Positions 1 through 64,000 of a stretch of DNA of 64,000 bases are shown here, in pieces. How positions within the stretch are numbered: position 1 is the first letter of the stretch; each line of letters starts with the position of its first letter. Location: the NCBI RefSeq assembly GCF_004681125.1, contig NZ_SIHO01000004.1, positions 62,001 through 126,000 of the forward strand, read 5' to 3'. Origin of the DNA: Glacieibacterium arshaanense (GTDB taxonomy: Bacteria > Pseudomonadota > Alphaproteobacteria > Sphingomonadales > Sphingomonadaceae). The notes beneath the pieces were generated by a model. That model was not told where the DNA came from. It saw only the letters and a list, made by a program, of their open reading frames with translations, and did no database searches. A program made the position numbers and the translations under genes.

Positions 1-534
1 CGGCCGCTGCTCGACGCCGGCCAGCGCGATTTTGGTGAAAACCGCGTTGCCGAAGCCGCCGACAAATGGCCCGGCCTGCGTGCCGACTATGACGACATCC
101 GCCTCCACCTCGTCGGCCAGCTCCAGTCGAACAAGGCCGAAGACGCCGTGGCGCTGTTCGATTACATCCACAGCGTCGATCGCCCTTCGCTGGTCGCTGC
201 GCTCGCCAAGGCGATGACGGCGCTGGCCAAGCGGCCCGATTGCTTCATTCAGGTAAACATCGGCGATGAACCGCAGAAGGGCGGCTGCCCGCTTGCCGAC
301 CTGCCGGCGCTGCTCGATACGGCGCGCGCCGCCGGTCTGCCGGTCATCGGGCTGATGTGCGTACCGCCCGCCGATATCGAAGCCGCGCCGTTCTTCGCGC
401 TGCTCGCCAAGCTGGCGCGCGACCACGCGCTGCCGGCGATCAGCATGGGCATGTCGGGCGACTACGAAACCGCGGTGATGCTCGGCGCGACGCATGTGCG
501 CGTTGGAAGTGCGTTGTTCGGGGCTAGAGATTAA
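1..534 (+). CDS. yggS: YggS/PROSC-family PLP homeostasis protein, 5' end outside window
   Basis: The protein binds pyridoxal 5'-phosphate without known catalysis and buffers PLP and amino-acid pools in the cytoplasm. The frame is open from base 1, so the N-terminus with the PLP lysine is missing. Visible family motifs are FGENRV near the start, HLVGQLQSNK about 20 residues later, and the C-terminal SMGMSGDYE...GATHVRVGSALFG block that forms the phosphate-binding end of the TIM barrel. The TAA stop directly abuts a hairpin repeat unit starting at 535. The next gene converges on it from the other strand. Family assignment is secure; only the missing start is uncertain. Confidence 0.93.
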   Translation, partial: RPLLDAGQRDFGENRVAEAADKWPGLRADYDDIRLHLVGQLQSNKAEDAVALFDYIHSVDRPSLVAALAKAMTALAKRPDCFIQVNIGDEPQKGGCPLADLPALLDTARAAGLPVIGLMCVPPADIEAAPFFALLAKLARDHALPAISMGMSGDYETAVMLGATHVRVGSALFGARD

Positions 535-627
535 GAGCCTCCGGCGGGCAGGGCCTCAGGCCCTGCACCCAAATGTTATGCGCTCTTCAATCGGGTGCAG
601 GCCTCAGGCCTGCCCGCCGGAGGCCCT
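535..627. repeat. Paired inverted hairpin repeat, locus 1
   Basis: Two units (535-570 and about 593-627) face each other between the convergent yggS and HNH genes. Each unit has a conserved edge reading GAGCCTCCGGCGGG (or GGGCCTCC...), an inner hairpin, and ends in CACCC. Inner stems are GCAGGGCC/GGCCCTGC on the left and GCAGGCCT/AGGCCTGC on the right. The 22-base spacer is the reverse of the common spacer form (GAAGAGCG...). Confidence 0.9.
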
Positions 628-631
628 TTAC

Positions 632-1240
632 CTAAGCCTCCAACTCCGCATCCCAATACAAATAATCCCGCCACGTCGAATGCAGGTAATGCGGCGGGAA
701 CGCGCGCCCGTGCTCCTGCAGCTCGAACGTCGCGGGTTTGTACGGCCGGTGGCGCAGCGCCATGTGCGCCTCGGTCGGCGTGCGGCCGCCCTTGCGCAGG
801 TTGCACGGCGCGCAGGCAGTGGTGACATTCTCCCAGGTCGTGCGGCCGCCATAGGCGCGCGGGATGACATGGTCGAAGGTCAGGTCGTGGCGGGCGCCGC
901 AATACTGGCAGCTGAAGCGGTCGCGCAGGAACAGGTTGAAGCGCGTGAACGCCGGGTGCGACGCCGGTTTGACGTATTGGCGCAGCGCGATCACCGACGG
1001 CAGCTTCATCGCGAACGACGGCGAGCGGATTTCGCGATCATATTCGGCAACGATATCGACGCGTTCGAGGAAGGCAGCCTTGATCGCCGTCTGCCACGGC
1101 CAGATCGACAGCGGGTAATACGACAGCGGCGTATAGTCGGCGTTGAGTACCAGCGCCGGGCAGCTTTCGGGCGCGGCTTGTGCACCGCTCACGAATTTGG
1201 TGGCCCCCAAGTGATTGGGCAGTAAATCAGGATGATACAT
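632..1240 (-). CDS. HNH endonuclease
   Basis: A 202-residue cytoplasmic HNH-family nuclease of the type widespread as a single chromosomal gene in Alphaproteobacteria. The C-terminal half has a zinc-knuckle HNH fold: CQYCG, then the catalytic FDHVIPRAYGG stretch, then NVTTACAPCNLRKGG with the second Cys pair. The ATG at 1240 is chosen because GGGAG lies about 12 bases upstream and similarity-like sequence (YHPDLLPNHLG) starts there; a longer frame to 1357 would run into the intergenic dyad. It converges with yggS, and the two 3' ends share a repeat pair. The substrate is unknown. It could be a house-keeping nuclease or a mobile-element remnant; nothing around it suggests restriction-modification. 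Confidence 0.85.
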   Translation of the reverse strand: MYHPDLLPNHLGATKFVSGAQAAPESCPALVLNADYTPLSYYPLSIWPWQTAIKAAFLERVDIVAEYDREIRSPSFAMKLPSVIALRQYVKPASHPAFTRFNLFLRDRFSCQYCGARHDLTFDHVIPRAYGGRTTWENVTTACAPCNLRKGGRTPTEAHMALRHRPYKPATFELQEHGRAFPPHYLHSTWRDYLYWDAELEA

Positions 1241-1551
1241 GCGCTCGCCCGCTCCCTTGCCGGAGCAACACGCGAACCTTTGGGCCCTGTCGCACGCAAG
1301 ACCGCATCGGATGCGGTCGCTCGAAATCAACTCGATGACATACGCTCTACAACACATCGTATGTCAACCGCATGACACCACTTGATATAGCGGTTCGTCA
1401 AGGCCGATTGCTGAATCGCATCCACGAATCGTCCTGCGCGGCTGTGCCGCGCGACAACATGACATGGTTGCGAACGGATGCGACCGCGCGCATGTGAAGC
1501 TCGATAATAGCGTATTTGGCCGTGCTCGGCCCCGGAAAGGCAGTTTCAGCC
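1241..1551. promoter_or_regulatory. Divergent intergenic region with a 9-bp inverted repeat (1336-1366)
   Basis: This 311-base gap lies between divergently transcribed HNH and HIG1-domain genes and must hold both promoters. A perfect dyad, TGACATACG at 1336-1344 and CGTATGTCA at 1358-1366 with a 13-base centre, lies about 100 bases upstream of the HNH start. It has the geometry of a dimeric regulator site. No further coding sequence or RNA gene was recognised here. Confidence 0.45.
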
Positions 1552-1752
1552 ATGATGCAGACGGTTTTGATCATCCTGATGATCGTTTCGGCGCTCGCCA
1601 CCCTGGGTGTGCTGGCGCGCGGCATCTTCATCATGGCGAGCGGCAAGGACATTACCGGCGTCAAGTCGAACAAGATGATGAGCTACCGCGTCGCCTTCCA
1701 GGCGCTGGCAATCCTGTTCATCATAATCCTGTTTGCGGTAAATCGGCCGTAA
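1552..1752 (+). CDS. HIG1-domain / twin-transmembrane small membrane protein
   Basis: A 66-residue inner-membrane protein with two predicted transmembrane helices (about residues 3-25 and 43-64) joined by a short loop containing GKDITGVKSNKMMSYRVAFQ. The RVxxQ signature after the charged loop is typical of hypoxia-induced-gene (HIG1) proteins, whose mitochondrial relatives assist respiratory complexes. The start at 1552 is preferred over 1516 because GGAAAGG (1534-1540) is suitably spaced and the membrane segment begins at once. The stop is one base before the next ATG, so it is translationally close to the cobalamin adenosyltransferase, a pairing common in Alphaproteobacteria. The exact role is unknown. 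Confidence 0.75.
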   Translation: MMQTVLIILMIVSALATLGVLARGIFIMASGKDITGVKSNKMMSYRVAFQALAILFIIILFAVNRP

Positions 1753-1753
1753 T

Positions 1754-2320
1754 ATGGTCAAGCTCAACAAAATCTACACGCGCACCGGTGATGATGGCTC
1801 GACCGGACTCGTCGATGGCTCGCGCCGCGCCAAGTTCGATGCGCGCATCGACGCCTATGGCACCGTGGATGAGGCCAATTCGGTGCTCGGCATCGTCCGG
1901 TTGCATACCGCGGCCACCGATGCCGACGCCATGCTGGCACGTATCCAGAACGACCTGTTCGACGTCGGCGCCGACCTTGCGACCCCCGGCGACGATTTCA
2001 CGCCTTCGCCGATGACCTTGCGCGCGGTGCAGGCGCAGGTCGACCGCATCGAAGCCGAAATCGACGTGATGAATGCGAATCTCGCAGCGCTGACGTCGTT
2101 CATCCTGCCCGGCGGGACGCCGGCCGCCGCCTATCTGCACCTCGCCCGCACCACCGTCCGTCGCGCCGAACGCTCGGCGGTCGAAGCTGCCACCGTCGAG
2201 CCGATCAACCCGCTCGCCATCACCTATCTCAACCGGTTGTCGGACCACCTGTTCGTGCTCGCGCGCGTGATGAATGCTGCGACCGGCGATGTGTTGTGGG
2301 TGCCCGGGGCCAATCGGTAG
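1754..2320 (+). CDS. Cob(I)yrinic acid a,c-diamide adenosyltransferase, PduO type
   Basis: This enzyme transfers the adenosyl group of ATP to cob(I)alamin, making coenzyme B12. The N-terminal TRTGDDGSTGL is the ATP-binding loop of the PduO/MMAB family, followed by the conserved DAYGTVDEANS segment. The VRRAERSAV stretch carries the RxxER active-site signature. The length of 188 residues is normal for a single-domain enzyme. The likely client is the B12-dependent methylmalonyl-CoA mutase at 45.9 kb. It starts one base after the HIG1-domain gene and is followed by a repeat unit. The family is certain; the paralogue name is left open. Confidence 0.92.
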   Translation: MVKLNKIYTRTGDDGSTGLVDGSRRAKFDARIDAYGTVDEANSVLGIVRLHTAATDADAMLARIQNDLFDVGADLATPGDDFTPSPMTLRAVQAQVDRIEAEIDVMNANLAALTSFILPGGTPAAAYLHLARTTVRRAERSAVEAATVEPINPLAITYLNRLSDHLFVLARVMNAATGDVLWVPGANR

Positions 2321-2323
2321 GAA

Positions 2324-2357
2324 GAGCCTCCGGCGGGCAGGCCTTAGGCCTGCACCC
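2324..2357. repeat. Single hairpin repeat unit, left orientation, locus 2
   Basis: One unit with edge GAGCCTCCGGCGGG, inner stem GCAGGCCT/AGGCCTGC and terminal CACCC, 4 bases after the adenosyltransferase stop. No partner arm follows immediately. The next opposite-facing unit is a degenerate copy at 3787. Confidence 0.85.
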
Positions 2358-2436
2358 GATTGACTGACTTTGACTTGCGCGATTGACACTTCGCGGGGAT
2401 AGCTGCGCCAACACTATCCTTGGGGAAGGCTTCGCG

Positions 2437-3213
2437 ATGAATCTGTTCGATCTGACCGGCATGGTCGCACTGGTGACCGGCGGCAACGGTGGCATCGGCA
2501 TCGGCATGGCCGAGGGGCTGGCCCGACAAGGCGCCACGGTCATCATCTGGGGCACCAATGCCGACAAGAATGCCGCGGCGGTCGAAAAACTGGGCGCGCA
2601 CGGCGGCATCGTGCGCAGCGATGTTGTCGATGTCTCCGACGAGGCAGCGGTCAAGGCCGGCATCGCCGACATCCTCGGTGAGTTCGGCCGGCTCGACCAG
2701 GCGATCGCCAACGCCGGTATCGGCCAATCGCGCCGCGACATGTTCGACATCAGTCTCGAAGATTTCCGGCGGCTCGAAGACATCAACGTCCACGGCGTCT
2801 TCTTCACACTGCGCGAAGCTGCGCGCCACATGAAGGAGCGCCACGCCAATGGCGACGCCGGCGGCTCGCTCGTCGCCGTCGCCTCGACCGCGGCCATCCA
2901 CGGCGCCGCACGCAACGAACATTACGGCGCGACCAAGGGCGCCGTGGTGTCGATGATCCGCGCCATGGCGGTCGAACTCGGCCGCTACGCGATTACCGCC
3001 AACAGCATCTGCCCCGGCTGGATCCGTTCCGACATGACTGCCGGCGCGCAAGGCGCGGCGAAGTTCAACGAAAAGGTCATCAGTCGCGTCCCCGTCGGCG
3101 GCTGGGGCGACGGCGCCGACTTCGCGGGCATCGCCGTCTACCTCGCCAGCCGCGCCTCGCGCTACCACACCGGCGACTCGTTCGTCATCGACGGCGGCTA
3201 CACGATCTTCTGA
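2437..3213 (+). CDS. SDR-family NAD(P)-dependent oxidoreductase
   Basis: A 258-residue cytoplasmic short-chain dehydrogenase/reductase. The nucleotide-binding TGGNGGIGIG lies at residues 14-23, ANAG at 91-94, the catalytic Ser at 150 (AVASTAAIHG), and Tyr163 with Lys167 (HYGATKGA). PGWIRSDM at about 193-200 is the usual post-catalytic proline region. The ATG at 2437 is preceded by GGGGAAGG at 2422-2429, so the longer frame from 2383 was rejected. It stands alone between two repeat units. The substrate cannot be inferred; fatty-acyl or hydroxy-acid oxidation would fit its neighbour etfBA but is only a guess. Confidence 0.88.
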   Translation: MNLFDLTGMVALVTGGNGGIGIGMAEGLARQGATVIIWGTNADKNAAAVEKLGAHGGIVRSDVVDVSDEAAVKAGIADILGEFGRLDQAIANAGIGQSRRDMFDISLEDFRRLEDINVHGVFFTLREAARHMKERHANGDAGGSLVAVASTAAIHGAARNEHYGATKGAVVSMIRAMAVELGRYAITANSICPGWIRSDMTAGAQGAAKFNEKVISRVPVGGWGDGADFAGIAVYLASRASRYHTGDSFVIDGGYTIF

Positions 3214-3255
3214 TCATCGATCGCGGACTCCACATCGATTTGCTCTAATGCGCTG

Positions 3256-3768
3256 ATGGAAATCGAGCAGGTCATCACGCTTTGCCGGGCCTTCGAAGCG
3301 GCTCAGCTTGGCTTTTGGATTGACGGAGGCTGGGGCGTCGATGCGCTGCTCGGCGCGCCAACACGTCCGCACACCGACCTCGACCTTGCCGTTGCGCGCG
3401 ATGACCTTTCAGCATTCCAGCGCCTACTCGAACTGCAAGGCTATGCGCGGGCAGACCGCCCCGGGGACCCTGATTGGAACTGGGTGCTCCGCAATACTGA
3501 CGGAATGCAGGTCGATCTGCACGGCTTTGTCCTCGATGCACACGGCAACGGCATTCTCGGAGATACTGCAAACAACGAAATGTATCCTGCCGGTGCGCTG
3601 GACGGCATGGGCGAACTCGGCGGTATGACGCTGCGTTGCATTGCGGCGCCGTTCGTTCTCCAGTTCCGCAATGGCTTTGACCCGCGTGTTGTTGACCACC
3701 ACGACGTGACAATGCTGTGCAATCGCTTTGATCTGCCGCTTCCCTCGCGCTTTCGGCATCCACGATAG
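3256..3768 (+). CDS. Nucleotidyltransferase resembling aminoglycoside/lincosamide adenylyltransferases
   Basis: A 170-residue protein of the minimal nucleotidyltransferase fold. The signature is IDGGWGVDALLG at residues 22-33, then HTDLDLAV with Asp41 and Asp43 as the metal-binding pair, and a later acidic residue in MQVDLHGF. This arrangement is shared by LinA/LinB-like lincosamide and ANT(2'')-like aminoglycoside adenylyltransferases. Many chromosomal relatives have no proven resistance role. It is isolated, shows no operon partner, and looks less GC-biased at wobble positions than its neighbours, which hints at acquisition. Whether it confers resistance cannot be judged here. Confidence 0.72.
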   Translation: MEIEQVITLCRAFEAAQLGFWIDGGWGVDALLGAPTRPHTDLDLAVARDDLSAFQRLLELQGYARADRPGDPDWNWVLRNTDGMQVDLHGFVLDAHGNGILGDTANNEMYPAGALDGMGELGGMTLRCIAAPFVLQFRNGFDPRVVDHHDVTMLCNRFDLPLPSRFRHPR

Positions 3769-3786
3769 TCACCTTGCGAAGACCGC

Positions 3787-3819
3787 GTGCAGGGCTAAGC
3801 CCTGCTTGCCGGAGGCCCC
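3787..3819. repeat. Degenerate single hairpin repeat unit, right orientation, locus 3
   Basis: GTGCAGGGCTAAGCCCTGC is followed by TTGCCGGAGGCCCC. The inner stem GCAGGGCT/AGCCCTGC is intact, but the outer GCCCGCCGG reads GCTTGCCGG, so this copy has partly decayed. Confidence 0.7.
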
Positions 3820-3933
3820 GCACGCGGCGCTTTCCGCCGCACCCATGCGCTAAGGCGTTGACTGTCACGCGCGTCTGTCGCAATCACGCGCGTCAATTCA
3901 ACTGTGCGGGCGCAGCCTGCTTGGGAGTAGCCG

Positions 3934-4683
3934 ATGAAGATCCTCGTCCCCGTCAAGCGGGTGGTCGATTACAACGTCAAGGTCCGCGTCAAATCGGACG
4001 GCACCGGTGTCGATCTTGCCAACGTCAAGATGAGCATGAACCCGTTCGACGAAATCGCCGTCGAAGAAGCCATCCGGCTCAAGGAAAAGGGCATTGCGAC
4101 CGAAATCGTCGTGGTGTCGATCGGCGTGCAGCAGAGCCAAGAAACCTTGCGCACCGCACTCGCCATGGGTGCCGACCGCGCCATTCTGGTGGTGACCGAT
4201 GTCACGACCGAATCGCTGACCGTGGCGAAGATCCTCGCCAAGGTCGCCGCCGAGGAACAGCCCGGCCTGATCATTCTCGGCAAGCAGGCGATCGATGATG
4301 ACGCCAACCAGACCGGCCAGATGCTGGCAGCGCTGCTCGGCTGGCCGCAGGGCACCTTCGCTTCGGCGGTCGTGCCGAACGGTGACCGCGTTGCGGTGAC
4401 GCGCGAAGTCGATGGCGGTCTCGAAACCGTCGATCTGAAGCTGCCGGCGGTGGTGACCACCGACCTACGCCTCAACGAACCGCGCTATGCGTCGCTGCCC
4501 AACATCATGAAGGCGAAGTCGAAGCCGCTCGCGTCGAAGACGCCGGCTGACTACGGCGTCGATCCGACGCCGCGCCTGACCATCACCAAGGTCGTCGAGC
4601 CCGCCAAGCGTTCGGCGGGTACCAAGGTCAAGACCGTCGACGAGCTGATCGAAAAGCTCAAGAATGCAGGAGCCATCGCATGA
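3934..4683 (+). CDS. etfB: Electron transfer flavoprotein, beta subunit
   Basis: The small subunit of the cytoplasmic FAD/AMP heterodimer that takes electrons from acyl-CoA dehydrogenases and passes them to ETF:quinone oxidoreductase. The protein opens with [20 protein letters not shown] and carries [19 protein letters not shown], both hallmarks of EtfB, followed by the nucleotide-binding region around [16 protein letters not shown]. At 249 residues it is full length. A GGGAG ribosome site precedes the ATG. The stop overlaps the etfA start by 4 bases (ATGA), so the pair is translationally coupled and made in equal amounts. Confidence 0.97.
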
Positions 4684-5612
4684 CGACACTCGTTCTCGCC
4701 GAACATGACAACAGCGTCCTGAAGGATGCCACGCTCGCTGCCGTGACGGCGGCCGGCAAGCTGGGCGGCGACGTGCATCTGCTCGTCGCGGGCCACAACG
4801 CCAAGTCGGTCGCCGAAGCCGGTGCCCAGGTGGCGGGCGTCGCCAAGGTGCTGCTCGCCGATGACGCCGCTTATGGTGCCGCACTCGCCGAAAACGTCGC
4901 GCCGCTGATCGTGTCGCTGATGCCGGGCTATGACGCCGTTGTTGCGCCGGCCACGACGCGCGGCAAGAACATCATGCCGCGCGTTGCCGCTGCACTTGAT
5001 GTCGCGCAGATAAGCGAAATCCTGTCGGTCGAAAGCGCCGACACGTTCACGCGCCCGATCTACGCCGGCAATGCCATCGCCACCGTCACCTCGTCGGATG
5101 CGAAGAAGGTCATTACCGTGCGCGGCACGGCGTTCGACAAGGCCGCGACCAGCGGCGGCAGCGCGTCGGTCGAAAGCATCGGCGGGCCCGGTGACGCCGG
5201 CCTGTCGAAGTTCGTCAGTGCCGATCTGACGACCTCGGCGCGCCCCGAACTGACCGCGGCGAAGATCATTGTTTCGGGTGGCCGCGCGCTCGGCAGCTCG
5301 GACAAGTTCCACGAATTCATCGATCCGCTCGCCGACAAGCTCGGCGCCGCGGTCGGCGCCAGCCGCGCCGCCGTCGATGCCGGCTATGCGCCGAACGACT
5401 ATCAGGTCGGCCAGACCGGCAAGATCGTCGCGCCGGAACTGTATGTCGCCGTCGGTATTTCGGGCGCTATCCAGCATCTCGCCGGCATGAAGGATTCGAA
5501 GATCATCGTCGCGATCAACAAGGACGAAGAAGCTCCGATCTTCCAGGTCGCGGACTTCGGCCTTGTCGGCGATCTGTTCACGCTGGTGCCGGAGATGACG
5601 TCAAAGCTTTAG
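4680..5612 (+). CDS. etfA: Electron transfer flavoprotein, alpha subunit
   Basis: The FAD-carrying large subunit of ETF, 310 residues. The C-terminal FAD domain is clear: [18 protein letters not shown], then [21 protein letters not shown]. The extreme C-terminus reads MTSKL. The last 89 bases before the MT codons' end (5511-5599) are repeated at 6355-6443 with only three differences, all synonymous; the downstream copy ends TGKL and keeps a strong terminator. This suggests that the present 3' end was brought in together with the next gene and displaced the original one. Confidence 0.97.
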
Positions 5613-5638
5613 GTTGCTCGATCATCGCGGGGGCAAGA

Positions 5639-6334
5639 ATGCCACGAACATTATTCGTCCTCGCGATGATTGCGCTGGCCAGCGCGACTCCTTCAGCCGC
5701 GCAAGACGCACGCGTCCTTGCTTTCCTTAAGCAGGTCAATGATCAGCAACAGCCGCCTTCCATAGAAGTCCTTGCCGCGGGCGGTCTTGAAGCAGCCGGA
5801 CGCGCCGCAGCGCAGGGCACCTGCATGCCCCAATCCGTTGAAGTATCGAACGTCCGGCCGATCACGGGCGACCGCTTGGTTCTGCAGGGTGTAGCACAAC
5901 GCAGTCTACAGAACGGCTGGCGTTTCGATGGTGTCCTAGTGGGCTGCCCTTTGGGCGCGCGCGCGGACTTCATCGTCATCCGGGACGCAGCAGGCCAGCT
6001 GCAAATGCATTTGACTAACCTCGGGCAGTCGCTCGTCAGCTATTCGGTTGGACAGGACAGCGTGAGCAAGGCCATACTGATGAGTGACATACTACTAGGG
6101 AAGGCCGGTGCTGCCTGCGAAACCGGTCTCGAACGCCCGCTCGATTCCCGCGTGACGCAGAAGAGCAATGATCTTGGCCCGGAAACGTATGGCGTACGCT
6201 ATAAGGGCGGATGGACCGAAATTTGGACGCTTCGTCGCTGCAATAGGGAAATAGAGGTAGAAATGATGTTTAGCGGCGATGGTGACGGGGGTGCATACAT
6301 CAACGTTTCGGAGGCGGGATCGCGCCTTAAATAG
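5639..6334 (+). CDS. Unknown secreted protein inserted behind etfA
   Basis: A 231-residue protein of no family I recognise. An N-terminal signal peptide (hydrophobic [17 protein letters not shown], predicted cleavage before QDARVL) sends it to the periplasm or beyond. Four cysteines are visible in the mature part (in GTCMPQ, VGCPLGA, AACETG and RRCNRE), so two disulfides are possible. The C-terminal third ([20 protein letters not shown]...[11 protein letters not shown]) looks like a compact beta-rich domain. GGGGGCAAG precedes the ATG. Codon choice (ATA, CTA, AGG) is less GC-biased than in etfBA. It is bracketed by a duplicated etfA 3' end, a strong sign that it is an insertion. Confidence 0.7.
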
Positions 6335-6354
6335 TTGCGCTGTTTCAGCTCCAC

Positions 6355-6456
6355 GCGATTAACAAGGACGAAGAAGCCCCGATCTTCCAGGTCGCGGACT
6401 TCGGCCTCGTCGGCGATCTGTTCACGCTGGTGCCGGAGATGACCGGCAAGCTGTAA
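6355..6456 (+). pseudogene. Detached 3' end of etfA (34-codon remnant including stop)
   Basis: The remnant encodes [17 protein letters not shown] and onward to PEMTGKL plus TAA, matching etfA residues near its end. The first 89 bases differ from etfA at three synonymous third positions only. No start codon or ribosome site serves it. It is followed by an intact terminator at 6480, so it is probably the original etfA tail, cut off when the gene at 5639 arrived. Confidence 0.85.
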
Positions 6457-6479
6457 TCCGGCGTTTCGTCGCTGACTCA

Positions 6480-6516
6480 AAGCCCCGTCGCCAGCACTGG
6501 CGGCGGGGTTTTTTGC
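6480..6516 (+). terminator. Rho-independent terminator, probably the original etfBA terminator
   Basis: GCCCCGTCGCC pairs with GGCGGCGGGGT (one G-T wobble) around a short loop and is followed by a run of T. It lies 24 bases after the etfA remnant stop. Confidence 0.85.
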
Positions 6517-6600
6517 TTGTCACAAGCCCGCAACATGATTGGCACTTGCGCGTAACATCCCGCGGTTATGGCGTCGCTGAACGCAACAGGGGACAGCGAC

Positions 6601-8079
6601 ATGACGATTTCCAAACTTGCAGCAGCATTGTTGCTCGGCGCGGCGGCATTGCCGGCGCACGCCGCGATTACTTTTGGCGGCGCGCTCGATGTGGCGGGGG
6701 ACGCTACCGACCTCGCGACATTGGGCAATGGCCCGAACCTCAACCGGCTGAGCTTCGGTTCGGACCTGACGTACAATGCGCGCACCGGCACCTTCTACGG
6801 CATCAGCGACCGCGGTCCCGGCGGTGGCACGATCGACTGGGCGCCGCGCGTCGAAGCCTTCAAGATCGACGTTTCGGGCAGCGCTGCGCCGAGCAATTTC
6901 CAGCTGCAATCGACCACGGTGTTCCGTCAGGCCAATGGCCAGGTCTACAGCGGGCTGTTCCCCAATCTCATTCCCGGCGGCAGCAGCACCAACCTCAACA
7001 AGTCGCTCGATTCAGAAGGTATTGTCCGGCTGTCGAACGGTCACTTCCTCGTCGCTGACGAATATGGCCCGTCGATTTATGAAATGGACCGCAACGGCAA
7101 GTTCCTCCGCGCCTTCACCCAGCCGTCGAACATTCTGCCCAAGGTCGGCAGCACCGTCGACTATGTCGCGACGCGCCCGACGCTGACGTCGGGGCGTCAG
7201 GACAACCGTGGCTATGAAGGCCTGACCGTATCGGCCGACGGCAAGACCGCCTGGGGCATCCTGCAGGACCCGTTGGTCAACGAAGGCGCTTCGAACGACG
7301 GCCGCCGCAGCCAGAACCTGCGCATCGTGCAGTTCGACGTTGCGACCGGCGTGGCGCAAAAGCAGTTTGCCTATCAGCTCGAGGCCTTGTCGGCGATCAA
7401 CGGCCGCATCCCCGGCACCGCCGATGATTTCAGCGCGACCAACCAGGGCCGCAGTATCGGCGTGTCGAGCCTGACGTGGATCGGCGGCACCAAGTTCCTG
7501 GTCATCGAACGCGACAACCGCGGTCAGGGCCCCGACAACATCGTCGCCGGCGCGTTGCAGCCTTCGGGCACCAAGCGCATCTACATGATCGACATCGCCG
7601 GCGCGTCGGATGTGTCGGGCGTCAGCTTTGTCGGCTCGAACAGCCTGCCGTCGGGCGTGGTGCCGGTCGGCAAGTCGCTGTTCATTGATGTCCAGTCGGC
7701 GCTTCTTACCGCCGGGTTGGTCCTGCCGGAAAAGCTTGAAGGCCTGGCAATCGGCCCGAAGCTGGCGGGTGGCGGCTTCGCGCTGATCCTCGCGACCGAC
7801 AACGACTTTTCGGTGACGCAAGGGTCGGGCGTGCAGACCGATGTCTGCACCAACGGCGTGCAGGTTGCGCTCGGCGCCGGCTGCCCGACGGGGTCGTCGC
7901 TGGTGCCATCGCGGCTCTACAGCTTCGCGGTGACAGGCGATGACGCCAAGCAGTTTGACGCATCGCTGTTTGCGGTGCCCGAGCCGGCGACCTGGTCGAT
8001 GATGATCGCCGGTTTCGGTCTGGTGGGTGGTGCGATGCGCCGCCGTGCCACGCGCGTGACGACCAGCGTCGCCGCGTAA
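6601..8079 (+). CDS. Exported esterase-like phytase-family protein with PEPxxWA-CTERM tail
   Basis: A 492-residue exported protein. Residues 1-21 form a signal peptide ending PAHA. The body carries a beta-propeller type 'esterase-like activity of phytase' domain: LTYNARTGTFYGISDRGPGGG, the SEGIVRLSNGHFLVADEYGPSIY blade and YEGLTVSADGKTAWG. The C-terminus has VPEPATW, a hydrophobic helix and RRRATR, the PEPxxWA sorting signal cleaved by an exosortase-type system. The true start is 6601, with AGGGGA just upstream; the 6568 start is too early. It likely acts on phosphoesters outside the cell or at the envelope. A perfect hairpin terminator follows at 8111. Confidence 0.86.
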   Translation: MTISKLAAALLLGAAALPAHAAITFGGALDVAGDATDLATLGNGPNLNRLSFGSDLTYNARTGTFYGISDRGPGGGTIDWAPRVEAFKIDVSGSAAPSNFQLQSTTVFRQANGQVYSGLFPNLIPGGSSTNLNKSLDSEGIVRLSNGHFLVADEYGPSIYEMDRNGKFLRAFTQPSNILPKVGSTVDYVATRPTLTSGRQDNRGYEGLTVSADGKTAWGILQDPLVNEGASNDGRRSQNLRIVQFDVATGVAQKQFAYQLEALSAINGRIPGTADDFSATNQGRSIGVSSLTWIGGTKFLVIERDNRGQGPDNIVAGALQPSGTKRIYMIDIAGASDVSGVSFVGSNSLPSGVVPVGKSLFIDVQSALLTAGLVLPEKLEGLAIGPKLAGGGFALILATDNDFSVTQGSGVQTDVCTNGVQVALGAGCPTGSSLVPSRLYSFAVTGDDAKQFDASLFAVPEPATWSMMIAGFGLVGGAMRRRATRVTTSVAA

Positions 8080-8110
8080 GCTTTCCGCACTTGCGGTTGC
8101 TCTGAATCCG

Positions 8111-8149
8111 CCGCCCCCGCTCCAAAAGGCGGGGGCGGTGTGATTTTTT
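8111..8149 (+). terminator. Rho-independent terminator
   Basis: Perfect 10-bp stem, CCGCCCCCGC at 8111-8120 and GCGGGGGCGG at 8129-8138, with a T-run at 8144-8149, after the phytase-like gene. Confidence 0.88.
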
Positions 8150-8249
8150 GGGGGCCGCGCGGAATAATGCCTGCCGACGCCCGTTGTCCTTTTGCGCACC
8201 GGGAAGTTGTCATGTCGGCAGCTTCCGGGCGACACGAAAGGAATATCAC

Positions 8250-8405
8250 ATGATCAAGAAGTTCGCGCTCGCCGCAGTTCTCGCCGCCACCACGCTCGGT
8301 TTTGCCGGCACCGCCATCGCCGGCGAAGGCCATTGGTCAATCGGCGGCGGAGTCCAGTGCCGCCTCATCTCGGGCGTCGTGGTCTGCAGCAAGTCGCGCC
8401 CCTGA
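8250..8405 (+). CDS. Small exported protein of unknown function
   Basis: Only 51 residues. A clear signal peptide (MIKKFALAAVLAATTLGFAG, cleavage near TAIA) leaves a mature peptide of roughly 27 residues starting GEGHWS, with two cysteines eight residues apart (VQCRLISGVVVCS) that could form one disulfide. AAAGGAA lies just upstream of the ATG. It has its own upstream terminator (8111) and downstream terminator (8421), so it is a separate transcription unit. No family recognised. Its size and position make it easy to miss, but the signal sequence and ribosome site support a real gene. Confidence 0.72.
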   Translation: MIKKFALAAVLAATTLGFAGTAIAGEGHWSIGGGVQCRLISGVVVCSKSRP

Positions 8406-8420
8406 TTTGCTGAAATCAAA

Positions 8421-8455
8421 AGCCCCGCTTCCCGGTCGGGCAGCGGGGCTTTTTT
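8421..8455. terminator. Bidirectional terminator between convergent genes
   Basis: AGCCCCGCT at 8421-8429 pairs with AGCGGGGCT at 8442-8450. It has a T6 run on the plus side and AAAA on the other, between the small exported protein and the cyclophilin gene. Confidence 0.85.
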
Positions 8456-8477
8456 GTGCCTGAATGGCAGCGTCGCT

Positions 8478-8933
8478 TTAGGCGACGGTTGCCTTGATGA
8501 TCTTGCCAGGGACGCGCGGCGGCTCGCCCTTGGGCAGTGCATCGACGTGTTCCATGCCCGACGTGACCTGGCCCCAGACAGTATACTGGTTGTCGAGGAA
8601 ACGCGCGTCATCGAAGCAGATGAAGAACTGGCTGTTTGCCGAATGCGGGGCGCTGGTGCGCGCCATCGAGCAGACGCCGCGGACATGCGGTTCCTTAGAG
8701 AACTCGGCCTTCAGGTCGGGCTTCTTCGAGCCGCCGCCGCCGGTGCCGGTCGGATCGCCGCCCTGCGCCATGAAGCCGGGGATGACGCGGTGGAAGACGA
8801 CGCCGTCGTAGAAGCCTTCCTTGGCGAGTTCGGTGATGCGCGCGACATGGCCGGGGGCGAGGTCGGGGCGCAGCTTGATGACGACATCGCCGCCGTCGAG
8901 CGTGAGTGTCAGGGTCTGGGCAGCGTCGGTCAT
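8478..8933 (-). CDS. ppiB: Cyclophilin-type peptidylprolyl isomerase
   Basis: A 151-residue cytoplasmic cis-trans prolyl isomerase. The cyclophilin core is unmistakable: FYDGVVFHRVIPGFMAQGGDPTGTG with the catalytic Arg in FHRV, then SMARTSAPHSANSQFFI, then the tryptophan of YTVWGQV that lines the proline pocket. No signal peptide is present, so it is the cytosolic form. The protein is complete and ends at the shared terminator. The thioesterase gene upstream on the same strand ends about 28 bases before this start, which suggests a short operon. Confidence 0.95.
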   Translation of the reverse strand: MTDAAQTLTLTLDGGDVVIKLRPDLAPGHVARITELAKEGFYDGVVFHRVIPGFMAQGGDPTGTGGGGSKKPDLKAEFSKEPHVRGVCSMARTSAPHSANSQFFICFDDARFLDNQYTVWGQVTSGMEHVDALPKGEPPRVPGKIIKATVA

Positions 8934-8961
8934 AACATCTCCTTGCAGGTTGCAGCGCTAC

Positions 8962-9393
8962 TTAGGCGTGCAGCGCGTAGCTTTCCAGTGTGGCGCGCAA
9001 GATATCGGGAATGGGCGCCGGACCTTTTTCGCCGCGATGGACGAGCACCCCGTCCGATAGCCCGATGCAGCGGTCATTCTGGAACAGCCCGACACCGAGC
9101 CGGTAGCTGGTGCCGCCGACGCTGATGACGCCGAGGCCGAGGTTGACCGGCGTCGGATACTGCCCCTCGTCAAGATAGTCGATTTCGACGCGTGCAACGA
9201 GGAAGTGCGGGTGGCCGATTTCGCGATGGTGTTCGCGCAGGTGCATGTGGAAGCGCACGCGCGCCTCCTCGTACAGCCGCGCGATGGCGCTGTTGTTGAG
9301 GTGCCGGTTGGGGTCCATGTCGGCAAAGCGCGTGTCGACTTTGAGCTGAAAGGCATAGCGGCCGGCCTCGCGCCGCCAAGGGTCATTGCGCAT
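8962..9393 (-). CDS. Hotdog-fold acyl-CoA thioesterase
   Basis: A 143-residue member of the 4-hydroxybenzoyl-CoA thioesterase/YbgC-like family. The active-site stretch RFADMDPNRHLNNSAIARLYEEAR has the Asp and Asn-rich loop that polarises the thioester, followed by the long helix of the hotdog fold. The ATG at 9393 is chosen over 9426 because the longer form would read into a hairpin repeat (9412-9445), and CAGGA lies just before 9393. It probably hydrolyses acyl-CoA in the cytoplasm. The chain-length preference cannot be read from the sequence. Confidence 0.85.
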   Translation of the reverse strand: MRNDPWRREAGRYAFQLKVDTRFADMDPNRHLNNSAIARLYEEARVRFHMHLREHHREIGHPHFLVARVEIDYLDEGQYPTPVNLGLGVISVGGTSYRLGVGLFQNDRCIGLSDGVLVHRGEKGPAPIPDILRATLESYALHA

Positions 9394-9411
9394 AAGATAT
9401 CCTGAAAAATC

Positions 9412-9445
9412 GGGTGCAGGGGTCACCCCTGCCCGCCGGAGGCCC
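9412..9445. repeat. Single hairpin repeat unit, right orientation, locus 4
   Basis: GGGTGCAGGGGTCACCCCTGCCC with the CCGGAGGCCC edge. The inner stem is GCAGGGGT/ACCCCTGC, a compensated variant. Its edge abuts the P450 stop codon (TAA on the minus strand at 9446-9448). Confidence 0.88.
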
Positions 9446-10720
9446 TTACTTCATCTTGAACGTAATAGGCAAAGTCTTCAGCCCCGAAACGAAAACCGAG
9501 GTTGAGTTCTTGGGCGTCCCCGCCAGCTCGACCGAATCCAGCCGCGACAAAAGTTCGGTGAACAGGATGCGCAACTCCATGCGCGCCAGATGTAGCCCGA
9601 GGCACAGGTGGATGCCGTTGCCGAACGCGACTTGCGGGTTGTTGGCGCGGTCGACCTTGAACGCGAACGGGTCCTCGAACACCTCGGCATCGCGGTTGCC
9701 CGACCAATAGAATAGCGCGAGGCCGTCGCCTTCCTTGACCTGCTTGCCGCCGATTTCGCAGTCTTCGGTGGCGGTGCGCATGAAGTGCTTCACCGGCGTC
9801 ACCCAGCGGATCATTTCCTCGACCGCTTGAGGGATCAGCGACGGGTCGGCCTTGAGCTTGGCGAGTTCGGCCGGGTTCTGGATCAGCGCCAGCAGGCCGC
9901 CCGCAGCGGTCGAGCTGGTAGTGTCGTGCCCGGCGGTCGCGGTGATGGCGTAATAGCTGATGGCTTCCTTTTCAGGGATAAGTTCGCCGTCGATCTTGCC
10001 GAGCGCGATGACGGTGGCGAGATCGTCGCGGGGGTTGGCGCGGCGGTCGATGATGACCTGATTGAAATAGACGAAGAATTGCTGGACCAGCGCGAACAGA
10101 TCGACCTGCTTGTCGCCCGACGGGGCGTTTTCGGCGGCGGTAATGATGTTAGAGCGCGCGACGACATCGGGATCCTGCGGCCCGAAAATCTCCTGCGTCA
10201 TCTTCATCATCAGCTTCTCGTCCTCGGCGGGCAGGCCGAGGATCAGCATGATGACGCGCAACGGGTACCACAGCGCGACCTCGTTGACGAAATCGCATTT
10301 GCCGCCCAGCGACGCCATGTGATCGACGTGTTGCTTGGCGAGCGCGGCAATCTTCGGCTCGAGCTTGCGCAGGTTCGCCGGCAGAAACCAGTCGTGCGTC
10401 AGCTTGCGCAGCTTGCGGTGCATCGGGTCGTCAAGGTCGACCAGCGTGCGGAACATGTGGCTGTCGCCGGTCAGCGCCAGCATCTGCGCCTCGCCCTCGG
10501 CCGGGGTCAGATAGGTGCGGAAGCGGTTGACGAAGCGCTCGCTGTTCTTTTCGACCGCCATGATGTCGGCATGGCGCGTCACCGACCAGAACGGCCGGTA
10601 ACCGTCAGGCTGCGTCCAGTGCAGCGGATCGGTGGCGCGCAGCTCGCCGTACGCCGCGTGGATCGCATCGCCGTCGGCCATCGCGAGCGGGTCGACGAGG
10701 GTGTTGTCGATTTTGGTCAT
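9446..10720 (-). CDS. Cytochrome P450
   Basis: A 424-residue soluble bacterial P450 monooxygenase. The I-helix oxygen-activation motif AGHDTTSS is at residues 263-270, the K-helix ExxR is EEMIR at 301-305, and the heme-binding loop FGNGIHLCLG at 366-375 places the proximal Cys at 373. There is no membrane anchor, so it needs separate ferredoxin partners; none is encoded nearby. Length and motifs are intact. The overall form is like class I P450s that hydroxylate fatty acids, terpenes or steroids, but the substrate is unknown. Repeat units sit at both its 3' end and just upstream of its start. Confidence 0.93.
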   Translation of the reverse strand: MTKIDNTLVDPLAMADGDAIHAAYGELRATDPLHWTQPDGYRPFWSVTRHADIMAVEKNSERFVNRFRTYLTPAEGEAQMLALTGDSHMFRTLVDLDDPMHRKLRKLTHDWFLPANLRKLEPKIAALAKQHVDHMASLGGKCDFVNEVALWYPLRVIMLILGLPAEDEKLMMKMTQEIFGPQDPDVVARSNIITAAENAPSGDKQVDLFALVQQFFVYFNQVIIDRRANPRDDLATVIALGKIDGELIPEKEAISYYAITATAGHDTTSSTAAGGLLALIQNPAELAKLKADPSLIPQAVEEMIRWVTPVKHFMRTATEDCEIGGKQVKEGDGLALFYWSGNRDAEVFEDPFAFKVDRANNPQVAFGNGIHLCLGLHLARMELRILFTELLSRLDSVELAGTPKNSTSVFVSGLKTLPITFKMK

Positions 10721-10727
10721 TTTTGCA

Positions 10728-10852
10728 GCGCCTCCGGCGGGCAGGGGCTTGCCCCTGCACCCTATTGATTTCGGAGACTATCAACCGAGGTTGACGTTTG
10801 CGGCAAGCCCTAAAAATTGGGTGCAGGCGTCACGCCTGCCCGCCGGAGGCTC
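10728..10852. repeat. Paired inverted hairpin repeat, locus 5 (between divergent starts)
   Basis: Left unit 10728-10762 (stem GCAGGGGC/GCCCCTGC) and right unit 10819-10852 (stem GCAGGCGT/ACGCCTGC), with a 56-base spacer unlike the common one. This is the only pair lying between two divergent gene starts (P450 and alpha/beta hydrolase). Confidence 0.88.
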
Positions 10853-10912
10853 TTCCTGCAGCGCGACATTGCCGCTATAGCCGCGCAACACACCGAAGCA
10901 GGGGGCGCCCGC

Positions 10913-11923
10913 ATGAAACTGTTCCTGAAGATTCTCGCCGGTATCGCCGGGCTGATCATCGTGCTGGTCGCAGGGCTCGCCATTGCGCTACTGGCGACAG
11001 CGGTAACGCCCGATCACCCCGTCGGCTTCCAGCAGTTCGTCGTCGCTGATCCGGGGCACAAGCCGGTCGCCGTTGCGGTCTGGTATCCGACCGACACGCC
11101 GCCGGGCCGCGCGCTGGTCGGCACGATGGTCATGCGCGTCGCCACCGATGCGCCGGTCAAGGGCGCCGGGCTGCCGCTGGTCATCTTGTCGCACGGCACC
11201 GGCGGCGCGGCGCAGAGCCATATCGACACCGCGCTGGCGCTGGCATCGGCGGGCTTCGTGGTCGCGGCACCGACGCACACCGGCGACAATTTCCGTGACG
11301 ATGCGATCGTCGGCACCTCGGCATGGTTCGTCGACCGCGCGCGCCAGATCAGCCTGGTCACCGACTTCATGACAGATCGCTGGGCCAGCCACGCGCAAGT
11401 CGATCCGGCGCGCGTCGGGGTCTTCGGCTTCTCCGCCGGCGCGACCACCGCGCTGATCGCTGCCGGCGGCACCCCCGACATCGCGCGCTTTGCCGCCGAT
11501 TGCGCCGCCCACCCGGAATTCGTCTGCAAGCTCGGCGTGCCGGGCGCGACGCTGGTCAACCCGCCCGCCTGGCCGCGCACGCCGCGCATTGCGGCCGCTG
11601 TCATTGCCGCGCCCGGACTCGGCTTCAGCTTCGCACCGGCGGGGCTGGCCGACGTCAAAATCCCCGTGCAGCTTTGGCAGGGCGCCGCCGATGAACGCGT
11701 GCCCTACGCCACCAACGCCGGCGTCGTCCGCCAACTCCTGCCGCAACCGCCTGAATTCCACAGCGTGCCAGGCGCCGTGCACCTGAGCTTTCTGACGCCC
11801 TGCGGTCTGATCGGCCCGCCACCGCTGTGCAGCGATCCCGCAGGCTTCGACCGCAAGGCCTTCCACCGCGACTTCAACGCGCAGATCGTGGCGTTCTTCG
11901 AGAGAAACCTGCCGAAGCGCTGA
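10913..11923 (+). CDS. Membrane-anchored or secreted alpha/beta hydrolase (dienelactone/PAF-acetylhydrolase-like)
   Basis: A 336-residue hydrolase. Residues about 5-25 form a hydrophobic helix (FLKILAGIAGLIIVLVAGL) that is either an uncleaved anchor or a signal sequence, so the catalytic domain faces the periplasm. The nucleophile elbow GFSAG follows a VILSHGTGG oxyanion segment. An Asp lies in WQGAADERVPY and the catalytic His in AVHLSFL. Several cysteines in the lid region (DCAAHPEFVCK, CGLIGPPPLC) could form disulfides, consistent with export. The ATG at 10913 has GCAGGGGG upstream; the earlier frame runs into a repeat. Substrate unknown. Confidence 0.83.
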   Translation: MKLFLKILAGIAGLIIVLVAGLAIALLATAVTPDHPVGFQQFVVADPGHKPVAVAVWYPTDTPPGRALVGTMVMRVATDAPVKGAGLPLVILSHGTGGAAQSHIDTALALASAGFVVAAPTHTGDNFRDDAIVGTSAWFVDRARQISLVTDFMTDRWASHAQVDPARVGVFGFSAGATTALIAAGGTPDIARFAADCAAHPEFVCKLGVPGATLVNPPAWPRTPRIAAAVIAAPGLGFSFAPAGLADVKIPVQLWQGAADERVPYATNAGVVRQLLPQPPEFHSVPGAVHLSFLTPCGLIGPPPLCSDPAGFDRKAFHRDFNAQIVAFFERNLPKR

Positions 11924-11934
11924 TTGGAGTCACA

Positions 11935-12024
11935 GAGCCTCCGGCGGGCAGGCGTGACGCCTGTACCCGGTTGAAGAGCGCCAAACAAATGGGTGCAGGC
12001 CTCAGGCCTGCCCGCCGGAGGCTC
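11935..12024. repeat. Paired inverted hairpin repeat, locus 6
   Basis: Left unit 11935-11968 (stem GCAGGCGT/ACGCCTGT) and right unit 11991-12024 (stem GCAGGCCT/AGGCCTGC), with the common spacer GAAGAGCGCCAAACA. It lies between convergent hydrolase and enoyl-CoA hydratase-family genes; the latter's TAA stop is 1 base from the edge. Confidence 0.9.
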
Positions 12025-12025
12025 T

Positions 12026-12802
12026 TTACTGCGCGCGGCCGCGTTCGACGACCGCGAGGCGTGCGGCTTCGACGGCACCCGGAGTGACCGCTGCATTGGC
12101 GGCCGACGAGCGCTTGTGCTCGATCGCCATGCCGTCGGCGAGCGTCACGCCGTAGCCGTCATCGATCAGGCGCTTATAGGCGCGCACAAAGCCGGTATCG
12201 ACCTGCGCCATTTCGGACGCCAGCTTGCGCGCCGCGGGCATTAGCTCGTCGGCTGCGAAGACGCGGTTGACGAGGCCCCATTTCTCGGCGGTCGCGGCGT
12301 CGAGGAAGTTACCGCTGAACGACAGTTCCTTGGCGCGGTACGGCCCGACCAGGCGCGACAGTTTCTGGCTGAGTCCCCAGCCGGGCATGACGCCGACGCG
12401 CGCATGCGTATCGGCAAAGCGCGCGTTCTCGCTGGCGAGCAGCACGTCGCAGGCCAACGCCAGTTCGAAGCCGCCGGTGATGGCGACGCCGTTGATCGCG
12501 CCGATGACCGGTTTACTGCACTGCTCGATGGCGCGCACCGGATTGCTGTCGGGGCTCTGGTCATTTGCAGCGCTCAGCCCCTGCTGGCCGAGCTCCTTGA
12601 GGTCGAGCCCGGCCGTAAACGCCCGTGTGCCGGCGCCGGTCAGGATGACGATGCGGACATTGTCATCGGCATCGACCGCACGCATCGCCTTCGCCAGTTC
12701 GATGCGCAGCGCCTGCGACAGCGCATTCATCGCCTGCGGGCGGTTGAGCGTGACGGTGGCAACGCCGTCGGCGATGTCGATGGTGACGATGGATTCAGAC
12801 AT
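12026..12802 (-). CDS. Enoyl-CoA hydratase/isomerase-family protein
   Basis: A 258-residue crotonase-fold protein. The oxyanion-hole segments are TAGLDLKELG and GVAITGGFELALACD, the second holding the first catalytic Glu. In classical enoyl-CoA hydratases a second Glu precedes the LGIMPGAGGTQ loop. Here the equivalent stretch is ADTHARVGVMPGWGLSQKL, with His at that place, so the reaction may be isomerisation, hydrolysis or something else. The ATG at 12802 has GGAG at good spacing; the 12814 candidate is a TTG inside that ribosome site. It sits alone between two repeat pairs. Confidence 0.87.
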   Translation of the reverse strand: MSESIVTIDIADGVATVTLNRPQAMNALSQALRIELAKAMRAVDADDNVRIVILTGAGTRAFTAGLDLKELGQQGLSAANDQSPDSNPVRAIEQCSKPVIGAINGVAITGGFELALACDVLLASENARFADTHARVGVMPGWGLSQKLSRLVGPYRAKELSFSGNFLDAATAEKWGLVNRVFAADELMPAARKLASEMAQVDTGFVRAYKRLIDDGYGVTLADGMAIEHKRSSAANAAVTPGAVEAARLAVVERGRAQ

Positions 12803-12819
12803 GAAATTCTCCAAGACTA

Positions 12820-12909
12820 GAGCCTCCGGCGGGCAGGCCTGAGGCCTGCACCCGATTGAAGAGCGTCAAACAAATGGGTGCAGGCCTCAGGCCTGCCCGC
12901 CGGAGGCCC
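12820..12909. repeat. Paired inverted hairpin repeat, locus 7
   Basis: Left unit 12820-12853 and right unit 12876-12909, both with stem GCAGGCCT/AGGCCTGC, joined by GAAGAGCGTCAAACA. It lies between the gyrB stop and the start of the downstream hydratase-family gene on the same strand. Confidence 0.9.
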
Positions 12910-12916
12910 TTAACCC

Positions 12917-15379
<2,463 letters not shown>

Positions 15380-15437
15380 TCATATAGGGAATCGCGCGCG
15401 CATACGCGAGGGGAAACGCCTGATTTCGGCGTGTCGG

Positions 15438-16358
15438 TTAGGCCGCGCTTGCGAGTGCGACGGGCTCGACGGGCTGGAGTCTGGCGAGCAGTCGCTTCTG
15501 CACCGCGGGGCTGCGATAGAGGAAGTCGGCGGGCAGGCCGATGCGGGCGCTCGACTGGCATGCCGGCGATGACAAGTCGGGGCGGCGTTCGGCAATCCGG
15601 CCGACAAGTTGCAGCGCGATGCGGTCGGAGAGTTTGAGGTCGTACTGCGGCCCCAGCGCCAGCTTTTGCCGGACCAGCGGCGGCAGAATCGACACCGCGG
15701 CGCGGCCCAATGCGCGGTGCAGGAACTTCGGCGTGCCGGGTGCGGCCTTGCCCGACTGGATGATGTCGAGGAATTCGGTGTTGATGGGGTGCGGTTCGAA
15801 GCGCGGCGACAATTTCTCCATCATCGCCATGAACTCGGCCGCCGATGCCGGAATGACGCGCGCGCCATACAGGCGCCCGACGGTGGCGCCGTCGCTGAAG
15901 TAGCGCGCCTTGTCGGCGTCGCTAAGCGGCGCGACGAAGCGGTCATAGGCGGTCACGAAGCCATAGGCGGCGGTCGCGGCGACCCAGTCGAGCAGTTCGG
16001 TGTCCATCGCCTTGTACGCCTCGCCGCCGGGCGTCGTGCCCTTGACGCGGACATGCATGCGGTTGACGCCGGCGATCACTTGGCGCGCGGCGTCGGCGGG
16101 GCCGTAGCAGCCGACCATCGCGGCGATACCGGTGCGCATCGACCGCCCGATCGGGTCGGCCTTGTAGGTCGAATGATCCCAAACGCCCGAACGGATACGC
16201 GGGTCGGCGAACTCCATCAGCACCGCCGCGACACCGCCGATGCCGAGTGCGATCGGGTTCTTGAACACGCGCCACTGCACAGAATCGGGCGATTGCAGCG
16301 CGGTGGCGCCAACCGGGTTGGCGAAATCTACTTTCCAACCCTGATATGTCTCGGTCAT
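15438..16358 (-). CDS. Oxygenase MpaB family protein (DUF2236)
   Basis: A 306-residue protein of the DUF2236 superfamily, which includes latex-clearing oxygenases and fungal MpaB and uses a b-type heme. The conserved region DPRIRSGVWDHSTYKADPIGR with its Arg/Lys/Thr cluster precedes a long helical domain, and FLDWVAATAAYG-like segments (LLDWVAATAAYGFVTAYDRF) follow. The start at 16358 has GAGGA upstream and removes an N-terminal extension lacking similarity. It follows the ceramidase gene on the same strand after about 50 bases, so the two may be co-transcribed. Substrate unknown; lipid or polyprenoid oxidation is an inference from family only. Confidence 0.8.
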   Translation of the reverse strand: MTETYQGWKVDFANPVGATALQSPDSVQWRVFKNPIALGIGGVAAVLMEFADPRIRSGVWDHSTYKADPIGRSMRTGIAAMVGCYGPADAARQVIAGVNRMHVRVKGTTPGGEAYKAMDTELLDWVAATAAYGFVTAYDRFVAPLSDADKARYFSDGATVGRLYGARVIPASAAEFMAMMEKLSPRFEPHPINTEFLDIIQSGKAAPGTPKFLHRALGRAAVSILPPLVRQKLALGPQYDLKLSDRIALQLVGRIAERRPDLSSPACQSSARIGLPADFLYRSPAVQKRLLARLQPVEPVALASAA

Positions 16359-16408
16359 CGTCGGTCCTCGGCTGACGTCAGCTGACAGTATCGATGCCAC
16401 ATCGCCAG

Positions 16409-17188
16409 TCAATCAGCACGCGCCGGCCGCGTCTCGCCGCGATAGTAGATGTAGCTGCACGCCACCGCGACCGCGCCGAGCAGGTGCCACGCGGCATGGC
16501 CCTGCCACAGGCTGTCCGGCGCGCACAGCGTTCGCGCCTGATCGGGCACCCACAATGCGAACGCCGCGATGTTGGCGACAAGGCCAGCGAGGAACCAGTG
16601 CGGCGCGACACCGATGCGTCGCGGTCGCGCGCCGAACCATTCGGCGGCGATGGCGGCGACCAGGACGACAGCAAACAGCCAGCGCCGCGTTTCGGGCACC
16701 AGCAGCAAAAGTCCGATGAGCACGCTGCACAGCGCCACATAAATCGCCACGCTGCTGTTGTCCGACAGGCAGCGCCAGCGCCGCAGCGCCCACGCCAGCA
16801 CCAGGCTGCCGAGCAGATACATGCCGACGACATCGAGGAACTGGCCCCACAATGTCAGCGTCGCGTGCAGCATGACGCTGCCGACGCCGATGAAGATCGC
16901 GGTGAGCCCGTACCAGGCCGCCACTGCGCCGCCGAAGGTCGCGCTGCGCTGCCGGTCGAGGATGATCCACCAGCCGACAAAAACGAATCCGAACGATGAC
17001 CAGCTGTTCGCGGGTTGCAGGATCAACGTGCCGGTGCGCGGCGTTTCGCAGAAGCAATGCGTGCCAAGGCAGGTCGCGGGGGCAAATCGCGTCCAGTCGG
17101 GGCCAAGCGCCTGCAACAACGCCAGCGTCGCGGCGACCGTCAGCAACGTCGCCGCCACGGCTTCGACCCATTGGCGTATTGTCGGCAT
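16409..17188 (-). CDS. Alkaline-ceramidase-family integral membrane hydrolase
   Basis: A 259-residue protein with about seven transmembrane helices. Ceramidase (PF05875) signatures are present: CFCETP...QPANSWSSFGFVF near the first loop, VGSVMLHATLTLWGQFLDVVGMY with the conserved Ser, His and Asp, and a late GHAAWHLLGA with paired His residues that bind the zinc. The family hydrolyses ceramide or related amides in membranes, fitting an organism that makes sphingolipids. The ATG at 17188 has a G-rich ribosome site 6-8 bases upstream. recF lies upstream on the same strand. Substrate assignment within the CREST superfamily is uncertain. Confidence 0.8.
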   Translation of the reverse strand: MPTIRQWVEAVAATLLTVAATLALLQALGPDWTRFAPATCLGTHCFCETPRTGTLILQPANSWSSFGFVFVGWWIILDRQRSATFGGAVAAWYGLTAIFIGVGSVMLHATLTLWGQFLDVVGMYLLGSLVLAWALRRWRCLSDNSSVAIYVALCSVLIGLLLLVPETRRWLFAVVLVAAIAAEWFGARPRRIGVAPHWFLAGLVANIAAFALWVPDQARTLCAPDSLWQGHAAWHLLGAVAVACSYIYYRGETRPARAD

Positions 17189-17246
17189 GCATGCCCCCCC
17201 TGAGCCCGCATTTGGCGCCGAATCCGGCCGCAACGCAAGCCGCGCG

Positions 17247-18338
17247 CTAACGCACCTGCCCGCCTTCGATGACCAGCCGTGTCGTTGCCGACGCATCGGC
17301 AAACAGCACCGCCTCGGTGCCGGTCATCCAGACTTGCGCGCCGGTGTCCGCCAGCCGCTCGAACAGCGCCCCGCGCCGCCGCGCATCAAGGTGCGCCGCG
17401 ACTTCATCGAGCAACAGCAGCGGCGGTGAGCCGGTGCGCGCCGCGACCAGTTCGGCATGCGCCAAAATGATGCCGAGCAGCAGCGCCTTTTGCTCACCGG
17501 TCGAGCTCCGCGCCGCCGGCTGGCGCTTGGCGGCATGGGTGACGACGAAATCGGCGCGGTGTGGCCCGGCGGTGGCACGACCGGCGGCGGCATCGGCGCT
17601 GCGGTTGCGCGCCAACGCCGCTGCCAGATCGGTCGCGTCGTCCCAGCCCTCCAGCGCGATTTCGGCGCGCGCGAACGGCGTTTCGGGAACCGCTGCCAAG
17701 GCGTCGGCCAGTGCGGCGATGGTTTCATTGCGCGCGCGGGTGATCTGCGCGCCGTGTTCGGCCATCGCGTGTTCGAGTGCGGTAAGCCACGCCTTATCGG
17801 GTGCCGGGTCGGCGAGTAGCCGCGTCCGCGCCCGCATCGCCGCATCATAGCGCGCCGCCTCACGCGCGTGACCGGGGTGCAGCGCCAGCACCAGCCGATC
17901 GAGGAAGCGGCGGCGGCCACTCGCGGGCTCGCTGAACAGCCGGTCCATCGCCGGGGTCAGCCAAAGCACCGACAGCCACTCGCCAAGTCGCGACACCGGC
18001 GCCGTTGCCCCGTTGATGCGGAGCTGGCGGCGGTCGGGGGCGCTCGCCAGCGTGCCGGTGCCGATTTCGACATCACCACCGGCCGCCGCGACTACTGCCG
18101 CAACCGACCAACCGCCGCTACCGCCGCTGCGTGCGGCCTCGGACAGTGGTGCACCGCGCAGGCCGCGCCCGGGCGCCAGCAGCGAAATCGCATCGAGCAG
18201 GTTGGTTTTGCCCTGGCCGTTCTCGCCGGTGACGATAACCAGGCCGGGCCCGGCGGTGATGTGCGCCGCCGCATGCGAGCGGAAGTCGGTGAGCGTCAGG
18301 CGGGCAACGCTGGTGGCCGGGGCGGTCGCGGAATTCAT
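17247..18338 (-). CDS. recF: DNA replication and repair protein RecF
   Basis: An SMC-like ATPase that loads RecA at gapped DNA with RecO and RecR. Walker A is [13 protein letters not shown] after the characteristic LTDFRSH segment. The ABC signature region is [13 protein letters not shown], and Walker B is [12 protein letters not shown]. The length of 363 residues is normal. The ATG at 18338 was chosen because the protein similarity begins at RLTLTDF soon after; upstream codons are arginine-rich and unlike RecF. Proximity to gyrB and dnaN on the same strand recalls the ancestral dnaA-dnaN-recF-gyrB cluster, here broken up by other genes. Confidence 0.93.
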
Positions 18339-18445
18339 CGCGCCTGCTCTAGCGCGAAGTGCGCGGTGGCGCAAAATGGCGCACCCGTCTTGGCGCGCCG
18401 CCCGGCGCACCCTAGATAGGCGCGATACGCAACAGGGAATCCAAG

Positions 18446-18997
18446 ATGGCCACGCCTTCCAAGCAACCGCCGCCGCGTTTGTCGCCGCTGCCTTTGCTGG
18501 TGTTCAGCTCGCGCTGGCTGCAGGTGCCGCTTTACCTCGGGCTGATCGTCGCGCAGATGGTCTATGTCGGGCTTTTCCTCAAGGAATTGTGGCATCTGGT
18601 CAGCCATGCCGCGAGCTTCGGCGAGCAGCAGATCATGCTGATGGTGCTCGGCCTGATCGACGTGGTGATGATTTCGAACCTGCTGGTGATGGTCATCGTC
18701 GGCGGCTACGAAACGTTCGTCTCGCGGCTGGGTCTCAGCGGTCACCCCGACGAGCCCGAATGGCTGAGCCACGTCAACGCCGGCGTGCTCAAGGTCAAGC
18801 TGGCGATGGCGATCATCGGCATTTCGTCGATCCACCTGCTCAAGACCTTCATCGCGGCGGGCAACCTCGGCAGCCCCGGCGCGACGCTGACCGAGCCCGG
18901 CGTGATGTGGCAGACGATCATCCACACCATCTTCATCGTGTCGGCGATGGGCATTGCCTATGTCGACAAGCTCAGCACCGGGTCGGCCAAACACTAA
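18446..18997 (+). CDS. UPF0114/TIGR00645 family inner-membrane protein
   Basis: A 183-residue protein with about four transmembrane helices (near residues 25-45, 60-85, 120-140 and 155-175). The stretch [25 protein letters not shown] and the loop [26 protein letters not shown] are characteristic of the YqhA-like UPF0114 family, as is [20 protein letters not shown]. The function is unknown in all members. It overlaps the convergent YjbR-type gene by 4 bases at its stop. No regulatory site was recognised. Confidence 0.9.
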
Positions 18998-19353
18998 TCG
19001 CGGGGCGGTGCATCCTTTGCCGGAAGCGGGTGGGCATTGCGTAGTTTCATCGGCACCAGCCCGCCCCAGCCGCGGTGGATCAGTCCGGCGATCTGCTCGG
19101 CATCGGCACATTCCAGCCGCACCAGCGCAATCGGGTAGCCGTCGTAATGTTCGGTGGTAAAGAACACCTCGGGCTGCGCGTCGATCAGTGCCTCGCGTAA
19201 CCCATCCTCTACTTTCAGCGTCATCACGCCGTCATCGCGCAGCCGCGCCAGCAGCTTGCCGCGCACCTTGAGCGACGGCGTCCCGTAGGACGTGCCCAGC
19301 ATCGTCAGCGGCAGCGCCAGCGCGACGCACGTTACATGGTCCCAGTCGGTCAT
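18994..19353 (-). CDS. MmcQ/YjbR family protein
   Basis: A 119-residue cytoplasmic protein of the YjbR (PF04237) fold, which resembles double-wing DNA-binding proteins. Family features are [30 protein letters not shown] near the N-terminus and [19 protein letters not shown] in the middle, ending with [10 protein letters not shown]. The ATG at 19353 is used because upstream residues carry no similarity. It converges with the UPF0114 gene (4-base overlap) and diverges from the first MscS gene. Its function is not established in the family. Confidence 0.85.
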
Positions 19354-19484
19354 CGCGCCTTGTCGCGCGTTCGGGCGCATATGGCAAATCGGCTTGGCCG
19401 CCGCCCCGCAATGTGCAATTTGTGGCGCAGGGCTCGATTTCAATTGCGCGCAGCGGCGTCATAGCCTGCGCAATCAGGGCCGCG

Positions 19485-20297
19485 ATGGATCAATTGCCGA
19501 CAAGATGGCCGGCACTGCTGCCGAAACTCGAAGCGCTCGGGTTGCGGCTGCTCGGGGCTGTGGCGCTTGCGGCGCTGGGCTGGCTGCTGATCCGCTTTGT
19601 CGTCCGGCTGACCGGCGCGGCGTTGGAGCGCGCGCACGTCGAGCCGACGATCGCCGGCTTTCTGACGCGGCTGCTCAACGCCACGCTGACGGTTTTCCTG
19701 GTCGTGGTCCTGCTCGGACTATGCGGGCTGCAGCTGGCGTCGTTTGCGGCGTTGATGGCCGGTGTCGGCATCGCGGTCGGCGGCGCCATGTCGGGGTTGC
19801 TTGGCGACTTTGCCGCAGGGCTGTTGCTGCTGGTGCTGCGGCCGTTCGATATCGGTGATGAAATCGCCATCGACGGCGCCGAAGGCGAGGTCGAGGAAAT
19901 CGGCGTGTTCCGCACCGTGCTGGTCAGTGAACAAAATGTCCGGACACTGGTCGGCAATGCCAAATTGCTCGGCGATGTGGTCGAGCTCAAGCACCCCGAC
20001 CGCATCGTCGAAGTGCGGCGCAAGGTGGCGCTGGCGCCGGGTGCCGATGTCGCGGCAATCGCGGCGCAACTGGCCGGTGTCGAAGGCATAGCCGCAATGC
20101 CGGCGCCGCGGATATCGCCGTCGAAGGGCGAGGGCGGCGAGCCGGCGATTTCCATCCAGTACAGCTGCCGGGCAGATGCCGCAGATGGCATCGCTTTTGC
20201 CATCAACCGGTTGCTCGCAACGGCGTTGCCGGCAGCACCGCGCCGTGTGCCGACCGTACGCGTGCAGTTGCTTCGGCATACGGCCAATGCCGCCTGA
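19485..20297 (+). CDS. MscS-type mechanosensitive channel, diverged copy
   Basis: A 270-residue inner-membrane protein. Three hydrophobic helices precede the MscS beta domain. The pore helix region AGVGIAVGGAMSGLLGDFAAGLLLLVLRPFDIGDEI is diagnostic, followed by GEVEEIGVFRTVLVSEQNVRTLVGNAKL. It is the first of two tandem paralogues, and the second (20361) shares the same layout with stronger MscS identity. It presumably opens under membrane tension to release solutes on osmotic down-shift. The C-terminal domain is shorter and more divergent than in the partner. Confidence 0.85.
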   Translation: MDQLPTRWPALLPKLEALGLRLLGAVALAALGWLLIRFVVRLTGAALERAHVEPTIAGFLTRLLNATLTVFLVVVLLGLCGLQLASFAALMAGVGIAVGGAMSGLLGDFAAGLLLLVLRPFDIGDEIAIDGAEGEVEEIGVFRTVLVSEQNVRTLVGNAKLLGDVVELKHPDRIVEVRRKVALAPGADVAAIAAQLAGVEGIAAMPAPRISPSKGEGGEPAISIQYSCRADAADGIAFAINRLLATALPAAPRRVPTVRVQLLRHTANAA

Positions 20298-20360
20298 ACC
20301 CAGCTTGTTTTGGCCAGATGATTGTGAAATTGTAACAACTTCAATGTGAGGGAACTGAAT

Positions 20361-21173
20361 ATGGGTAGACTTCCAGCGATGTGGGATAGCGCCGGGCCGA
20401 TGCTGCTCGCTGCGGGCATCAAGATCGGCAGCGCGTTCCTGCTTTACATGGTCGGCCGCTGGCTGATCGGTTTTGCCATCAAGATGCTCAATGTCGCCCT
20501 CACCCGGCGCCAGTTCGACCCGACGCTGCAGCGCTACATCGCCAATATTCTGGCGGTGACGCTCAACATCATCCTGGTCATCGGCATCCTCGGCTACTTC
20601 GGTATCCAGACGACGTCGTTCGCCGCACTGCTCGCCGGCGTCGGTCTCGCGGTCGGTGCGGCATGGTCGGGGCTGCTCGGCAACTTCGCCGCCGGCGCGT
20701 TCCTGATCATCTTCCGGCCGTTCAAGGTCGGTGACTTCGTCACGGCCGGCGGTATCACCGGCACCGTCACCGAAATCGGGCTGTTCAACACCGTCATCAC
20801 CGCGCCCGACAACGTCCAGACCATTGTCGGCAACGGCAAGGTGTCGGGCGACGCGATCATGAACTTCTCGAGCCACAAATACCGCCGCGTCGAACGCACC
20901 GCGCAGCTGGCGTTCGGCGTCGATCCGCTCGATGCCATCGCCCGCCTAAAGCCGGCGCTGTCGGCGATCCCCAATGTCCTCGCCGACCCGGCACCCGATG
21001 TCGAAATCCTCGACTTCAATGCCATGGGCACGCAGCTCGCGGTGCGGCCATACTGCCACAACGACCATTACTGGCAGGTGTTCTTCGACACCAACAAGCT
21101 GATCGCCGCGACGTTCGGCAACGCCGGCTACGCTGCGCCGCATACGCGGATGGGCGTGACGCTCGACAAGTAG
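20361..21173 (+). CDS. MscS-type mechanosensitive channel
   Basis: A 270-residue small-conductance mechanosensitive channel. The pore-lining helix TTSFAALLAGVGLAVGAAWSGLLGNFAAG and the following RPFKVGDFVTAGGITGTVTEIGLFNTVI match the MscS consensus, and PDNVQTIVGNGKV follows in the beta domain. The ATG at 20361 is preceded by GAGGGA; a GTG at 20346 is unlikely. It follows its paralogue by 63 bases and is probably in the same transcript, which ends at the hairpin at 21221 inside a repeat pair. Tandem mscS genes suggest channels with different gating thresholds. Confidence 0.92.
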   Translation: MGRLPAMWDSAGPMLLAAGIKIGSAFLLYMVGRWLIGFAIKMLNVALTRRQFDPTLQRYIANILAVTLNIILVIGILGYFGIQTTSFAALLAGVGLAVGAAWSGLLGNFAAGAFLIIFRPFKVGDFVTAGGITGTVTEIGLFNTVITAPDNVQTIVGNGKVSGDAIMNFSSHKYRRVERTAQLAFGVDPLDAIARLKPALSAIPNVLADPAPDVEILDFNAMGTQLAVRPYCHNDHYWQVFFDTNKLIAATFGNAGYAAPHTRMGVTLDK

Positions 21174-21177
21174 GACA

Positions 21178-21291
21178 GAGCCTCCGGCGGGCAGGGCCTT
21201 GGCCCTGCACCCATAAAATTGGGGCGCTCCGGTTTCCCGGGGCGCCCCTTTTCATTCGGGTGCAGGGCTCAGCCCTGCCCGCCGGAGGCCC
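21178..21291. repeat. Paired inverted hairpin repeat enclosing a terminator, locus 8
   Basis: Left unit 21178-21212 (stem GCAGGGCC/GGCCCTGC) and right unit 21258-21291 (stem GCAGGGCT/AGCCCTGC). In place of the common spacer it holds a terminator hairpin. It lies between the convergent mscS and dnaN genes, and its right edge abuts the dnaN TAA. Confidence 0.9.
21221..21252. terminator. Bidirectional terminator between mscS and dnaN
   Basis: GGGGCGCTCCGG at 21221-21232 pairs with CCGGGGCGCCCC at 21237-21248 (one wobble). It is flanked by AAAA on the left and TTTT on the right, so it can stop transcription from both sides. Confidence 0.85.
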
Positions 21292-22404
21292 TTAGACCCG
21301 CATCGGCATCAGCACATACAGCGCCGGCGAGCTGTCGCCTTCGCGGATCAGCGTCGGTGCGGCGGCGTCGGCCATGTGCAGGTCGACGATGTCGGTGCCG
21401 ATCTGGTCGAGGATATCGAGCAGGTAGCGATAGTTGAAGCCGACCTCGAATTCGGGCGAGGTGTATTCGGCGCTGACTTCTTCGGCGGCGGTACCGTTTT
21501 CGGGGCTGGTCACCGACAGCGTGATCTTGTCGCGGCCGAGTGCCAGCTTGACGGCGCGGGTCTTTTCCGACGTGGCGATCGCAGCGACGCGGTCGACACC
21601 TTCGGCGAGCGACTTGCGGTCGATGCGCAGCAGCTTGTCGTTGGCGGCGGGGATGACGCGGCTGTAATCGGGGAAAGTGCCGTCGATCAGCTTCGAGGTC
21701 AGCACGGCGTTGCCGAGCTTGAAGCGGATTTTCGACGCCGACAGCGACAGTTCGACATCGCCATCGACTTCATCGAGCAGCTTGCGGATTTCGCCGATGC
21801 ATTTGCGCGGCACGATGACGTCGGGCATGCCCTCGGCGCCTTCGGGGCACGGCAGTTCGATCTTGGCGAGGCGGTGGCCGTCGGTGGCGACGGCGCGCAG
21901 CGTTGCCGGCGTGCCGGGCGCGACGTGCAGGAAGATGCCGTTGAGGTAGTAGCGCGTTTCCTCGGTCGAGATGGCAAAGCGCGTCTTGTCGATGATCTGG
22001 CGCAGCGTCGCGGCGGGCAGGCTGAAGCTCGACGGCAGGTCGGTTTCGGCAATCACCGGAAAATCATCGCGCGGCAACGTCGCCAGGCTGAAGCGTGCGC
22101 GGCCGGCGACAACGGTCATCTTTTCATTGGCGACGGCGAGTTCGACCTGCGCGCCTTCGGGCAGCTTGCGCGCGATATCGAACAGCGTGTGTGCGCTGAC
22201 CGTGGTGGCGCCGGGGGTATCGACGTGCGCGGCGACGGTTTCGACGACCTGCATGTCGAGGTCGGTCGCCATCAGCCGCAGCCCGCCGTCCTTGGCTTCG
22301 ATCAGCACGTTCGACAGGATCGGGATGGTGTTGCGGCGCTCGACCACCGACTGGACGTGCGCCAGGCACTTGAGCAGCGTTGCGCGTTCGACGGTCGCTT
22401 TCAT
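21292..22404 (-). CDS. dnaN: DNA polymerase III beta subunit (sliding clamp)
   Basis: The ring-shaped processivity clamp of the replicative polymerase, 370 residues with three repeated clamp domains. It starts MKATVERATLLKCLAHVQSV and RRNTIPILSNVLIEA, contains PEGAQVELAVANEKMTVVAGRARFSLATL and the ETRYYLNGIF segment, and ends with the conserved YVLMPMRV. The ATG at 22404 is unambiguous. dnaA is not next to it. recF and gyrB lie 3-9 kb away on the same strand, separated by unrelated genes. Confidence 0.97.
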   Translation of the reverse strand: MKATVERATLLKCLAHVQSVVERRNTIPILSNVLIEAKDGGLRLMATDLDMQVVETVAAHVDTPGATTVSAHTLFDIARKLPEGAQVELAVANEKMTVVAGRARFSLATLPRDDFPVIAETDLPSSFSLPAATLRQIIDKTRFAISTEETRYYLNGIFLHVAPGTPATLRAVATDGHRLAKIELPCPEGAEGMPDVIVPRKCIGEIRKLLDEVDGDVELSLSASKIRFKLGNAVLTSKLIDGTFPDYSRVIPAANDKLLRIDRKSLAEGVDRVAAIATSEKTRAVKLALGRDKITLSVTSPENGTAAEEVSAEYTSPEFEVGFNYRYLLDILDQIGTDIVDLHMADAAAPTLIREGDSSPALYVLMPMRV

Positions 22405-22516
22405 TCTCTACCCTTAACTAACAGCCCCATGCGTTATTGCGACTATAGCGCAGGCGGCAGTCTAATCCAGTGCCTGTGCGACACGATTCGCGGCAAATCG
22501 TGCGCGCGGGCGCGGG

Positions 22517-23152
22517 TCAGTCGATATAGTGCGCTGTCGTCTTGGTGCGGACTTCGGCGGCGGTCACCCCTGGTGCGGTTTCGATCAGCTTGAACGGCGA
22601 GCCCTTGCGGTCGGGCCGCGCGAATACCGCGAGGTCGGTGATGATCATGTCGACGGCGTTCTTGCCGGTCAGCGGCAGCGTGCAGGCCGGGCAGAACTTC
22701 GAACCACCTGCCTTGTCGTTATGCTCCATCAGCACGATGATCCGGCGCGCGCCGGCGACGAGGTCCATCGCGCCACCCATGCCCTTGACCATTTTGCCGG
22801 GCACCATCCAGTTCGCCAGATCGCCGTTCTCGGCGACCTCCATCGCGCCGAGGATGGACAAGTCCATATGGCCGCCGCGGATCATCGCGAAGCTGTCGGC
22901 GGAGGAAAAATAGCTGGTGCGATCAAGCTCGGTGATCGTCTGCTTGCCGGCGTTGATCAGGTCGGCGTCAATCTCATCGGCAAAGGGAAACGGCCCCATG
23001 CCGAGCATGCCGTTTTCGGACTGCAAGGTGATATCGAGATCGCCGGCATAGTTCGCCACCAGCGTCGGCATGCCGATGCCGAGGTTGACGTAAAAGCCGT
23101 CCTGCAATTCCTTCGCGGCACGCGCCGCCATCTCCTCGCGGGTCCAGGCCAT
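22517..23152 (-). CDS. scoB: 3-oxoacid CoA-transferase, subunit B
   Basis: The subunit carrying the catalytic glutamate of succinyl-CoA:3-ketoacid CoA-transferase, which activates acetoacetate. The family signature [12 protein letters not shown] and the catalytic ENG (residues in [11 protein letters not shown]) are present, as are [14 protein letters not shown] and [14 protein letters not shown]. Length 211 residues is typical. Its ATG overlaps the scoA stop by one base (TAATG), so the two are coupled. With EtfBA and the hydratase-family protein it fits use of ketone bodies or polyhydroxybutyrate breakdown products. Confidence 0.95.
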
Positions 23153-23850
23153 TATGCGCGCTCCCTGACGGTGCGTTGTTCGATACGCTTCTCGAATTCG
23201 CCCTGCACCAGCCGCTGGACGTAGACGCCCGGCGTGTGGATGCAATCGGGGTCGAGGCTGCCGGCGGGAACGATCTCCTCGACTTCGGCAACGGTGATCT
23301 TGCCGGCGGTCGCCGCGGGCGGGTTGAAGTTGCGCGCGGTCTTTCGGTAGACGAGATTGCCGTAAGGGTCGGCCTTCCACGCCTTGACGATGGCCAGGTC
23401 GGCGACCAACCCGGTCTCCAAGATGTAGGTTTCGCCGCCGAAGTCCTTGTGCTCCTTGCCCTCGGCAATCAGCGTGCCGACGCCGGTTTTGGTGTAGAAG
23501 CCGGGGATGCCGGCGCCACCGGCGCGGATGCGTTCGGCGAGCGTGCCCTGCGGCGCGAACTCGAGCTCGAGCTCGCCGCTGAGATACTGGCGCTCGAACT
23601 CCTTGTTCTCGCCGACATACGACGAGATCATCTTCTTCACCTGGCGTGAGTTGAGCAGCATGCCGAGCCCGAAGCCGTCGACGCCGGCGTTGTTCGAGAT
23701 GACGGTGAGGTCCTTCACGCCGGAATCGCGGATTGCGGCAATCAGGTTTTCGGGGATGCCGCACAGCCCGAAGCCGCCCGCGACAATCGTCATCCCGTCG
23801 AACAGCACGCCGTCCAAAGCGGTGCGCGCATCGGCATAGGTCTTGGACAT
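23152..23850 (-). CDS. scoA: 3-oxoacid CoA-transferase, subunit A
   Basis: The partner subunit of the same CoA-transferase, 232 residues. The CoA-binding glycine-rich stretch [16 protein letters not shown] lies near the start, with [15 protein letters not shown] and [17 protein letters not shown] later, all standard for SCOT subunit A. The ATG at 23850 follows a GGAGG ribosome site, so the longer start at 23886 is rejected. It is first in a two-gene operon with scoB, and diverges from the histidine phosphatase gene with a gap of about 100 bases that must hold both promoters. Confidence 0.95.
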
Positions 23851-23954
23851 TCGCGCCTCCAGATTTGCTGCACTGCAGCTAAACATGCACGGCCAAAATG
23901 TCCACCGCCCGCATGCGTATTGCGGGCGTCACCGGCCTCGCTTATGCCGGTATC

Positions 23955-24584
23955 ATGACAGCACCCCTCTACCTCGCCCGCCATGCCGAAACCGTCTACA
24001 ATGCGGGCGCCCGCATGCAGGGCCATATGGCGCACACACCGCTCACCCACGCCGGTATCGCGCAGGCGCATGCAATGGGCGATGCGCTGCGCGCTCACTT
24101 CGGCGACAAGCCCGATATCGACTTGTGGGCCTCGCCGTCGGGCCGCACGCTGCAGACGATGGCGGTGGTCGCCGAGCATCTGGGGCGCGATTTCTTCGAT
24201 GTTCGCAAGGACGACCGGCTGCTCGAAATCGACGTCGGCGACTGGGAAGGCCGCCTCTACGGCGACATCATCGCCGAAACCGGACCGATCGTCGACCACG
24301 ACCGCGGCCTGTTCAGCGTGCCGCCGCCCAATGGCGAATGGTTCCCCGCCATCGCCGCGCGGTTGACTACCTGGCTCGCCGCACTCGACCCCGACCGCCC
24401 GGCGCTGGTCATCAGCCACGGCATCACCGCGCGCGTGCTGCGCGGGCTGCTGGTCGGCGGCGATGACTGGCACGGCGTCAAGGTCGCCGGCAACGCGCCG
24501 CAGGGCACGGTGTTCCGGATTCAGAACGGCGCCGAAGAAGCCGTGCATGTCGGCAGCGGCGTGGCCGGGGTGAAGGCGGCTTAA
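23955..24584 (+). CDS. Histidine phosphatase (phosphoglycerate-mutase-like) family protein
   Basis: A 209-residue cytoplasmic phosphohydrolase or mutase. The phosphohistidine motif is [10 protein letters not shown], an RHA variant of the usual RHG, followed by [28 protein letters not shown] supplies the second phosphate-binding arginine, EIDVGDWEG the acid region, and [11 protein letters not shown] the second catalytic His. The substrate is not evident; related proteins act on small phosphate esters. The TAA stop is fused to a 46-bp perfect palindrome. The ATG at 23955 is used because the fold begins at PLYLARHAE directly after it. Confidence 0.87.
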
Positions 24585-24629
24585 GGGCCTCCGGCGGGCA
24601 GGGCCTAGGCCCTGCCCGCCGGAGGCCCT
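24584..24629. repeat. 46-bp perfect palindrome, collapsed repeat pair, locus 9
   Basis: The two arms of the repeat meet without spacer or CACCC ends, centred on GGCCTAGGCC. The left half AGGGCCTCCGGCGGGCAGG... is matched exactly by the right half. The stop codon of the histidine phosphatase shares its first base with the palindrome. rlmN starts 38 bases later. Confidence 0.92.
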
Positions 24630-24667
24630 GCCTTTCTTTTGCCGCGCCCAGCGACTATATCGCGGCC

Positions 24668-25864
24668 ATGCAGATTCCCGGCCTTGTCGATCCAGTGGCG
24701 TTGCCGCGCAGCGTTCCCGTGCGTGCCGATGGGCGCATCGCGCTCGTTGGTCTGACGCGTCCCGAGATGGTGGCGGCGTTGGTTGACGCCGGACTTGATG
24801 CCAAGGCGGCGAAGATGCGCGCCAGCCAAGTGTGGCACTGGATCTACCACCGCGGCACGACTGAGTTCGAGGCGATGACCAACATCGCCAAGCCGGTATT
24901 GGCATTGCTGGCGGAAAAGTTCGTCGTCGGCCGCCCCGAAGTGGTGACCGCGCAGGTCAGCGAAGACGGCACGCGCAAATGGCTGCTGCGCTTCGATGAC
25001 GGCAACGAAGCCGAGTGCGTTTTCATTCCCGACGCCGATCGCGGCACGCTGTGCGTGTCGAGCCAGGTCGGCTGCACGTTGAACTGCCGCTTTTGCTTTA
25101 CCGGCACGATGAAGCTGGTGCGCAACCTGACCGCGGGCGAAATCGTCGGCCAAGTCATGCTGGCGCGCGACGCGCTGGGCGAATGGCCGAGCGCGCAGGA
25201 AGGCCGCATGCTGACCAACATCGTCATGATGGGCATGGGCGAGCCGCTGTACAATTTCGACAATCTCAAGACCGCGCTGGGCATCGTCATGGATGCCAGC
25301 GGGCTCGGCCTCAGCCGCCGCCGCATCACGCTCAGCACCTCGGGTGTCGTGCCGATGATGGCGCGTGCCGGGGCCGAAATCGGCGTCAACCTCGCGGTGT
25401 CGCTGCATGCGGTGACCAAGGAAGTCCGCGACGAGATCGTCCCGATCAACAAGAAGTACGGCATCGACGAGCTGCTCGCGGCGTGCGCGGCCTACCCTGG
25501 CGTCAACAACGCCCGGCGCATCACTTTTGAGTATGTGATGCTCAAGGACAAGAACGACCGCGACGAGGACGCGCACGAACTCGTCCGGCTCATCCGCAAA
25601 TACAACCTGCCGGCGAAGGTCAACCTGATCCCGTTCAACCCCTGGCCGGGGTCGCATTACGAATGTTCGGATGACGACCGCATCCAGCGCTTTTCGAAGA
25701 TCATCTTCCGCGCCGGCTACTCGGCGCCGGTGCGCACGCCGCGCGGCCGCGATATCATGGCTGCATGCGGCCAGCTCAAATCGGCCTCCGAAAAGGTGAC
25801 GCGCGCCGAACTCGACCGCCGCGCCGCCGAGAAAGAGGCCGGCTGGGCACTCGCCGACGCGTGA
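24668..25864 (+). CDS. rlmN: 23S rRNA (adenine(2503)-C(2))-methyltransferase
   Basis: A radical-SAM enzyme that methylates C2 of A2503 in 23S rRNA and A37 of some tRNAs. The 4Fe-4S site is CTLNCRFC, preceded by SSQVGC. The segment [18 protein letters not shown] and the late [11 protein letters not shown], which contains the second catalytic Cys, confirm RlmN. The length of 398 residues is normal. Its TGA stop overlaps a GTG start of the 2OG-oxygenase gene, so the two are translationally coupled. A palindromic repeat lies immediately upstream. Confidence 0.96.
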
Positions 25865-26583
25865 GCGAACCGGTCGCCCCGACACTCAATCCGGCGCTCG
25901 ACTGGGACGCGCTTGCCGCATCATTCGCGCGTGACCGCCGCGTCCGCATCCATGATTTCCTGACCGCCGACTCGGCGGCCGCTCTGACCGCACATCTGCG
26001 CGCGCGACAGGACTGGCTGCTGGTGCTCAACTCGAACGACCGGCTGTTCGAACTCAGCCGCAGCGCGCGCGCAACGCTGCCGCCCGACCGTGCCGCCGCA
26101 CTCGCCACCGCGGTCAAGGCGCAGGCGCAATTCGGCTTCCAGTTCCACTACGAATCGATCCGCGTCCCCGATGCCGCCGCCGACCGCGCCGCTGACCCCA
26201 GCCCGATCAACCAGCTCGCACTGCTGATGTCGTCCGAGCCGGTGCTCGAACGGCTGCGCCATGTTGTAGGCGCGCCCGACATCGCGTTTGCCGATGCGCA
26301 GGCGACCGCCTACGCGCCCGGCGATTTCCTGACAGCGCATGATGACGACGTCGAAGGCAAGAACCGCCGCGCCGCCTATGTGCTCGGGCTGACCCCCGAA
26401 TGGCGCATCGACTGGGGCGGGCTGCTGCTGGTGCATGACGACGGCGTCGCCTGGGTGCCGAAATTCAACACGCTCAACCTGTTCACCGTGCCGCAACCGC
26501 ACAGCGTCAGCCAGGTTTCGACGTTCGCCGCCGACCGGCGCTATGCGGTGACGGGCTGGTTGCGGGCAGGGGTAAAGCCTTAA
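25861..26583 (+). CDS. 2OG-Fe(II) oxygenase family protein coupled to rlmN
   Basis: A 240-residue protein of the prolyl-4-hydroxylase-like double-stranded beta-helix family. The metal ligands read [13 protein letters not shown] (His and Asp of HxD) and later PQPHSVSQV (distal His), with RRYAVTGW supplying the 2-oxoglutarate-binding Arg. The N-terminal [21 protein letters not shown] is the usual lead-in. I choose the GTG at 25861 because it overlaps the rlmN stop (GTGA) and the family sequence starts right after. Members hydroxylate protein residues, including ribosomal proteins and elongation factors, so a shared ribosome-linked role with RlmN is plausible but inferred. Confidence 0.83.
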
Positions 26584-26673
26584 GAGCCTCCGGCGGGCAG
26601 GCCTGAGGCCTGCACCCGAATGAAGAGCGCCAAACAAATGGGTGCAGGCCACAGGCCTGCCCGCCGGAGGCCC
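26584..26673. repeat. Paired inverted hairpin repeat, locus 10
   Basis: Left unit 26584-26617 (stem GCAGGCCT/AGGCCTGC) begins directly after the TAA of the 2OG-oxygenase gene. Right unit 26640-26673 (stem GCAGGCC/GGCCTGC with centre ACA). The spacer is the common GAAGAGCGCCAAACA. It lies upstream of cfa on the same strand. Confidence 0.9.
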
Positions 26674-26735
26674 TTTCGTTTCGCACCCGAATGCAGCACT
26701 TGGCGTGCCTCAACGGGCACGTTACTAGTTTCACC

Positions 26736-27962
26736 ATGTGGCTACTTGACCGTCTCCTCCGCCGCGCCATCATCGATGGCGAACTCATCCTCACCGACGC
26801 CAGCGGCAAGGTGCATCGATACGGCACGCCGTCGGCGCAGTTCCCGACGGTGAAGGGCCGGCTGACCGACAACAGCGTCGCCTGGGCCATTGGTCGCAAC
26901 CCGGCACTGGGGGCCGGCGAGGCTTGGATGGACGGCAAGCTGATCCTCGAACAGGGCGATATTCTCGATCTGCTCAAGCTGGTCACCTACAATACGCGCT
27001 GGGACAAGGATAACCCGACGCGCGTCGCGCTGTGGCGTCAGCAGGCGATCGGCGCCAAGATTGACCAGATCAATTTCGCGCGCCGGTCGAAGCGCAACGT
27101 CGCGCACCACTATGATCTGAGTGACCGGCTCTACGACCTGTTCCTCGATGCCGACCGTCAATACAGCTGCGCCTATTTCACCGACCCGGCGAACACGCTG
27201 GAGCAGGCGCAGTCGGACAAAAAGGCCCATATCGCCGCCAAGCTCGACCTCAAGCCCGGGCAGAAGGTGCTCGACATCGGCTGCGGCTGGGGCGGCATGG
27301 CGCTGTACATCCACCGCGTTTCAGGTGCCCAAGTGCTGGGCGTCACGCTCAGCGAGGAGCAGCTCAAGGTCGCGCGCCGCCGCGCCGAGGAAGCCGGCGT
27401 CGCCGACAAGGTCAAGTTCGAGCTGATCGACTACCGCGCGCTCACCGGCCAGTTCGACCGCATCGTCTCGGTCGGCATGTTCGAACATGTCGGGCTGCCG
27501 CACTACCGCCAGTTCTTCGACAAGGTCCATGAACTGCTGACCCCCGACGGCGTCGCGCTGATCCACTCGATCGCCCGCGCCGACGGCCCTGGCGCCACCG
27601 ACCCGTGGACCGCCAAGTACATCTTCCCCGGTGGCTACTCACCCGCGCTGTCGCAGATTGTGCCAGCGGTCGAACGCGCCTGGCTGTGGATCACCGATAT
27701 CGAGGTGCTCCGCCTGCACTACGCCTTCACGCTTGAGGAATGGTACAAGCGCACCGTCGCCGCGAAGGACGCCATCGTCGCGCTCTACGACGAACGCTTC
27801 TACCGCATGTGGCTGTTCTACCTCGGCGGCGCCATCTGCGCGTTCCGCAACGACGGCCACATGAACGTCCAGATCCAGCTGACGCGCCGCCGCGGCGCAC
27901 TGCCGATCACCCGCGATTATATGGCGGCGACCGAGCTCAAGTATCGGGAAATGACGAAGTAA
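26736..27962 (+). CDS. cfa: Cyclopropane-fatty-acyl-phospholipid synthase family protein
   Basis: A 408-residue SAM-dependent enzyme that adds a methylene bridge (or methyl) to unsaturated fatty acyl chains of membrane phospholipids. The N-terminal helical domain contains WAIGRNPALGAGEAWMDGKL. The SAM pocket is VLDIGCGWGGMALYI, after NVAHHYDLSDRLYDLFLD, and the conserved YSCAYF and FEHVGLPHYRQFF segments follow. FIFPGGYSP-like YIFPGGYSPALSQ is present. It starts at MWLLDRLL (26736). Such genes are often stationary-phase induced. A repeat unit follows its stop at once. Confidence 0.92.
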   Translation: MWLLDRLLRRAIIDGELILTDASGKVHRYGTPSAQFPTVKGRLTDNSVAWAIGRNPALGAGEAWMDGKLILEQGDILDLLKLVTYNTRWDKDNPTRVALWRQQAIGAKIDQINFARRSKRNVAHHYDLSDRLYDLFLDADRQYSCAYFTDPANTLEQAQSDKKAHIAAKLDLKPGQKVLDIGCGWGGMALYIHRVSGAQVLGVTLSEEQLKVARRRAEEAGVADKVKFELIDYRALTGQFDRIVSVGMFEHVGLPHYRQFFDKVHELLTPDGVALIHSIARADGPGATDPWTAKYIFPGGYSPALSQIVPAVERAWLWITDIEVLRLHYAFTLEEWYKRTVAAKDAIVALYDERFYRMWLFYLGGAICAFRNDGHMNVQIQLTRRRGALPITRDYMAATELKYREMTK

Positions 27963-27996
27963 GCGCCTCCGGCGGGCAGGCCTGAGGCCTGCACCC
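27963..27996. repeat. Single hairpin repeat unit, left orientation, locus 11
   Basis: GCGCCTCCGGCGGG edge directly after the cfa TAA, stem GCAGGCCT/AGGCCTGC, terminal CACCC. The expected right arm is missing and a conventional terminator follows at 28014. Confidence 0.88.
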
Positions 27997-28013
27997 CTTT
28001 GTTGGGCTCTGCA

Positions 28014-28052
28014 CAAAAAAACGGGGCCGCATTGCTGCGGCCCCGTTCGTTT
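28014..28052. terminator. Terminator between cfa and the cold-shock gene
   Basis: Perfect 10-bp stem, ACGGGGCCGC at 28021-28030 and GCGGCCCCGT at 28037-28046. An A-run precedes it, which becomes eight U on the minus strand, so it mainly serves the cold-shock-domain gene. A shorter T-run serves the plus strand. Confidence 0.88.
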
Positions 28053-28069
28053 TATTGGTCAGTCAGCGC

Positions 28070-28891
28070 TCACAGCGGCGTGAGGTTGATCGCCGCCTGC
28101 TTGCCGCGACGGTCGAGTTCGAGCTCGAAGCTGACACGCTGGCCTTCATCGAGACCAGCCATGCCGGCACGTTCGACGGCCGAAATGTGCACGAAGGCAT
28201 CGGGGCCGCCGTCTTCACGCTGGATGAAGCCGAAGCCCTTCTGGCCGTTGAAGAACTTGACGACACCGTCGACACGTTCGCCATTGCCGGCCGGAGCACC
28301 GCCGCCGAATTCGCGACCGGCGCCGCCGTAACCACCGCCACGCGGGCCATCGTTGCGGCTGCCGAAACCGCCTTCACGCGGTTCGCGCGGGGCACGTTCG
28401 ACGACCGGCAGCGGCTCGCCATCGATGACAAGGTCGGTTGCCGAAACACGGCCCGAACGCTCGGTCAGCGTGAATTCGAGCGGCTGGCCATCGGCGAGGC
28501 CGTTGAGGCCGGCAGCTTCGACCGCCGAAATGTGGACGAAAACATCTTCGCCGCCGTCATCACGGACAACAAAGCCGAAGCCCTTCTGGCCGTTGAAGAA
28601 TTTTACGGTACCCTTGGCAGTGCCGAGCACAACGCCGGGGCCCATGTCGCGCGGGGGACGCGGGCCGCCGAAGCCGCCGCCGCCCGGACGACCGCCGAAG
28701 CCGCCGCCACCACCACCGCCACCGAAGCGCGGTGCGCCGCCGCCACCGCCGAAGCGATCGCCGCCGCCGCCGAAACGGTCACCGCCGCCGCCACCGAAAC
28801 GGTCGCCGCCGCCTTCGAACTGGTCAAATCCGCGCTCACGCTTGTCGAAACCGCCACGGCCGGGCCCACGCCCGCGTTTATCAAAGCTCAT
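28070..28891 (-). CDS. Double cold-shock-domain protein with glycine-rich N-terminal tail
   Basis: A 273-residue nucleic-acid-binding protein. Residues 1-85 are a low-complexity tail of RGRGPGRGG and repeated DRFGGGG blocks. Cold-shock domain 1 is at about 90-157 and domain 2 at about 207-270; each has RNP1 (KGFGFV, KGFGFI) and RNP2 (VFVHIS, AFVHIS) and begins with the identical VKFFNGQ. A second Gly/Arg-rich linker joins them. Paired cold-shock domains are common in Alphaproteobacteria, but the long FGGG/RGG tail resembles RNA-granule proteins of eukaryotes. It probably acts as an RNA chaperone. Expression control cannot be read. Confidence 0.9.
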   Translation of the reverse strand: MSFDKRGRGPGRGGFDKRERGFDQFEGGGDRFGGGGGDRFGGGGDRFGGGGGAPRFGGGGGGGGFGGRPGGGGFGGPRPPRDMGPGVVLGTAKGTVKFFNGQKGFGFVVRDDGGEDVFVHISAVEAAGLNGLADGQPLEFTLTERSGRVSATDLVIDGEPLPVVERAPREPREGGFGSRNDGPRGGGYGGAGREFGGGAPAGNGERVDGVVKFFNGQKGFGFIQREDGGPDAFVHISAVERAGMAGLDEGQRVSFELELDRRGKQAAINLTPL

Positions 28892-29163
28892 CTTGGAATA
28901 GTCTTTCGTATTTCGTCGTCTGTTGTTGTCATGTCCCGGTCAGTTCCGCCTGATTGCGGTTCCGGCCAAGCGGTTGCGGGTCACCCGGTCTTCACCTGTC
29001 TCCGACGCATCGCTGCAAAATGCCGCGAAAATGGCAGGAGGCAGTCGATCAAAACGAGCAACGCCACCTTCATGCATATACCAGAACCCGTCGCGGCGCG
29101 AGCGGTTTATCCACAGGCTGCGCCGGCCATTGCGGCGCCCTGCCAAGCGACTAGGATGGTGCC

Positions 29164-30621
29164 ATGACAGGCCCCGTCCAACGGCTGATTGGCGTGCTGC
29201 TGCTGTTGCTGGCGCAGCCGGCATTTGCGGCGTGGTTCAGGGCTGAAACCCCGGCATTTGTCGTCTATGGGCAGGGCTCGTCCCGGCAGGTCAGCGCTGC
29301 GGCAACACAGCTCGCGGCGTTTGATCAGCTGTTGCGGCAGTTGACCGGCACCACCGGCGATGCACCGCGCGCCCGCGTCAATGTCTACCTTGTCGATGAC
29401 GCACGCGATTTCGAGCGGCTGCGCGGCGCCGGGCCAGGGTTCGATGGCTTCTACACCGCTACGCCGAACACCATCGCGGCCTTTGTCGATCGCAGCGATG
29501 CAGCGCACAAAGCGCGCGCGCAGAACGTGATGTTCCACGAATACGCGCATCATTTCATGTTCGCCCACCAGCCCGCCAGCTATCCGGCGTGGTACATCGA
29601 GGGCCTCGCAAGCTATTGGGAAACTGCGCGTTTTTCGAACGGCAAGGCGCGTTACGGTGACTATGACAGCGGCCGTGCGCAGACGATGATGCTGGCCAAC
29701 TGGATGCCGATGGCGCGGTTGCTCGGTGCCGACTGGGCGAATTTGCCGGGCTATGAAACACCGATGTTCTACGCGCAGAGCTGGCTCGCGGTACACTACC
29801 TCGCCAGCGATCCGCAGCGTGCGGCGTCGTTGGCGCGCTACCTTGAATTGGTTGCGGGCGGCACGCCGTCGGGCACGGCGTTCGCGCAGGTCTTCGGCTA
29901 TCCGGTCGAACGCTTCGACAAGGTGCTGATCGACTATGTCATGGGGCGCACGCTCAAACCCACCGAACTGGCGTTCGTGCCGCTACAGGCGGCGGTCGCT
30001 GCTGTGCCACTTTCGGCGGTCGCGGATGCACTGCTGATTCCCGCGGCGCAACTCGACATCGGGGTCGATCCCGACAAGGCGCCGGCGCTGCTTGACCGCA
30101 TCCGGCACATTGCCGCGCGCTATCCGGATGACTGGTCGGCAAAGGTCGTGCTGGCGACGGCCGAACTGCGACTCGGCGACCGGGCGCAGGCGCGGGCGCT
30201 GATCGATTCGCTGGTGGCGGCGAAACCCGACAGCGCGCCGCTGCTGGTATTGCTCGGCACCGCGCAGCTTCTCGACCATCAGGCGGCCAGCGCGACGCTG
30301 GCGCATGCCGATGCCGTGCGTCCCGATGACTACCGCATCCTGTTCCTCCGCGCGCTCGCCGAGCCGCCGGGCGCCGAAGCAGAACGCCGCGCGCTGCTGC
30401 TGCGTGCCAACGCGCTGGCACCGCAGGTTGAGCCCGTGGCGCTGGCCGCAGCGCAGGCGCAGGCTGAGGCGAGCGACTTCACTGCCGCCCGCGCGCTGCT
30501 GATGCCGGTCGCCAACAATCCGCACGGCGGGCCGGCAGCGGCGCAGGCGCGCGACTGGCTCAGGCAACTGCCGGCAGCATCGCCGGTTGATGGCACGATT
30601 AAGGCAGCGCCCCCGAAATGA
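29164..30621 (+). CDS. Exported metallopeptidase-like protein with TPR-type C-terminus
   Basis: A 485-residue protein with a signal peptide (cleavage near QPAFA, residue 22). The zinc-peptidase signature is VMFHEYAHHFMF, a HExxH motif, followed about 25 residues on by the third ligand region EGLASYWETA, the gluzincin arrangement seen in DUF1570/peptidase-MA-like proteins. From about residue 280 to the end the chain is built of alanine- and leucine-rich helical repeats of TPR type (YPDDWSAKVVLATAELRLGDRAQARALI). The role is unknown; it is a periplasmic enzyme or scaffold. It is a lone gene, with 271 bases of unassigned DNA before it. Confidence 0.82.
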   Translation: MTGPVQRLIGVLLLLLAQPAFAAWFRAETPAFVVYGQGSSRQVSAAATQLAAFDQLLRQLTGTTGDAPRARVNVYLVDDARDFERLRGAGPGFDGFYTATPNTIAAFVDRSDAAHKARAQNVMFHEYAHHFMFAHQPASYPAWYIEGLASYWETARFSNGKARYGDYDSGRAQTMMLANWMPMARLLGADWANLPGYETPMFYAQSWLAVHYLASDPQRAASLARYLELVAGGTPSGTAFAQVFGYPVERFDKVLIDYVMGRTLKPTELAFVPLQAAVAAVPLSAVADALLIPAAQLDIGVDPDKAPALLDRIRHIAARYPDDWSAKVVLATAELRLGDRAQARALIDSLVAAKPDSAPLLVLLGTAQLLDHQAASATLAHADAVRPDDYRILFLRALAEPPGAEAERRALLLRANALAPQVEPVALAAAQAQAEASDFTAARALLMPVANNPHGGPAAAQARDWLRQLPAASPVDGTIKAAPPK

Positions 30622-30706
30622 ACACAAATTGTTAAGAACGCATTCAGTGCCATATCGCTAGAAGCAACACGTCGGCGGGGCGCTCCGGTGCGCCGCCGAT
30701 TGTTTC

Positions 30707-30742
30707 GTGTTGCGTATGCGTTGTGTTGCGTAGTGTTGCGTA
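30707..30742. repeat. Three direct copies of GTGTTGCGTA upstream of the rnd-lpt operon
   Basis: Copies start at 30707, 30723 and 30733, in the 228-base gap before the RNase D gene. Start-to-start spacing is 16 and 10 bases. They may be operator half-sites or a simple-sequence expansion. Nothing else was recognised in the gap. Confidence 0.45.
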
Positions 30743-30849
30743 GCCCCCGGTACCGGGCCTGCGGCGGCATCAGACAAGCACCTCCCCAGATGCCGTTTCG
30801 ATGCCGCCGCAGATTGTCGTTCGGATGCGACAATGCTACGCCCGCCCCC

Positions 30850-31464
30850 ATGACAATTTATCTCCATGAAGGCGACCTGCCGCGCGATGTGTTTGCGCCC
30901 GGGCCGATAGCAATCGACTCCGAAACCATGGGCCTCAACCCGCACCGCGACCGGCTGTGCCTGGTGCAGCTCGCCGATGGCCAGGGCGACGAGCATCTGG
31001 TGCGGTTTTCGGGCGGCGACTATAGCGCGCCGGTGCTCAAATCGGTGCTGACCGACCCGTCGCGGCTCAAAATCTATCATTTCGCGCGTTTCGATCTCGC
31101 GGTCATCAAGGCTTATCTCGGCGTCACTGCCGGGCCGGTGTTCTGCACCAAGATCGCCTCCAAGCTGATTCGCACCTACACCGATCGCCACGGCCTGAAG
31201 GATGTGCTGCGCGAAACCATCGGCGTCGATGTCTCGAAAGCGCAGCAATCGTCCGACTGGGGCGCCGATGTGCTCAGCGAAGCGCAGAAGGACTATGCCG
31301 CGTCGGATGTGCGTTATCTGCACCGTGCGCAAGCGGTGCTCGCCGAACGCCTGGCACGCGAAGGCCGCACCGAAATGGCGCAGGCCTGCTTTGATTTTCT
31401 GCCGTGGCGCGCCGAGCTCGATCTCGCCGGCTGGCCCGAATCCGACATTTTCGCGCACATGTGA
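30850..31464 (+). CDS. Ribonuclease D-type 3'-5' exonuclease (short form)
   Basis: A 204-residue DEDDy exonuclease domain. The first two acidic ligands are in AIDSETMGLNP, the third in YHFARFDLAVI, and the last motif is KDYAASDVRYL (Tyr-x3-Asp). The HRDC domains of classical RNase D are absent, as usual for this alphaproteobacterial form. It likely trims tRNA or other structured RNA 3' ends. It heads the conserved block with lptC, lptA, lptB and rpoN; its TGA overlaps the lptC ATG by one base. The ATG at 30850 is used because all similarity starts at IYLHEGDLP. Confidence 0.9.
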   Translation: MTIYLHEGDLPRDVFAPGPIAIDSETMGLNPHRDRLCLVQLADGQGDEHLVRFSGGDYSAPVLKSVLTDPSRLKIYHFARFDLAVIKAYLGVTAGPVFCTKIASKLIRTYTDRHGLKDVLRETIGVDVSKAQQSSDWGADVLSEAQKDYAASDVRYLHRAQAVLAERLAREGRTEMAQACFDFLPWRAELDLAGWPESDIFAHM

Positions 31465-32207
31465 TGAGCGCTGCGGTTATCGAGCGCGCCGCCTACACGC
31501 CGCGCCAGTTGCACGCGCTGCCCGGCGGTGCGCACGACCGGCTTGTTGCCGTGCTGCGCTGGCTGCTGCCGGCGCTGGCGTTGGCGTTGCTGGCGCTGCT
31601 GGTCATCCTGCCGCTGACCAGCGGCCGAGAATTCTCGTTCCTGCTCGCCAAGGACAAGGTGGCGATGAGCCCCGACCGGCTGCGCATCGACAATGCGCTC
31701 TACCGCGGCGAAACCGCCGACGGCGAACCCTTCGAAATCCGCGCTGCAGACGCCGTGCAGCGCACCTCGGCGGTGCCCATCGTCGAACTGCGCAAACTTT
31801 CGGCATCGCTCGGCACCACCGATGGCCCGGTGCGCGTGTCGGCACCGGCGGGTGCCTATTACATGGACAAGGACCTGCTGGTGGTGAAGGGCCCGGTGCA
31901 GGTCGCCAGCCCGAACGGCTATGTCATCGACAATGGTGATGTCCGTGTCAGCCTGATCGACCGCACCATTGCGTCGGACGGAAATATCCGCGGGCTATTG
32001 CCGCTCGGCAGCTTTTCAGCCGATTCGCTGCGTGCGGATATCGGCGGCCGCGTGCTCAAACTCGATGGCCAGGTGCGCATGCACATCACGCCGGGCCGGC
32101 ACAACACCGTTTCGGTCGGTGCGCTGCCGCAAGCCCAGCCCGCCGGTGCCAAGCCGGCAGCGACCGTAGCACCGGGCTTGCAGTTCACGCCCGGCACGCG
32201 CAAATGA
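31464..32207 (+). CDS. lptC: LPS export protein LptC
   Basis: The bitopic inner-membrane component of the Lpt bridge, which passes lipid from LptBFG to LptA. A single transmembrane helix (about residues 30-52, WLLPALALALLALLVILPL) is followed by a periplasmic beta-jellyroll of the OstA/LptC type: FSFLLAKDKVAMSPDRLRI and repeated short strands to the end. The proline- and alanine-rich C-terminus is unusual but probably disordered. The start overlaps the RNase D stop. Sequence conservation in LptC is weak, so the call also rests on order and architecture. Confidence 0.88.
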   Translation: MSAAVIERAAYTPRQLHALPGGAHDRLVAVLRWLLPALALALLALLVILPLTSGREFSFLLAKDKVAMSPDRLRIDNALYRGETADGEPFEIRAADAVQRTSAVPIVELRKLSASLGTTDGPVRVSAPAGAYYMDKDLLVVKGPVQVASPNGYVIDNGDVRVSLIDRTIASDGNIRGLLPLGSFSADSLRADIGGRVLKLDGQVRMHITPGRHNTVSVGALPQAQPAGAKPAATVAPGLQFTPGTRK

Positions 32208-32214
32208 GGCGGCC

Positions 32215-32763
32215 ATGACCAACCTTCGTGTTTCGCTCCCCCTGATTGCCGTATTGCTGTGCGCGCTGCCCGCCGCCGCGCAGGTGTCGGCGCTCAAGGG
32301 TCACAGCACCAACGCGCCGATCGACGTCGCCGCCGACCGCATGGAAGTCCGCGACACGCAGAACCAGGCGATTTTTTCGGGCAATGTCGCGATTCGCCAG
32401 GGCGGCATGACGCTCGATGCCGACAGCGTCACAATTTTCTACAAGCGCGGCACCGGCACCAATCCCGAAATTTCGCGCATCGATGCGCAAGGCTCGGTCA
32501 AGCTGGTGACAGCGTCCGAAACAGCATCGGGGCGCTACGGCATCTATGACGTGGTCGCCAAAACCATCACACTGGTTGGCAATGTCGAGCTGACGCAAGG
32601 CGGCTCGGTGCTGCGTGGCCAGCGGCTGGCCATCGACCTCGCCAGCGGCCGCTCGACGCTCGATGGCGCCGGTGCGCCGGCCAAGGGCAATGCCCCGGCG
32701 ACGTCTTCGGGCCGCGTCACCGGGCGATTCGTGGTGCCGGCACGCCCGGCAAAGCAGCCGTAA
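32215..32763 (+). CDS. lptA: LPS transport periplasmic protein LptA
   Basis: A 182-residue periplasmic bridge protein. A signal peptide ends near LPAAAQ. The OstA-like beta-jellyroll follows: PIDVAADRMEVRDTQNQAIFSGNVAIRQGGMTLDADSVTIFY is a textbook LptA strand series, and VELTQGGSVLRGQRLAIDL repeats the pattern. It lies 7 bases after lptC and 165 bases before lptB; that gap contains two short palindromes. In sphingomonads the transported lipid may not be classic LPS. Confidence 0.92.
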   Translation: MTNLRVSLPLIAVLLCALPAAAQVSALKGHSTNAPIDVAADRMEVRDTQNQAIFSGNVAIRQGGMTLDADSVTIFYKRGTGTNPEISRIDAQGSVKLVTASETASGRYGIYDVVAKTITLVGNVELTQGGSVLRGQRLAIDLASGRSTLDGAGAPAKGNAPATSSGRVTGRFVVPARPAKQP

Positions 32764-32928
32764 GGCACGATACCGCCATTTTGGCCGGCAATTCGGCTGC
32801 AATTGGATGCAGCTTGCTTTGCAAAGCCCCCGCAAGGCGCTAGGCTTCCATCAACAAGCAGGATTTGCGCCAAAATTTGGCGCGATTCGTGCATAAACCT
32901 TTCGGCGCATTCCGCTGATGGAGTGGTG
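32764..32928 (+). promoter_or_regulatory. lptA-lptB gap with two perfect palindromes
   Basis: GCTTTGCAAAGC at 32816-32827 and GCGCCAAA/TTTGGCGC at 32867-32883 (one-base centre) lie between lptA and lptB. This is a large gap for an otherwise tight operon, so a second promoter for lptB-rpoN with an operator is plausible. No clear -35/-10 or sigma-54 site was found. Confidence 0.4.
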
Positions 32929-33708
32929 ATGGCTCAGGCAGCGGCGCAGTTCGATAGCACGCAAGACAGCAACGACGCCGCCGTCGAGTTTGGCCTCGCG
33001 GTCGTTTCGATTGGCAAAAGCTATGACAAGCGCGTCGTGCTGCGCGATGTCTCGATGTCGGTGCGCCGCGGTGAAGTCGTCGGGCTGCTTGGCCCCAACG
33101 GTGCCGGCAAGACCACCTGCTTTTATTCGATCATGGGTCTGGCGATGCCCGACCAGGGCCGCATCCTGCTCGACGGCCATGACATCACCACGCTGCCGAT
33201 GTACCGCCGCGCCGCGCTGGGGCTGGGCTATCTGCCGCAGGAAACCTCGATTTTTCGCGGGCTGACGGTCGAACAGAACATCATGGCGGTGCTCGAAGTC
33301 ACCGAACCAGACAAGGCGCTGGCGGCGGCGCGGCTCGAACAATTGCTCGAAGAATTCAACATTACACGGCTGCGCGAAGCACCGGCGATGGCATTGTCGG
33401 GCGGCGAGCGGCGGCGCTGCGAAATCGCCCGTGCGCTCGCCGCACATCCGTCGATCATGCTGCTCGACGAACCGTTCGCCGGCATCGACCCGATCTCGAT
33501 CGCCGACATCCGCGCGCTGGTCGTGCAACTGCGCGACCGCGACATCGGCGTGCTGATTACCGACCATAATGTCCGCGAAACGCTCGACATCGTCGACCGC
33601 GCCTGCATCATCTATGACGGCCGCGTGCTGTTCGAAGGCACCCCCGAAGCGCTGGTCGCCGACGAAACCGTGCGCCGCGTCTATCTCGGCGAGGGTTTTG
33701 CCCTGTGA
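32929..33708 (+). CDS. lptB: LPS export ABC transporter ATP-binding protein LptB
   Basis: The cytoplasmic ATPase that powers lipid extraction by LptBFG. Walker A GPNGAGKTTC, Q-loop LPQETSIFRGL (the PQE and IFRGLTVEQN stretch is diagnostic for LptB), signature LSGGERRRCEIARAL, Walker B IMLLDEPFAGIDP and switch His in ITDHNVRETL are all in place. At 259 residues it carries about 30 extra N-terminal residues that look disordered. The ATG at 32929 has GGAG at good spacing. lptF and lptG are not in the window. It is followed by rpoN, as in other Alphaproteobacteria. Confidence 0.95.
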   Translation: MAQAAAQFDSTQDSNDAAVEFGLAVVSIGKSYDKRVVLRDVSMSVRRGEVVGLLGPNGAGKTTCFYSIMGLAMPDQGRILLDGHDITTLPMYRRAALGLGYLPQETSIFRGLTVEQNIMAVLEVTEPDKALAAARLEQLLEEFNITRLREAPAMALSGGERRRCEIARALAAHPSIMLLDEPFAGIDPISIADIRALVVQLRDRDIGVLITDHNVRETLDIVDRACIIYDGRVLFEGTPEALVADETVRRVYLGEGFAL

Positions 33709-33759
33709 GGCCGGTAGCCATGACGTCGGCCGGGCGCGTAGGGAGCTAGGGCGGAAACC

Positions 33760-35310
33760 ATGGCCATAGGGCCACGCCTCGACCTGCGCCAAAGCCTGCA
33801 GCTGGTGATGACGCCGCAGCTGCAGCAGGCGATCAAGCTGCTGGCGCTCAACAACATGGAGCTCGAAGCCTATCTCGGCACCGAGCTCGACAGCAATCCG
33901 CTGCTCGCATCGTCAGGCAGCGAAGACGGCGGCGATGCCGGCGAGGATTTCGCCGCCGGCGACCGTGAAGGCGACGGTGAAGGCGATGGCGGTGATTTCG
34001 AACCGGCAACCGCCGATGTGCTGATGACCGGCGCCGATGCCAATATCGATGCGCCGCTCGATGTCGACTATGCCAGCGAAACCTTCCACCACGACGGCCC
34101 GACCGACACCGCCAGCTATGATGGCAGCGGCCCGGCGCCCGACAGCGGGCTCAGCGCCACGGGCAGCACCAGCGGTGGCGAAACCAGCGATTTCGACCAG
34201 TTCGCTGCTGCCGAGCCGTCGTTGCTCGATTTCCTGCTCGAACAGGCCGGCGCGGTTTTCGACGGCGTCGAACTCGTCATCGCCCGCCATGTCATCGACC
34301 AGATCGACGAGGCCGGCTACCTGACTGTGCCGCTCGACGACATTGCCGACCGCCTCGATGCCGATATCGCCGTCGTCGAAGCCGTGTTGGCGCGCGTCCA
34401 GATGTTCGAACCGACCGGCGTCGGCGCGCGCAACCTGCGCGAATGCCTGATGCTGCAGGCACGCGAGGCCGACCGGCTCGATCCGGCGATGCAGGCGATG
34501 CTCGACAACCTCGACATTTTGGCTCGCGGCGACAAGGTGACGTTGCGCCGGCTGTGCGGTGTCGACGCCGAGGACCTCGACGACATGATCCGCGAATTGC
34601 GCCGCTACAACCCCAAGCCCGGCCTGCGCTATGGCGGCGAGCGCTCGCAACCCGTCGTTCCTGACATCTTCGTTTCGCGGCTGGCGAGCGGTGGCTGGGG
34701 CGTCGAACTCAACACCGCGACGCTGCCGCGCGTGCTTGTCGACCGCGGCTACTACACCGAGCTGTCACATTCGAGCGGCCGCACCCCCGAAGCCGAGCGC
34801 GCGGCGCGCAACTATCTGTCCGAGTGCCTGATTTCGGCAACCTGGCTGGTCAAGGCGCTCGACCAACGCGCCCGCACCATCATCAAGGTGACCAGCGAAC
34901 TGGTGCGCCAGCAGGAAGCCTTCTTCGAACACGGCGTCCACCACCTCAAGCCGCTGACGCTGCGCAACGTCGCCGAAGCCATCGGCATGCACGAATCGAC
35001 GGTCAGCCGCGTCACCTCGAACAAATATCTCAGCTGCGACCGCGGGCTCTTCGAGCTCAAATACTTCTTCACCGCCGGCATCGCGTCGTCGGACGGCGGC
35101 GAAGCGGTCTCGGGACTCGCCGTCAAGGACCGCATCGCCCGGCTGATCGCCGCCGAAACCGCCAACAACATCCTCAGCGATGACCGCCTCGTCGACGTGC
35201 TCAACGCCGAAGGCTTCAACATCGCACGCCGCACGGTGACGAAATACCGCGAGGCGCTCGGGCTGGGGTCGAGCGTGGCGCGTCGGCGGGCGAAGAAATT
35301 GGACGGCTAA
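33760..35310 (+). CDS. rpoN: RNA polymerase sigma-54 factor
   Basis: An alternative sigma factor for nitrogen and other enhancer-dependent promoters, 516 residues. Region I is the glutamine-rich LRQSLQLVMTPQLQQAIKLL at the start. Region II is an acidic, low-complexity stretch (about residues 45-140) that is longer than average. Region III holds the core-binding and DNA-binding parts, with AIGMHESTVSRVTSNKYL as helix-turn-helix and the RpoN box ARRTVTKYRE near the end. A likely target promoter lies upstream of glnK at 56.78 kb. The TAA stop abuts a repeat pair. Confidence 0.96.
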   Translation: MAIGPRLDLRQSLQLVMTPQLQQAIKLLALNNMELEAYLGTELDSNPLLASSGSEDGGDAGEDFAAGDREGDGEGDGGDFEPATADVLMTGADANIDAPLDVDYASETFHHDGPTDTASYDGSGPAPDSGLSATGSTSGGETSDFDQFAAAEPSLLDFLLEQAGAVFDGVELVIARHVIDQIDEAGYLTVPLDDIADRLDADIAVVEAVLARVQMFEPTGVGARNLRECLMLQAREADRLDPAMQAMLDNLDILARGDKVTLRRLCGVDAEDLDDMIRELRRYNPKPGLRYGGERSQPVVPDIFVSRLASGGWGVELNTATLPRVLVDRGYYTELSHSSGRTPEAERAARNYLSECLISATWLVKALDQRARTIIKVTSELVRQQEAFFEHGVHHLKPLTLRNVAEAIGMHESTVSRVTSNKYLSCDRGLFELKYFFTAGIASSDGGEAVSGLAVKDRIARLIAAETANNILSDDRLVDVLNAEGFNIARRTVTKYREALGLGSSVARRRAKKLDG

Positions 35311-35401
35311 GAGCCTCCGGCGGGCAGGCCTGAGGCCTGCACCCATTTGAAGAGCGCCTAACAATTGGGTGCAGGGCCTAGGCCCTGCCCGCCGGAGGCT
35401 C
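35311..35401. repeat. Paired inverted hairpin repeat, locus 12
   Basis: Left unit 35311-35344 (stem GCAGGCCT/AGGCCTGC) starts right after the rpoN TAA. Right unit 35367-35401 (stem GCAGGGCC/GGCCCTGC). The spacer is a close variant of the common one (GAAGAGCGCCTAACA). It lies between convergent genes. Confidence 0.9.
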
Positions 35402-35406
35402 TCAGC

Positions 35407-36249
35407 CTATCTTTGCTTGAGCCAGCCCGCAATCAAGTCGCCAACCTTGGTCATCGCGGCGCCGTAAAACAGCCAATGCCCGGTATCGGGCAGCTCGTGA
35501 TAATCGACGTTGCTGCCGATGGCGCGCGCGGTGGCACGGGCGACGGCAGCGGTGGTGATCTGGTCTTGCGCACCGACAATGATCAGCACCGGCATCGTCA
35601 GGCGGCCGAAGTCGATGGTCGCGGCGGGTGCCTTGGCGACGCCGGGCAGCGACAGTTCGAACAACACACGGCCGGAATCCCAGACCAGCGCCTTGATTTC
35701 GGCGTCGGCGACCTCGGCGGGTACGCCGTTGTAGACGCCGAAACGCGCCCCGGCATCGTCGAGCAGCGTCGGGCTTTTCCACCAGCCCCAGTGCCGGATG
35801 ACGCCCCACATCGAGCGCAGCGAATTGATCGCCAGCACGCCGGTCTTGGCGCTGGGGGCGGGTGACAGCAACACCAGCGCCGGCGGCTGGATGCGCGCCG
35901 CGACCGCCTGCGCCAGGAAGCCGCCGAGCGAGTGGCCGATGATGATCGGTGTCTGCGGCAGCCGCGCGATATCGGCGACGAGGAAGTCGACATAGTCCTG
36001 CACGCCGAGCTTGCCGAGTTCGGCCACCGGCGGCAGCGACGGGTCGCGGTCGTGATAGGGCAGGCAGGCGGCGTGCGTGTTGTAGCCCGCGACTTCGAAA
36101 CGCTCGCGCAGGCCGGCCCAGACCGCTGGCGTGCTCCACATGCCGTGGATGAAATACAGCGGCGGCCTGCCGGCGGCGGCCGGCGCGTCGGGCCTGCCGG
36201 CGGCGGCCGGCGCTTCGGGACCGCCGGTGACGGCCGGCGTGTCGCTCAC
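35407..36249 (-). CDS. Alpha/beta hydrolase with N-terminal 9-residue repeats
   Basis: A 280-residue hydrolase. The oxyanion segment is YFIHGMWSTPAVW, the nucleophile elbow is IIGHSLGGFLAQ, the acid is in IVGAQDQITT and the catalytic His in LPDTGHWLFYG. The start is a GTG that overlaps the maeB stop (GTGA), so it is coupled to the malic enzyme. The first 30 residues consist of three near-identical nine-residue repeats (DTPAVTGGP, EAPAAAGRP, DAPAAAGRP), encoded by three 27-bp DNA units. The tail is probably disordered. No signal peptide; substrate unknown. Confidence 0.83.
   Translation of the reverse strand: MSDTPAVTGGPEAPAAAGRPDAPAAAGRPPLYFIHGMWSTPAVWAGLRERFEVAGYNTHAACLPYHDRDPSLPPVAELGKLGVQDYVDFLVADIARLPQTPIIIGHSLGGFLAQAVAARIQPPALVLLSPAPSAKTGVLAINSLRSMWGVIRHWGWWKSPTLLDDAGARFGVYNGVPAEVADAEIKALVWDSGRVLFELSLPGVAKAPAATIDFGRLTMPVLIIVGAQDQITTAAVARATARAIGSNVDYHELPDTGHWLFYGAAMTKVGDLIAGWLKQR
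36164..36244. repeat. Three tandem 27-bp units inside the hydrolase gene
   Basis: Units at 36164-36190, 36191-36217 and 36218-36244. The first two differ at one base; the third is more diverged. Being in frame (nine codons each) they lengthen the protein N-terminus and could vary in number between strains. Confidence 0.85.
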
Positions 36250-38519
36250 GACATCGCCCCCGTCGCGGCGAGCACGGCCAGCGTCACCAGATCGCTGGCG
36301 GTGCTGGTCATTGGTGCGACCTGTACCGGCTTCGACATGCCCATCAGCAGCGGCCCGATCATCTTGCCGCTACCGAGTTCCTTGAGCAGCTTTGCCGAAA
36401 TGTTTGCCGACTGCAGGCCGGGCATGATCAGCACGTTCGCGGGCCCCGACAGCCGCGAGAACGGATAGCGGTCGGCCATCATCGGATTGAGCGCCACGTC
36501 GGGCGACATTTCGCCTTCATATTCGAAGCTGACGCGGCGTTCGTCGAGCAGCGTGATGGCATCGCGGATATTGGCGAGGAACTGGCCCGGCGGGTTGCCG
36601 AACGTCGAATAGCTCAGGAACGCGACGCGCGGCTCCTGGCCAAGGCGGCGCGCCACCGCGGCGGTCTGTTCGGCGATATCGGCGAGCATCTGTGACGACG
36701 GGCGCTCATTGACCGTGGTGTCGGCGATGAAGATCGTGCTCGACCGGCCGACCCACATGTGGATGCCGAACGGGATATGCCCCGGCGCGGGGTCGATGAC
36801 CTGCCGGACCTGGCTGAAGCTCTGCGCGAAATTGCGCGTCACGCCGGTCATCATTGCATCGACTTCGCCGAGTTCGAGCATCAGCGCGCCAAAGATGTTG
36901 CGTTCGTGGTTCACCATGCGCTCGACGTCGCGCAGCACATGGCCACGGCGCTGCAGCCGGGCATAGAGCAGCTCGACCATGCGCGGCACCAGCGGGCTGT
37001 TGGCGCTGTTGTGGATTTCGAAGCTGTCGATGTCCTCGGGCGATACGCCGATGCGTTCCAGTCCCTCACGGACCGGCGCTTCGCGGCCGATCAGCACCGG
37101 CTCGCCGAAGCCGCTCGACCGGTAGCTGACCGCGGCACGCAGCACGACTTCCTGCTCGCCTTCGGCAAACACCACGCGGCGCGGGCGGGCGCGCGCGGCC
37201 TCGAAGCTGCCCGCGAGCACGCCGGTCGTCGGGTTGAGCCGGGCGCGCAGTTGCTGGCGGTAGGCATCTTCGTCGAAGAACGGCTTGCGCGCCACGCCCG
37301 ATGCCATCGCCGCCTTGGCGACGGCGACGGGGATGGCTTCGATCAGCCGCGGATCGAACGGTGCCGGGATGATGTATTCGGGGCCGAAGTTGCGCGCCTT
37401 GCCGCCATAGGCCGCGGCGACCTCATCGGGCACCTGCTGGCGCGCCAGATCGGCGATGGCGTTGGCAGCGGCAAGCTTCATTTCCTCGTTGATCGTCGTC
37501 GCGCGCACGTCGAGCGCGCCGCGGAAGATGTACGGGAAACCGAGCACGTTGTTGACCTGGTTCGGATAGTCCGAACGGCCGGTGGCCATGATCGCATCGG
37601 TACGGATGGCGTGGACTTCCTCCGGCGTGATTTCGGGGTCGGGGTTGGCCATCGCGAAAATTATCGGGTTCGGCGCCATCGAGGCGACCATTTCGGCAGT
37701 CACCGCGCCCTTGGCCGACAGCCCAAAGAACACGTCGGCGCCGCGCATCGCCTCGGCCAGCGTACGGTCGGGGGTGGCGGCGGCATGCGCCGACTTCCAC
37801 TGGTTCATGCCCTCGGTCCGGCCCTGCCAGATGACGCCCTTGGTGTCGCACATGATGACGTTGTCGGGCTTGACGCCCATTGCCTTGACCAGTTCAGTGC
37901 AGGCGATCGACGCGGCGCCGGCGCCGTTGACCACGAGTTTGATGTCGGCGGGCTTGCGGCCCGTGAGGAACAGCGCGTTGATCAGGCCGGCGGCGGCGAT
38001 GATCGCGGTGCCGTGCTGGTCGTCATGGAACACCGGAATGTTCATGCGCTCGCGCAGCGTCTGCTCGATGATGAAGCATTCGGGCGCCTTGATGTCTTCA
38101 AGGTTGATGCCGCCGAAGCTCGGCTCCATCAGCTCGACGGCGTTGACGAAGCGGTCGACGTCTTCGGTGGCGAGCTCGAGGTCGATTGAATCGATATCGG
38201 CAAAGCGCTTGAACAGCACCGCCTTGCCTTCCATCACCGGCTTCGAAGCCAGCGCGCCAAGGTTGCCGAGGCCGAGAATAGCCGTGCCGTTCGAAATCAC
38301 CGCCACAAGGTTACCCTTGATCGTGTAGTCGTACGCCGCGTCAGGGTCCTTGGCGATCGCCAGCACCGGCACCGCGACTCCGGGGGAGTAGGCGAGGCTG
38401 AGGTCGCGCTGCGTCGCCATCGGCTTTGATGCGATGATCTCGATCTTGCCGGGGCGGCCATTGGCATGGAACCGCAGCGCCTCCTGGTCGGAGAACTCTT
38501 TGGCTTTATCGTCGGACAT
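36246..38519 (-). CDS. maeB: NADP-dependent malic enzyme with C-terminal phosphotransacetylase-like domain
   Basis: Converts malate to pyruvate, CO2 and NADPH in the cytoplasm. Residues about 1-430 form the malic enzyme (YSPGVAVPVLAIAKDP, FHDDQHGTAIIAAAGLINAL, VVNGAGAASIACTEL, FAMANPDPEI). From about 430 to the end comes a phosphate-acetyltransferase-like domain (VFAEGEQEVVLRAA, IFIADTTVNERPSSQML, LIMPGLQSANISAKLL) that in MaeB regulates by binding acetyl-CoA. The 757-residue length is standard for this hybrid. The ATG at 38519 is chosen over 38564. The gene diverges from mutS and is coupled to the following hydrolase. Confidence 0.95.
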   Translation of the reverse strand: MSDDKAKEFSDQEALRFHANGRPGKIEIIASKPMATQRDLSLAYSPGVAVPVLAIAKDPDAAYDYTIKGNLVAVISNGTAILGLGNLGALASKPVMEGKAVLFKRFADIDSIDLELATEDVDRFVNAVELMEPSFGGINLEDIKAPECFIIEQTLRERMNIPVFHDDQHGTAIIAAAGLINALFLTGRKPADIKLVVNGAGAASIACTELVKAMGVKPDNVIMCDTKGVIWQGRTEGMNQWKSAHAAATPDRTLAEAMRGADVFFGLSAKGAVTAEMVASMAPNPIIFAMANPDPEITPEEVHAIRTDAIMATGRSDYPNQVNNVLGFPYIFRGALDVRATTINEEMKLAAANAIADLARQQVPDEVAAAYGGKARNFGPEYIIPAPFDPRLIEAIPVAVAKAAMASGVARKPFFDEDAYRQQLRARLNPTTGVLAGSFEAARARPRRVVFAEGEQEVVLRAAVSYRSSGFGEPVLIGREAPVREGLERIGVSPEDIDSFEIHNSANSPLVPRMVELLYARLQRRGHVLRDVERMVNHERNIFGALMLELGEVDAMMTGVTRNFAQSFSQVRQVIDPAPGHIPFGIHMWVGRSSTIFIADTTVNERPSSQMLADIAEQTAAVARRLGQEPRVAFLSYSTFGNPPGQFLANIRDAITLLDERRVSFEYEGEMSPDVALNPMMADRYPFSRLSGPANVLIMPGLQSANISAKLLKELGSGKMIGPLLMGMSKPVQVAPMTSTASDLVTLAVLAATGAMS

Positions 38520-38651
38520 CGAGCACCTTTCACGCGCCGGGCGATACTGCACGGCCCGGTTCAAGGCTCGCTAGCATAGCTGTCCGCGCCTTGCACGTCA
38601 TGCGCGCAAAATCACGCGCGGTGCTTGGTGACGTTGCCGGCAGCGCAGGCT

Positions 38652-41294
38652 ATGACACGGGCGATGACCGCCCCGCCTGCTCCCGAGATACCCGACACCG
38701 CCTCGCCGATGATGGCGCAGTATCTGGGCATCAAGGCCGGCGTGCCCGATTGCCTGTTGTTCTACCGGATGGGCGATTTCTACGAATTGTTCTTCGACGA
38801 CGCGGTGGCCGCCAGCGCGACGCTCGATATCGCGCTGACCAAGCGTGGCCTGCATCTCGGTGCCGATATCCCGATGTGCGGCGTGCCGGTGCACAGCAGC
38901 GAAGCCTATCTGATGCGGCTGATCCGCGCCGGGCATCGCGTGGCGATTGCCGAACAGATCGAGGACCCGGCGGCGGCCAAAAAGCGCGGCAGCAAAAGTG
39001 TCGTCGCACGTGCCGTGGTGCGCGTGGTGACGCCGGGGACCTTGACCGAGGATGCGCTGCTCGAGGCCCGCAGCGCCAATTGGCTGGCGAGCGTGGCGCA
39101 GGTCGGCGGCATGGCGGGGCTGGCGTGGTGCGACGTCTCGACCGGCGAATTCCGCACGCTAGCGTGTGCGCCCGCGGCGCTCGAACCCGAACTGGCGCGC
39201 ATTGCGCCCGCCGAAATCATCGCGCCCGCCGACTGGGAAATTCCCGGCTGGTTCGGGGCACCGCCCACACCGCGACCCGCGGGCGACTTCGATTCGCTGC
39301 GCGGCGAGGCACGGCTCAAGGCGCAGTTCGATGTCGCGACACTCGACGGCTTCGGCAGCTTCAGCCGTGCCGAACTCGCCGCCGCCGGCGCGCTGCTCGC
39401 CTATCTCGGTGTCGCCGGGCAAGGCCGGATGCCGCTGCTGCTGCCGCCGCTGACGCAACCGCCGGCAGGCCATATGGCGATCGACGCGGCAACACGCGCC
39501 AGCCTCGAACTGGCACGCGCGGCTGACGGTGGCCGCGCCGGCAGCTTGCTCGCGACCATCGACCGCACGGTGACCGGCGCCGGTGCGCGCTTGCTCGCGG
39601 ATGACCTCGCCGCGCCGTTGACCGACGCCGCTGCCATCGGCGACCGGCTCGATCTGGTGGCATGGTTTGTCGGCGACAGCACGACGCGCAGCCGCACCCG
39701 CGGCGCGCTCAAGGCAGCGCCCGACCTGTCGCGCGCATTGTCGCGGCTGGCACTGGGGCGCGGCGGGCCGCGCGACCTTGGCGCGATTCGCGATGGCCTG
39801 ATCGCGGCAACCGCGCTCAAGACACAGCTCACCGAAGCCGCCGCGCTTGACTTGCCACCGCTGCTCGCCGCGACGTTGGGCAACATTGCCGGACACGGCG
39901 AGGACATCGCCGCGCTGGCGCGCGCGCTGGTCGCCGAACCGCCCGTCGATGCCGCATCGGGCGGTTTCATCGTCGCCGGCTATGACGCGGCGCTCGACGA
40001 ACTGCGTGCCGCTTCGGCCGATGGCCGCCAGCTGGTCGCGGCGCTTGAAGCGCGACTGCGCGACGAAACCGGCGTCGCGGCACTCAAGATCCGCCATAAC
40101 AATGTGCTCGGCTATCATATCGAAGTCGCGGCGCGCCACGCCGACCCGCTGATGCGCCCCGACTCGGGCCTGATCCACCGCCAGACGCTGGCGGGCGTCG
40201 TGCGTTTCGGCTCGGTCGAACTTGGCGCGCTGGCAACCCGCATCGCGCAGGCCGGCGACCACGCGCTCGCCGCCGAAGCCGCGCATTTCGAGGAACTGGT
40301 GGCGGGTGTGTTGACCCGCGCGACCGAAATCGCCCGCACGGCAGCGGCGCTCGCACGGCTCGATGTCGCCAGCGCGCTCGCCGAACTGGCGGCGCTCGAA
40401 GGCTGGTCGCGGGCGCTGGTCGATGACAGTTGCGCGTTCGAAATTGCCGGCGGCCGCCATCCTGTGGTCGAGGCGGCGTGCCGCGCGGCGCGCGTGCCGT
40501 TCGTTGCCAATGACTGCGACCTGGGCGTCAAGAACCGCCTGTGGCTGGTCACCGGCCCCAACATGGCAGGTAAATCGACGTTTTTGCGCCAGAACGCGCT
40601 GATCGCGGTGCTCGCGCAGGCGGGGTCGTTCGTGCCGGCGGCGTCGGCGCATATCGGCGTCGTCGACCGGCTGTTCAGTCGCGTCGGTGCGTCGGACAAT
40701 CTCGCGCAGGGGCGTTCGACGTTCATGGTCGAGATGGTCGAAACCGCCGCGATCCTGACGCAGGCGACCAACCGCAGCCTCGTCATTCTCGACGAAGTCG
40801 GGCGCGGCACCTCGACCTATGACGGCCTCGCCATCGCCTGGGCGGTGCTCGAGGCGGTGCACGACACGCTGGCCTGCCGCTGCCTGTTCGCGACGCACTA
40901 TCACGAACTGACGCAGCTTGCCGGGCGCCTCGACGCGCTGGCGCTGGTGACGGTCAAGGTGCGCGAATGGAACGGCAAGCTGGTGTTCCTGCACGAAGTC
41001 GCCAGCGGCGCTGCCGACCGCAGCTACGGACTGGCGGTCGCCGAACTCGCCGGCTTGCCGCGCGCGGTGATTTCGCGCGCACGCTCGGTCCTCGCGCGGC
41101 TCGAGGATGGTCGCGCCAAGACTGGCGGCATCGCAGCCGGCTTGAGCGATCTGCCGCTGTTCGCTGCGGCACCGCCGCCGCCAGCGGTCGACGCGCTGCG
41201 CGTGCGGCTGGCGGCGATCAGCCCCGATCTGCTGTCGCCGCGCGAAGCGCTCGACCTGATTTACGAACTGCGCGCGCTGACCGATCGGGCCTGA
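38652..41294 (+). CDS. mutS: DNA mismatch repair protein MutS
   Basis: The mismatch-recognising ATPase. The mismatch-binding domain begins [22 protein letters not shown], where the Phe and Glu of the FYE motif contact the mismatch. The lever and clamp follow, then the ATPase with Walker [16 protein letters not shown], the STFMVEM signature region and Walker [17 protein letters not shown]. The C-terminus ends in a short tetramer-type tail. About 880 residues, full length. Start choice between ATGs at 38652 and 38664 is open; a TTG at 38625 is less likely. It diverges from maeB. Confidence 0.96.
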
Positions 41295-41480
41295 ACCGGC
41301 AGCCCCTGCCAGCAATCCGTGCGCGCCGCACGGTGCCAATTGCCACGTCGAAATTCGACTGCCTCTTAATCACATTATCATTTAAATAAATTTTGTATTT
41401 GTCCCTTGAAATTCGGCATATCAGGCAACATCTGGTGTTCAGGGCCGTTGATGGCCGTAGAGAATTGATGGAGCGAATTG
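41295..41480 (+). promoter_or_regulatory. AT-rich upstream region of the PEPxxWA-CTERM gene
   Basis: The stretch 41365-41400 (TTAATCACATTATCATTTAA and following) is strikingly AT-rich for this genome and lies 80-115 bases before the next start, a likely promoter. No defined operator recognised. Confidence 0.4.
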
Positions 41481-42209
41481 ATGCTGTTTCGCCTTGCTAT
41501 GGTTGCCGCGATTGTCGCTGGCGCCGCGTCTTCGGCGGGGGCCGTGACGACCCTGATGTGGTCGAGCACTGCCGACGTCGGCAAGACCCAGACCGTGAGC
41601 TTTAACGGGCTTTATGGTGCGTCGGTCAATCACCGGACCGTGGCCACGCCGCTCGCCGGCCTGAGTTCGACTCTGGCACTGACGCTGACGAGGGTCAGCG
41701 GCAAGGACTGGACGTTCGACTATGCTGTCGACAACACGTCGCTGGCGCCGGTTGCGGCCTCCAAGGTTTCGGTGTTCGGCTTTGACTCGCTCGGCAAGAT
41801 TTCGGGCGCCAGCTCGACCGGCGCGTTCGGCAGGTCGGGCAGCGGCCCGGTGCCGCTGCTCGGCACCTCGGCCGACGTCTGCTTCCGCGTCAGCGGAAGT
41901 GATTGCACCGGCGGCAACTCGGGTGTGACGATCGACGAACCCCTGTCGAAGGGTAGCCTGACGCTACGCTTCGAACGCGCTACGCCGCTGGTCAATCTGA
42001 ACAACTTCTTCGTGCGTTATGCTGCGGTCACCAACGCCAACAGGTCGATCAACAACGTCAACGGCACCAGCGGTGAGGCCGTGTTGATGGCCGACGCTGT
42101 CGATAGCGTGCCCGAACCGGCCAGCTGGGCGATGATGATTACCGGCTTCGGTCTCATCGGTGGCACGCTGCGCCGCCGGCGCACCACCTTGGCGACCACG
42201 ACCTGCTAA
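41481..42209 (+). CDS. PEPxxWA-CTERM sorting-domain protein of unknown function
   Basis: A 242-residue exported protein. The signal peptide (LFRLAMVAAIVAGAASSAGA) is followed by a beta-rich body with many Ser, Thr and Gly residues and two cysteines (VCFRVSGSDCTGG). The C-terminal sorting signal has SVPEPASWAMM, the hydrophobic ITGFGLIGGTL and an Arg cluster RRRR, typical of PEPxxWA-CTERM proteins processed by an exosortase-like system. The ATG at 41481 has GGAG upstream. Such proteins are usually extracellular and linked to exopolysaccharide or biofilm. The body shows no enzyme motif. A 12-bp stem hairpin follows at 42257. Confidence 0.84.
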   Translation: MLFRLAMVAAIVAGAASSAGAVTTLMWSSTADVGKTQTVSFNGLYGASVNHRTVATPLAGLSSTLALTLTRVSGKDWTFDYAVDNTSLAPVAASKVSVFGFDSLGKISGASSTGAFGRSGSGPVPLLGTSADVCFRVSGSDCTGGNSGVTIDEPLSKGSLTLRFERATPLVNLNNFFVRYAAVTNANRSINNVNGTSGEAVLMADAVDSVPEPASWAMMITGFGLIGGTLRRRRTTLATTTC

Positions 42210-42256
42210 TACCCCGATAGCGCGCGCCGCACCCCCCTGATCGCGGCGCACGTTTA

Positions 42257-42290
42257 GCCGGCCTCCTGTTTCCCCTGGCAGGAGGCCGGC
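42257..42290. terminator. Strong hairpin after the PEPxxWA-CTERM gene
   Basis: GCCGGCCTCCTG at 42257-42268 pairs perfectly with CAGGAGGCCGGC at 42279-42290. No T-run follows, so it may be a processing or attenuating hairpin rather than a classical terminator. Confidence 0.65.
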
Positions 42291-42356
42291 CTCCGTTCGG
42301 CGGCACGGCTGCGGCCACATGTCTGACGCGTCAGGCATGGCGCCGCGTCGGCATTG

Positions 42357-42454
42357 CGCCTATCAATCGTCGCATGTTCCGGCGCTTCAACTTGCTCGTC
42401 AACCGGCGGGCCATCATCGATCGGCGCGCCTTGAGCGCAACCGCGCAGCCATAA
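42357..42454 (+). pseudogene. Detached 5' end of glnD (duplicate leader and first codons)
   Basis: Bases 42357-42428 match 43035-43106 (the glnD leader and start) at 64 of 72 positions, with the ATG at the same offset (42374 versus 43052). It translates as MFRRFNLLVNRRAIIDRR against glnD MSWRFNSLVNRRAIIDRR, then runs into a stop at 42452-42454. It is a remnant, not a working gene, though its start region could still recruit ribosomes. It lies directly before the GNAT gene. Confidence 0.85.
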
Positions 42455-42467
42455 TCAGGAGGCTCGC

Positions 42468-42983
42468 ATGCTGGTCCCGGCAGCCGATAGCGACATTCCG
42501 GCGGTCGCCGCGCTGATGAATCGCGCCTATCGCGGCGAAAGCTCTGGCTGGTCGTCGGAAACATCCTTCATCTCCGGCGACCGAACCTCCGAAGCGCTGT
42601 TGCGCGCCGACCTTGCCGCCGAGCCTGCGGCCGTGCTGCTCAAATGGGTCGACGGGCCGGGGGCCGGTTTCGACGGTTCGGTCTGGTTGCAACCGGTCGC
42701 TGGCAACGTCTGGTATCTTGGATCGCTGGCGGTCGATCCGCACCGGCAGAATGACGGTCTGGGACGCCGGATCCTGGCCGCAGCCGAAGATTGGGCACGT
42801 GCTCGCGACGCCACGCGTATCCGCATGACCGTCGTCAATGTCCGTGAAACGTTGATCGCCTTTTATGGTCGCTGTGGTTATGCACCAACGGGCGCGACCG
42901 AGCCGTTTCCGTATGGCGATGACCGTTTTGGCAAGCCGCTGCGCGACGACCTCGCCTTCGTCATTCTCGAAAAGCCGGTTTGA
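42468..42983 (+). CDS. GNAT-family N-acetyltransferase
   Basis: A 171-residue cytoplasmic acetyltransferase. The acetyl-CoA-binding motif A reads LAVDPHRQNDGLGRRILAAAE, a slight variant of the usual V-x-P-x-x-R/Q-G-x-G-x-G/A. The segment NVRETLIAFYGRCGYAPTG is the typical motif B. The N-terminal DIPAVAALMNRAYRGE fits the family. AGGAGG precedes the ATG. It is flanked by two copies of the glnD 5' region, implying that it was inserted there. Substrate unknown; small-molecule amine acetylation is the default guess. Confidence 0.85.
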   Translation: MLVPAADSDIPAVAALMNRAYRGESSGWSSETSFISGDRTSEALLRADLAAEPAAVLLKWVDGPGAGFDGSVWLQPVAGNVWYLGSLAVDPHRQNDGLGRRILAAAEDWARARDATRIRMTVVNVRETLIAFYGRCGYAPTGATEPFPYGDDRFGKPLRDDLAFVILEKPV

Positions 42984-43051
42984 CCGCCGCCTGGTATATG
43001 CGTCACCGCCAACGGTAGCGCGGCGCGCACAAACCGCCTATCAAACGCTGC

Positions 43052-45820
43052 ATGTCTTGGCGCTTCAACTCGCTCGTCAACCGGCGTGCCATCATCGATC
43101 GGCGCGTCGTCAGCGAAGCACTAGCGGAAATTGCCGAAAAGCACGACCGCGTCGAAGCCCGGCGTGACGCCGCTGCCGCACTGGTCAAGGCGGCGATGGT
43201 CGCGGGGCGCGCCGAACTGCAGCGACGGTTGCTCGAACATCCGTCGCGCGGGCTCGAAGCGGCCGCCGGCTATGCCTTCCTGACCGACCAGATGCTGCGG
43301 CTGATTTTCGATTTCACCATCACCGCACTCTATCCGGTCACCAATCGCACCGCCTCCGAACGCATCACGCTGATCGCGGTCGGCGGCTATGGGCGCGGCG
43401 AAATGGCGCCGTTTTCGGACATCGACGTGATGTTCCTGACGCCGTGGAAACAGACCGCTTGGGGCGAGCAGGTCATCGAAACGATGCTCTATCTGCTCTG
43501 GGACCTCGGTCTCAAGGTCGGCCATTCGACGCGCTCGGTCGATGACATGATCCGCATGGCGAAATCCGACCTCACGATCCGCACCGCGTTGCTTGAATCG
43601 CGCTACGTCTGGGGCGACCAGCCGCTGTACGACGAAGCCTCGGCGCGCTTCCGCAAGGAAGTCGTGGCGGGCACCGCACGCGCCTTCATCGCCGACAAAC
43701 TCGCCGAACGCGACACCCGCCACCAGCGCATGGGCGACAGCCGCTACGTCGTCGAACCCAATTTGAAGGAGGGCAAGGGCGGCCTGCGCGACCTCCACAC
43801 TTTGTTCTGGATCGGCAAATACGCCTATCAGGTGCAGTCGGTGAACGAGCTGGTCGACAAGGGACTGCTCACCGCGCCCGAGCTGCGCCAGTTCCTCAAG
43901 GCCGAAAATTTCCTGTGGGCGGTGCGTTGCAACCTCCACGATATCGCCGGCCGCGCCGAAGAACGGCTGACGTTCGACGTCCAGCGCGAGCTCGCGGTGC
44001 GCATGCGCTATGCCGAGCGCGGCGGCATGTCGGCGGTCGAACGCTTCATGCGCCACTACTTTCTGGTGGCACGTCAGGTCGGTGACTTGACCGGACTGTT
44101 CCTCGCGCACTTGGATGAAAGCTTCGGCCGCGCTGCGTGGCTGCCGACGATCACCCGCAAACCCAAGAAGCTCCACGGTTTCACGCTGCGCCGCGGCCGC
44201 ATCGGCGTGCCGAATGACCGCTTCTTCCACGAAGACCCGGTACGGCTGATCGAAATGTTCGCACTCGCCGACAGCGAAAACCTCGACATTCACCCGCTGG
44301 CGATGCGCCAGGCCGGCCGCGATGCCAATCTGGTCAACGAGAAAGTCCGCCAGGACCCTCGGGCCAACGCGCTGTTCCTGTCGGTGCTGACCAGCAAGAA
44401 TCGACCTGAAACGGTGCTGCGCTGGATGAGCGAGGCGGGCGTCTTCGGGCGCTTCATTCCCGATTTCGGCCGCGTCGTGGCGCAGATGCAGTATGATATG
44501 TACCACCACTATACGGTGGACGAGCACACCATTCGGGCCATCGGCCTGCTGGCGCTGATCGAAGCCGGCAAGCTCAAATCGGATCACCCGCTGTCGACCG
44601 CCATTATCCGCCAGCTGGTGTCGCGGCGCGTGCTCTATGTTGCGGTACTGCTCCACGATATCGCCAAGGGCCGCGGCGGCGACCACAGCGAAATCGGCGC
44701 TGAAATCGCGCTCAAGCTGTGCCCGCGGCTCGGGCTGACACCCGCCGAAACCGAAACCGTCGCCTGGCTGGTGCGCTACCACCTGCTGATGTCGTCGACG
44801 GCGTTCAAACGCGACCTGTCGGACTTCAAGACCATCCTTGATTTCGTCGAAGTCGTCGCTTCGCCCGAACGTCTGCGGCTACTGCTCATTCTGACGGTCG
44901 TCGATATCCGCGCCGTTGGCCCCGGTATCTGGAATGCCTGGAAAGGCCAGTTGCTCGGTGACCTGTACGAAGGTGCCGAGGAGGTGCTGCGGCTCGGGCA
45001 CAAGCAAACCGGTCGCAGCGAACGCATCGCTGCCAAGCAGGCGGCGCTCGCCACCGAGCTGCGCTGGCCGCAGACCAAGTTCGCCGCCTATGCCAAGCGC
45101 CATGCCGATCCCTATTGGGTGGCCGAACCTGCCGATGCCCTGTTGCGCAACGCGCAGCTGGTCGAGGCCGCCGATACCAGCAAGCAGCCACTGTCGATTG
45201 CCACGCATGTCGACGAAGCCTCGGGGACGACGCTGGTCAGCGTCTATGCCAGCGACCATCCGGGACTGTTCTACCGCATCGCCGGGGCGATCTCGCTGGG
45301 CGGCGCCAACATTCTCGACGCGCGCATCCACACGACGCGCGACGGCATGGCGCTCGACAATTTCGTCGTCGCCGACCCGCTCGACCGGCCGTTCAATGAA
45401 CCGACGCAGCTGGCGCGCTTGAAGCGCACGATCGAGGATGTGCTGACCGGCAAGGTCCGGCTCGCCGACAAGCTGGCGGCACGACCACTGGCGCGCCGCC
45501 GCGCCGATGTGTTCAAGGTCGAACCCAATGTGCTCATGGATAACCGCGCGTCGAACCGCTACACCGTCGTCGAAGTCAGCGCGCTCGACCGGCCGGCGCT
45601 GCTCTATTCGCTGACCAACACCTTCTTCAACGCGCGCGTGACGATCCATTCGGCGCACATCGCAACCTACGGCGAACGCGCCACCGACACCTTCTACATC
45701 ACCGACCTCACCGGCGAAAAAATCGACAACGGCCCGCGCCTCAAGGCGCTCGAAAAGCGCTTGCTCGAAGTCGCGAGCGGCGCCGTCGAACGCGCCGAAA
45801 CCGTTCAGGCGGCGCAATAG
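43052..45820 (+). CDS. glnD: [Protein-PII] uridylyltransferase / uridylyl-removing enzyme
   Basis: The glutamine sensor that uridylylates PII (GlnB/GlnK) when nitrogen is short and removes UMP when glutamine is plentiful. The nucleotidyltransferase site is GGYGRGEMAPFSDIDVMFL. An HD phosphohydrolase domain carries HHYTVDEHT and LLHDIAKGRGGDHSE. Two ACT domains near the C-terminus begin about TTLVSVYASDHPGLFYRIAG and YTVVEVSALDRPALLYSLT. The length of 922 residues is standard. Its target GlnK is at 56.4 kb. A partial duplicate of its first codons lies upstream of the GNAT gene. Confidence 0.96.
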   Translation: MSWRFNSLVNRRAIIDRRVVSEALAEIAEKHDRVEARRDAAAALVKAAMVAGRAELQRRLLEHPSRGLEAAAGYAFLTDQMLRLIFDFTITALYPVTNRTASERITLIAVGGYGRGEMAPFSDIDVMFLTPWKQTAWGEQVIETMLYLLWDLGLKVGHSTRSVDDMIRMAKSDLTIRTALLESRYVWGDQPLYDEASARFRKEVVAGTARAFIADKLAERDTRHQRMGDSRYVVEPNLKEGKGGLRDLHTLFWIGKYAYQVQSVNELVDKGLLTAPELRQFLKAENFLWAVRCNLHDIAGRAEERLTFDVQRELAVRMRYAERGGMSAVERFMRHYFLVARQVGDLTGLFLAHLDESFGRAAWLPTITRKPKKLHGFTLRRGRIGVPNDRFFHEDPVRLIEMFALADSENLDIHPLAMRQAGRDANLVNEKVRQDPRANALFLSVLTSKNRPETVLRWMSEAGVFGRFIPDFGRVVAQMQYDMYHHYTVDEHTIRAIGLLALIEAGKLKSDHPLSTAIIRQLVSRRVLYVAVLLHDIAKGRGGDHSEIGAEIALKLCPRLGLTPAETETVAWLVRYHLLMSSTAFKRDLSDFKTILDFVEVVASPERLRLLLILTVVDIRAVGPGIWNAWKGQLLGDLYEGAEEVLRLGHKQTGRSERIAAKQAALATELRWPQTKFAAYAKRHADPYWVAEPADALLRNAQLVEAADTSKQPLSIATHVDEASGTTLVSVYASDHPGLFYRIAGAISLGGANILDARIHTTRDGMALDNFVVADPLDRPFNEPTQLARLKRTIEDVLTGKVRLADKLAARPLARRRADVFKVEPNVLMDNRASNRYTVVEVSALDRPALLYSLTNTFFNARVTIHSAHIATYGERATDTFYITDLTGEKIDNGPRLKALEKRLLEVASGAVERAETVQAAQ

Positions 45821-45882
45821 CCGCACCTCAAGCGTTGACGCGGGTTAGCCGGGTGCGCTTATAGCGGCGCAGCAGGAGACGC

Positions 45883-48027
<2,145 letters not shown>

Positions 48028-48040
48028 CAGCACTGACACC

Positions 48041-48832
48041 ATGACCGGTTTCAACGTCGCCGCGATTGCGCCGCTGAAGAATGGTCATGGCGCAGCCAAG
48101 CTTGGGCTGCGGCCGCTCGAACCGGCGCTGTGGCGTGACACCGGGCCGGAACTTGCGGCGCGGGCAGCGGGCAAGGCGTCGGTGTTCGCCGCGCATCCTG
48201 AGGCGCTGCACGAAATCCCCGGCCATGCGGCGGCTGCAGAACTCGCGGCGCTGGTCGGCGCGGCAGGGCTGACGCTGCGCGACGCGGCATGCGCATTGTT
48301 CGAAGATGTCTGCATCCTCGAACGCGGCGCCGATGGGCTGCACATCTTCACCGCCGGGGCGCTGGCGTATCCGACCGACTGGCATTTGCACGAGAAGATC
48401 GGCCAGCCGCTGGCGGGCATCCATGCGCCGGTGCCGGGGTTTGCCGCGAAGCTCGCAGCGGGCGTCGACCATGTATTCGATACGCTGACGCCGGCGCGCA
48501 TGCTGACCCGCGCCAACTGGAACATCGTCGAGACCGATACGCTGCGCTACCTGCCCGCGCTACCGGCGGCGCAGCGCTTCGGCCATGTCACCGCCGAAAA
48601 TGCCGGCGAGACGCTGTGGCTCCGCTGCGAGCGGCAGGCACTGCGGCGATTACCCCAAACGGGCGCGGCGGTGTTCACCATCGGTATTTACCGCGAACCG
48701 CTAGCGGCGCTGCCCGCAGCACTGGTCAGCAACTTGGCCGCAGCGGTGCGGACACTGCCACACGCCGAAGCATTGCGACGTGGCACATCGGGCTATGGGG
48801 CCGCACTCGACGCCTATGCGGCGAAGCTATAA
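48041..48832 (+). CDS. DUF3445 / heme-dependent oxidative N-demethylase-like protein
   Basis: A 263-residue protein of the DUF3445 family, whose best-known relatives are heme-dependent oxidative N-demethylase alpha subunits. Features are DAACALFEDVCILE, YPTDWHLHEKIGQPLAGIHAPVPGF, and RANWNIVETDTLRYLP, the family core with conserved Trp, His and Pro-rich loop. The later LWLRCERQALRRLPQTGAAVFTIGIY fits too. It starts 13 bases after the mutase stop, probably in one transcript. The other subunits of a full demethylase complex are absent here, so the activity is uncertain. Confidence 0.82.
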   Translation: MTGFNVAAIAPLKNGHGAAKLGLRPLEPALWRDTGPELAARAAGKASVFAAHPEALHEIPGHAAAAELAALVGAAGLTLRDAACALFEDVCILERGADGLHIFTAGALAYPTDWHLHEKIGQPLAGIHAPVPGFAAKLAAGVDHVFDTLTPARMLTRANWNIVETDTLRYLPALPAAQRFGHVTAENAGETLWLRCERQALRRLPQTGAAVFTIGIYREPLAALPAALVSNLAAAVRTLPHAEALRRGTSGYGAALDAYAAKL

Positions 48833-48868
48833 ACTCGCGGCAATCCGATTCAGGGGCGGAGGTTTCCG

Positions 48869-49732
<864 letters not shown>

Positions 49733-49755
49733 GGAGCGACAAACGGGGGGGAGTC

Positions 49756-50658
49756 ATGGGAGACGCATCCGGTCTGCCGGTCAAAACGCGCGAGCTGCAC
49801 AGCCATCATTTCGATTCGACGATCTGGAACGATCTGCAGTTCCGCGACGATGACATCATCATATCGACCTACGCAAAGTCAGGCACGACCTGGGTCCAGC
49901 AGATCGTCGCGCAAATGCTGTTTGGCGGCGATCCCGAACTGGCGGTTGCCGACATGTCGCCGTGGCTCGACCTGCGCGTGCCACCTAAGGCCGTGAAGCT
50001 GCCGATGGTCGAGGCGCAGACGCACCGGCGCTTCATCAAGACGCATCTGCCGGTCGATGCATTGGTGTTCAGCCCGCGCGCCAAATACCTCTACATCGGG
50101 CGCGATGGCCGCGACGTCGTGTGGAGCATGTACAACCATCACTTCAACGCCAACGCCACCTGGTATGACGCGCTCAACAACACGCCGGGCCGCGTCGGGC
50201 CGCCGATCGAGCCGCCGCCGACCGATATCCGGCAATACTGGCGCGACTGGATCGACCGCGACGGCCACCCATTCTGGCCGTTCTGGGAGAATATCCGCAG
50301 CTGGTGGGCCATCCGCGACCTGCCCAACGTCAAGCTGATCCATTTCGAGGATTTGAAGCGCGACATGCCCGGCGAAATGCGCCGTATTGCAGCGTTCCTT
50401 GATATTCCAATCGACGCGGCGCGCTGGCCGAAGATTGTCGAATATTGCTCGTTCGACTGGATGAAGGCCAATGCCACCAAAAGCGTGCCGCTCGGTGGCG
50501 CATTCTGGGATGCCGGCGCCGAGGTGTTCATCAACAAGGGCGTCAACGGTCGATGGCACGACACGCTGAGCGACGCTGAATCGGCGGCATACGAAGCGCG
50601 CGCCGTCGCCGAACTCGGGCCTGAATGCGCAGCCTGGCTGGCGGGTGGATCGCGTTAG
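49756..50658 (+). CDS. PAPS-dependent sulfotransferase domain protein
   Basis: A 300-residue cytoplasmic sulfotransferase of the aryl/estrogen type. The 5'-phosphosulfate loop is STYAKSGTTWVQQI, the 3'-phosphate-binding strand is YLYIGRDGRDVVWSMYNH, and INKGVNGRWHDTLS is a variant of the RKGxxGDWK region. It transfers sulfate from PAPS to hydroxyl groups of small molecules or lipids. GGGGGG lies upstream of the start. It overlaps the convergent transporter gene by 4 bases. The acceptor is unknown; sulfated lipids or carotenoids of sphingomonads are possibilities only. Confidence 0.88.
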   Translation: MGDASGLPVKTRELHSHHFDSTIWNDLQFRDDDIIISTYAKSGTTWVQQIVAQMLFGGDPELAVADMSPWLDLRVPPKAVKLPMVEAQTHRRFIKTHLPVDALVFSPRAKYLYIGRDGRDVVWSMYNHHFNANATWYDALNNTPGRVGPPIEPPPTDIRQYWRDWIDRDGHPFWPFWENIRSWWAIRDLPNVKLIHFEDLKRDMPGEMRRIAAFLDIPIDAARWPKIVEYCSFDWMKANATKSVPLGGAFWDAGAEVFINKGVNGRWHDTLSDAESAAYEARAVAELGPECAAWLAGGSR

Positions 50659-52034
50659 CGCGCCAGCGCGCGCCGCAGCGGCCGGTCGAGCAGTGCGAAG
50701 ATGACCGCACCCGCGCCGATGATCGCGGTGTGCAGCAGCCAGAAATTGGCCGGCGTCATGGTTTCATAGAAGCCACCGATGCGGCCGCTGATAGTGCTGC
50801 CGACAAACACCGACATCGAATTGATGCCGAGCATCATCGCATTGACCTTGGCGGGGGCGGCGCGGGCGAACAGCGCGACGGCAATCGGCACAAAGAACAC
50901 CCAGCCGGCGTTCGACAGGAAGTGGAAGGCGACGGCCCACAACAGTGGCACGCGGGCCACGTCGCCGAACACCCAGCTTGCCGCCGCCAACCACAGCGTG
51001 CCCACCCCGAAGATCGCACAGCCGATGGCCATCTTGCCGATGTCGCTGGGTTCGGCGCCACGGGCGGCCTGCCAGCGCCACAGCGCCAGCACCGGCGGCA
51101 CCAGGATTGCCGGCGCCAGCGCATCGAGCGCCTGCAGCCACGGGACCGGCATCGACCAGCCGTAAATGCTCAGGTTCACATGGTCGCGCACCCACAGATT
51201 ATAGACGTTCCAGACCTGCGACTGCGCCACCCAGAACAGCGCCATCAGCGGCACCAGCGCCAGCAGGATCAGCACCGAGCGGCGTTCGGCTGCGGTCAGC
51301 TTTGCTGCGGGGGCGGCCTGTGTCCGGCGCGGCGGATCGGCAGGCATGTCGCGCATGCCGAGCACATAGATGACCAGCCCGATCAGCATCGCAAAGCCGG
51401 CGCTGGCGAATGCCGCGTGCCAGTTCCACTGCTGACCGATCCAGCCGCTCAGGATGGGGGCAAAGAATGCGCCGAGGTTGAGTAGCAGGTAGTAGATTTG
51501 AAACCCGTCATCGCGGCGGCGGTCGCCCTGCATGTACAGCCCGCCGACCTGCGACTGCAGATTGACCGCCATGCACCCGGCGCCGAGGATCATCAGCAGC
51601 ACCGCGAGCAGGAACAGCCGCTCGGTCGCCATCGCGAAATTGCCCGCGGTCATCAACAGCGCGCCAATTGCGATAGTATATTTGCGCCCGAGCCAGCGGT
51701 CGCCGATCAGCCCGCCGAACACCGGGGTGAAGCGTGCCAGTCCCGCGAACAGCCCGAAGATCTGCGCGGCCAGCGCCTGCGTGCTCAGCGGCCCGGTGAT
51801 GCTTTCGACGCCGGCGCGGAACGGCGCGAAGCCGGCGATGTTCTCGACATGCCCCGACAGCAGCAGCTCGTCGACCATGTAGAGCACCATCAGCGCCTGC
51901 GTACCGTAGAGCGCGAATGCTTCCCAGAAGGTGGTCAGCGAAATCCACGTCAACCCGCGCGGCTGGCCGAACAGGTCGCGCGATGCGCGCACCGAGGAAT
52001 CGGGCAGCGTCACCGGCTCGGTAATGTTGCTCAC
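50655..52034 (-). CDS. POT/PTR-family proton-coupled oligopeptide transporter
   Basis: A 459-residue inner-membrane symporter with about 12-14 helices. The first helix has TTFWEAFALYGTQALMVLYM, a variant of the ExxERFxYYG proton motif. The next conserved element is FGGLIGDRWLGRKYTIAIGA (the GGxxADxxLG POT signature). NLGAFFAPILSGWIG also matches POT. It imports di- and tripeptides. I choose a GTG start at 52034 preceded by AAGGGGG; the frame from 52121 has no good start. It diverges from the Blh-like phosphatase gene and converges on the sulfotransferase gene with 4 bases of overlap. Confidence 0.87.
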   Translation of the reverse strand: MSNITEPVTLPDSSVRASRDLFGQPRGLTWISLTTFWEAFALYGTQALMVLYMVDELLLSGHVENIAGFAPFRAGVESITGPLSTQALAAQIFGLFAGLARFTPVFGGLIGDRWLGRKYTIAIGALLMTAGNFAMATERLFLLAVLLMILGAGCMAVNLQSQVGGLYMQGDRRRDDGFQIYYLLLNLGAFFAPILSGWIGQQWNWHAAFASAGFAMLIGLVIYVLGMRDMPADPPRRTQAAPAAKLTAAERRSVLILLALVPLMALFWVAQSQVWNVYNLWVRDHVNLSIYGWSMPVPWLQALDALAPAILVPPVLALWRWQAARGAEPSDIGKMAIGCAIFGVGTLWLAAASWVFGDVARVPLLWAVAFHFLSNAGWVFFVPIAVALFARAAPAKVNAMMLGINSMSVFVGSTISGRIGGFYETMTPANFWLLHTAIIGAGAVIFALLDRPLRRALAR

Positions 52035-52147
52035 GCGCACGCCCCCTTGCGAACAAAGCCTGTTTGACCATGTCCGCGCGCACCGCACAAGGCGGGCCGA
52101 GCGTTCGGAGGGTGACAGCAACGTCGCACCCGCGATAAGGTATGCCT

Positions 52148-52570
52148 ATGTTCAAGCAACTCACCCCCGCCGTCGCGGTTTCGCCGCAGATCGAAGTCGC
52201 CGATGTCGCCACCGCCGCGGCACAGGGCTTCGTCTGCATCGTCAACAACCGCCCCGATGGCGAGTCCGCTGACCAGCCGGCGGGCGACGCCATCCGCGCC
52301 GCAGCCGAAGCCGCCGGGCTGCGCTATGTGGCGATTCCCGTCGATGCGCGCGGCTTTTCGCAGCCGATGGTCGCGGCGATGGCCGATGCACTCGGCGCCG
52401 GCAAGACGCTGGCGTTCTGCCGCTCGGGTACGCGGTCGACCAATTTGTGGTCGCTCGCCAGCGCCAGCCAGGGCGGTTCGATTGCCGACATCACTGCGAC
52501 CGCCGCCGCCGCCGGCTATGATGTCAGCGGGCTGGCGGGCGCGATGGCACAACTCGGCGGCAAAGCTTGA
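52148..52570 (+). CDS. TIGR01244/Blh-like phosphatase-fold protein
   Basis: A 140-residue cytoplasmic protein of the beta-lactamase hydrolase-like (Blh, PF04273) family with a dual-specificity-phosphatase fold. FKQLTPAVAVSPQI is the usual start, VNNRPDGESADQP the first conserved loop, and FCRSGTRSTNLW is the active-site P-loop, a CxSGxRS form. In relatives it is linked to sulfide oxidation and biofilm; here the physiological substrate is unknown. The ATG at 52148 is favoured over 52142 by AAGG spacing. A TTG start of the next gene overlaps its stop. Confidence 0.87.
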   Translation: MFKQLTPAVAVSPQIEVADVATAAAQGFVCIVNNRPDGESADQPAGDAIRAAAEAAGLRYVAIPVDARGFSQPMVAAMADALGAGKTLAFCRSGTRSTNLWSLASASQGGSIADITATAAAAGYDVSGLAGAMAQLGGKA

Positions 52571-52959
52571 ACTGGCTGACGCTGGTCGTGCTGCCCGGCG
52601 CGGGGATCGCGCTGCTGGTGGTGCTGGCGCGCTGGCTGGGATTCAACACGCAGCCGGTGCTGACCGGCCCCGACGAGGCGCGCACCATCGCGCATGACGC
52701 GTTGGTCGCCTTCCATGCCGAACAGGCGGCGATTGGTGCCGATGCGCGCGCCGCGCTGGTCGCCGGCCGCGACGGCCGTGTCGCGCTGGTGCGGCCGCAT
52801 GGCGACCGCTGGATTGTCCGCGTTGCCAATGGCGCGCGTGTGACGCGCAGCGGCGACACGCTGACCGTCGCGCTCGACGAACCGCTTTTCGCGCCGGTGC
52901 AATTGAAACTGGCGACCGACGCTGCCGGCTGGGCGGCGCGGCTGGAGGCCAAGCCATGA
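52567..52959 (+). CDS. Small N-terminally anchored protein of unknown function
   Basis: A 130-residue protein with one N-terminal helix (LTLVVLPGAGIALLVVLARWL) and a soluble domain of about 100 residues, beginning GPDEARTIAHDALVAFH. The domain looks like a small alpha/beta fold with repeated Val-Arg strands (GRVALVRPHGDRWIVRVANG). The only usable start is a TTG at 52567, overlapping the previous stop (TTGA); its own stop overlaps the next ATG (ATGA). These overlaps bind it into one operon with the Blh-like and hydroxylase genes, suggesting an accessory role for the hydroxylase. No family recognised. Confidence 0.7.
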   Translation: MNWLTLVVLPGAGIALLVVLARWLGFNTQPVLTGPDEARTIAHDALVAFHAEQAAIGADARAALVAGRDGRVALVRPHGDRWIVRVANGARVTRSGDTLTVALDEPLFAPVQLKLATDAAGWAARLEAKP

Positions 52960-53858
52960 AGTTCCCCGATCCCGTCCAGATCGCCGTGCCGTTCTTCATC
53001 CTGCTGATCATCATCGAGATGGTGGCGGTCAAACGCGGCGCCCGCGGTGCCTATGACTGGCGCGACAGCGCGACGTCACTAACGATGGGCATGGGCAGCA
53101 CGCTCGCCGGCCTGCTCAGTGCCGGCATCGTGGCAGGGCTGGCGTTCTGGTTCTGGCAGCACCGGTTGTTCGATATTCCAATCGCCTGGTGGAGCGGCAT
53201 CCTGTGCTTCGTCCTCGATGACTTCGCCTACTACGTCTTCCACCGCACCGCGCACCGCATCCGCTGGTTCTGGGCGAGCCATGTCATCCACCACTCGAGC
53301 CAGCACTATAACCTGTCGACGGCACTGCGGCAGACGTGGACGGGGTTCATCAGCCTCGGCTTCATCTTCCGCTTGCCGCTGTTCCTGATCGGCTTCCCGC
53401 CGGCGCTGGTGTTCTTCTGCGCCGCGCTCAACCTCGTCTATCAGTTCTGGATCCACACCGAAGTCGTCAAGCGGCTGCCGTGGGGGCTGGAAGCATGGCT
53501 CAACACGCCGTCGCACCATCGCGTCCACCACGGCACCAACCCGCGATATCTCGACCGCAACTATGCCGGGGTGTTCATCGTCTGGGACCGCTGGCTCGGG
53601 ACGTTCGAGCCTGAACATGACGACGAGCCGGTGCGCTACGGCATCGTCAAGAACCTGCCGACGTTCAACCCGCTATGGACCGCCACCCACGAATGGGTCG
53701 GCATCGCCAAGGACGTCTGGCACGCACCAAGCTGGAAAGCGCGCTGGATGTACATCGCCGGCCCGCCCGGCTGGACCCCCGACGGCAGCCGCGACACCGC
53801 CGATGTCATTCGCGCGGCGTGGGAGCAGGAACAGGCGCAGGCGCAGGCAGCAGAGTAG
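52956..53858 (+). CDS. Sterol desaturase / fatty acid hydroxylase family membrane protein
   Basis: A 300-residue di-iron membrane enzyme. Four or so transmembrane helices surround the histidine clusters HRTAH, HVIHHSSQHYN and SHHRVHHG, plus a C-terminal THEW. The family inserts hydroxyl groups or double bonds into lipid chains with O2. In sphingomonads such enzymes could hydroxylate sphingolipid, hopanoid or fatty acid chains; the choice cannot be made here. The ATG overlaps the stop of the small anchored protein (ATGA). The C-terminal tail is glutamine- and alanine-rich. A repeat pair begins 5 bases after the stop. Confidence 0.9.
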   Translation: MKFPDPVQIAVPFFILLIIIEMVAVKRGARGAYDWRDSATSLTMGMGSTLAGLLSAGIVAGLAFWFWQHRLFDIPIAWWSGILCFVLDDFAYYVFHRTAHRIRWFWASHVIHHSSQHYNLSTALRQTWTGFISLGFIFRLPLFLIGFPPALVFFCAALNLVYQFWIHTEVVKRLPWGLEAWLNTPSHHRVHHGTNPRYLDRNYAGVFIVWDRWLGTFEPEHDDEPVRYGIVKNLPTFNPLWTATHEWVGIAKDVWHAPSWKARWMYIAGPPGWTPDGSRDTADVIRAAWEQEQAQAQAAE

Positions 53859-53862
53859 CGAA

Positions 53863-53991
53863 GAGCCTCCGGCGGGCAGGCCTGAGGCCTGCACCCATAT
53901 ATTTGGGCTGTGTATCACAGCGGGGCTTTGCTTGGTTTTGCACCGTCCCAAACAATCGGGTGCAGGCCTCAGGCCTGCCCGCCGGAGGCTC
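53863..53991. repeat. Paired inverted hairpin repeat with expanded spacer, locus 13
   Basis: Left unit 53863-53896 and right unit 53958-53991, both with stem GCAGGCCT/AGGCCTGC. The 61-base spacer contains TTTGGGCTGTGTATCACAG and ends in AAACAATC like the common form. It lies between convergent genes. Confidence 0.9.
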
Positions 53992-54001
53992 TTTGCCTGC
54001 C

Positions 54002-54742
54002 CTACTTCGGCTTCTTGAACCGCAGCATGAACTGGTCAGTCTTGCCGCGGATCGACGGGTCGAAGACGTTGGCGGTATGCGGGTCGGCGGGGTTGGCGAG
54101 TGCGCTGCTTTCGCCGTCGAGGATGAAGCCCGCCGCCTCGACTTCGCCTTTGACGGTTTCGGGGTCGATGCGGTGCAAGGCGTTCGCGGCGCTGAGCCCG
54201 CTGCCTGGTGCGGCGGCATGGTCGACGATGACGTAGTAGCCGCCGGGCTTGACTGCCTTGAAGATGGTTTCGTTGACTTCGATGACCTGGTCGACCGACA
54301 GCGCATTGTGCAGGTCGTGGTAGTTCTGCGCGGTCCAGAACACATCGACCTTGCCGAGTGCCGAACTGCCGACGCCGTCGACTACGGTGACATCGCCGTA
54401 GGCCGGATCGGCGGCAATCGCCGCGATCATCGCGGCGCCTTCGGCATCGCGCTTGGCGGCTTCGGGCGGCACGATGGCGATGACCTTGCCGCCGGGCTTG
54501 ACCGCGACGGCGAACAGCCGCGTGAAATAGCCATGGCCGGGGATCAGGTCGGCGACATGGTCGCCGGGTTTGACGCGCGAGAAATCGAGCATCACGCCGG
54601 GCTTGCGGGCCGCGTCGCGTTCGGTGTCGCTGGCGGGTCGCTGCGGGCTGGTGACCGCGGCGGTAATATTGGCGGGGGTTTGCGCAATGGCGCTGGATGC
54701 AAGCATCAACGCGGTTGCGACGGCGAGGCCAAGACGGATCAT
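54002..54742 (-). CDS. Exported class I SAM-dependent methyltransferase-like protein
   Basis: A 246-residue protein with a methyltransferase fold but a signal peptide (MIRLGLAVATALMLASSAIA, then QTPANI). The SAM-binding strand is HVADLIPGHGYFTRLFAVAV, followed by VIAIVPPEAAKRD and TVVDGVGSSALGKVDVFWTAQNYHDLHN, and the post-motif GGYYVIVDHAAAPGSG. Because SAM is cytoplasmic, the export signal is puzzling; the domain may have lost catalysis. Start at 54742 has GGGAG at 7 bases; 54745 is an alternative. It is a lone gene between a repeat pair and the amtB terminator. Confidence 0.8.
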   Translation of the reverse strand: MIRLGLAVATALMLASSAIAQTPANITAAVTSPQRPASDTERDAARKPGVMLDFSRVKPGDHVADLIPGHGYFTRLFAVAVKPGGKVIAIVPPEAAKRDAEGAAMIAAIAADPAYGDVTVVDGVGSSALGKVDVFWTAQNYHDLHNALSVDQVIEVNETIFKAVKPGGYYVIVDHAAAPGSGLSAANALHRIDPETVKGEVEAAGFILDGESSALANPADPHTANVFDPSIRGKTDQFMLRFKKPK

Positions 54743-54813
54743 CATGCTCTCCCAAGGCTGTCCGCAAAGCATAGCATGAGTCGGGAGGGTGAGTCCCGAC
54801 GCCCGCGACGCGC

Positions 54814-54846
54814 AAAAAAATGGCCGGGCAAATCAATGCCCGGCCA
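54814..54846 (-). terminator. Rho-independent terminator of glnK-amtB
   Basis: 10-bp stem, TGGCCGGGCA at 54821-54830 and TGCCCGGCCA at 54837-54846, preceded on the plus strand by seven A, which gives a U-run for minus-strand transcription. A second perfect 11-bp dyad lies at 54883-54906, just after the amtB stop. Confidence 0.88.
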
Positions 54847-54914
54847 GTTGGTTTTCCTTGGGGAGGAACTTGTGGAGCCTGGCCGGTGCGCCCGTGGGCG
54901 CACCGGCGCTTGGC

Positions 54915-56354
54915 TCAATAGTTGTAGGCGCGTTCGCCGTGTTCGGTGAGGTCGAGGCCTTCGCGCTCTTCCTCGACGGTCGGACGCAGCCCGATGGTCT
55001 TGTCGATGATGAAGTACAGCACAGCCGAGATGACACCCGACCACACCAGCGTCACGCCAACCGCCTTGAGCTGGGTGATGAACTGTGCGCCCATGTCATA
55101 GGTGCCCGCAACCGCCGGAATGACGGTGTAGTCGAGGAAGCCCTGACCACCGAGTGCCGGTGCCGCGACGACCGCCGTGCCGAGTGCACCGAAGATGCCG
55201 CCGACGCAGTGGACGCCGAACACGTCGAGCGCGTCGTCGTAGTTGAACTTGTGCTTCACCGTCGAGCAGAAGAAGTAGCAGATCGGCGACACCAGCAGGC
55301 CGAGCACGATCGACGTCATCGGCGTGGCGAAACCGCTGGCAGGCGTGATGGCGACCAGACCGGCAACTGCACCGGTGACACCACCGAGCAGCGACGGCTT
55401 GCCGCGCAGCACCTGTTCAACCAGCATCCACGACACGGCGGCGCCGGCAGTGGCGGTGAAGGTGTTCATCATGGCGAGTGCGGTCAGGCCGTTCGATTCG
55501 AGGTTCGAACCGGCGTTGAAACCAAACCAACCCACCCACAGCAGCGAGGCGCCGATCATCGTCATGACCAGGCTGTGCGGCGGCATCGGTTCCTTGCCGT
55601 GGCCGATACGCTGGCCGACCATGATGCAGCCCACCAGGCCGGCAATACCCGCGTTGATGTGGACGACGGTGCCGCCGGCGAAATCAAGCGCGCCCATGCC
55701 CCACAGATAGCCGTAGTCGGTCGGTGCGTCCTTGAGGAAGTCCGGGCCAGCCCAGTACCAGACCATGTGTGCGATGGGGAAATAGACCACCGTCACCCAG
55801 GCGACGACGAAGACGATGACCGCCGAAAACTTCATGCGTTCGGCAAACGCCCCGACGATCAGCGCCGGCGTGATGCAGGCGAAGGTCATCTGGAAGGCGA
55901 TGTAGACGAACTCAGGGATGTAGACGCCGTTCGAGAAGGTCGCGGCGTTCGAGGAGATCGTCACGCCCTTGAGGAAGGCTTTGCTCAGCCCGCCGATGAA
56001 CGGCGAACCACCGGTGAACGCCAGGCTGTAGCCGTAGCACACCCACAGCAGCGCGACGACGCAGACGATCATGAAGACCTGCGTCAGAATGCTCAGCATG
56101 TTCTTGGTGCGGACCAACCCGCCGTAGAACAGCGCGAGGCCCGGGACCGTCATCAACAGCACCAGCGCCGTCGAAGTCAGCATCCAGGCGGTATCGCCCT
56201 TGTCGGGCACCGGCGGCGCCGGCGGTGCGGCGGCCGCAACCGCAGCTGCGGCTTCCTGCGCAAAGGCCGGGCCGGCCAGCGCGAGCGCGCCGACCCCCAA
56301 CAATGCCAGCAGCGCGGTGCGCCCCGGCATGTAATCACTCAATTCGGTTTTCAT
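54915..56354 (-). CDS. amtB: Ammonium transporter
   Basis: A trimeric inner-membrane ammonium channel, 479 residues with about 11 transmembrane helices plus an N-terminal signal peptide (ALLALLGVGALALAGPAFA) and an Ala/Pro-rich linker. The two pore histidines are in VVHINAGIAGL and VFGVHCVGGIFG. FNYDDALDVFGVH and WFGFNAGSNLESN are signature stretches. The ATG at 56354 has GGGGTGG upstream. It follows glnK by 12 bases and is blocked by unmodified GlnK at high glutamine. Transcription ends at the hairpin at 54814. Confidence 0.96.
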   Translation of the reverse strand: MKTELSDYMPGRTALLALLGVGALALAGPAFAQEAAAAVAAAAPPAPPVPDKGDTAWMLTSTALVLLMTVPGLALFYGGLVRTKNMLSILTQVFMIVCVVALLWVCYGYSLAFTGGSPFIGGLSKAFLKGVTISSNAATFSNGVYIPEFVYIAFQMTFACITPALIVGAFAERMKFSAVIVFVVAWVTVVYFPIAHMVWYWAGPDFLKDAPTDYGYLWGMGALDFAGGTVVHINAGIAGLVGCIMVGQRIGHGKEPMPPHSLVMTMIGASLLWVGWFGFNAGSNLESNGLTALAMMNTFTATAGAAVSWMLVEQVLRGKPSLLGGVTGAVAGLVAITPASGFATPMTSIVLGLLVSPICYFFCSTVKHKFNYDDALDVFGVHCVGGIFGALGTAVVAAPALGGQGFLDYTVIPAVAGTYDMGAQFITQLKAVGVTLVWSGVISAVLYFIIDKTIGLRPTVEEEREGLDLTEHGERAYNY

Positions 56355-56366
56355 GTTTGCCACCCC

Positions 56367-56705
56367 TTACAATGCGGTGTCGTTGGTTTCGCCGGTCCGG
56401 ATGCGGACGGCGGAGGCGACATCGACGGTGAAGATCTTGCCGTCACCGATGGTGCCGGTGTGCGCGGTTTGCTGGATCGTCTCGACAATCGCGGGCGCAA
56501 TATCGTCCGCGACAACAATCTCGATCTTCAGCTTGGGCACCATGTTGGTGGTGTATTCGGCGCCACGATAGATTTCGGTCTGGCCCTTTTGACGGCCGAA
56601 CCCCTTGACCTCGGAAACGGTCATACCCGTTGCCCCCGCACTCGCCAGCGCCTCACGCACCTGTTCGAGCTTGAAGGGCTTGATGATGGCAATGATGAGC
56701 TTCAT
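56367..56705 (-). CDS. glnK: Nitrogen regulatory protein P-II
   Basis: A 112-residue trimeric signal protein that binds ATP/ADP and 2-oxoglutarate. MKLIIAIIKPFKLEQVREAL is the standard start. The T-loop carries GQTEIYRGAEYTT, with the tyrosine of YRG being the site GlnD uridylylates. VVADDIAPAIVETIQQTAHTGTIGDGKIF is the C-terminal P-II signature. It is first in the glnK-amtB operon and is preceded by a sigma-54-type promoter at 56771-56786. Tight linkage to amtB marks it as GlnK rather than GlnB. Confidence 0.96.
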   Translation of the reverse strand: MKLIIAIIKPFKLEQVREALASAGATGMTVSEVKGFGRQKGQTEIYRGAEYTTNMVPKLKIEIVVADDIAPAIVETIQQTAHTGTIGDGKIFTVDVASAVRIRTGETNDTAL

Positions 56706-56770
56706 GGCCCGCGTCCCTCCTCTGTCCAAGCCATTCCCGGCCCGAAACAGGCCTTGGCTGTGAAGAGCGA

Positions 56771-56786
56771 TGCACGAACCGTGCCA
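56771..56786 (-). promoter_or_regulatory. Sigma-54 (-24/-12) promoter for glnK-amtB
   Basis: On the minus strand TGGCACG (56786-56780) is followed by four bases and GTGCA (56775-56771). The GG and GC are exactly ten bases apart, as the consensus TGGCACG-N4-TTGCA requires; only one base of the -12 box differs. The -12 element lies about 66 bases before the glnK start. No clear NtrC site was found further upstream. Confidence 0.8.
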
Positions 56787-57056
56787 TTTCGCTGCACCGC
56801 AGCAGAAGCTGCGATTCCGCCGCGATTCGGTCATCCGCCGTGCCTGTTTATTGTGCGGTGCGGCAGGGCAGCCTAAAAATTAGGCGAATATGGCGAGGTT
56901 TAAGGTCCTCCGGCGGGCAGGCCTGAGGCCTGCACCCGATTCATTTCGTGCCACGCACTTCCTGCTCCCCTCCCTGCAAGGGATGGGTCGAGGGTGGGCT
57001 TTAGCTGCCGTTCTGCAAACGACCCCCAAAATTGTCACAAACTAGAGAAAATCACC
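56787..57056. other. Intergenic stretch upstream of glnK and the Imm27 leader
   Basis: Holds repeat unit 14 (56904-56937) and a short TCCCT/AGGGA hairpin near 56970. I see no gene. The region 57018-57029 shares a 12-base string with the patatin 3' end, which is probably chance. Confidence 0.5.
56904..56937. repeat. Hairpin repeat unit, left arm, locus 14
   Basis: TAAGGTCCTCCGGCGGG edge with stem GCAGGCCT/AGGCCTGC and terminal CACCC. A TAA precedes it although no gene ends here. It faces the right arm at 57481 across the Imm27 gene. Confidence 0.88.
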
Positions 57057-57110
57057 ATGCCCGAAACCCTCCGCTTTGTGGATCTTCTGGCCGTGTGTAG
57101 ATTTAGATGA
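57057..57110 (+). CDS. Possible 17-residue leader peptide coupled to the Imm27 gene
   Basis: An ATG at 57057 opens a 17-codon frame (MPETLRFVDLLAVCRFR) whose TGA overlaps the next ATG as ATGA. An AGAG-type ribosome site precedes it. It could be a leader that aids translation of the downstream gene, or the detached first codons of a displaced gene, as seen with glnD. Confidence 0.4.
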   Translation: MPETLRFVDLLAVCRFR

Positions 57111-57400
57111 TGGATCCACTTCTCCCACACGAAATCGAATTGACGGGTAAGTGGATAGCCTTGGACGGCGACGTCCAAGGCGACGCAGTATGCGAACGCA
57201 TTGATTACCTCACCGAGATTCTCGATGTCGTTCAAGACCATCCACAGGCAGGAGGGTGGAGACGGCTTTTCCGCGATCCCGCCGACGGCCGATATTGGGA
57301 ACTAACATATCCGCAAGCCGAGTTGCATGCAGGCGGGCCTCCCGCATTGCGCTGGATCAGCGACGACGAAATGAAGCAAGAATACGGCTTCAGCGGTTAA
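57107..57400 (+). CDS. Imm27-family immunity protein, orphan
   Basis: A 97-residue protein matching the Imm27 pattern: IELTGKWIALDGDVQGDAVCERIDYLTE, then GGWRRLFRDPADGRYWELTYPQAELHAGGPP and the final SDDEMKQEYGF. Such proteins neutralise a cognate polymorphic toxin delivered by contact-dependent or type VI systems. No toxin, secretion gene or Rhs element is visible nearby, so it is an orphan that could protect against competitors. Base composition is clearly less GC-rich than neighbours. It lies between separated left and right arms of a hairpin repeat (56904 and 57481). Imm27 assignment is from motif memory. Confidence 0.75.
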   Translation: MMDPLLPHEIELTGKWIALDGDVQGDAVCERIDYLTEILDVVQDHPQAGGWRRLFRDPADGRYWELTYPQAELHAGGPPALRWISDDEMKQEYGFSG

Positions 57401-57480
57401 ACTAGTGCAGCTTACCCGTGTCGTTCTCCAAAATCCGGCCAGTCGTCTTGCCTCCCCATTCCAGACGCAAACCAACAATC

Positions 57481-57514
57481 GGGTGCAGGCCTCAGGCCTA
57501 CCCGCCGGAGGCCC
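57481..57514. repeat. Hairpin repeat unit, right arm, locus 15
   Basis: GGGTGCAGGCCTCAGGCCTA with CCCGCCGGAGGCCC edge, one base off in the stem. It is preceded by ACCAACAATC, resembling the right end of the usual spacer (AAACAATC). It lies 13 bases from the patatin stop. Confidence 0.88.
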
Positions 57515-57526
57515 TTTCGTCCGCCT

Positions 57527-58339
57527 TCAACGACCCCCAATCCGCGCAATCATCTCCCAATTCTCTTCGACGCTGGCCGCCCCCAGCGCGATCAGTTCGT
57601 CGGCGCGGGTGAAGTTGCGGACGTCGATATGGCCGATGCGCGGTGCCAGTTCGAAATCGGGCGGGTCGAGCGCCAGCGACTGGCGGGCGACGTGCATCAT
57701 GATCAGGCTCAGCCCGGCACGGCCGACGCGCGTCGGTGACAGGCCGCCGTGGCGCGCGGCGCGCTGGCGGCGCAGCCAGGTCTCGCTGCGGTTGGCATAA
57801 TCGCCCTGCAGGTTGACCGCGAGCACCGGCGCATTTGACAGCGCGCGTGCGGCGCGCACCGGCACCGGCGTCATCACGCCGCCATCGACCAGCAAGCGGC
57901 CGTCGTGGCGCACTGGCGGGAAGATGCCGGGAATGGCGATCGAGGCACGCACCGCCGGCACAATCTCGCCGCGGGTGAGCGCGACCTCCTCGCCCGCCAC
58001 CAGATCGGCGGCGACAACCGCGCACGGGATGAACAGGTCTTCGAGGCGGGTATGGCCGAACTGGTGGCGCAGCTCGCGCTGGACGGCGCGACCGCCGAGC
58101 AAGGCGCTGCGCCCGAAATCGATATCGAGGAAGCGCATCATCGACCGCACATTGGTCGAGCGCGCCAGTTCCTCGAGCACATTGACGCGGTGCGCCGCGA
58201 GGCAGACCGCCGCCAGCGCGCCGATCGAGGTGCCCGACACTGCGACGATATCGACGTTGCGCGCCGCCAGCGCGTGGAGCACGCCGATGTGGGCCCAGCC
58301 CAGCCCGGCGCCGCCGCCGAGTGCCAGTGCCAGTTTCAC
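57527..58339 (-). CDS. Patatin-like phospholipase
   Basis: A 270-residue serine acyl hydrolase. The oxyanion loop is LALGGGAGLGWAHIGVLHAL, the nucleophile elbow is VSGTSIGALAAV (GxSxG), and the catalytic Asp is in LLVDGGVMTPVPV, giving the Ser-Asp dyad. It probably deacylates membrane phospholipids or activated acyl groups. The start is taken as the GTG at 58339 because the DUF2007 gene upstream ends at 58350 and the fold begins at once; an ATG at 58396 would overlap it. The first gene-like unit in a minus-strand run with DUF2007, the FMN-binding protein and tldD upstream. Confidence 0.87.
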   Translation of the reverse strand: MKLALALGGGAGLGWAHIGVLHALAARNVDIVAVSGTSIGALAAVCLAAHRVNVLEELARSTNVRSMMRFLDIDFGRSALLGGRAVQRELRHQFGHTRLEDLFIPCAVVAADLVAGEEVALTRGEIVPAVRASIAIPGIFPPVRHDGRLLVDGGVMTPVPVRAARALSNAPVLAVNLQGDYANRSETWLRRQRAARHGGLSPTRVGRAGLSLIMMHVARQSLALDPPDFELAPRIGHIDVRNFTRADELIALGAASVEENWEMIARIGGR

Positions 58340-58349
58340 GGCAGCGGCT

Positions 58350-58556
58350 TCATGGCGGGGCGATTTCGGCAAGCAGCGCGCGGGCGGCCGCTTCATCGTC
58401 GGGCGCCACCATTACGCGCACGCCCGAAACGCCGCCGAGCAATGACGCCAGCCCGGCATCGAACAGCACCGCTTCGATTCCCGCCGACGCCAGATAGCCA
58501 CGGACGATTTCGGCACCGACCGAATCGAAGACGCGGTCGACTTCGACGAGGTCCAT
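58350..58556 (-). CDS. DUF2007 domain protein
   Basis: A 68-residue protein with the DUF2007 pattern: VEVDRVFDSVGAEIVRGYLASAGIEAVLFDAG, then GVRVMVAPDDEAAARALLAE. The ferredoxin-like small fold is often called a putative signal-transducing domain; no activity is proven. Its ATG overlaps the stop of the upstream FMN-binding gene by one base (TGATG), and it ends 10 bases before the patatin start, so the three genes form a tight operon. Confidence 0.85.
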   Translation of the reverse strand: MDLVEVDRVFDSVGAEIVRGYLASAGIEAVLFDAGLASLLGGVSGVRVMVAPDDEAAARALLAEIAPP

Positions 58557-59110
58557 CAGCTGTAGGGCAGGAGGGTCGGCGAACGCACCGGCAGCCCGTC
58601 GATGCTGCGGTCGCGTTCGGCGTATTTGCGCATCCGCTCGGCGGGTTCTTCGTTGACGTAATATTTGCGCAGCGTCTCGCGTTCGGCCTTGAGCTCCATT
58701 TCGGGCACTGCCCAGCCGCACGAATCCTGTGCCGATTGAACCGTCATGTCGAAAATCTGGCGCACCCCCCGCTCGATGGTGAAGTTTTCGGCGAGTGCCG
58801 CCCAGCCGGCGTCCTGCGGCAGCACCGGCACCGCGCGGCCATAGAGGCGGTAGATCAGCGCCGGGCGGTCGAACGCGCAGAACATCACGGTGATGCGGCC
58901 ATCGGCGAGCAAATGCGCGTTGGTTTCATTGCCTGAACCGCCATAGTCGAGCCAGGCGACGCGGTTGGGGCCGAGCACACGGAAGGTATCCATGCCCTTC
59001 GGGCTGAGGTTGATGCGAGAGTCGCCGGCGACGGTGGCGACGAAAAATACCGGCTGCTTCTTGATGAACGCCGCATATTTGTCGGTGATATGGTCGAAAA
59101 ACTCGCTCAT
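58556..59110 (-). CDS. Pyridoxamine 5'-phosphate oxidase-family flavoprotein
   Basis: A 184-residue FMN-binding split-barrel protein. The core AAFIKKQPVFFVATVAGDSRINLSPKG and VAWLDYGGSGNETNAHLLADGRITVMFCAFDRP are typical of the PNPOx-like group that reduces or binds flavin-linked small molecules. It is not the biosynthetic PdxH, which is longer and has a different C-terminus. It is translationally linked to DUF2007 downstream, and tldD lies 26 bases upstream of its start. The function is unknown. Confidence 0.87.
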   Translation of the reverse strand: MSEFFDHITDKYAAFIKKQPVFFVATVAGDSRINLSPKGMDTFRVLGPNRVAWLDYGGSGNETNAHLLADGRITVMFCAFDRPALIYRLYGRAVPVLPQDAGWAALAENFTIERGVRQIFDMTVQSAQDSCGWAVPEMELKAERETLRKYYVNEEPAERMRKYAERDRSIDGLPVRSPTLLPYS

Positions 59111-59136
59111 GTCGCAGACTCCCCTGTGTCGCTATT

Positions 59137-60570
59137 TCACGCGGCCGTGCCGCCTACTGTCAGCCCTTCGATCAGCAAGGTCGGCTGGCCGACGCCGACG
59201 GGCACCGATTGCCCGGCCTTGCCGCAGGTGCCGACGCCTTCGTCGAGCATCGGATCATTGCCGATCGCCTTGACGCGCGTCAGCACATCGGGGCCGTTGC
59301 CGATCAGCGTCGCCCCCTTGATCGGCGCGCCGAGCTTGCCGTTTTCGATGCGGTAGGCCTCGGTGCAGGTGAAGACGAACTTGCCGCTGGTGATGTCGAC
59401 CTGGCCGCCGCCGAAGTTCTTGGCATAGATGCCCGACTTGGCACTGCGCAGGATTTCGCCGGGGTCTTCGTTGCCGCCCATCATCATCGTGTTGGTCATG
59501 CGCGGCATCGGCGCGTGCGCGAAGCTTTCGCGGCGGCCATTGCCCGTCGGCGCGACGCCCATCAGCCGGGCGTTCATGCGGTCCTGCAGATAGCCCTTCA
59601 AGATGCCATCCTCGATCAGCACGGTGCGGCTGGTCGGCGTGCCTTCGTCATCGATGGTCAGCGCGCCGCGCGTGTTGGCGATGGTGCCGTCATCGACCAC
59701 GGTGACGCCGGGTGCGGCGACGCGCTGGCCGATCAGCCCGGCAAAGGCGCTGGTGCCCTTGCGGTTGAAATCGCCCTCGAGCCCATGGCCGATGGCTTCG
59801 TGCAGCAAAATGCCCGGCCAACCCGGCCCGAGCACGACGGTCATTTCGCCTGCGGGTGCGGCGACGGCATCGAGGTTGACCAGCGCCTGCGCCAGCGCGA
59901 GGTCGATCGCCTTGTTCCACGTCGCCTCGTCGAACAGTCCGTCATACAGGTAGCGGCCGCCGAGACCGTGGAAGCCGGTTTCGCGGCGGTCGCCGACCTG
60001 CGCGACGATCTGCACGTTAAGGCGCACCAGCGGCCGGATGTCGCGCGCCCGCAGGCCGTCGGCGCGGACGATTTCGACGACGCTCCATGACCCGAGCAGG
60101 CTGGCCGAAACCTGCACGACACGCGGGTCGCGCGCGCGCGCCGCCGCATCGATTTTCTGCAGCAGCGCGACCTTCTGCGCGAACGGCACCGCGCTCAGCG
60201 GGTCGGCATCGGTATAGAGCCGCGCGTTGGTGCTCGGCGGCCGGTCGAGCGCGGCGTTGCCGCCGTGGCCGGAGCGCACGACCTTGATGGTGTCGGCAGC
60301 GCGCAGGATGGCCGCGTCGGACAGTTCGTTGGCGTGGGCGTAGGCAGTAGTTTCGCCCGCCACGCCGCGCAGCCCGAAGCCTTGCTCGGTATTGAACGTC
60401 GCCGCCTTCAGCCGCCCGTCATCGAACGCGAAACTTTCGGATACGGCGTGCTGCAAATAGAGCTCGCCGTCGTCGCAGCCGTTCAAGGCCTGCGTGACGA
60501 GGCGTTCGGTGCGCGCCGGATCGAGCCCGGTGTCGCGGTAGAAGATGTTGGCGGGATCAATGATGGTCAT
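59137..60570 (-). CDS. tldD: Metalloprotease TldD
   Basis: The catalytic subunit of the TldD/TldE zinc protease, which unfolds and cleaves peptides such as microcin precursors and antitoxins. The zinc site is LLHEAIGHGLEGDFN (HExxxH), with a late Cys ligand region in FTCTEAYRIENGKL. QGFGLRGVAGETTAYAHANELS is the N-terminal signature. 477 residues, complete; the ATG at 60570 is used. tldE is not in the window, so the partner is elsewhere. It diverges from trmO with a 38-base gap. Confidence 0.94.
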   Translation of the reverse strand: MTIIDPANIFYRDTGLDPARTERLVTQALNGCDDGELYLQHAVSESFAFDDGRLKAATFNTEQGFGLRGVAGETTAYAHANELSDAAILRAADTIKVVRSGHGGNAALDRPPSTNARLYTDADPLSAVPFAQKVALLQKIDAAARARDPRVVQVSASLLGSWSVVEIVRADGLRARDIRPLVRLNVQIVAQVGDRRETGFHGLGGRYLYDGLFDEATWNKAIDLALAQALVNLDAVAAPAGEMTVVLGPGWPGILLHEAIGHGLEGDFNRKGTSAFAGLIGQRVAAPGVTVVDDGTIANTRGALTIDDEGTPTSRTVLIEDGILKGYLQDRMNARLMGVAPTGNGRRESFAHAPMPRMTNTMMMGGNEDPGEILRSAKSGIYAKNFGGGQVDITSGKFVFTCTEAYRIENGKLGAPIKGATLIGNGPDVLTRVKAIGNDPMLDEGVGTCGKAGQSVPVGVGQPTLLIEGLTVGGTAA

Positions 60571-60608
60571 GTACCCGATATAGGGACGAATCCGCCAAGG
60601 GGGAATGT

Positions 60609-61070
60609 ATGTCATTCACGATTTTACCCGTGGGCCAGGTTGTCGGCGGCCGCATCCCCGCTGACGATGACGACTGGGACGGTGTCACCGCGCGAATCGA
60701 ACTCGATACGACGCGCTTCGGGCCCGAGGCGCTGCAGGGCCTCGACGCGTTCAGCCACGCCGAAATCGTCTATCTGTTTGACAAGTTGCCCGAATCGCAG
60801 GTGTCCTTTGGCGCGCGCCGGCCGCGCGGCAATCCCGACTGGCCGCTGGTCGGCATCTTCGCGCAGCGCGGCCGCAACCGCCCCAACCGCCTCGCCGTGT
60901 CGGTTTGCCGCATCGAAAAGGTCGAGGGTACCACGCTTCACGTGCGCGGGCTCGACGCCATCGACGGCACGCCGGTCATCGATATCAAGCCGGTGATGCA
61001 GGGATTCGCGCCACGCGGGGAGCTGCGCGAACCCGATTGGGCCCGCGAAATCATGTCAGGTTACTGGTGA
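60609..61070 (+). CDS. trmO: TsaA-like tRNA (N6-threonylcarbamoyladenosine(37)-N6)-methyltransferase family
   Basis: A 153-residue protein of the UPF0066/TrmO beta-barrel methyltransferase family, which methylates t6A37 of some tRNAs using SAM. GLDAFSHAEIVYLFDKL and GIFAQRGRNRPNRLAVSVCRIEKVEG are the signature blocks; the FxxRxxxRPNxxG loop holds SAM. DGTPVIDIKPVMQGFAP closes the domain. The E. coli enzyme has an extra C-terminal domain not present here, as in many bacteria. It converges on the small zinc-finger gene with a gap of 4 bases. Confidence 0.9.
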   Translation: MSFTILPVGQVVGGRIPADDDDWDGVTARIELDTTRFGPEALQGLDAFSHAEIVYLFDKLPESQVSFGARRPRGNPDWPLVGIFAQRGRNRPNRLAVSVCRIEKVEGTTLHVRGLDAIDGTPVIDIKPVMQGFAPRGELREPDWAREIMSGYW

Positions 61071-61074
61071 CGGC

Positions 61075-61296
61075 TCAGTGGCCGCCGTCGTCCTTGGCAG
61101 GCGCGATGCCGGGGCGGGTTTCGGCGGGGCCGCCGGCCAGGATGAAGCGCCGGTCGCAATAGCCGCAATCGACATAGCCGCTGGCGTCAATCTGCAGGAA
61201 CACGCGCGGGTGACCGGGCACGCCGCCTTCGTCGCCGTCGCAATGGACGCGGCGGTGGTCGGTGAAGAACACTTCGGGGGGCGGGATCGTAACCAT
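61075..61296 (-). CDS. Small zinc-finger (CHCC-type) protein
   Basis: A 73-residue protein resembling the NDUFS6/zf-CHCC domain. Ligands are visible in RRVHCDGDEGGVPGHPRVFLQI and DCGYCDRRF, giving Cys, His and two Cys. In mitochondria the homologue completes respiratory complex I. In Alphaproteobacteria a similar small protein occurs as a stand-alone gene and its role is not settled. It converges with trmO and diverges from the ABC ATPase gene. Confidence 0.87.
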   Translation of the reverse strand: MVTIPPPEVFFTDHRRVHCDGDEGGVPGHPRVFLQIDASGYVDCGYCDRRFILAGGPAETRPGIAPAKDDGGH

Positions 61297-61386
61297 GCGG
61301 CGGTTCTAGCAAGGCGTCGCGCGCCTGTCATCTGCGACGTGCCGACGGATTGCGAAGCGCGCCGCTGGCGACTATGCCCTTGCGAC

Positions 61387-62299
<913 letters not shown>

Positions 62300-62307
<8 letters not shown>

Positions 62308-63940
62308 GCGCCCACCCGCCGCCGAAGCGCAGGTCTTCGACGTCATCGTCATCGGCTCGGGCGCGGCCGGGCTGACCGCGGCGCTCAACCTCGCCGACCG
62401 CTTCAATGTCGCGGTGCTGTCGAAGGGCGAATTGTCGGCGGGCTCGACGAGCTGGGCGCAGGGCGGCATCGCCGCCGTGCTGGAGCCCGGCGACACGTTC
62501 GAAAGCCATATCGAAGACACGATGGTCGCCGGTGGCGGCCTGAACGACCGCGCCACTGTCGAATTCGTCGTTGAAAATGCCGCGCCCGCCATCGAGCGGC
62601 TGGCAGCGCTCGGCGTGCCGTTCAACCCCGGCGAGACCGTCAGCGAACGCTTCCACCTGACGCGCGAAGGCGGACACAGCCACCGCCGCATCGTCCATGT
62701 CGATGACGCCACCGGCTGGGCGGTGCAGAAAGCGCTCGAACGCGCCGCGCAGGCGCACCCGCGCATCACCATCGCCACCGGGCGCGTCGCGGTCGACCTG
62801 ATCACCGAACGCAATGTCGAGGGCCAGCGCTTCGCTGAACGCCGCTGCCACGGCGTTTATGCGTTCAATGTCGATACGCATGCTGTGGAGCGCTTCATCG
62901 GCAAGGCGGTGGTGCTGGCGACCGGGGGCGCTAGCCGTGTCTATCAATATTCAACCAATCCCGACGGTTCGACCGGCGACGGCATCGCAATGGCGTGGCG
63001 CGCCGGCTGCCGCGTGTCGAACATGGAATTCAACCAGTTTCACCCGACCTGCCTCTACCACCCCGAGGTCAAGAACTTCCTGATCACCGAGGCGATGCGC
63101 GGCGAGGGCGGCCAGCTGCGACTGCCCCCGGCGGCGGCCGCCGCAGCCGGCGAGCGCTTCATGGCGCGCTATGACGAGCGCCTCGAACTGGCGCCGCGCG
63201 ATGTCGTGGCGCGCGCCATCGATGCCGAAATGAAGCGTCTCGGCCTCGAAAACGTCGTGCTCGACATGACGCATCTGGCGCCCGAATTCGTCATCCACCA
63301 CTTCCCGACGATCCATGCGCGGCTGCTCGAACTCGGCATTGACTGCACGAAGCAGCCGATTCCGGTGGTGCCGGCGGCGCACTATACGTGCGGCGGCGTG
63401 CTGGTGGATTTGAACGGCCGCACCGACTTGCCCGGCCTCTACGCGATCGGCGAAGTCTCGCAATCGGGACTGCACGGCGCCAACCGGCTGGCGTCGAACT
63501 CGATCCTTGAGTGCCTGGTGTTCGGCGCCGCGGTGGCCGACGATATCGCTGCCAGCTGGGATGCCATCGGCGCGACGCCGCCGATCCGCGCCTGGGACGA
63601 AAGCCGCGTCACCGATTCCGACGAAGAAGTCGTCGTCAGCCACAACTGGGCCGAGCTGCGGCGCTTCATGTGGGACTATGTCGGCATCGTCCGCACCGAC
63701 AAGCGGCTTGAGCGCGCTGCGCACCGGGTCCGGCTGCTGCGCAAGGAAATCGCCGAATATTACAGCAATTTCCACGTCACCGCCGACCTGATCGAACTGC
63801 GCAACCTCGTCCAGGTCGCCGATCTGATCGTGCGCTCGGCGCAGGCGCGCCACGAAAGCCGCGGGCTGCATTTCACGCTCGACTATCCGCAGACCAACGC
63901 AGTGGCGCGCGATACCATCCTAGACCCGGTGGACCGTTGA
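62300..63940 (+). CDS. nadB: L-aspartate oxidase
   Basis: A flavoenzyme that oxidises L-aspartate to iminoaspartate, the first step of NAD synthesis. The FAD site is [58 protein letters not shown], and [20 protein letters not shown] are diagnostic of NadB against succinate dehydrogenase. 546 residues, full length; the last segment ([15 protein letters not shown]) is standard. The ATG at 62300 overlaps the ABC ATPase stop region by 8 bases. nadA and nadC are not visible. The remaining 60 bases of the window hold no recognisable gene. Confidence 0.95.
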
Positions 63941-64000
63941 CGGTGTGGTTAATGCCCGCTTCATCTGCTGTGGCACAATGTCGCGGCATGGCATACCGCC

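Follow-up and report, generated by a model that had tools for sequence, protein, structure and literature searches.

In Glacieibacterium arshaanense, a single GNAT acetyltransferase gene lies between two direct copies of the 5′ end of glnD, and it was probably (with a probability of roughly 0.55) inserted there by RecA-type recombination with donor DNA, an event that would have duplicated a 98-nt piece bearing the probable glnD promoter. The locus forms part of a contiguous stretch of 64 kb, hereafter the window, which was analyzed as a whole. A preliminary description of this DNA had reported that 64 of the 72 bases at 42357-42428 recur at 43035-43106, with an ATG at the same offset, and had proposed the insertion of an acetyltransferase gene at glnD with duplication of the glnD 5′ end. 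Letter-by-letter comparison bears out the match (64/72 identical; ATG at 42374 in the upstream copy, A, and at 43052 in the downstream copy, B), and the repeat is actually longer, running without gaps over 98 nt (42340-42437 vs. 43018-43115) with 79/98 identical positions and a spacing of 678 nt. When 42340-42440 was searched against the whole genome at E ≤ 0.001, two places only were recovered, the second at E 1.2e-21; the repeat is therefore neither a chance match nor a member of a repeat family of the longer kind that the preliminary description had set against its own reading.

The gene between the copies is the acetyltransferase gene initially described (Table 1). Its product belongs to the GNAT family by PF00583, with 49.9 bits against a gathering score of 20.7, and can be aligned over its full length with eight homologues (50-66% identity), 38 columns being invariant in all nine proteins. 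In this alignment, residues 94-99 read QNDGLG, which we take to be the acetyl-CoA motif Q-x-x-G-x-G of GNAT acetyltransferases, and a search among solved structures gave five weak hits, all on GNAT proteins, the best of them at E 9.9e-5. The downstream gene is glnD by NF003467, with a score of 1323.8 bits where the cut-off is 959.

Table 1. Features at the glnD locus, in window coordinates.
Feature	Position	Strand	Remarks
Cistern-family PEP-CTERM gene	41478..42209	+	Resident upstream neighbor; upstream of glnD in both congeners too
Probable glnD core promoter, copy A	42338..42366	+	TGGCGC, 17 nt, TATCAA (42361-42366), 7 nt, ATG; promoter role predicted
Copy A (upstream), glnD leader plus first codons	42340..42437	+	Leader apparently resident (33/36 identical to G002), coding part changed
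glnD-start remnant	42374..42454	+	26 codons, followed by a stop; stop 2 nt before AGGAGG
AGGAGG, Shine-Dalgarno-like	42457..42462	+	5 nt before GNAT ATG
GNAT acetyltransferase gene	42468..42983	+	171 aa, intact open frame; PF00583, 4.7e-13
Probable glnD core promoter, copy B	43016..43044	+	TAGCGC, 17 nt, TATCAA (43039-43044), 7 nt, ATG; promoter role predicted
Copy B, downstream copy	43018..43115	+	Leader divergent, coding part apparently native
glnD, [protein-PII] uridylyltransferase	43052..45820	+	922 aa, intact open frame; NF003467

Comparison within the genus supports an insertion. The genus sample comprised three genomes, namely the one under study (G000) and two congeners, G001 and G002, both of them draft assemblies of hundreds of contigs with a completeness of 94% and 84%, respectively. 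In both congeners the 98 nt occur once, preceded by the same PEP-CTERM gene and continuous with glnD, and the first 1000 bases of glnD are 84-98% identical per 100 nt to either of them. No GNAT match was found in these two drafts at E 1e-15; a search with the insert DNA gave no match in G001, and in G002 it hit two short stretches at other places, one of 82 nt at 74% and another of 40 nt at 85%. An upstream copy of the own glnD start was found at 0/53 glnD loci of relatives, congeners included and four genomes counted twice. Relative to G001, the site shows a duplication without deletion of target DNA. Two marks of insertion-duplication by single crossover are thus present, namely direct target repeats on both sides of the insert and a single-copy, insert-free site in both congeners. 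As a separate observation on this neighborhood, a cistern-family PEP-CTERM gene stands between mutS and glnD in this genus, and in several other genera the mutS match ends about 75 nt or less from glnD (loci L145, L152, L154, L156, and L161).

Set against the congeners, the two copies look mosaic. In the 36-nt leader, copy A differs from G002 at three positions and from G001 at seven, whereas copy B differs from G002 at 12, from G001 at nine, and from copy A at 12, the congeners differing from each other at eight. Over the 61 nt of coding sequence that follow the ATG, copy B shows one difference from G002 and two from G001, and copy A seven and six, respectively. Copy A follows on the resident upstream sequence without interruption (55 of 60 positions as in G002), and the leader of copy A and the coding part of copy B both look resident. 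The leader of copy B may belong to a different lineage or go back to an old split, and the coding part of copy A may have decayed or be the donor's. The preliminary description had spoken of an upstream copy decayed to a 26-codon frame; the frame itself stands, and decay is one of two readings of its coding part. A pattern of reciprocal mosaics of recipient and donor would fit the copies, but a decayed coding part in copy A would look alike, and the leader statistics, which are based on 36 nt and two draft congeners, vary with the rate assumed. The binomial chance of at least 12/36 differences is 2e-5 at the rate between copy A and G002 (3/36), 0.035 at that between copy A and G001 (7/36), and 0.08 at that between the congeners (8/36), so that the divergence of the copy B leader is striking only against the distance from copy A to G002.

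The most serious alternative, possible though unlikely, is that the insertion predates the split of the three species and that recombination between the repeats later removed GNAT in the line of G001 and G002, leaving a hybrid single copy. A deletion of this kind would give the very pattern seen, with a congener leader like that of copy A and a coding part like that of copy B. Moreover, glnD groups G001 with G002 (40 sites vs. 25 and 21 over 1070 nt), so that one loss would be enough, which is as cheap as one gain, and the insert found in this window at etfA, described below, is also patchy, being present in G000 and G001 and not in G002. Against this reading, etfA (533 nt) has G000 and G002 as the closest pair, with 23 differences vs. 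27 and 34, and on that grouping two losses would be needed. The GC3 of the GNAT gene is low for the window (0.70, the ninth lowest among 53 automatic ORFs, vs. a median of 0.826) and suggests a later arrival, and the insert is seen in neither of the two congeners.

An origin of the repeats in the target itself is improbable. In this case, a double-strand break with a stagger of about 98 nt would have been filled in during capture of GNAT, and both copies would be native and have diverged later. Single-copy sites in the congeners and direct target repeats on both sides of the insert would be expected from such an event. However, among the 100 columns compared across copies A and B and the two congeners, not one unites the two copies against the two congeners, and the excess of leader differences from G002 in copy B (12/36) over copy A (3/36) also speaks against two native copies, with a force that depends on the assumed rate (2e-5 to 0.08).

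In the preferred reading, insertion with duplication of the glnD start, the duplicated piece probably includes a core promoter. From 56 glnD loci of relatives, 40 usable ATG-anchored leaders were obtained, of which 36 were distinct; both congeners were included, the two copies of the own genome were left out, and one leader (L023) came from another family of the order. A [CT]TA motif occurs 19 to 8 nt before the ATG in 32 of these 36 leaders; five control stretches of equal length contain it in 4 to 8 leaders each. A common form of the motif in the relatives is CCTATCTG, and its position lies inside both copy A and copy B. Since a scan for consensus sigma-70 promoters between 42200 and 43200 gave 0 sites, the promoter assignment rests on this motif common to the relatives. 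In mapped promoters of Zymomonas mobilis, the -10 element is given as TANNNN and the -35 element as TTGNNN, the discriminator being most often 6 bp long and the spacer 17 bp (PMC7566282). The TATCAA found here 7 nt before the ATG, at a place conserved in 32/36 leaders, resembles that model, whereas the upstream hexamers, TGGCGC and TAGCGC, are unlike its TTGNNN (PMC7566282). Leaderless transcripts are defined by 119 TSS-gene pairs in the same account of Z. mobilis (PMC7566282), and 375 leaderless mRNAs are given for Caulobacter (PMC4117421).

By its motif, each copy probably holds a glnD core promoter, and by analogy with the Z. mobilis model transcription of glnD is probably leaderless. The promoter of copy A would then probably drive the remnant of glnD together with GNAT, and glnD would be driven by its own copy B. 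The preliminary description had suggested that the working glnD promoter may now lie inside or after the GNAT gene; since copy B, directly before glnD, probably holds it, reliance on a promoter inside GNAT is not needed. Read-through from GNAT into glnD may nevertheless occur, given that no terminator-like site was found within 42200-43200. The accompanying suggestion that nitrogen sensing could depend on the insert is not supported, as nothing was found that ties GNAT to nitrogen control.

The placement of GNAT behind a promoter copy also calls to mind tandem duplication, a known route for the activation of horizontally acquired genes according to a study on promoter capture (PMC11111574). 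GNAT might first have been silent near glnD and then have been placed behind the glnD promoter by such a duplication; we regard this as decidedly improbable. The likeness lies in an acquired gene that ends up behind a probable resident promoter, and the route is an established one (PMC11111574). On the other hand, the resident glnD keeps a second promoter copy here, unlike in the promoter capture described in that source, and the tandem-duplication route misfits the left flank (PMC11111574): on that side, resident DNA leads directly into copy A, so that a second, left-hand copy of GNAT would need to have been removed exactly.

Insertion by recombination with donor DNA would have proceeded from a molecule in which GNAT lay beside a related glnD start. 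One crossover would have taken place in the shared glnD start, and the other end would have been joined non-homologously, either through prior circularization of the fragment, which would then integrate by a single crossover, or through direct one-sided joining to the chromosome in a manner similar to homology-facilitated illegitimate recombination (HFIR). The outcome would be the duplication of 98 nt carrying the glnD core promoter and first codons. A laboratory parallel exists in Escherichia coli, where the diagnostic PCR product for a partial lacZ duplication was obtained from 56 of 60 clones, and the duplications measured 109-950 bp in the 14 clones sequenced (PMC3240628). The authors ascribe them to the integration, by a single crossover, of a circular molecule missing part of the lacZ piece, a loss that probably came about by linearization, degradation, and recircularization, and the remaining 4/60 clones appeared to be HFIR, with deletions (PMC3240628). 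The glnD locus resembles this Campbell-type integration in that an insert stands beside a partial duplication of the target gene (98 nt here), and differs from it in that one natural gene with diverged copies, probably promoter-bearing, takes the place of a selected plasmid marker (PMC3240628). HFIR, described for three naturally competent species, would share with the glnD locus one homologous end and one non-homologous junction, but, as described there, it generally deletes target DNA (PMC3240628). The locus was therefore not filed as HFIR, its target being duplicated, without deletion relative to G001. In kind, the glnD insertion is thus well explained; what sets it apart is that the duplicated piece probably carries a promoter, so that both genes may have one.

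Possible sources of the insert were sought among relatives and plasmids. A GNAT match at E 1e-15 was obtained in 68 of 298 genomes of the family (own included), and 52 further GNAT loci were taken from named genomes; the best homologues are at most 66% identical. Relatives with the GNAT gene and without the upstream fragment had been named in the preliminary description as evidence against its reading. No GNAT directly upstream of glnD, and no glnD at all, was seen in the flanks of 81 other GNAT loci (1.5 or 5 kb, some shorter), a check that covered the genomes yielding a locus, 38 of the 68 with a GNAT match having yielded none. A plasmid search returned six records of GNAT homologues, all below 60% identity, with no lead to a donor. 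Of 82 GNAT loci, 81 were long enough to be examined for flanking direct repeats, which were found at the own locus and at one other (L078), where the match of 34 nt (E 4.5e-5) was taken as chance.

The likeness to a second insertion in the window, at etfA, had been pointed out in the preliminary description and is upheld, each case consisting of one gene between copies of a gene end. At window positions 5510-6455, a gene of 231 aa stands between two copies, each of about 100 nt, of the 3′ end of etfA (5510-5611 and 6354-6455), which show three differences over their first 88 nt. This insert differs from that at glnD in that a 3′ end with its stop codon is duplicated, vs. a start with its probable promoter, and in that it is shared with G001 (93% over 1221 nt), G002 lacking it. 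The right etfA copy of G001 has no stop codon at that place, and the last codons of the left copy in G000 differ from those of the right copy and of G002, as if its end had been replaced by donor sequence.

That one window holds two single-gene inserts, each bordered by gene-end repeats of much the same length, could point to a small mobile element that uses gene ends and has these repeats as its attachment sites. Such an element is highly improbable, since the etfA and glnD repeat pairs do not match each other at E 1e-6, which argues against one site-specific element, the glnD repeat occurs at two places of the genome only, no gene besides GNAT would fit into the 678-nt unit, and just 1 of 80 other GNAT loci (L078) shows a flanking match. 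A transposon or integrative element was likewise rejected, as the one gene searched in the unit is GNAT, with no recombinase gene seen beside it, and the repeat has no third place in the genome.

Recurrence of such gene-end insertions was surveyed in the window and in 400 kb of the 3.26-Mb genome, sampled as 20 stretches of 20 kb on contigs C1 and C5, the criterion being same-strand repeats at E 1e-6 with starts at most 5 kb apart, sorted by reading the ORFs. The window holds two cases (etfA and glnD), both pointed out beforehand, and the other 400 kb hold none. The further gene-end duplications around one gene for which the preliminary description had suggested a search thus did not appear in this sample. 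The other repeats recovered in this way were rejected as candidates: L135 has tandem repeats confined to a single large ORF, L122 and L133 have long pairs that resemble paralogues, L128 has dispersed repeats away from clear genes, one ORF of the window is repeated internally (28138-28619), and a family of GC-rich palindromes is present in many copies. In a weak literature search, no report was found of a natural gene-end duplication flanking an acquired gene.

Tentatively, and with the odds rather against it, the two cases could mean that this lineage repeatedly docks single foreign genes onto core genes by gene-end recombination. The gene end and its expression signal would be duplicated and the core gene left intact, the newcomer gaining a promoter, as at glnD, or a place behind the stop codon, as at etfA, and the short direct repeats would make such gains reversible. 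The glnD locus, if the insertion reading is right, would be a natural example of one gene settling beside a core gene without harm, and of a promoter copied by recombination in such a way that newcomer and resident each own one.

Some further features of this DNA were encountered along the way. Four successive automatic ORFs at window positions 52203-56876 have a low GC3 (0.57-0.64 vs. the median of 0.826) and are perhaps acquired DNA. At least three related repeats, each about 120 nt long and lying outside clear genes, occur within 2.3 kb of one surveyed stretch (L128, 11418-13694). The palindromic family, AGAGCCTCCGGCGGGCAGGCCTGAGGCCTGCACCC with its complement, occupies 11 places in the window, for example 11934-12026, 12819-12911, 26583-26675, 35310-35402, and 53861-53993, and also has matches in the sampled stretches of the genome.
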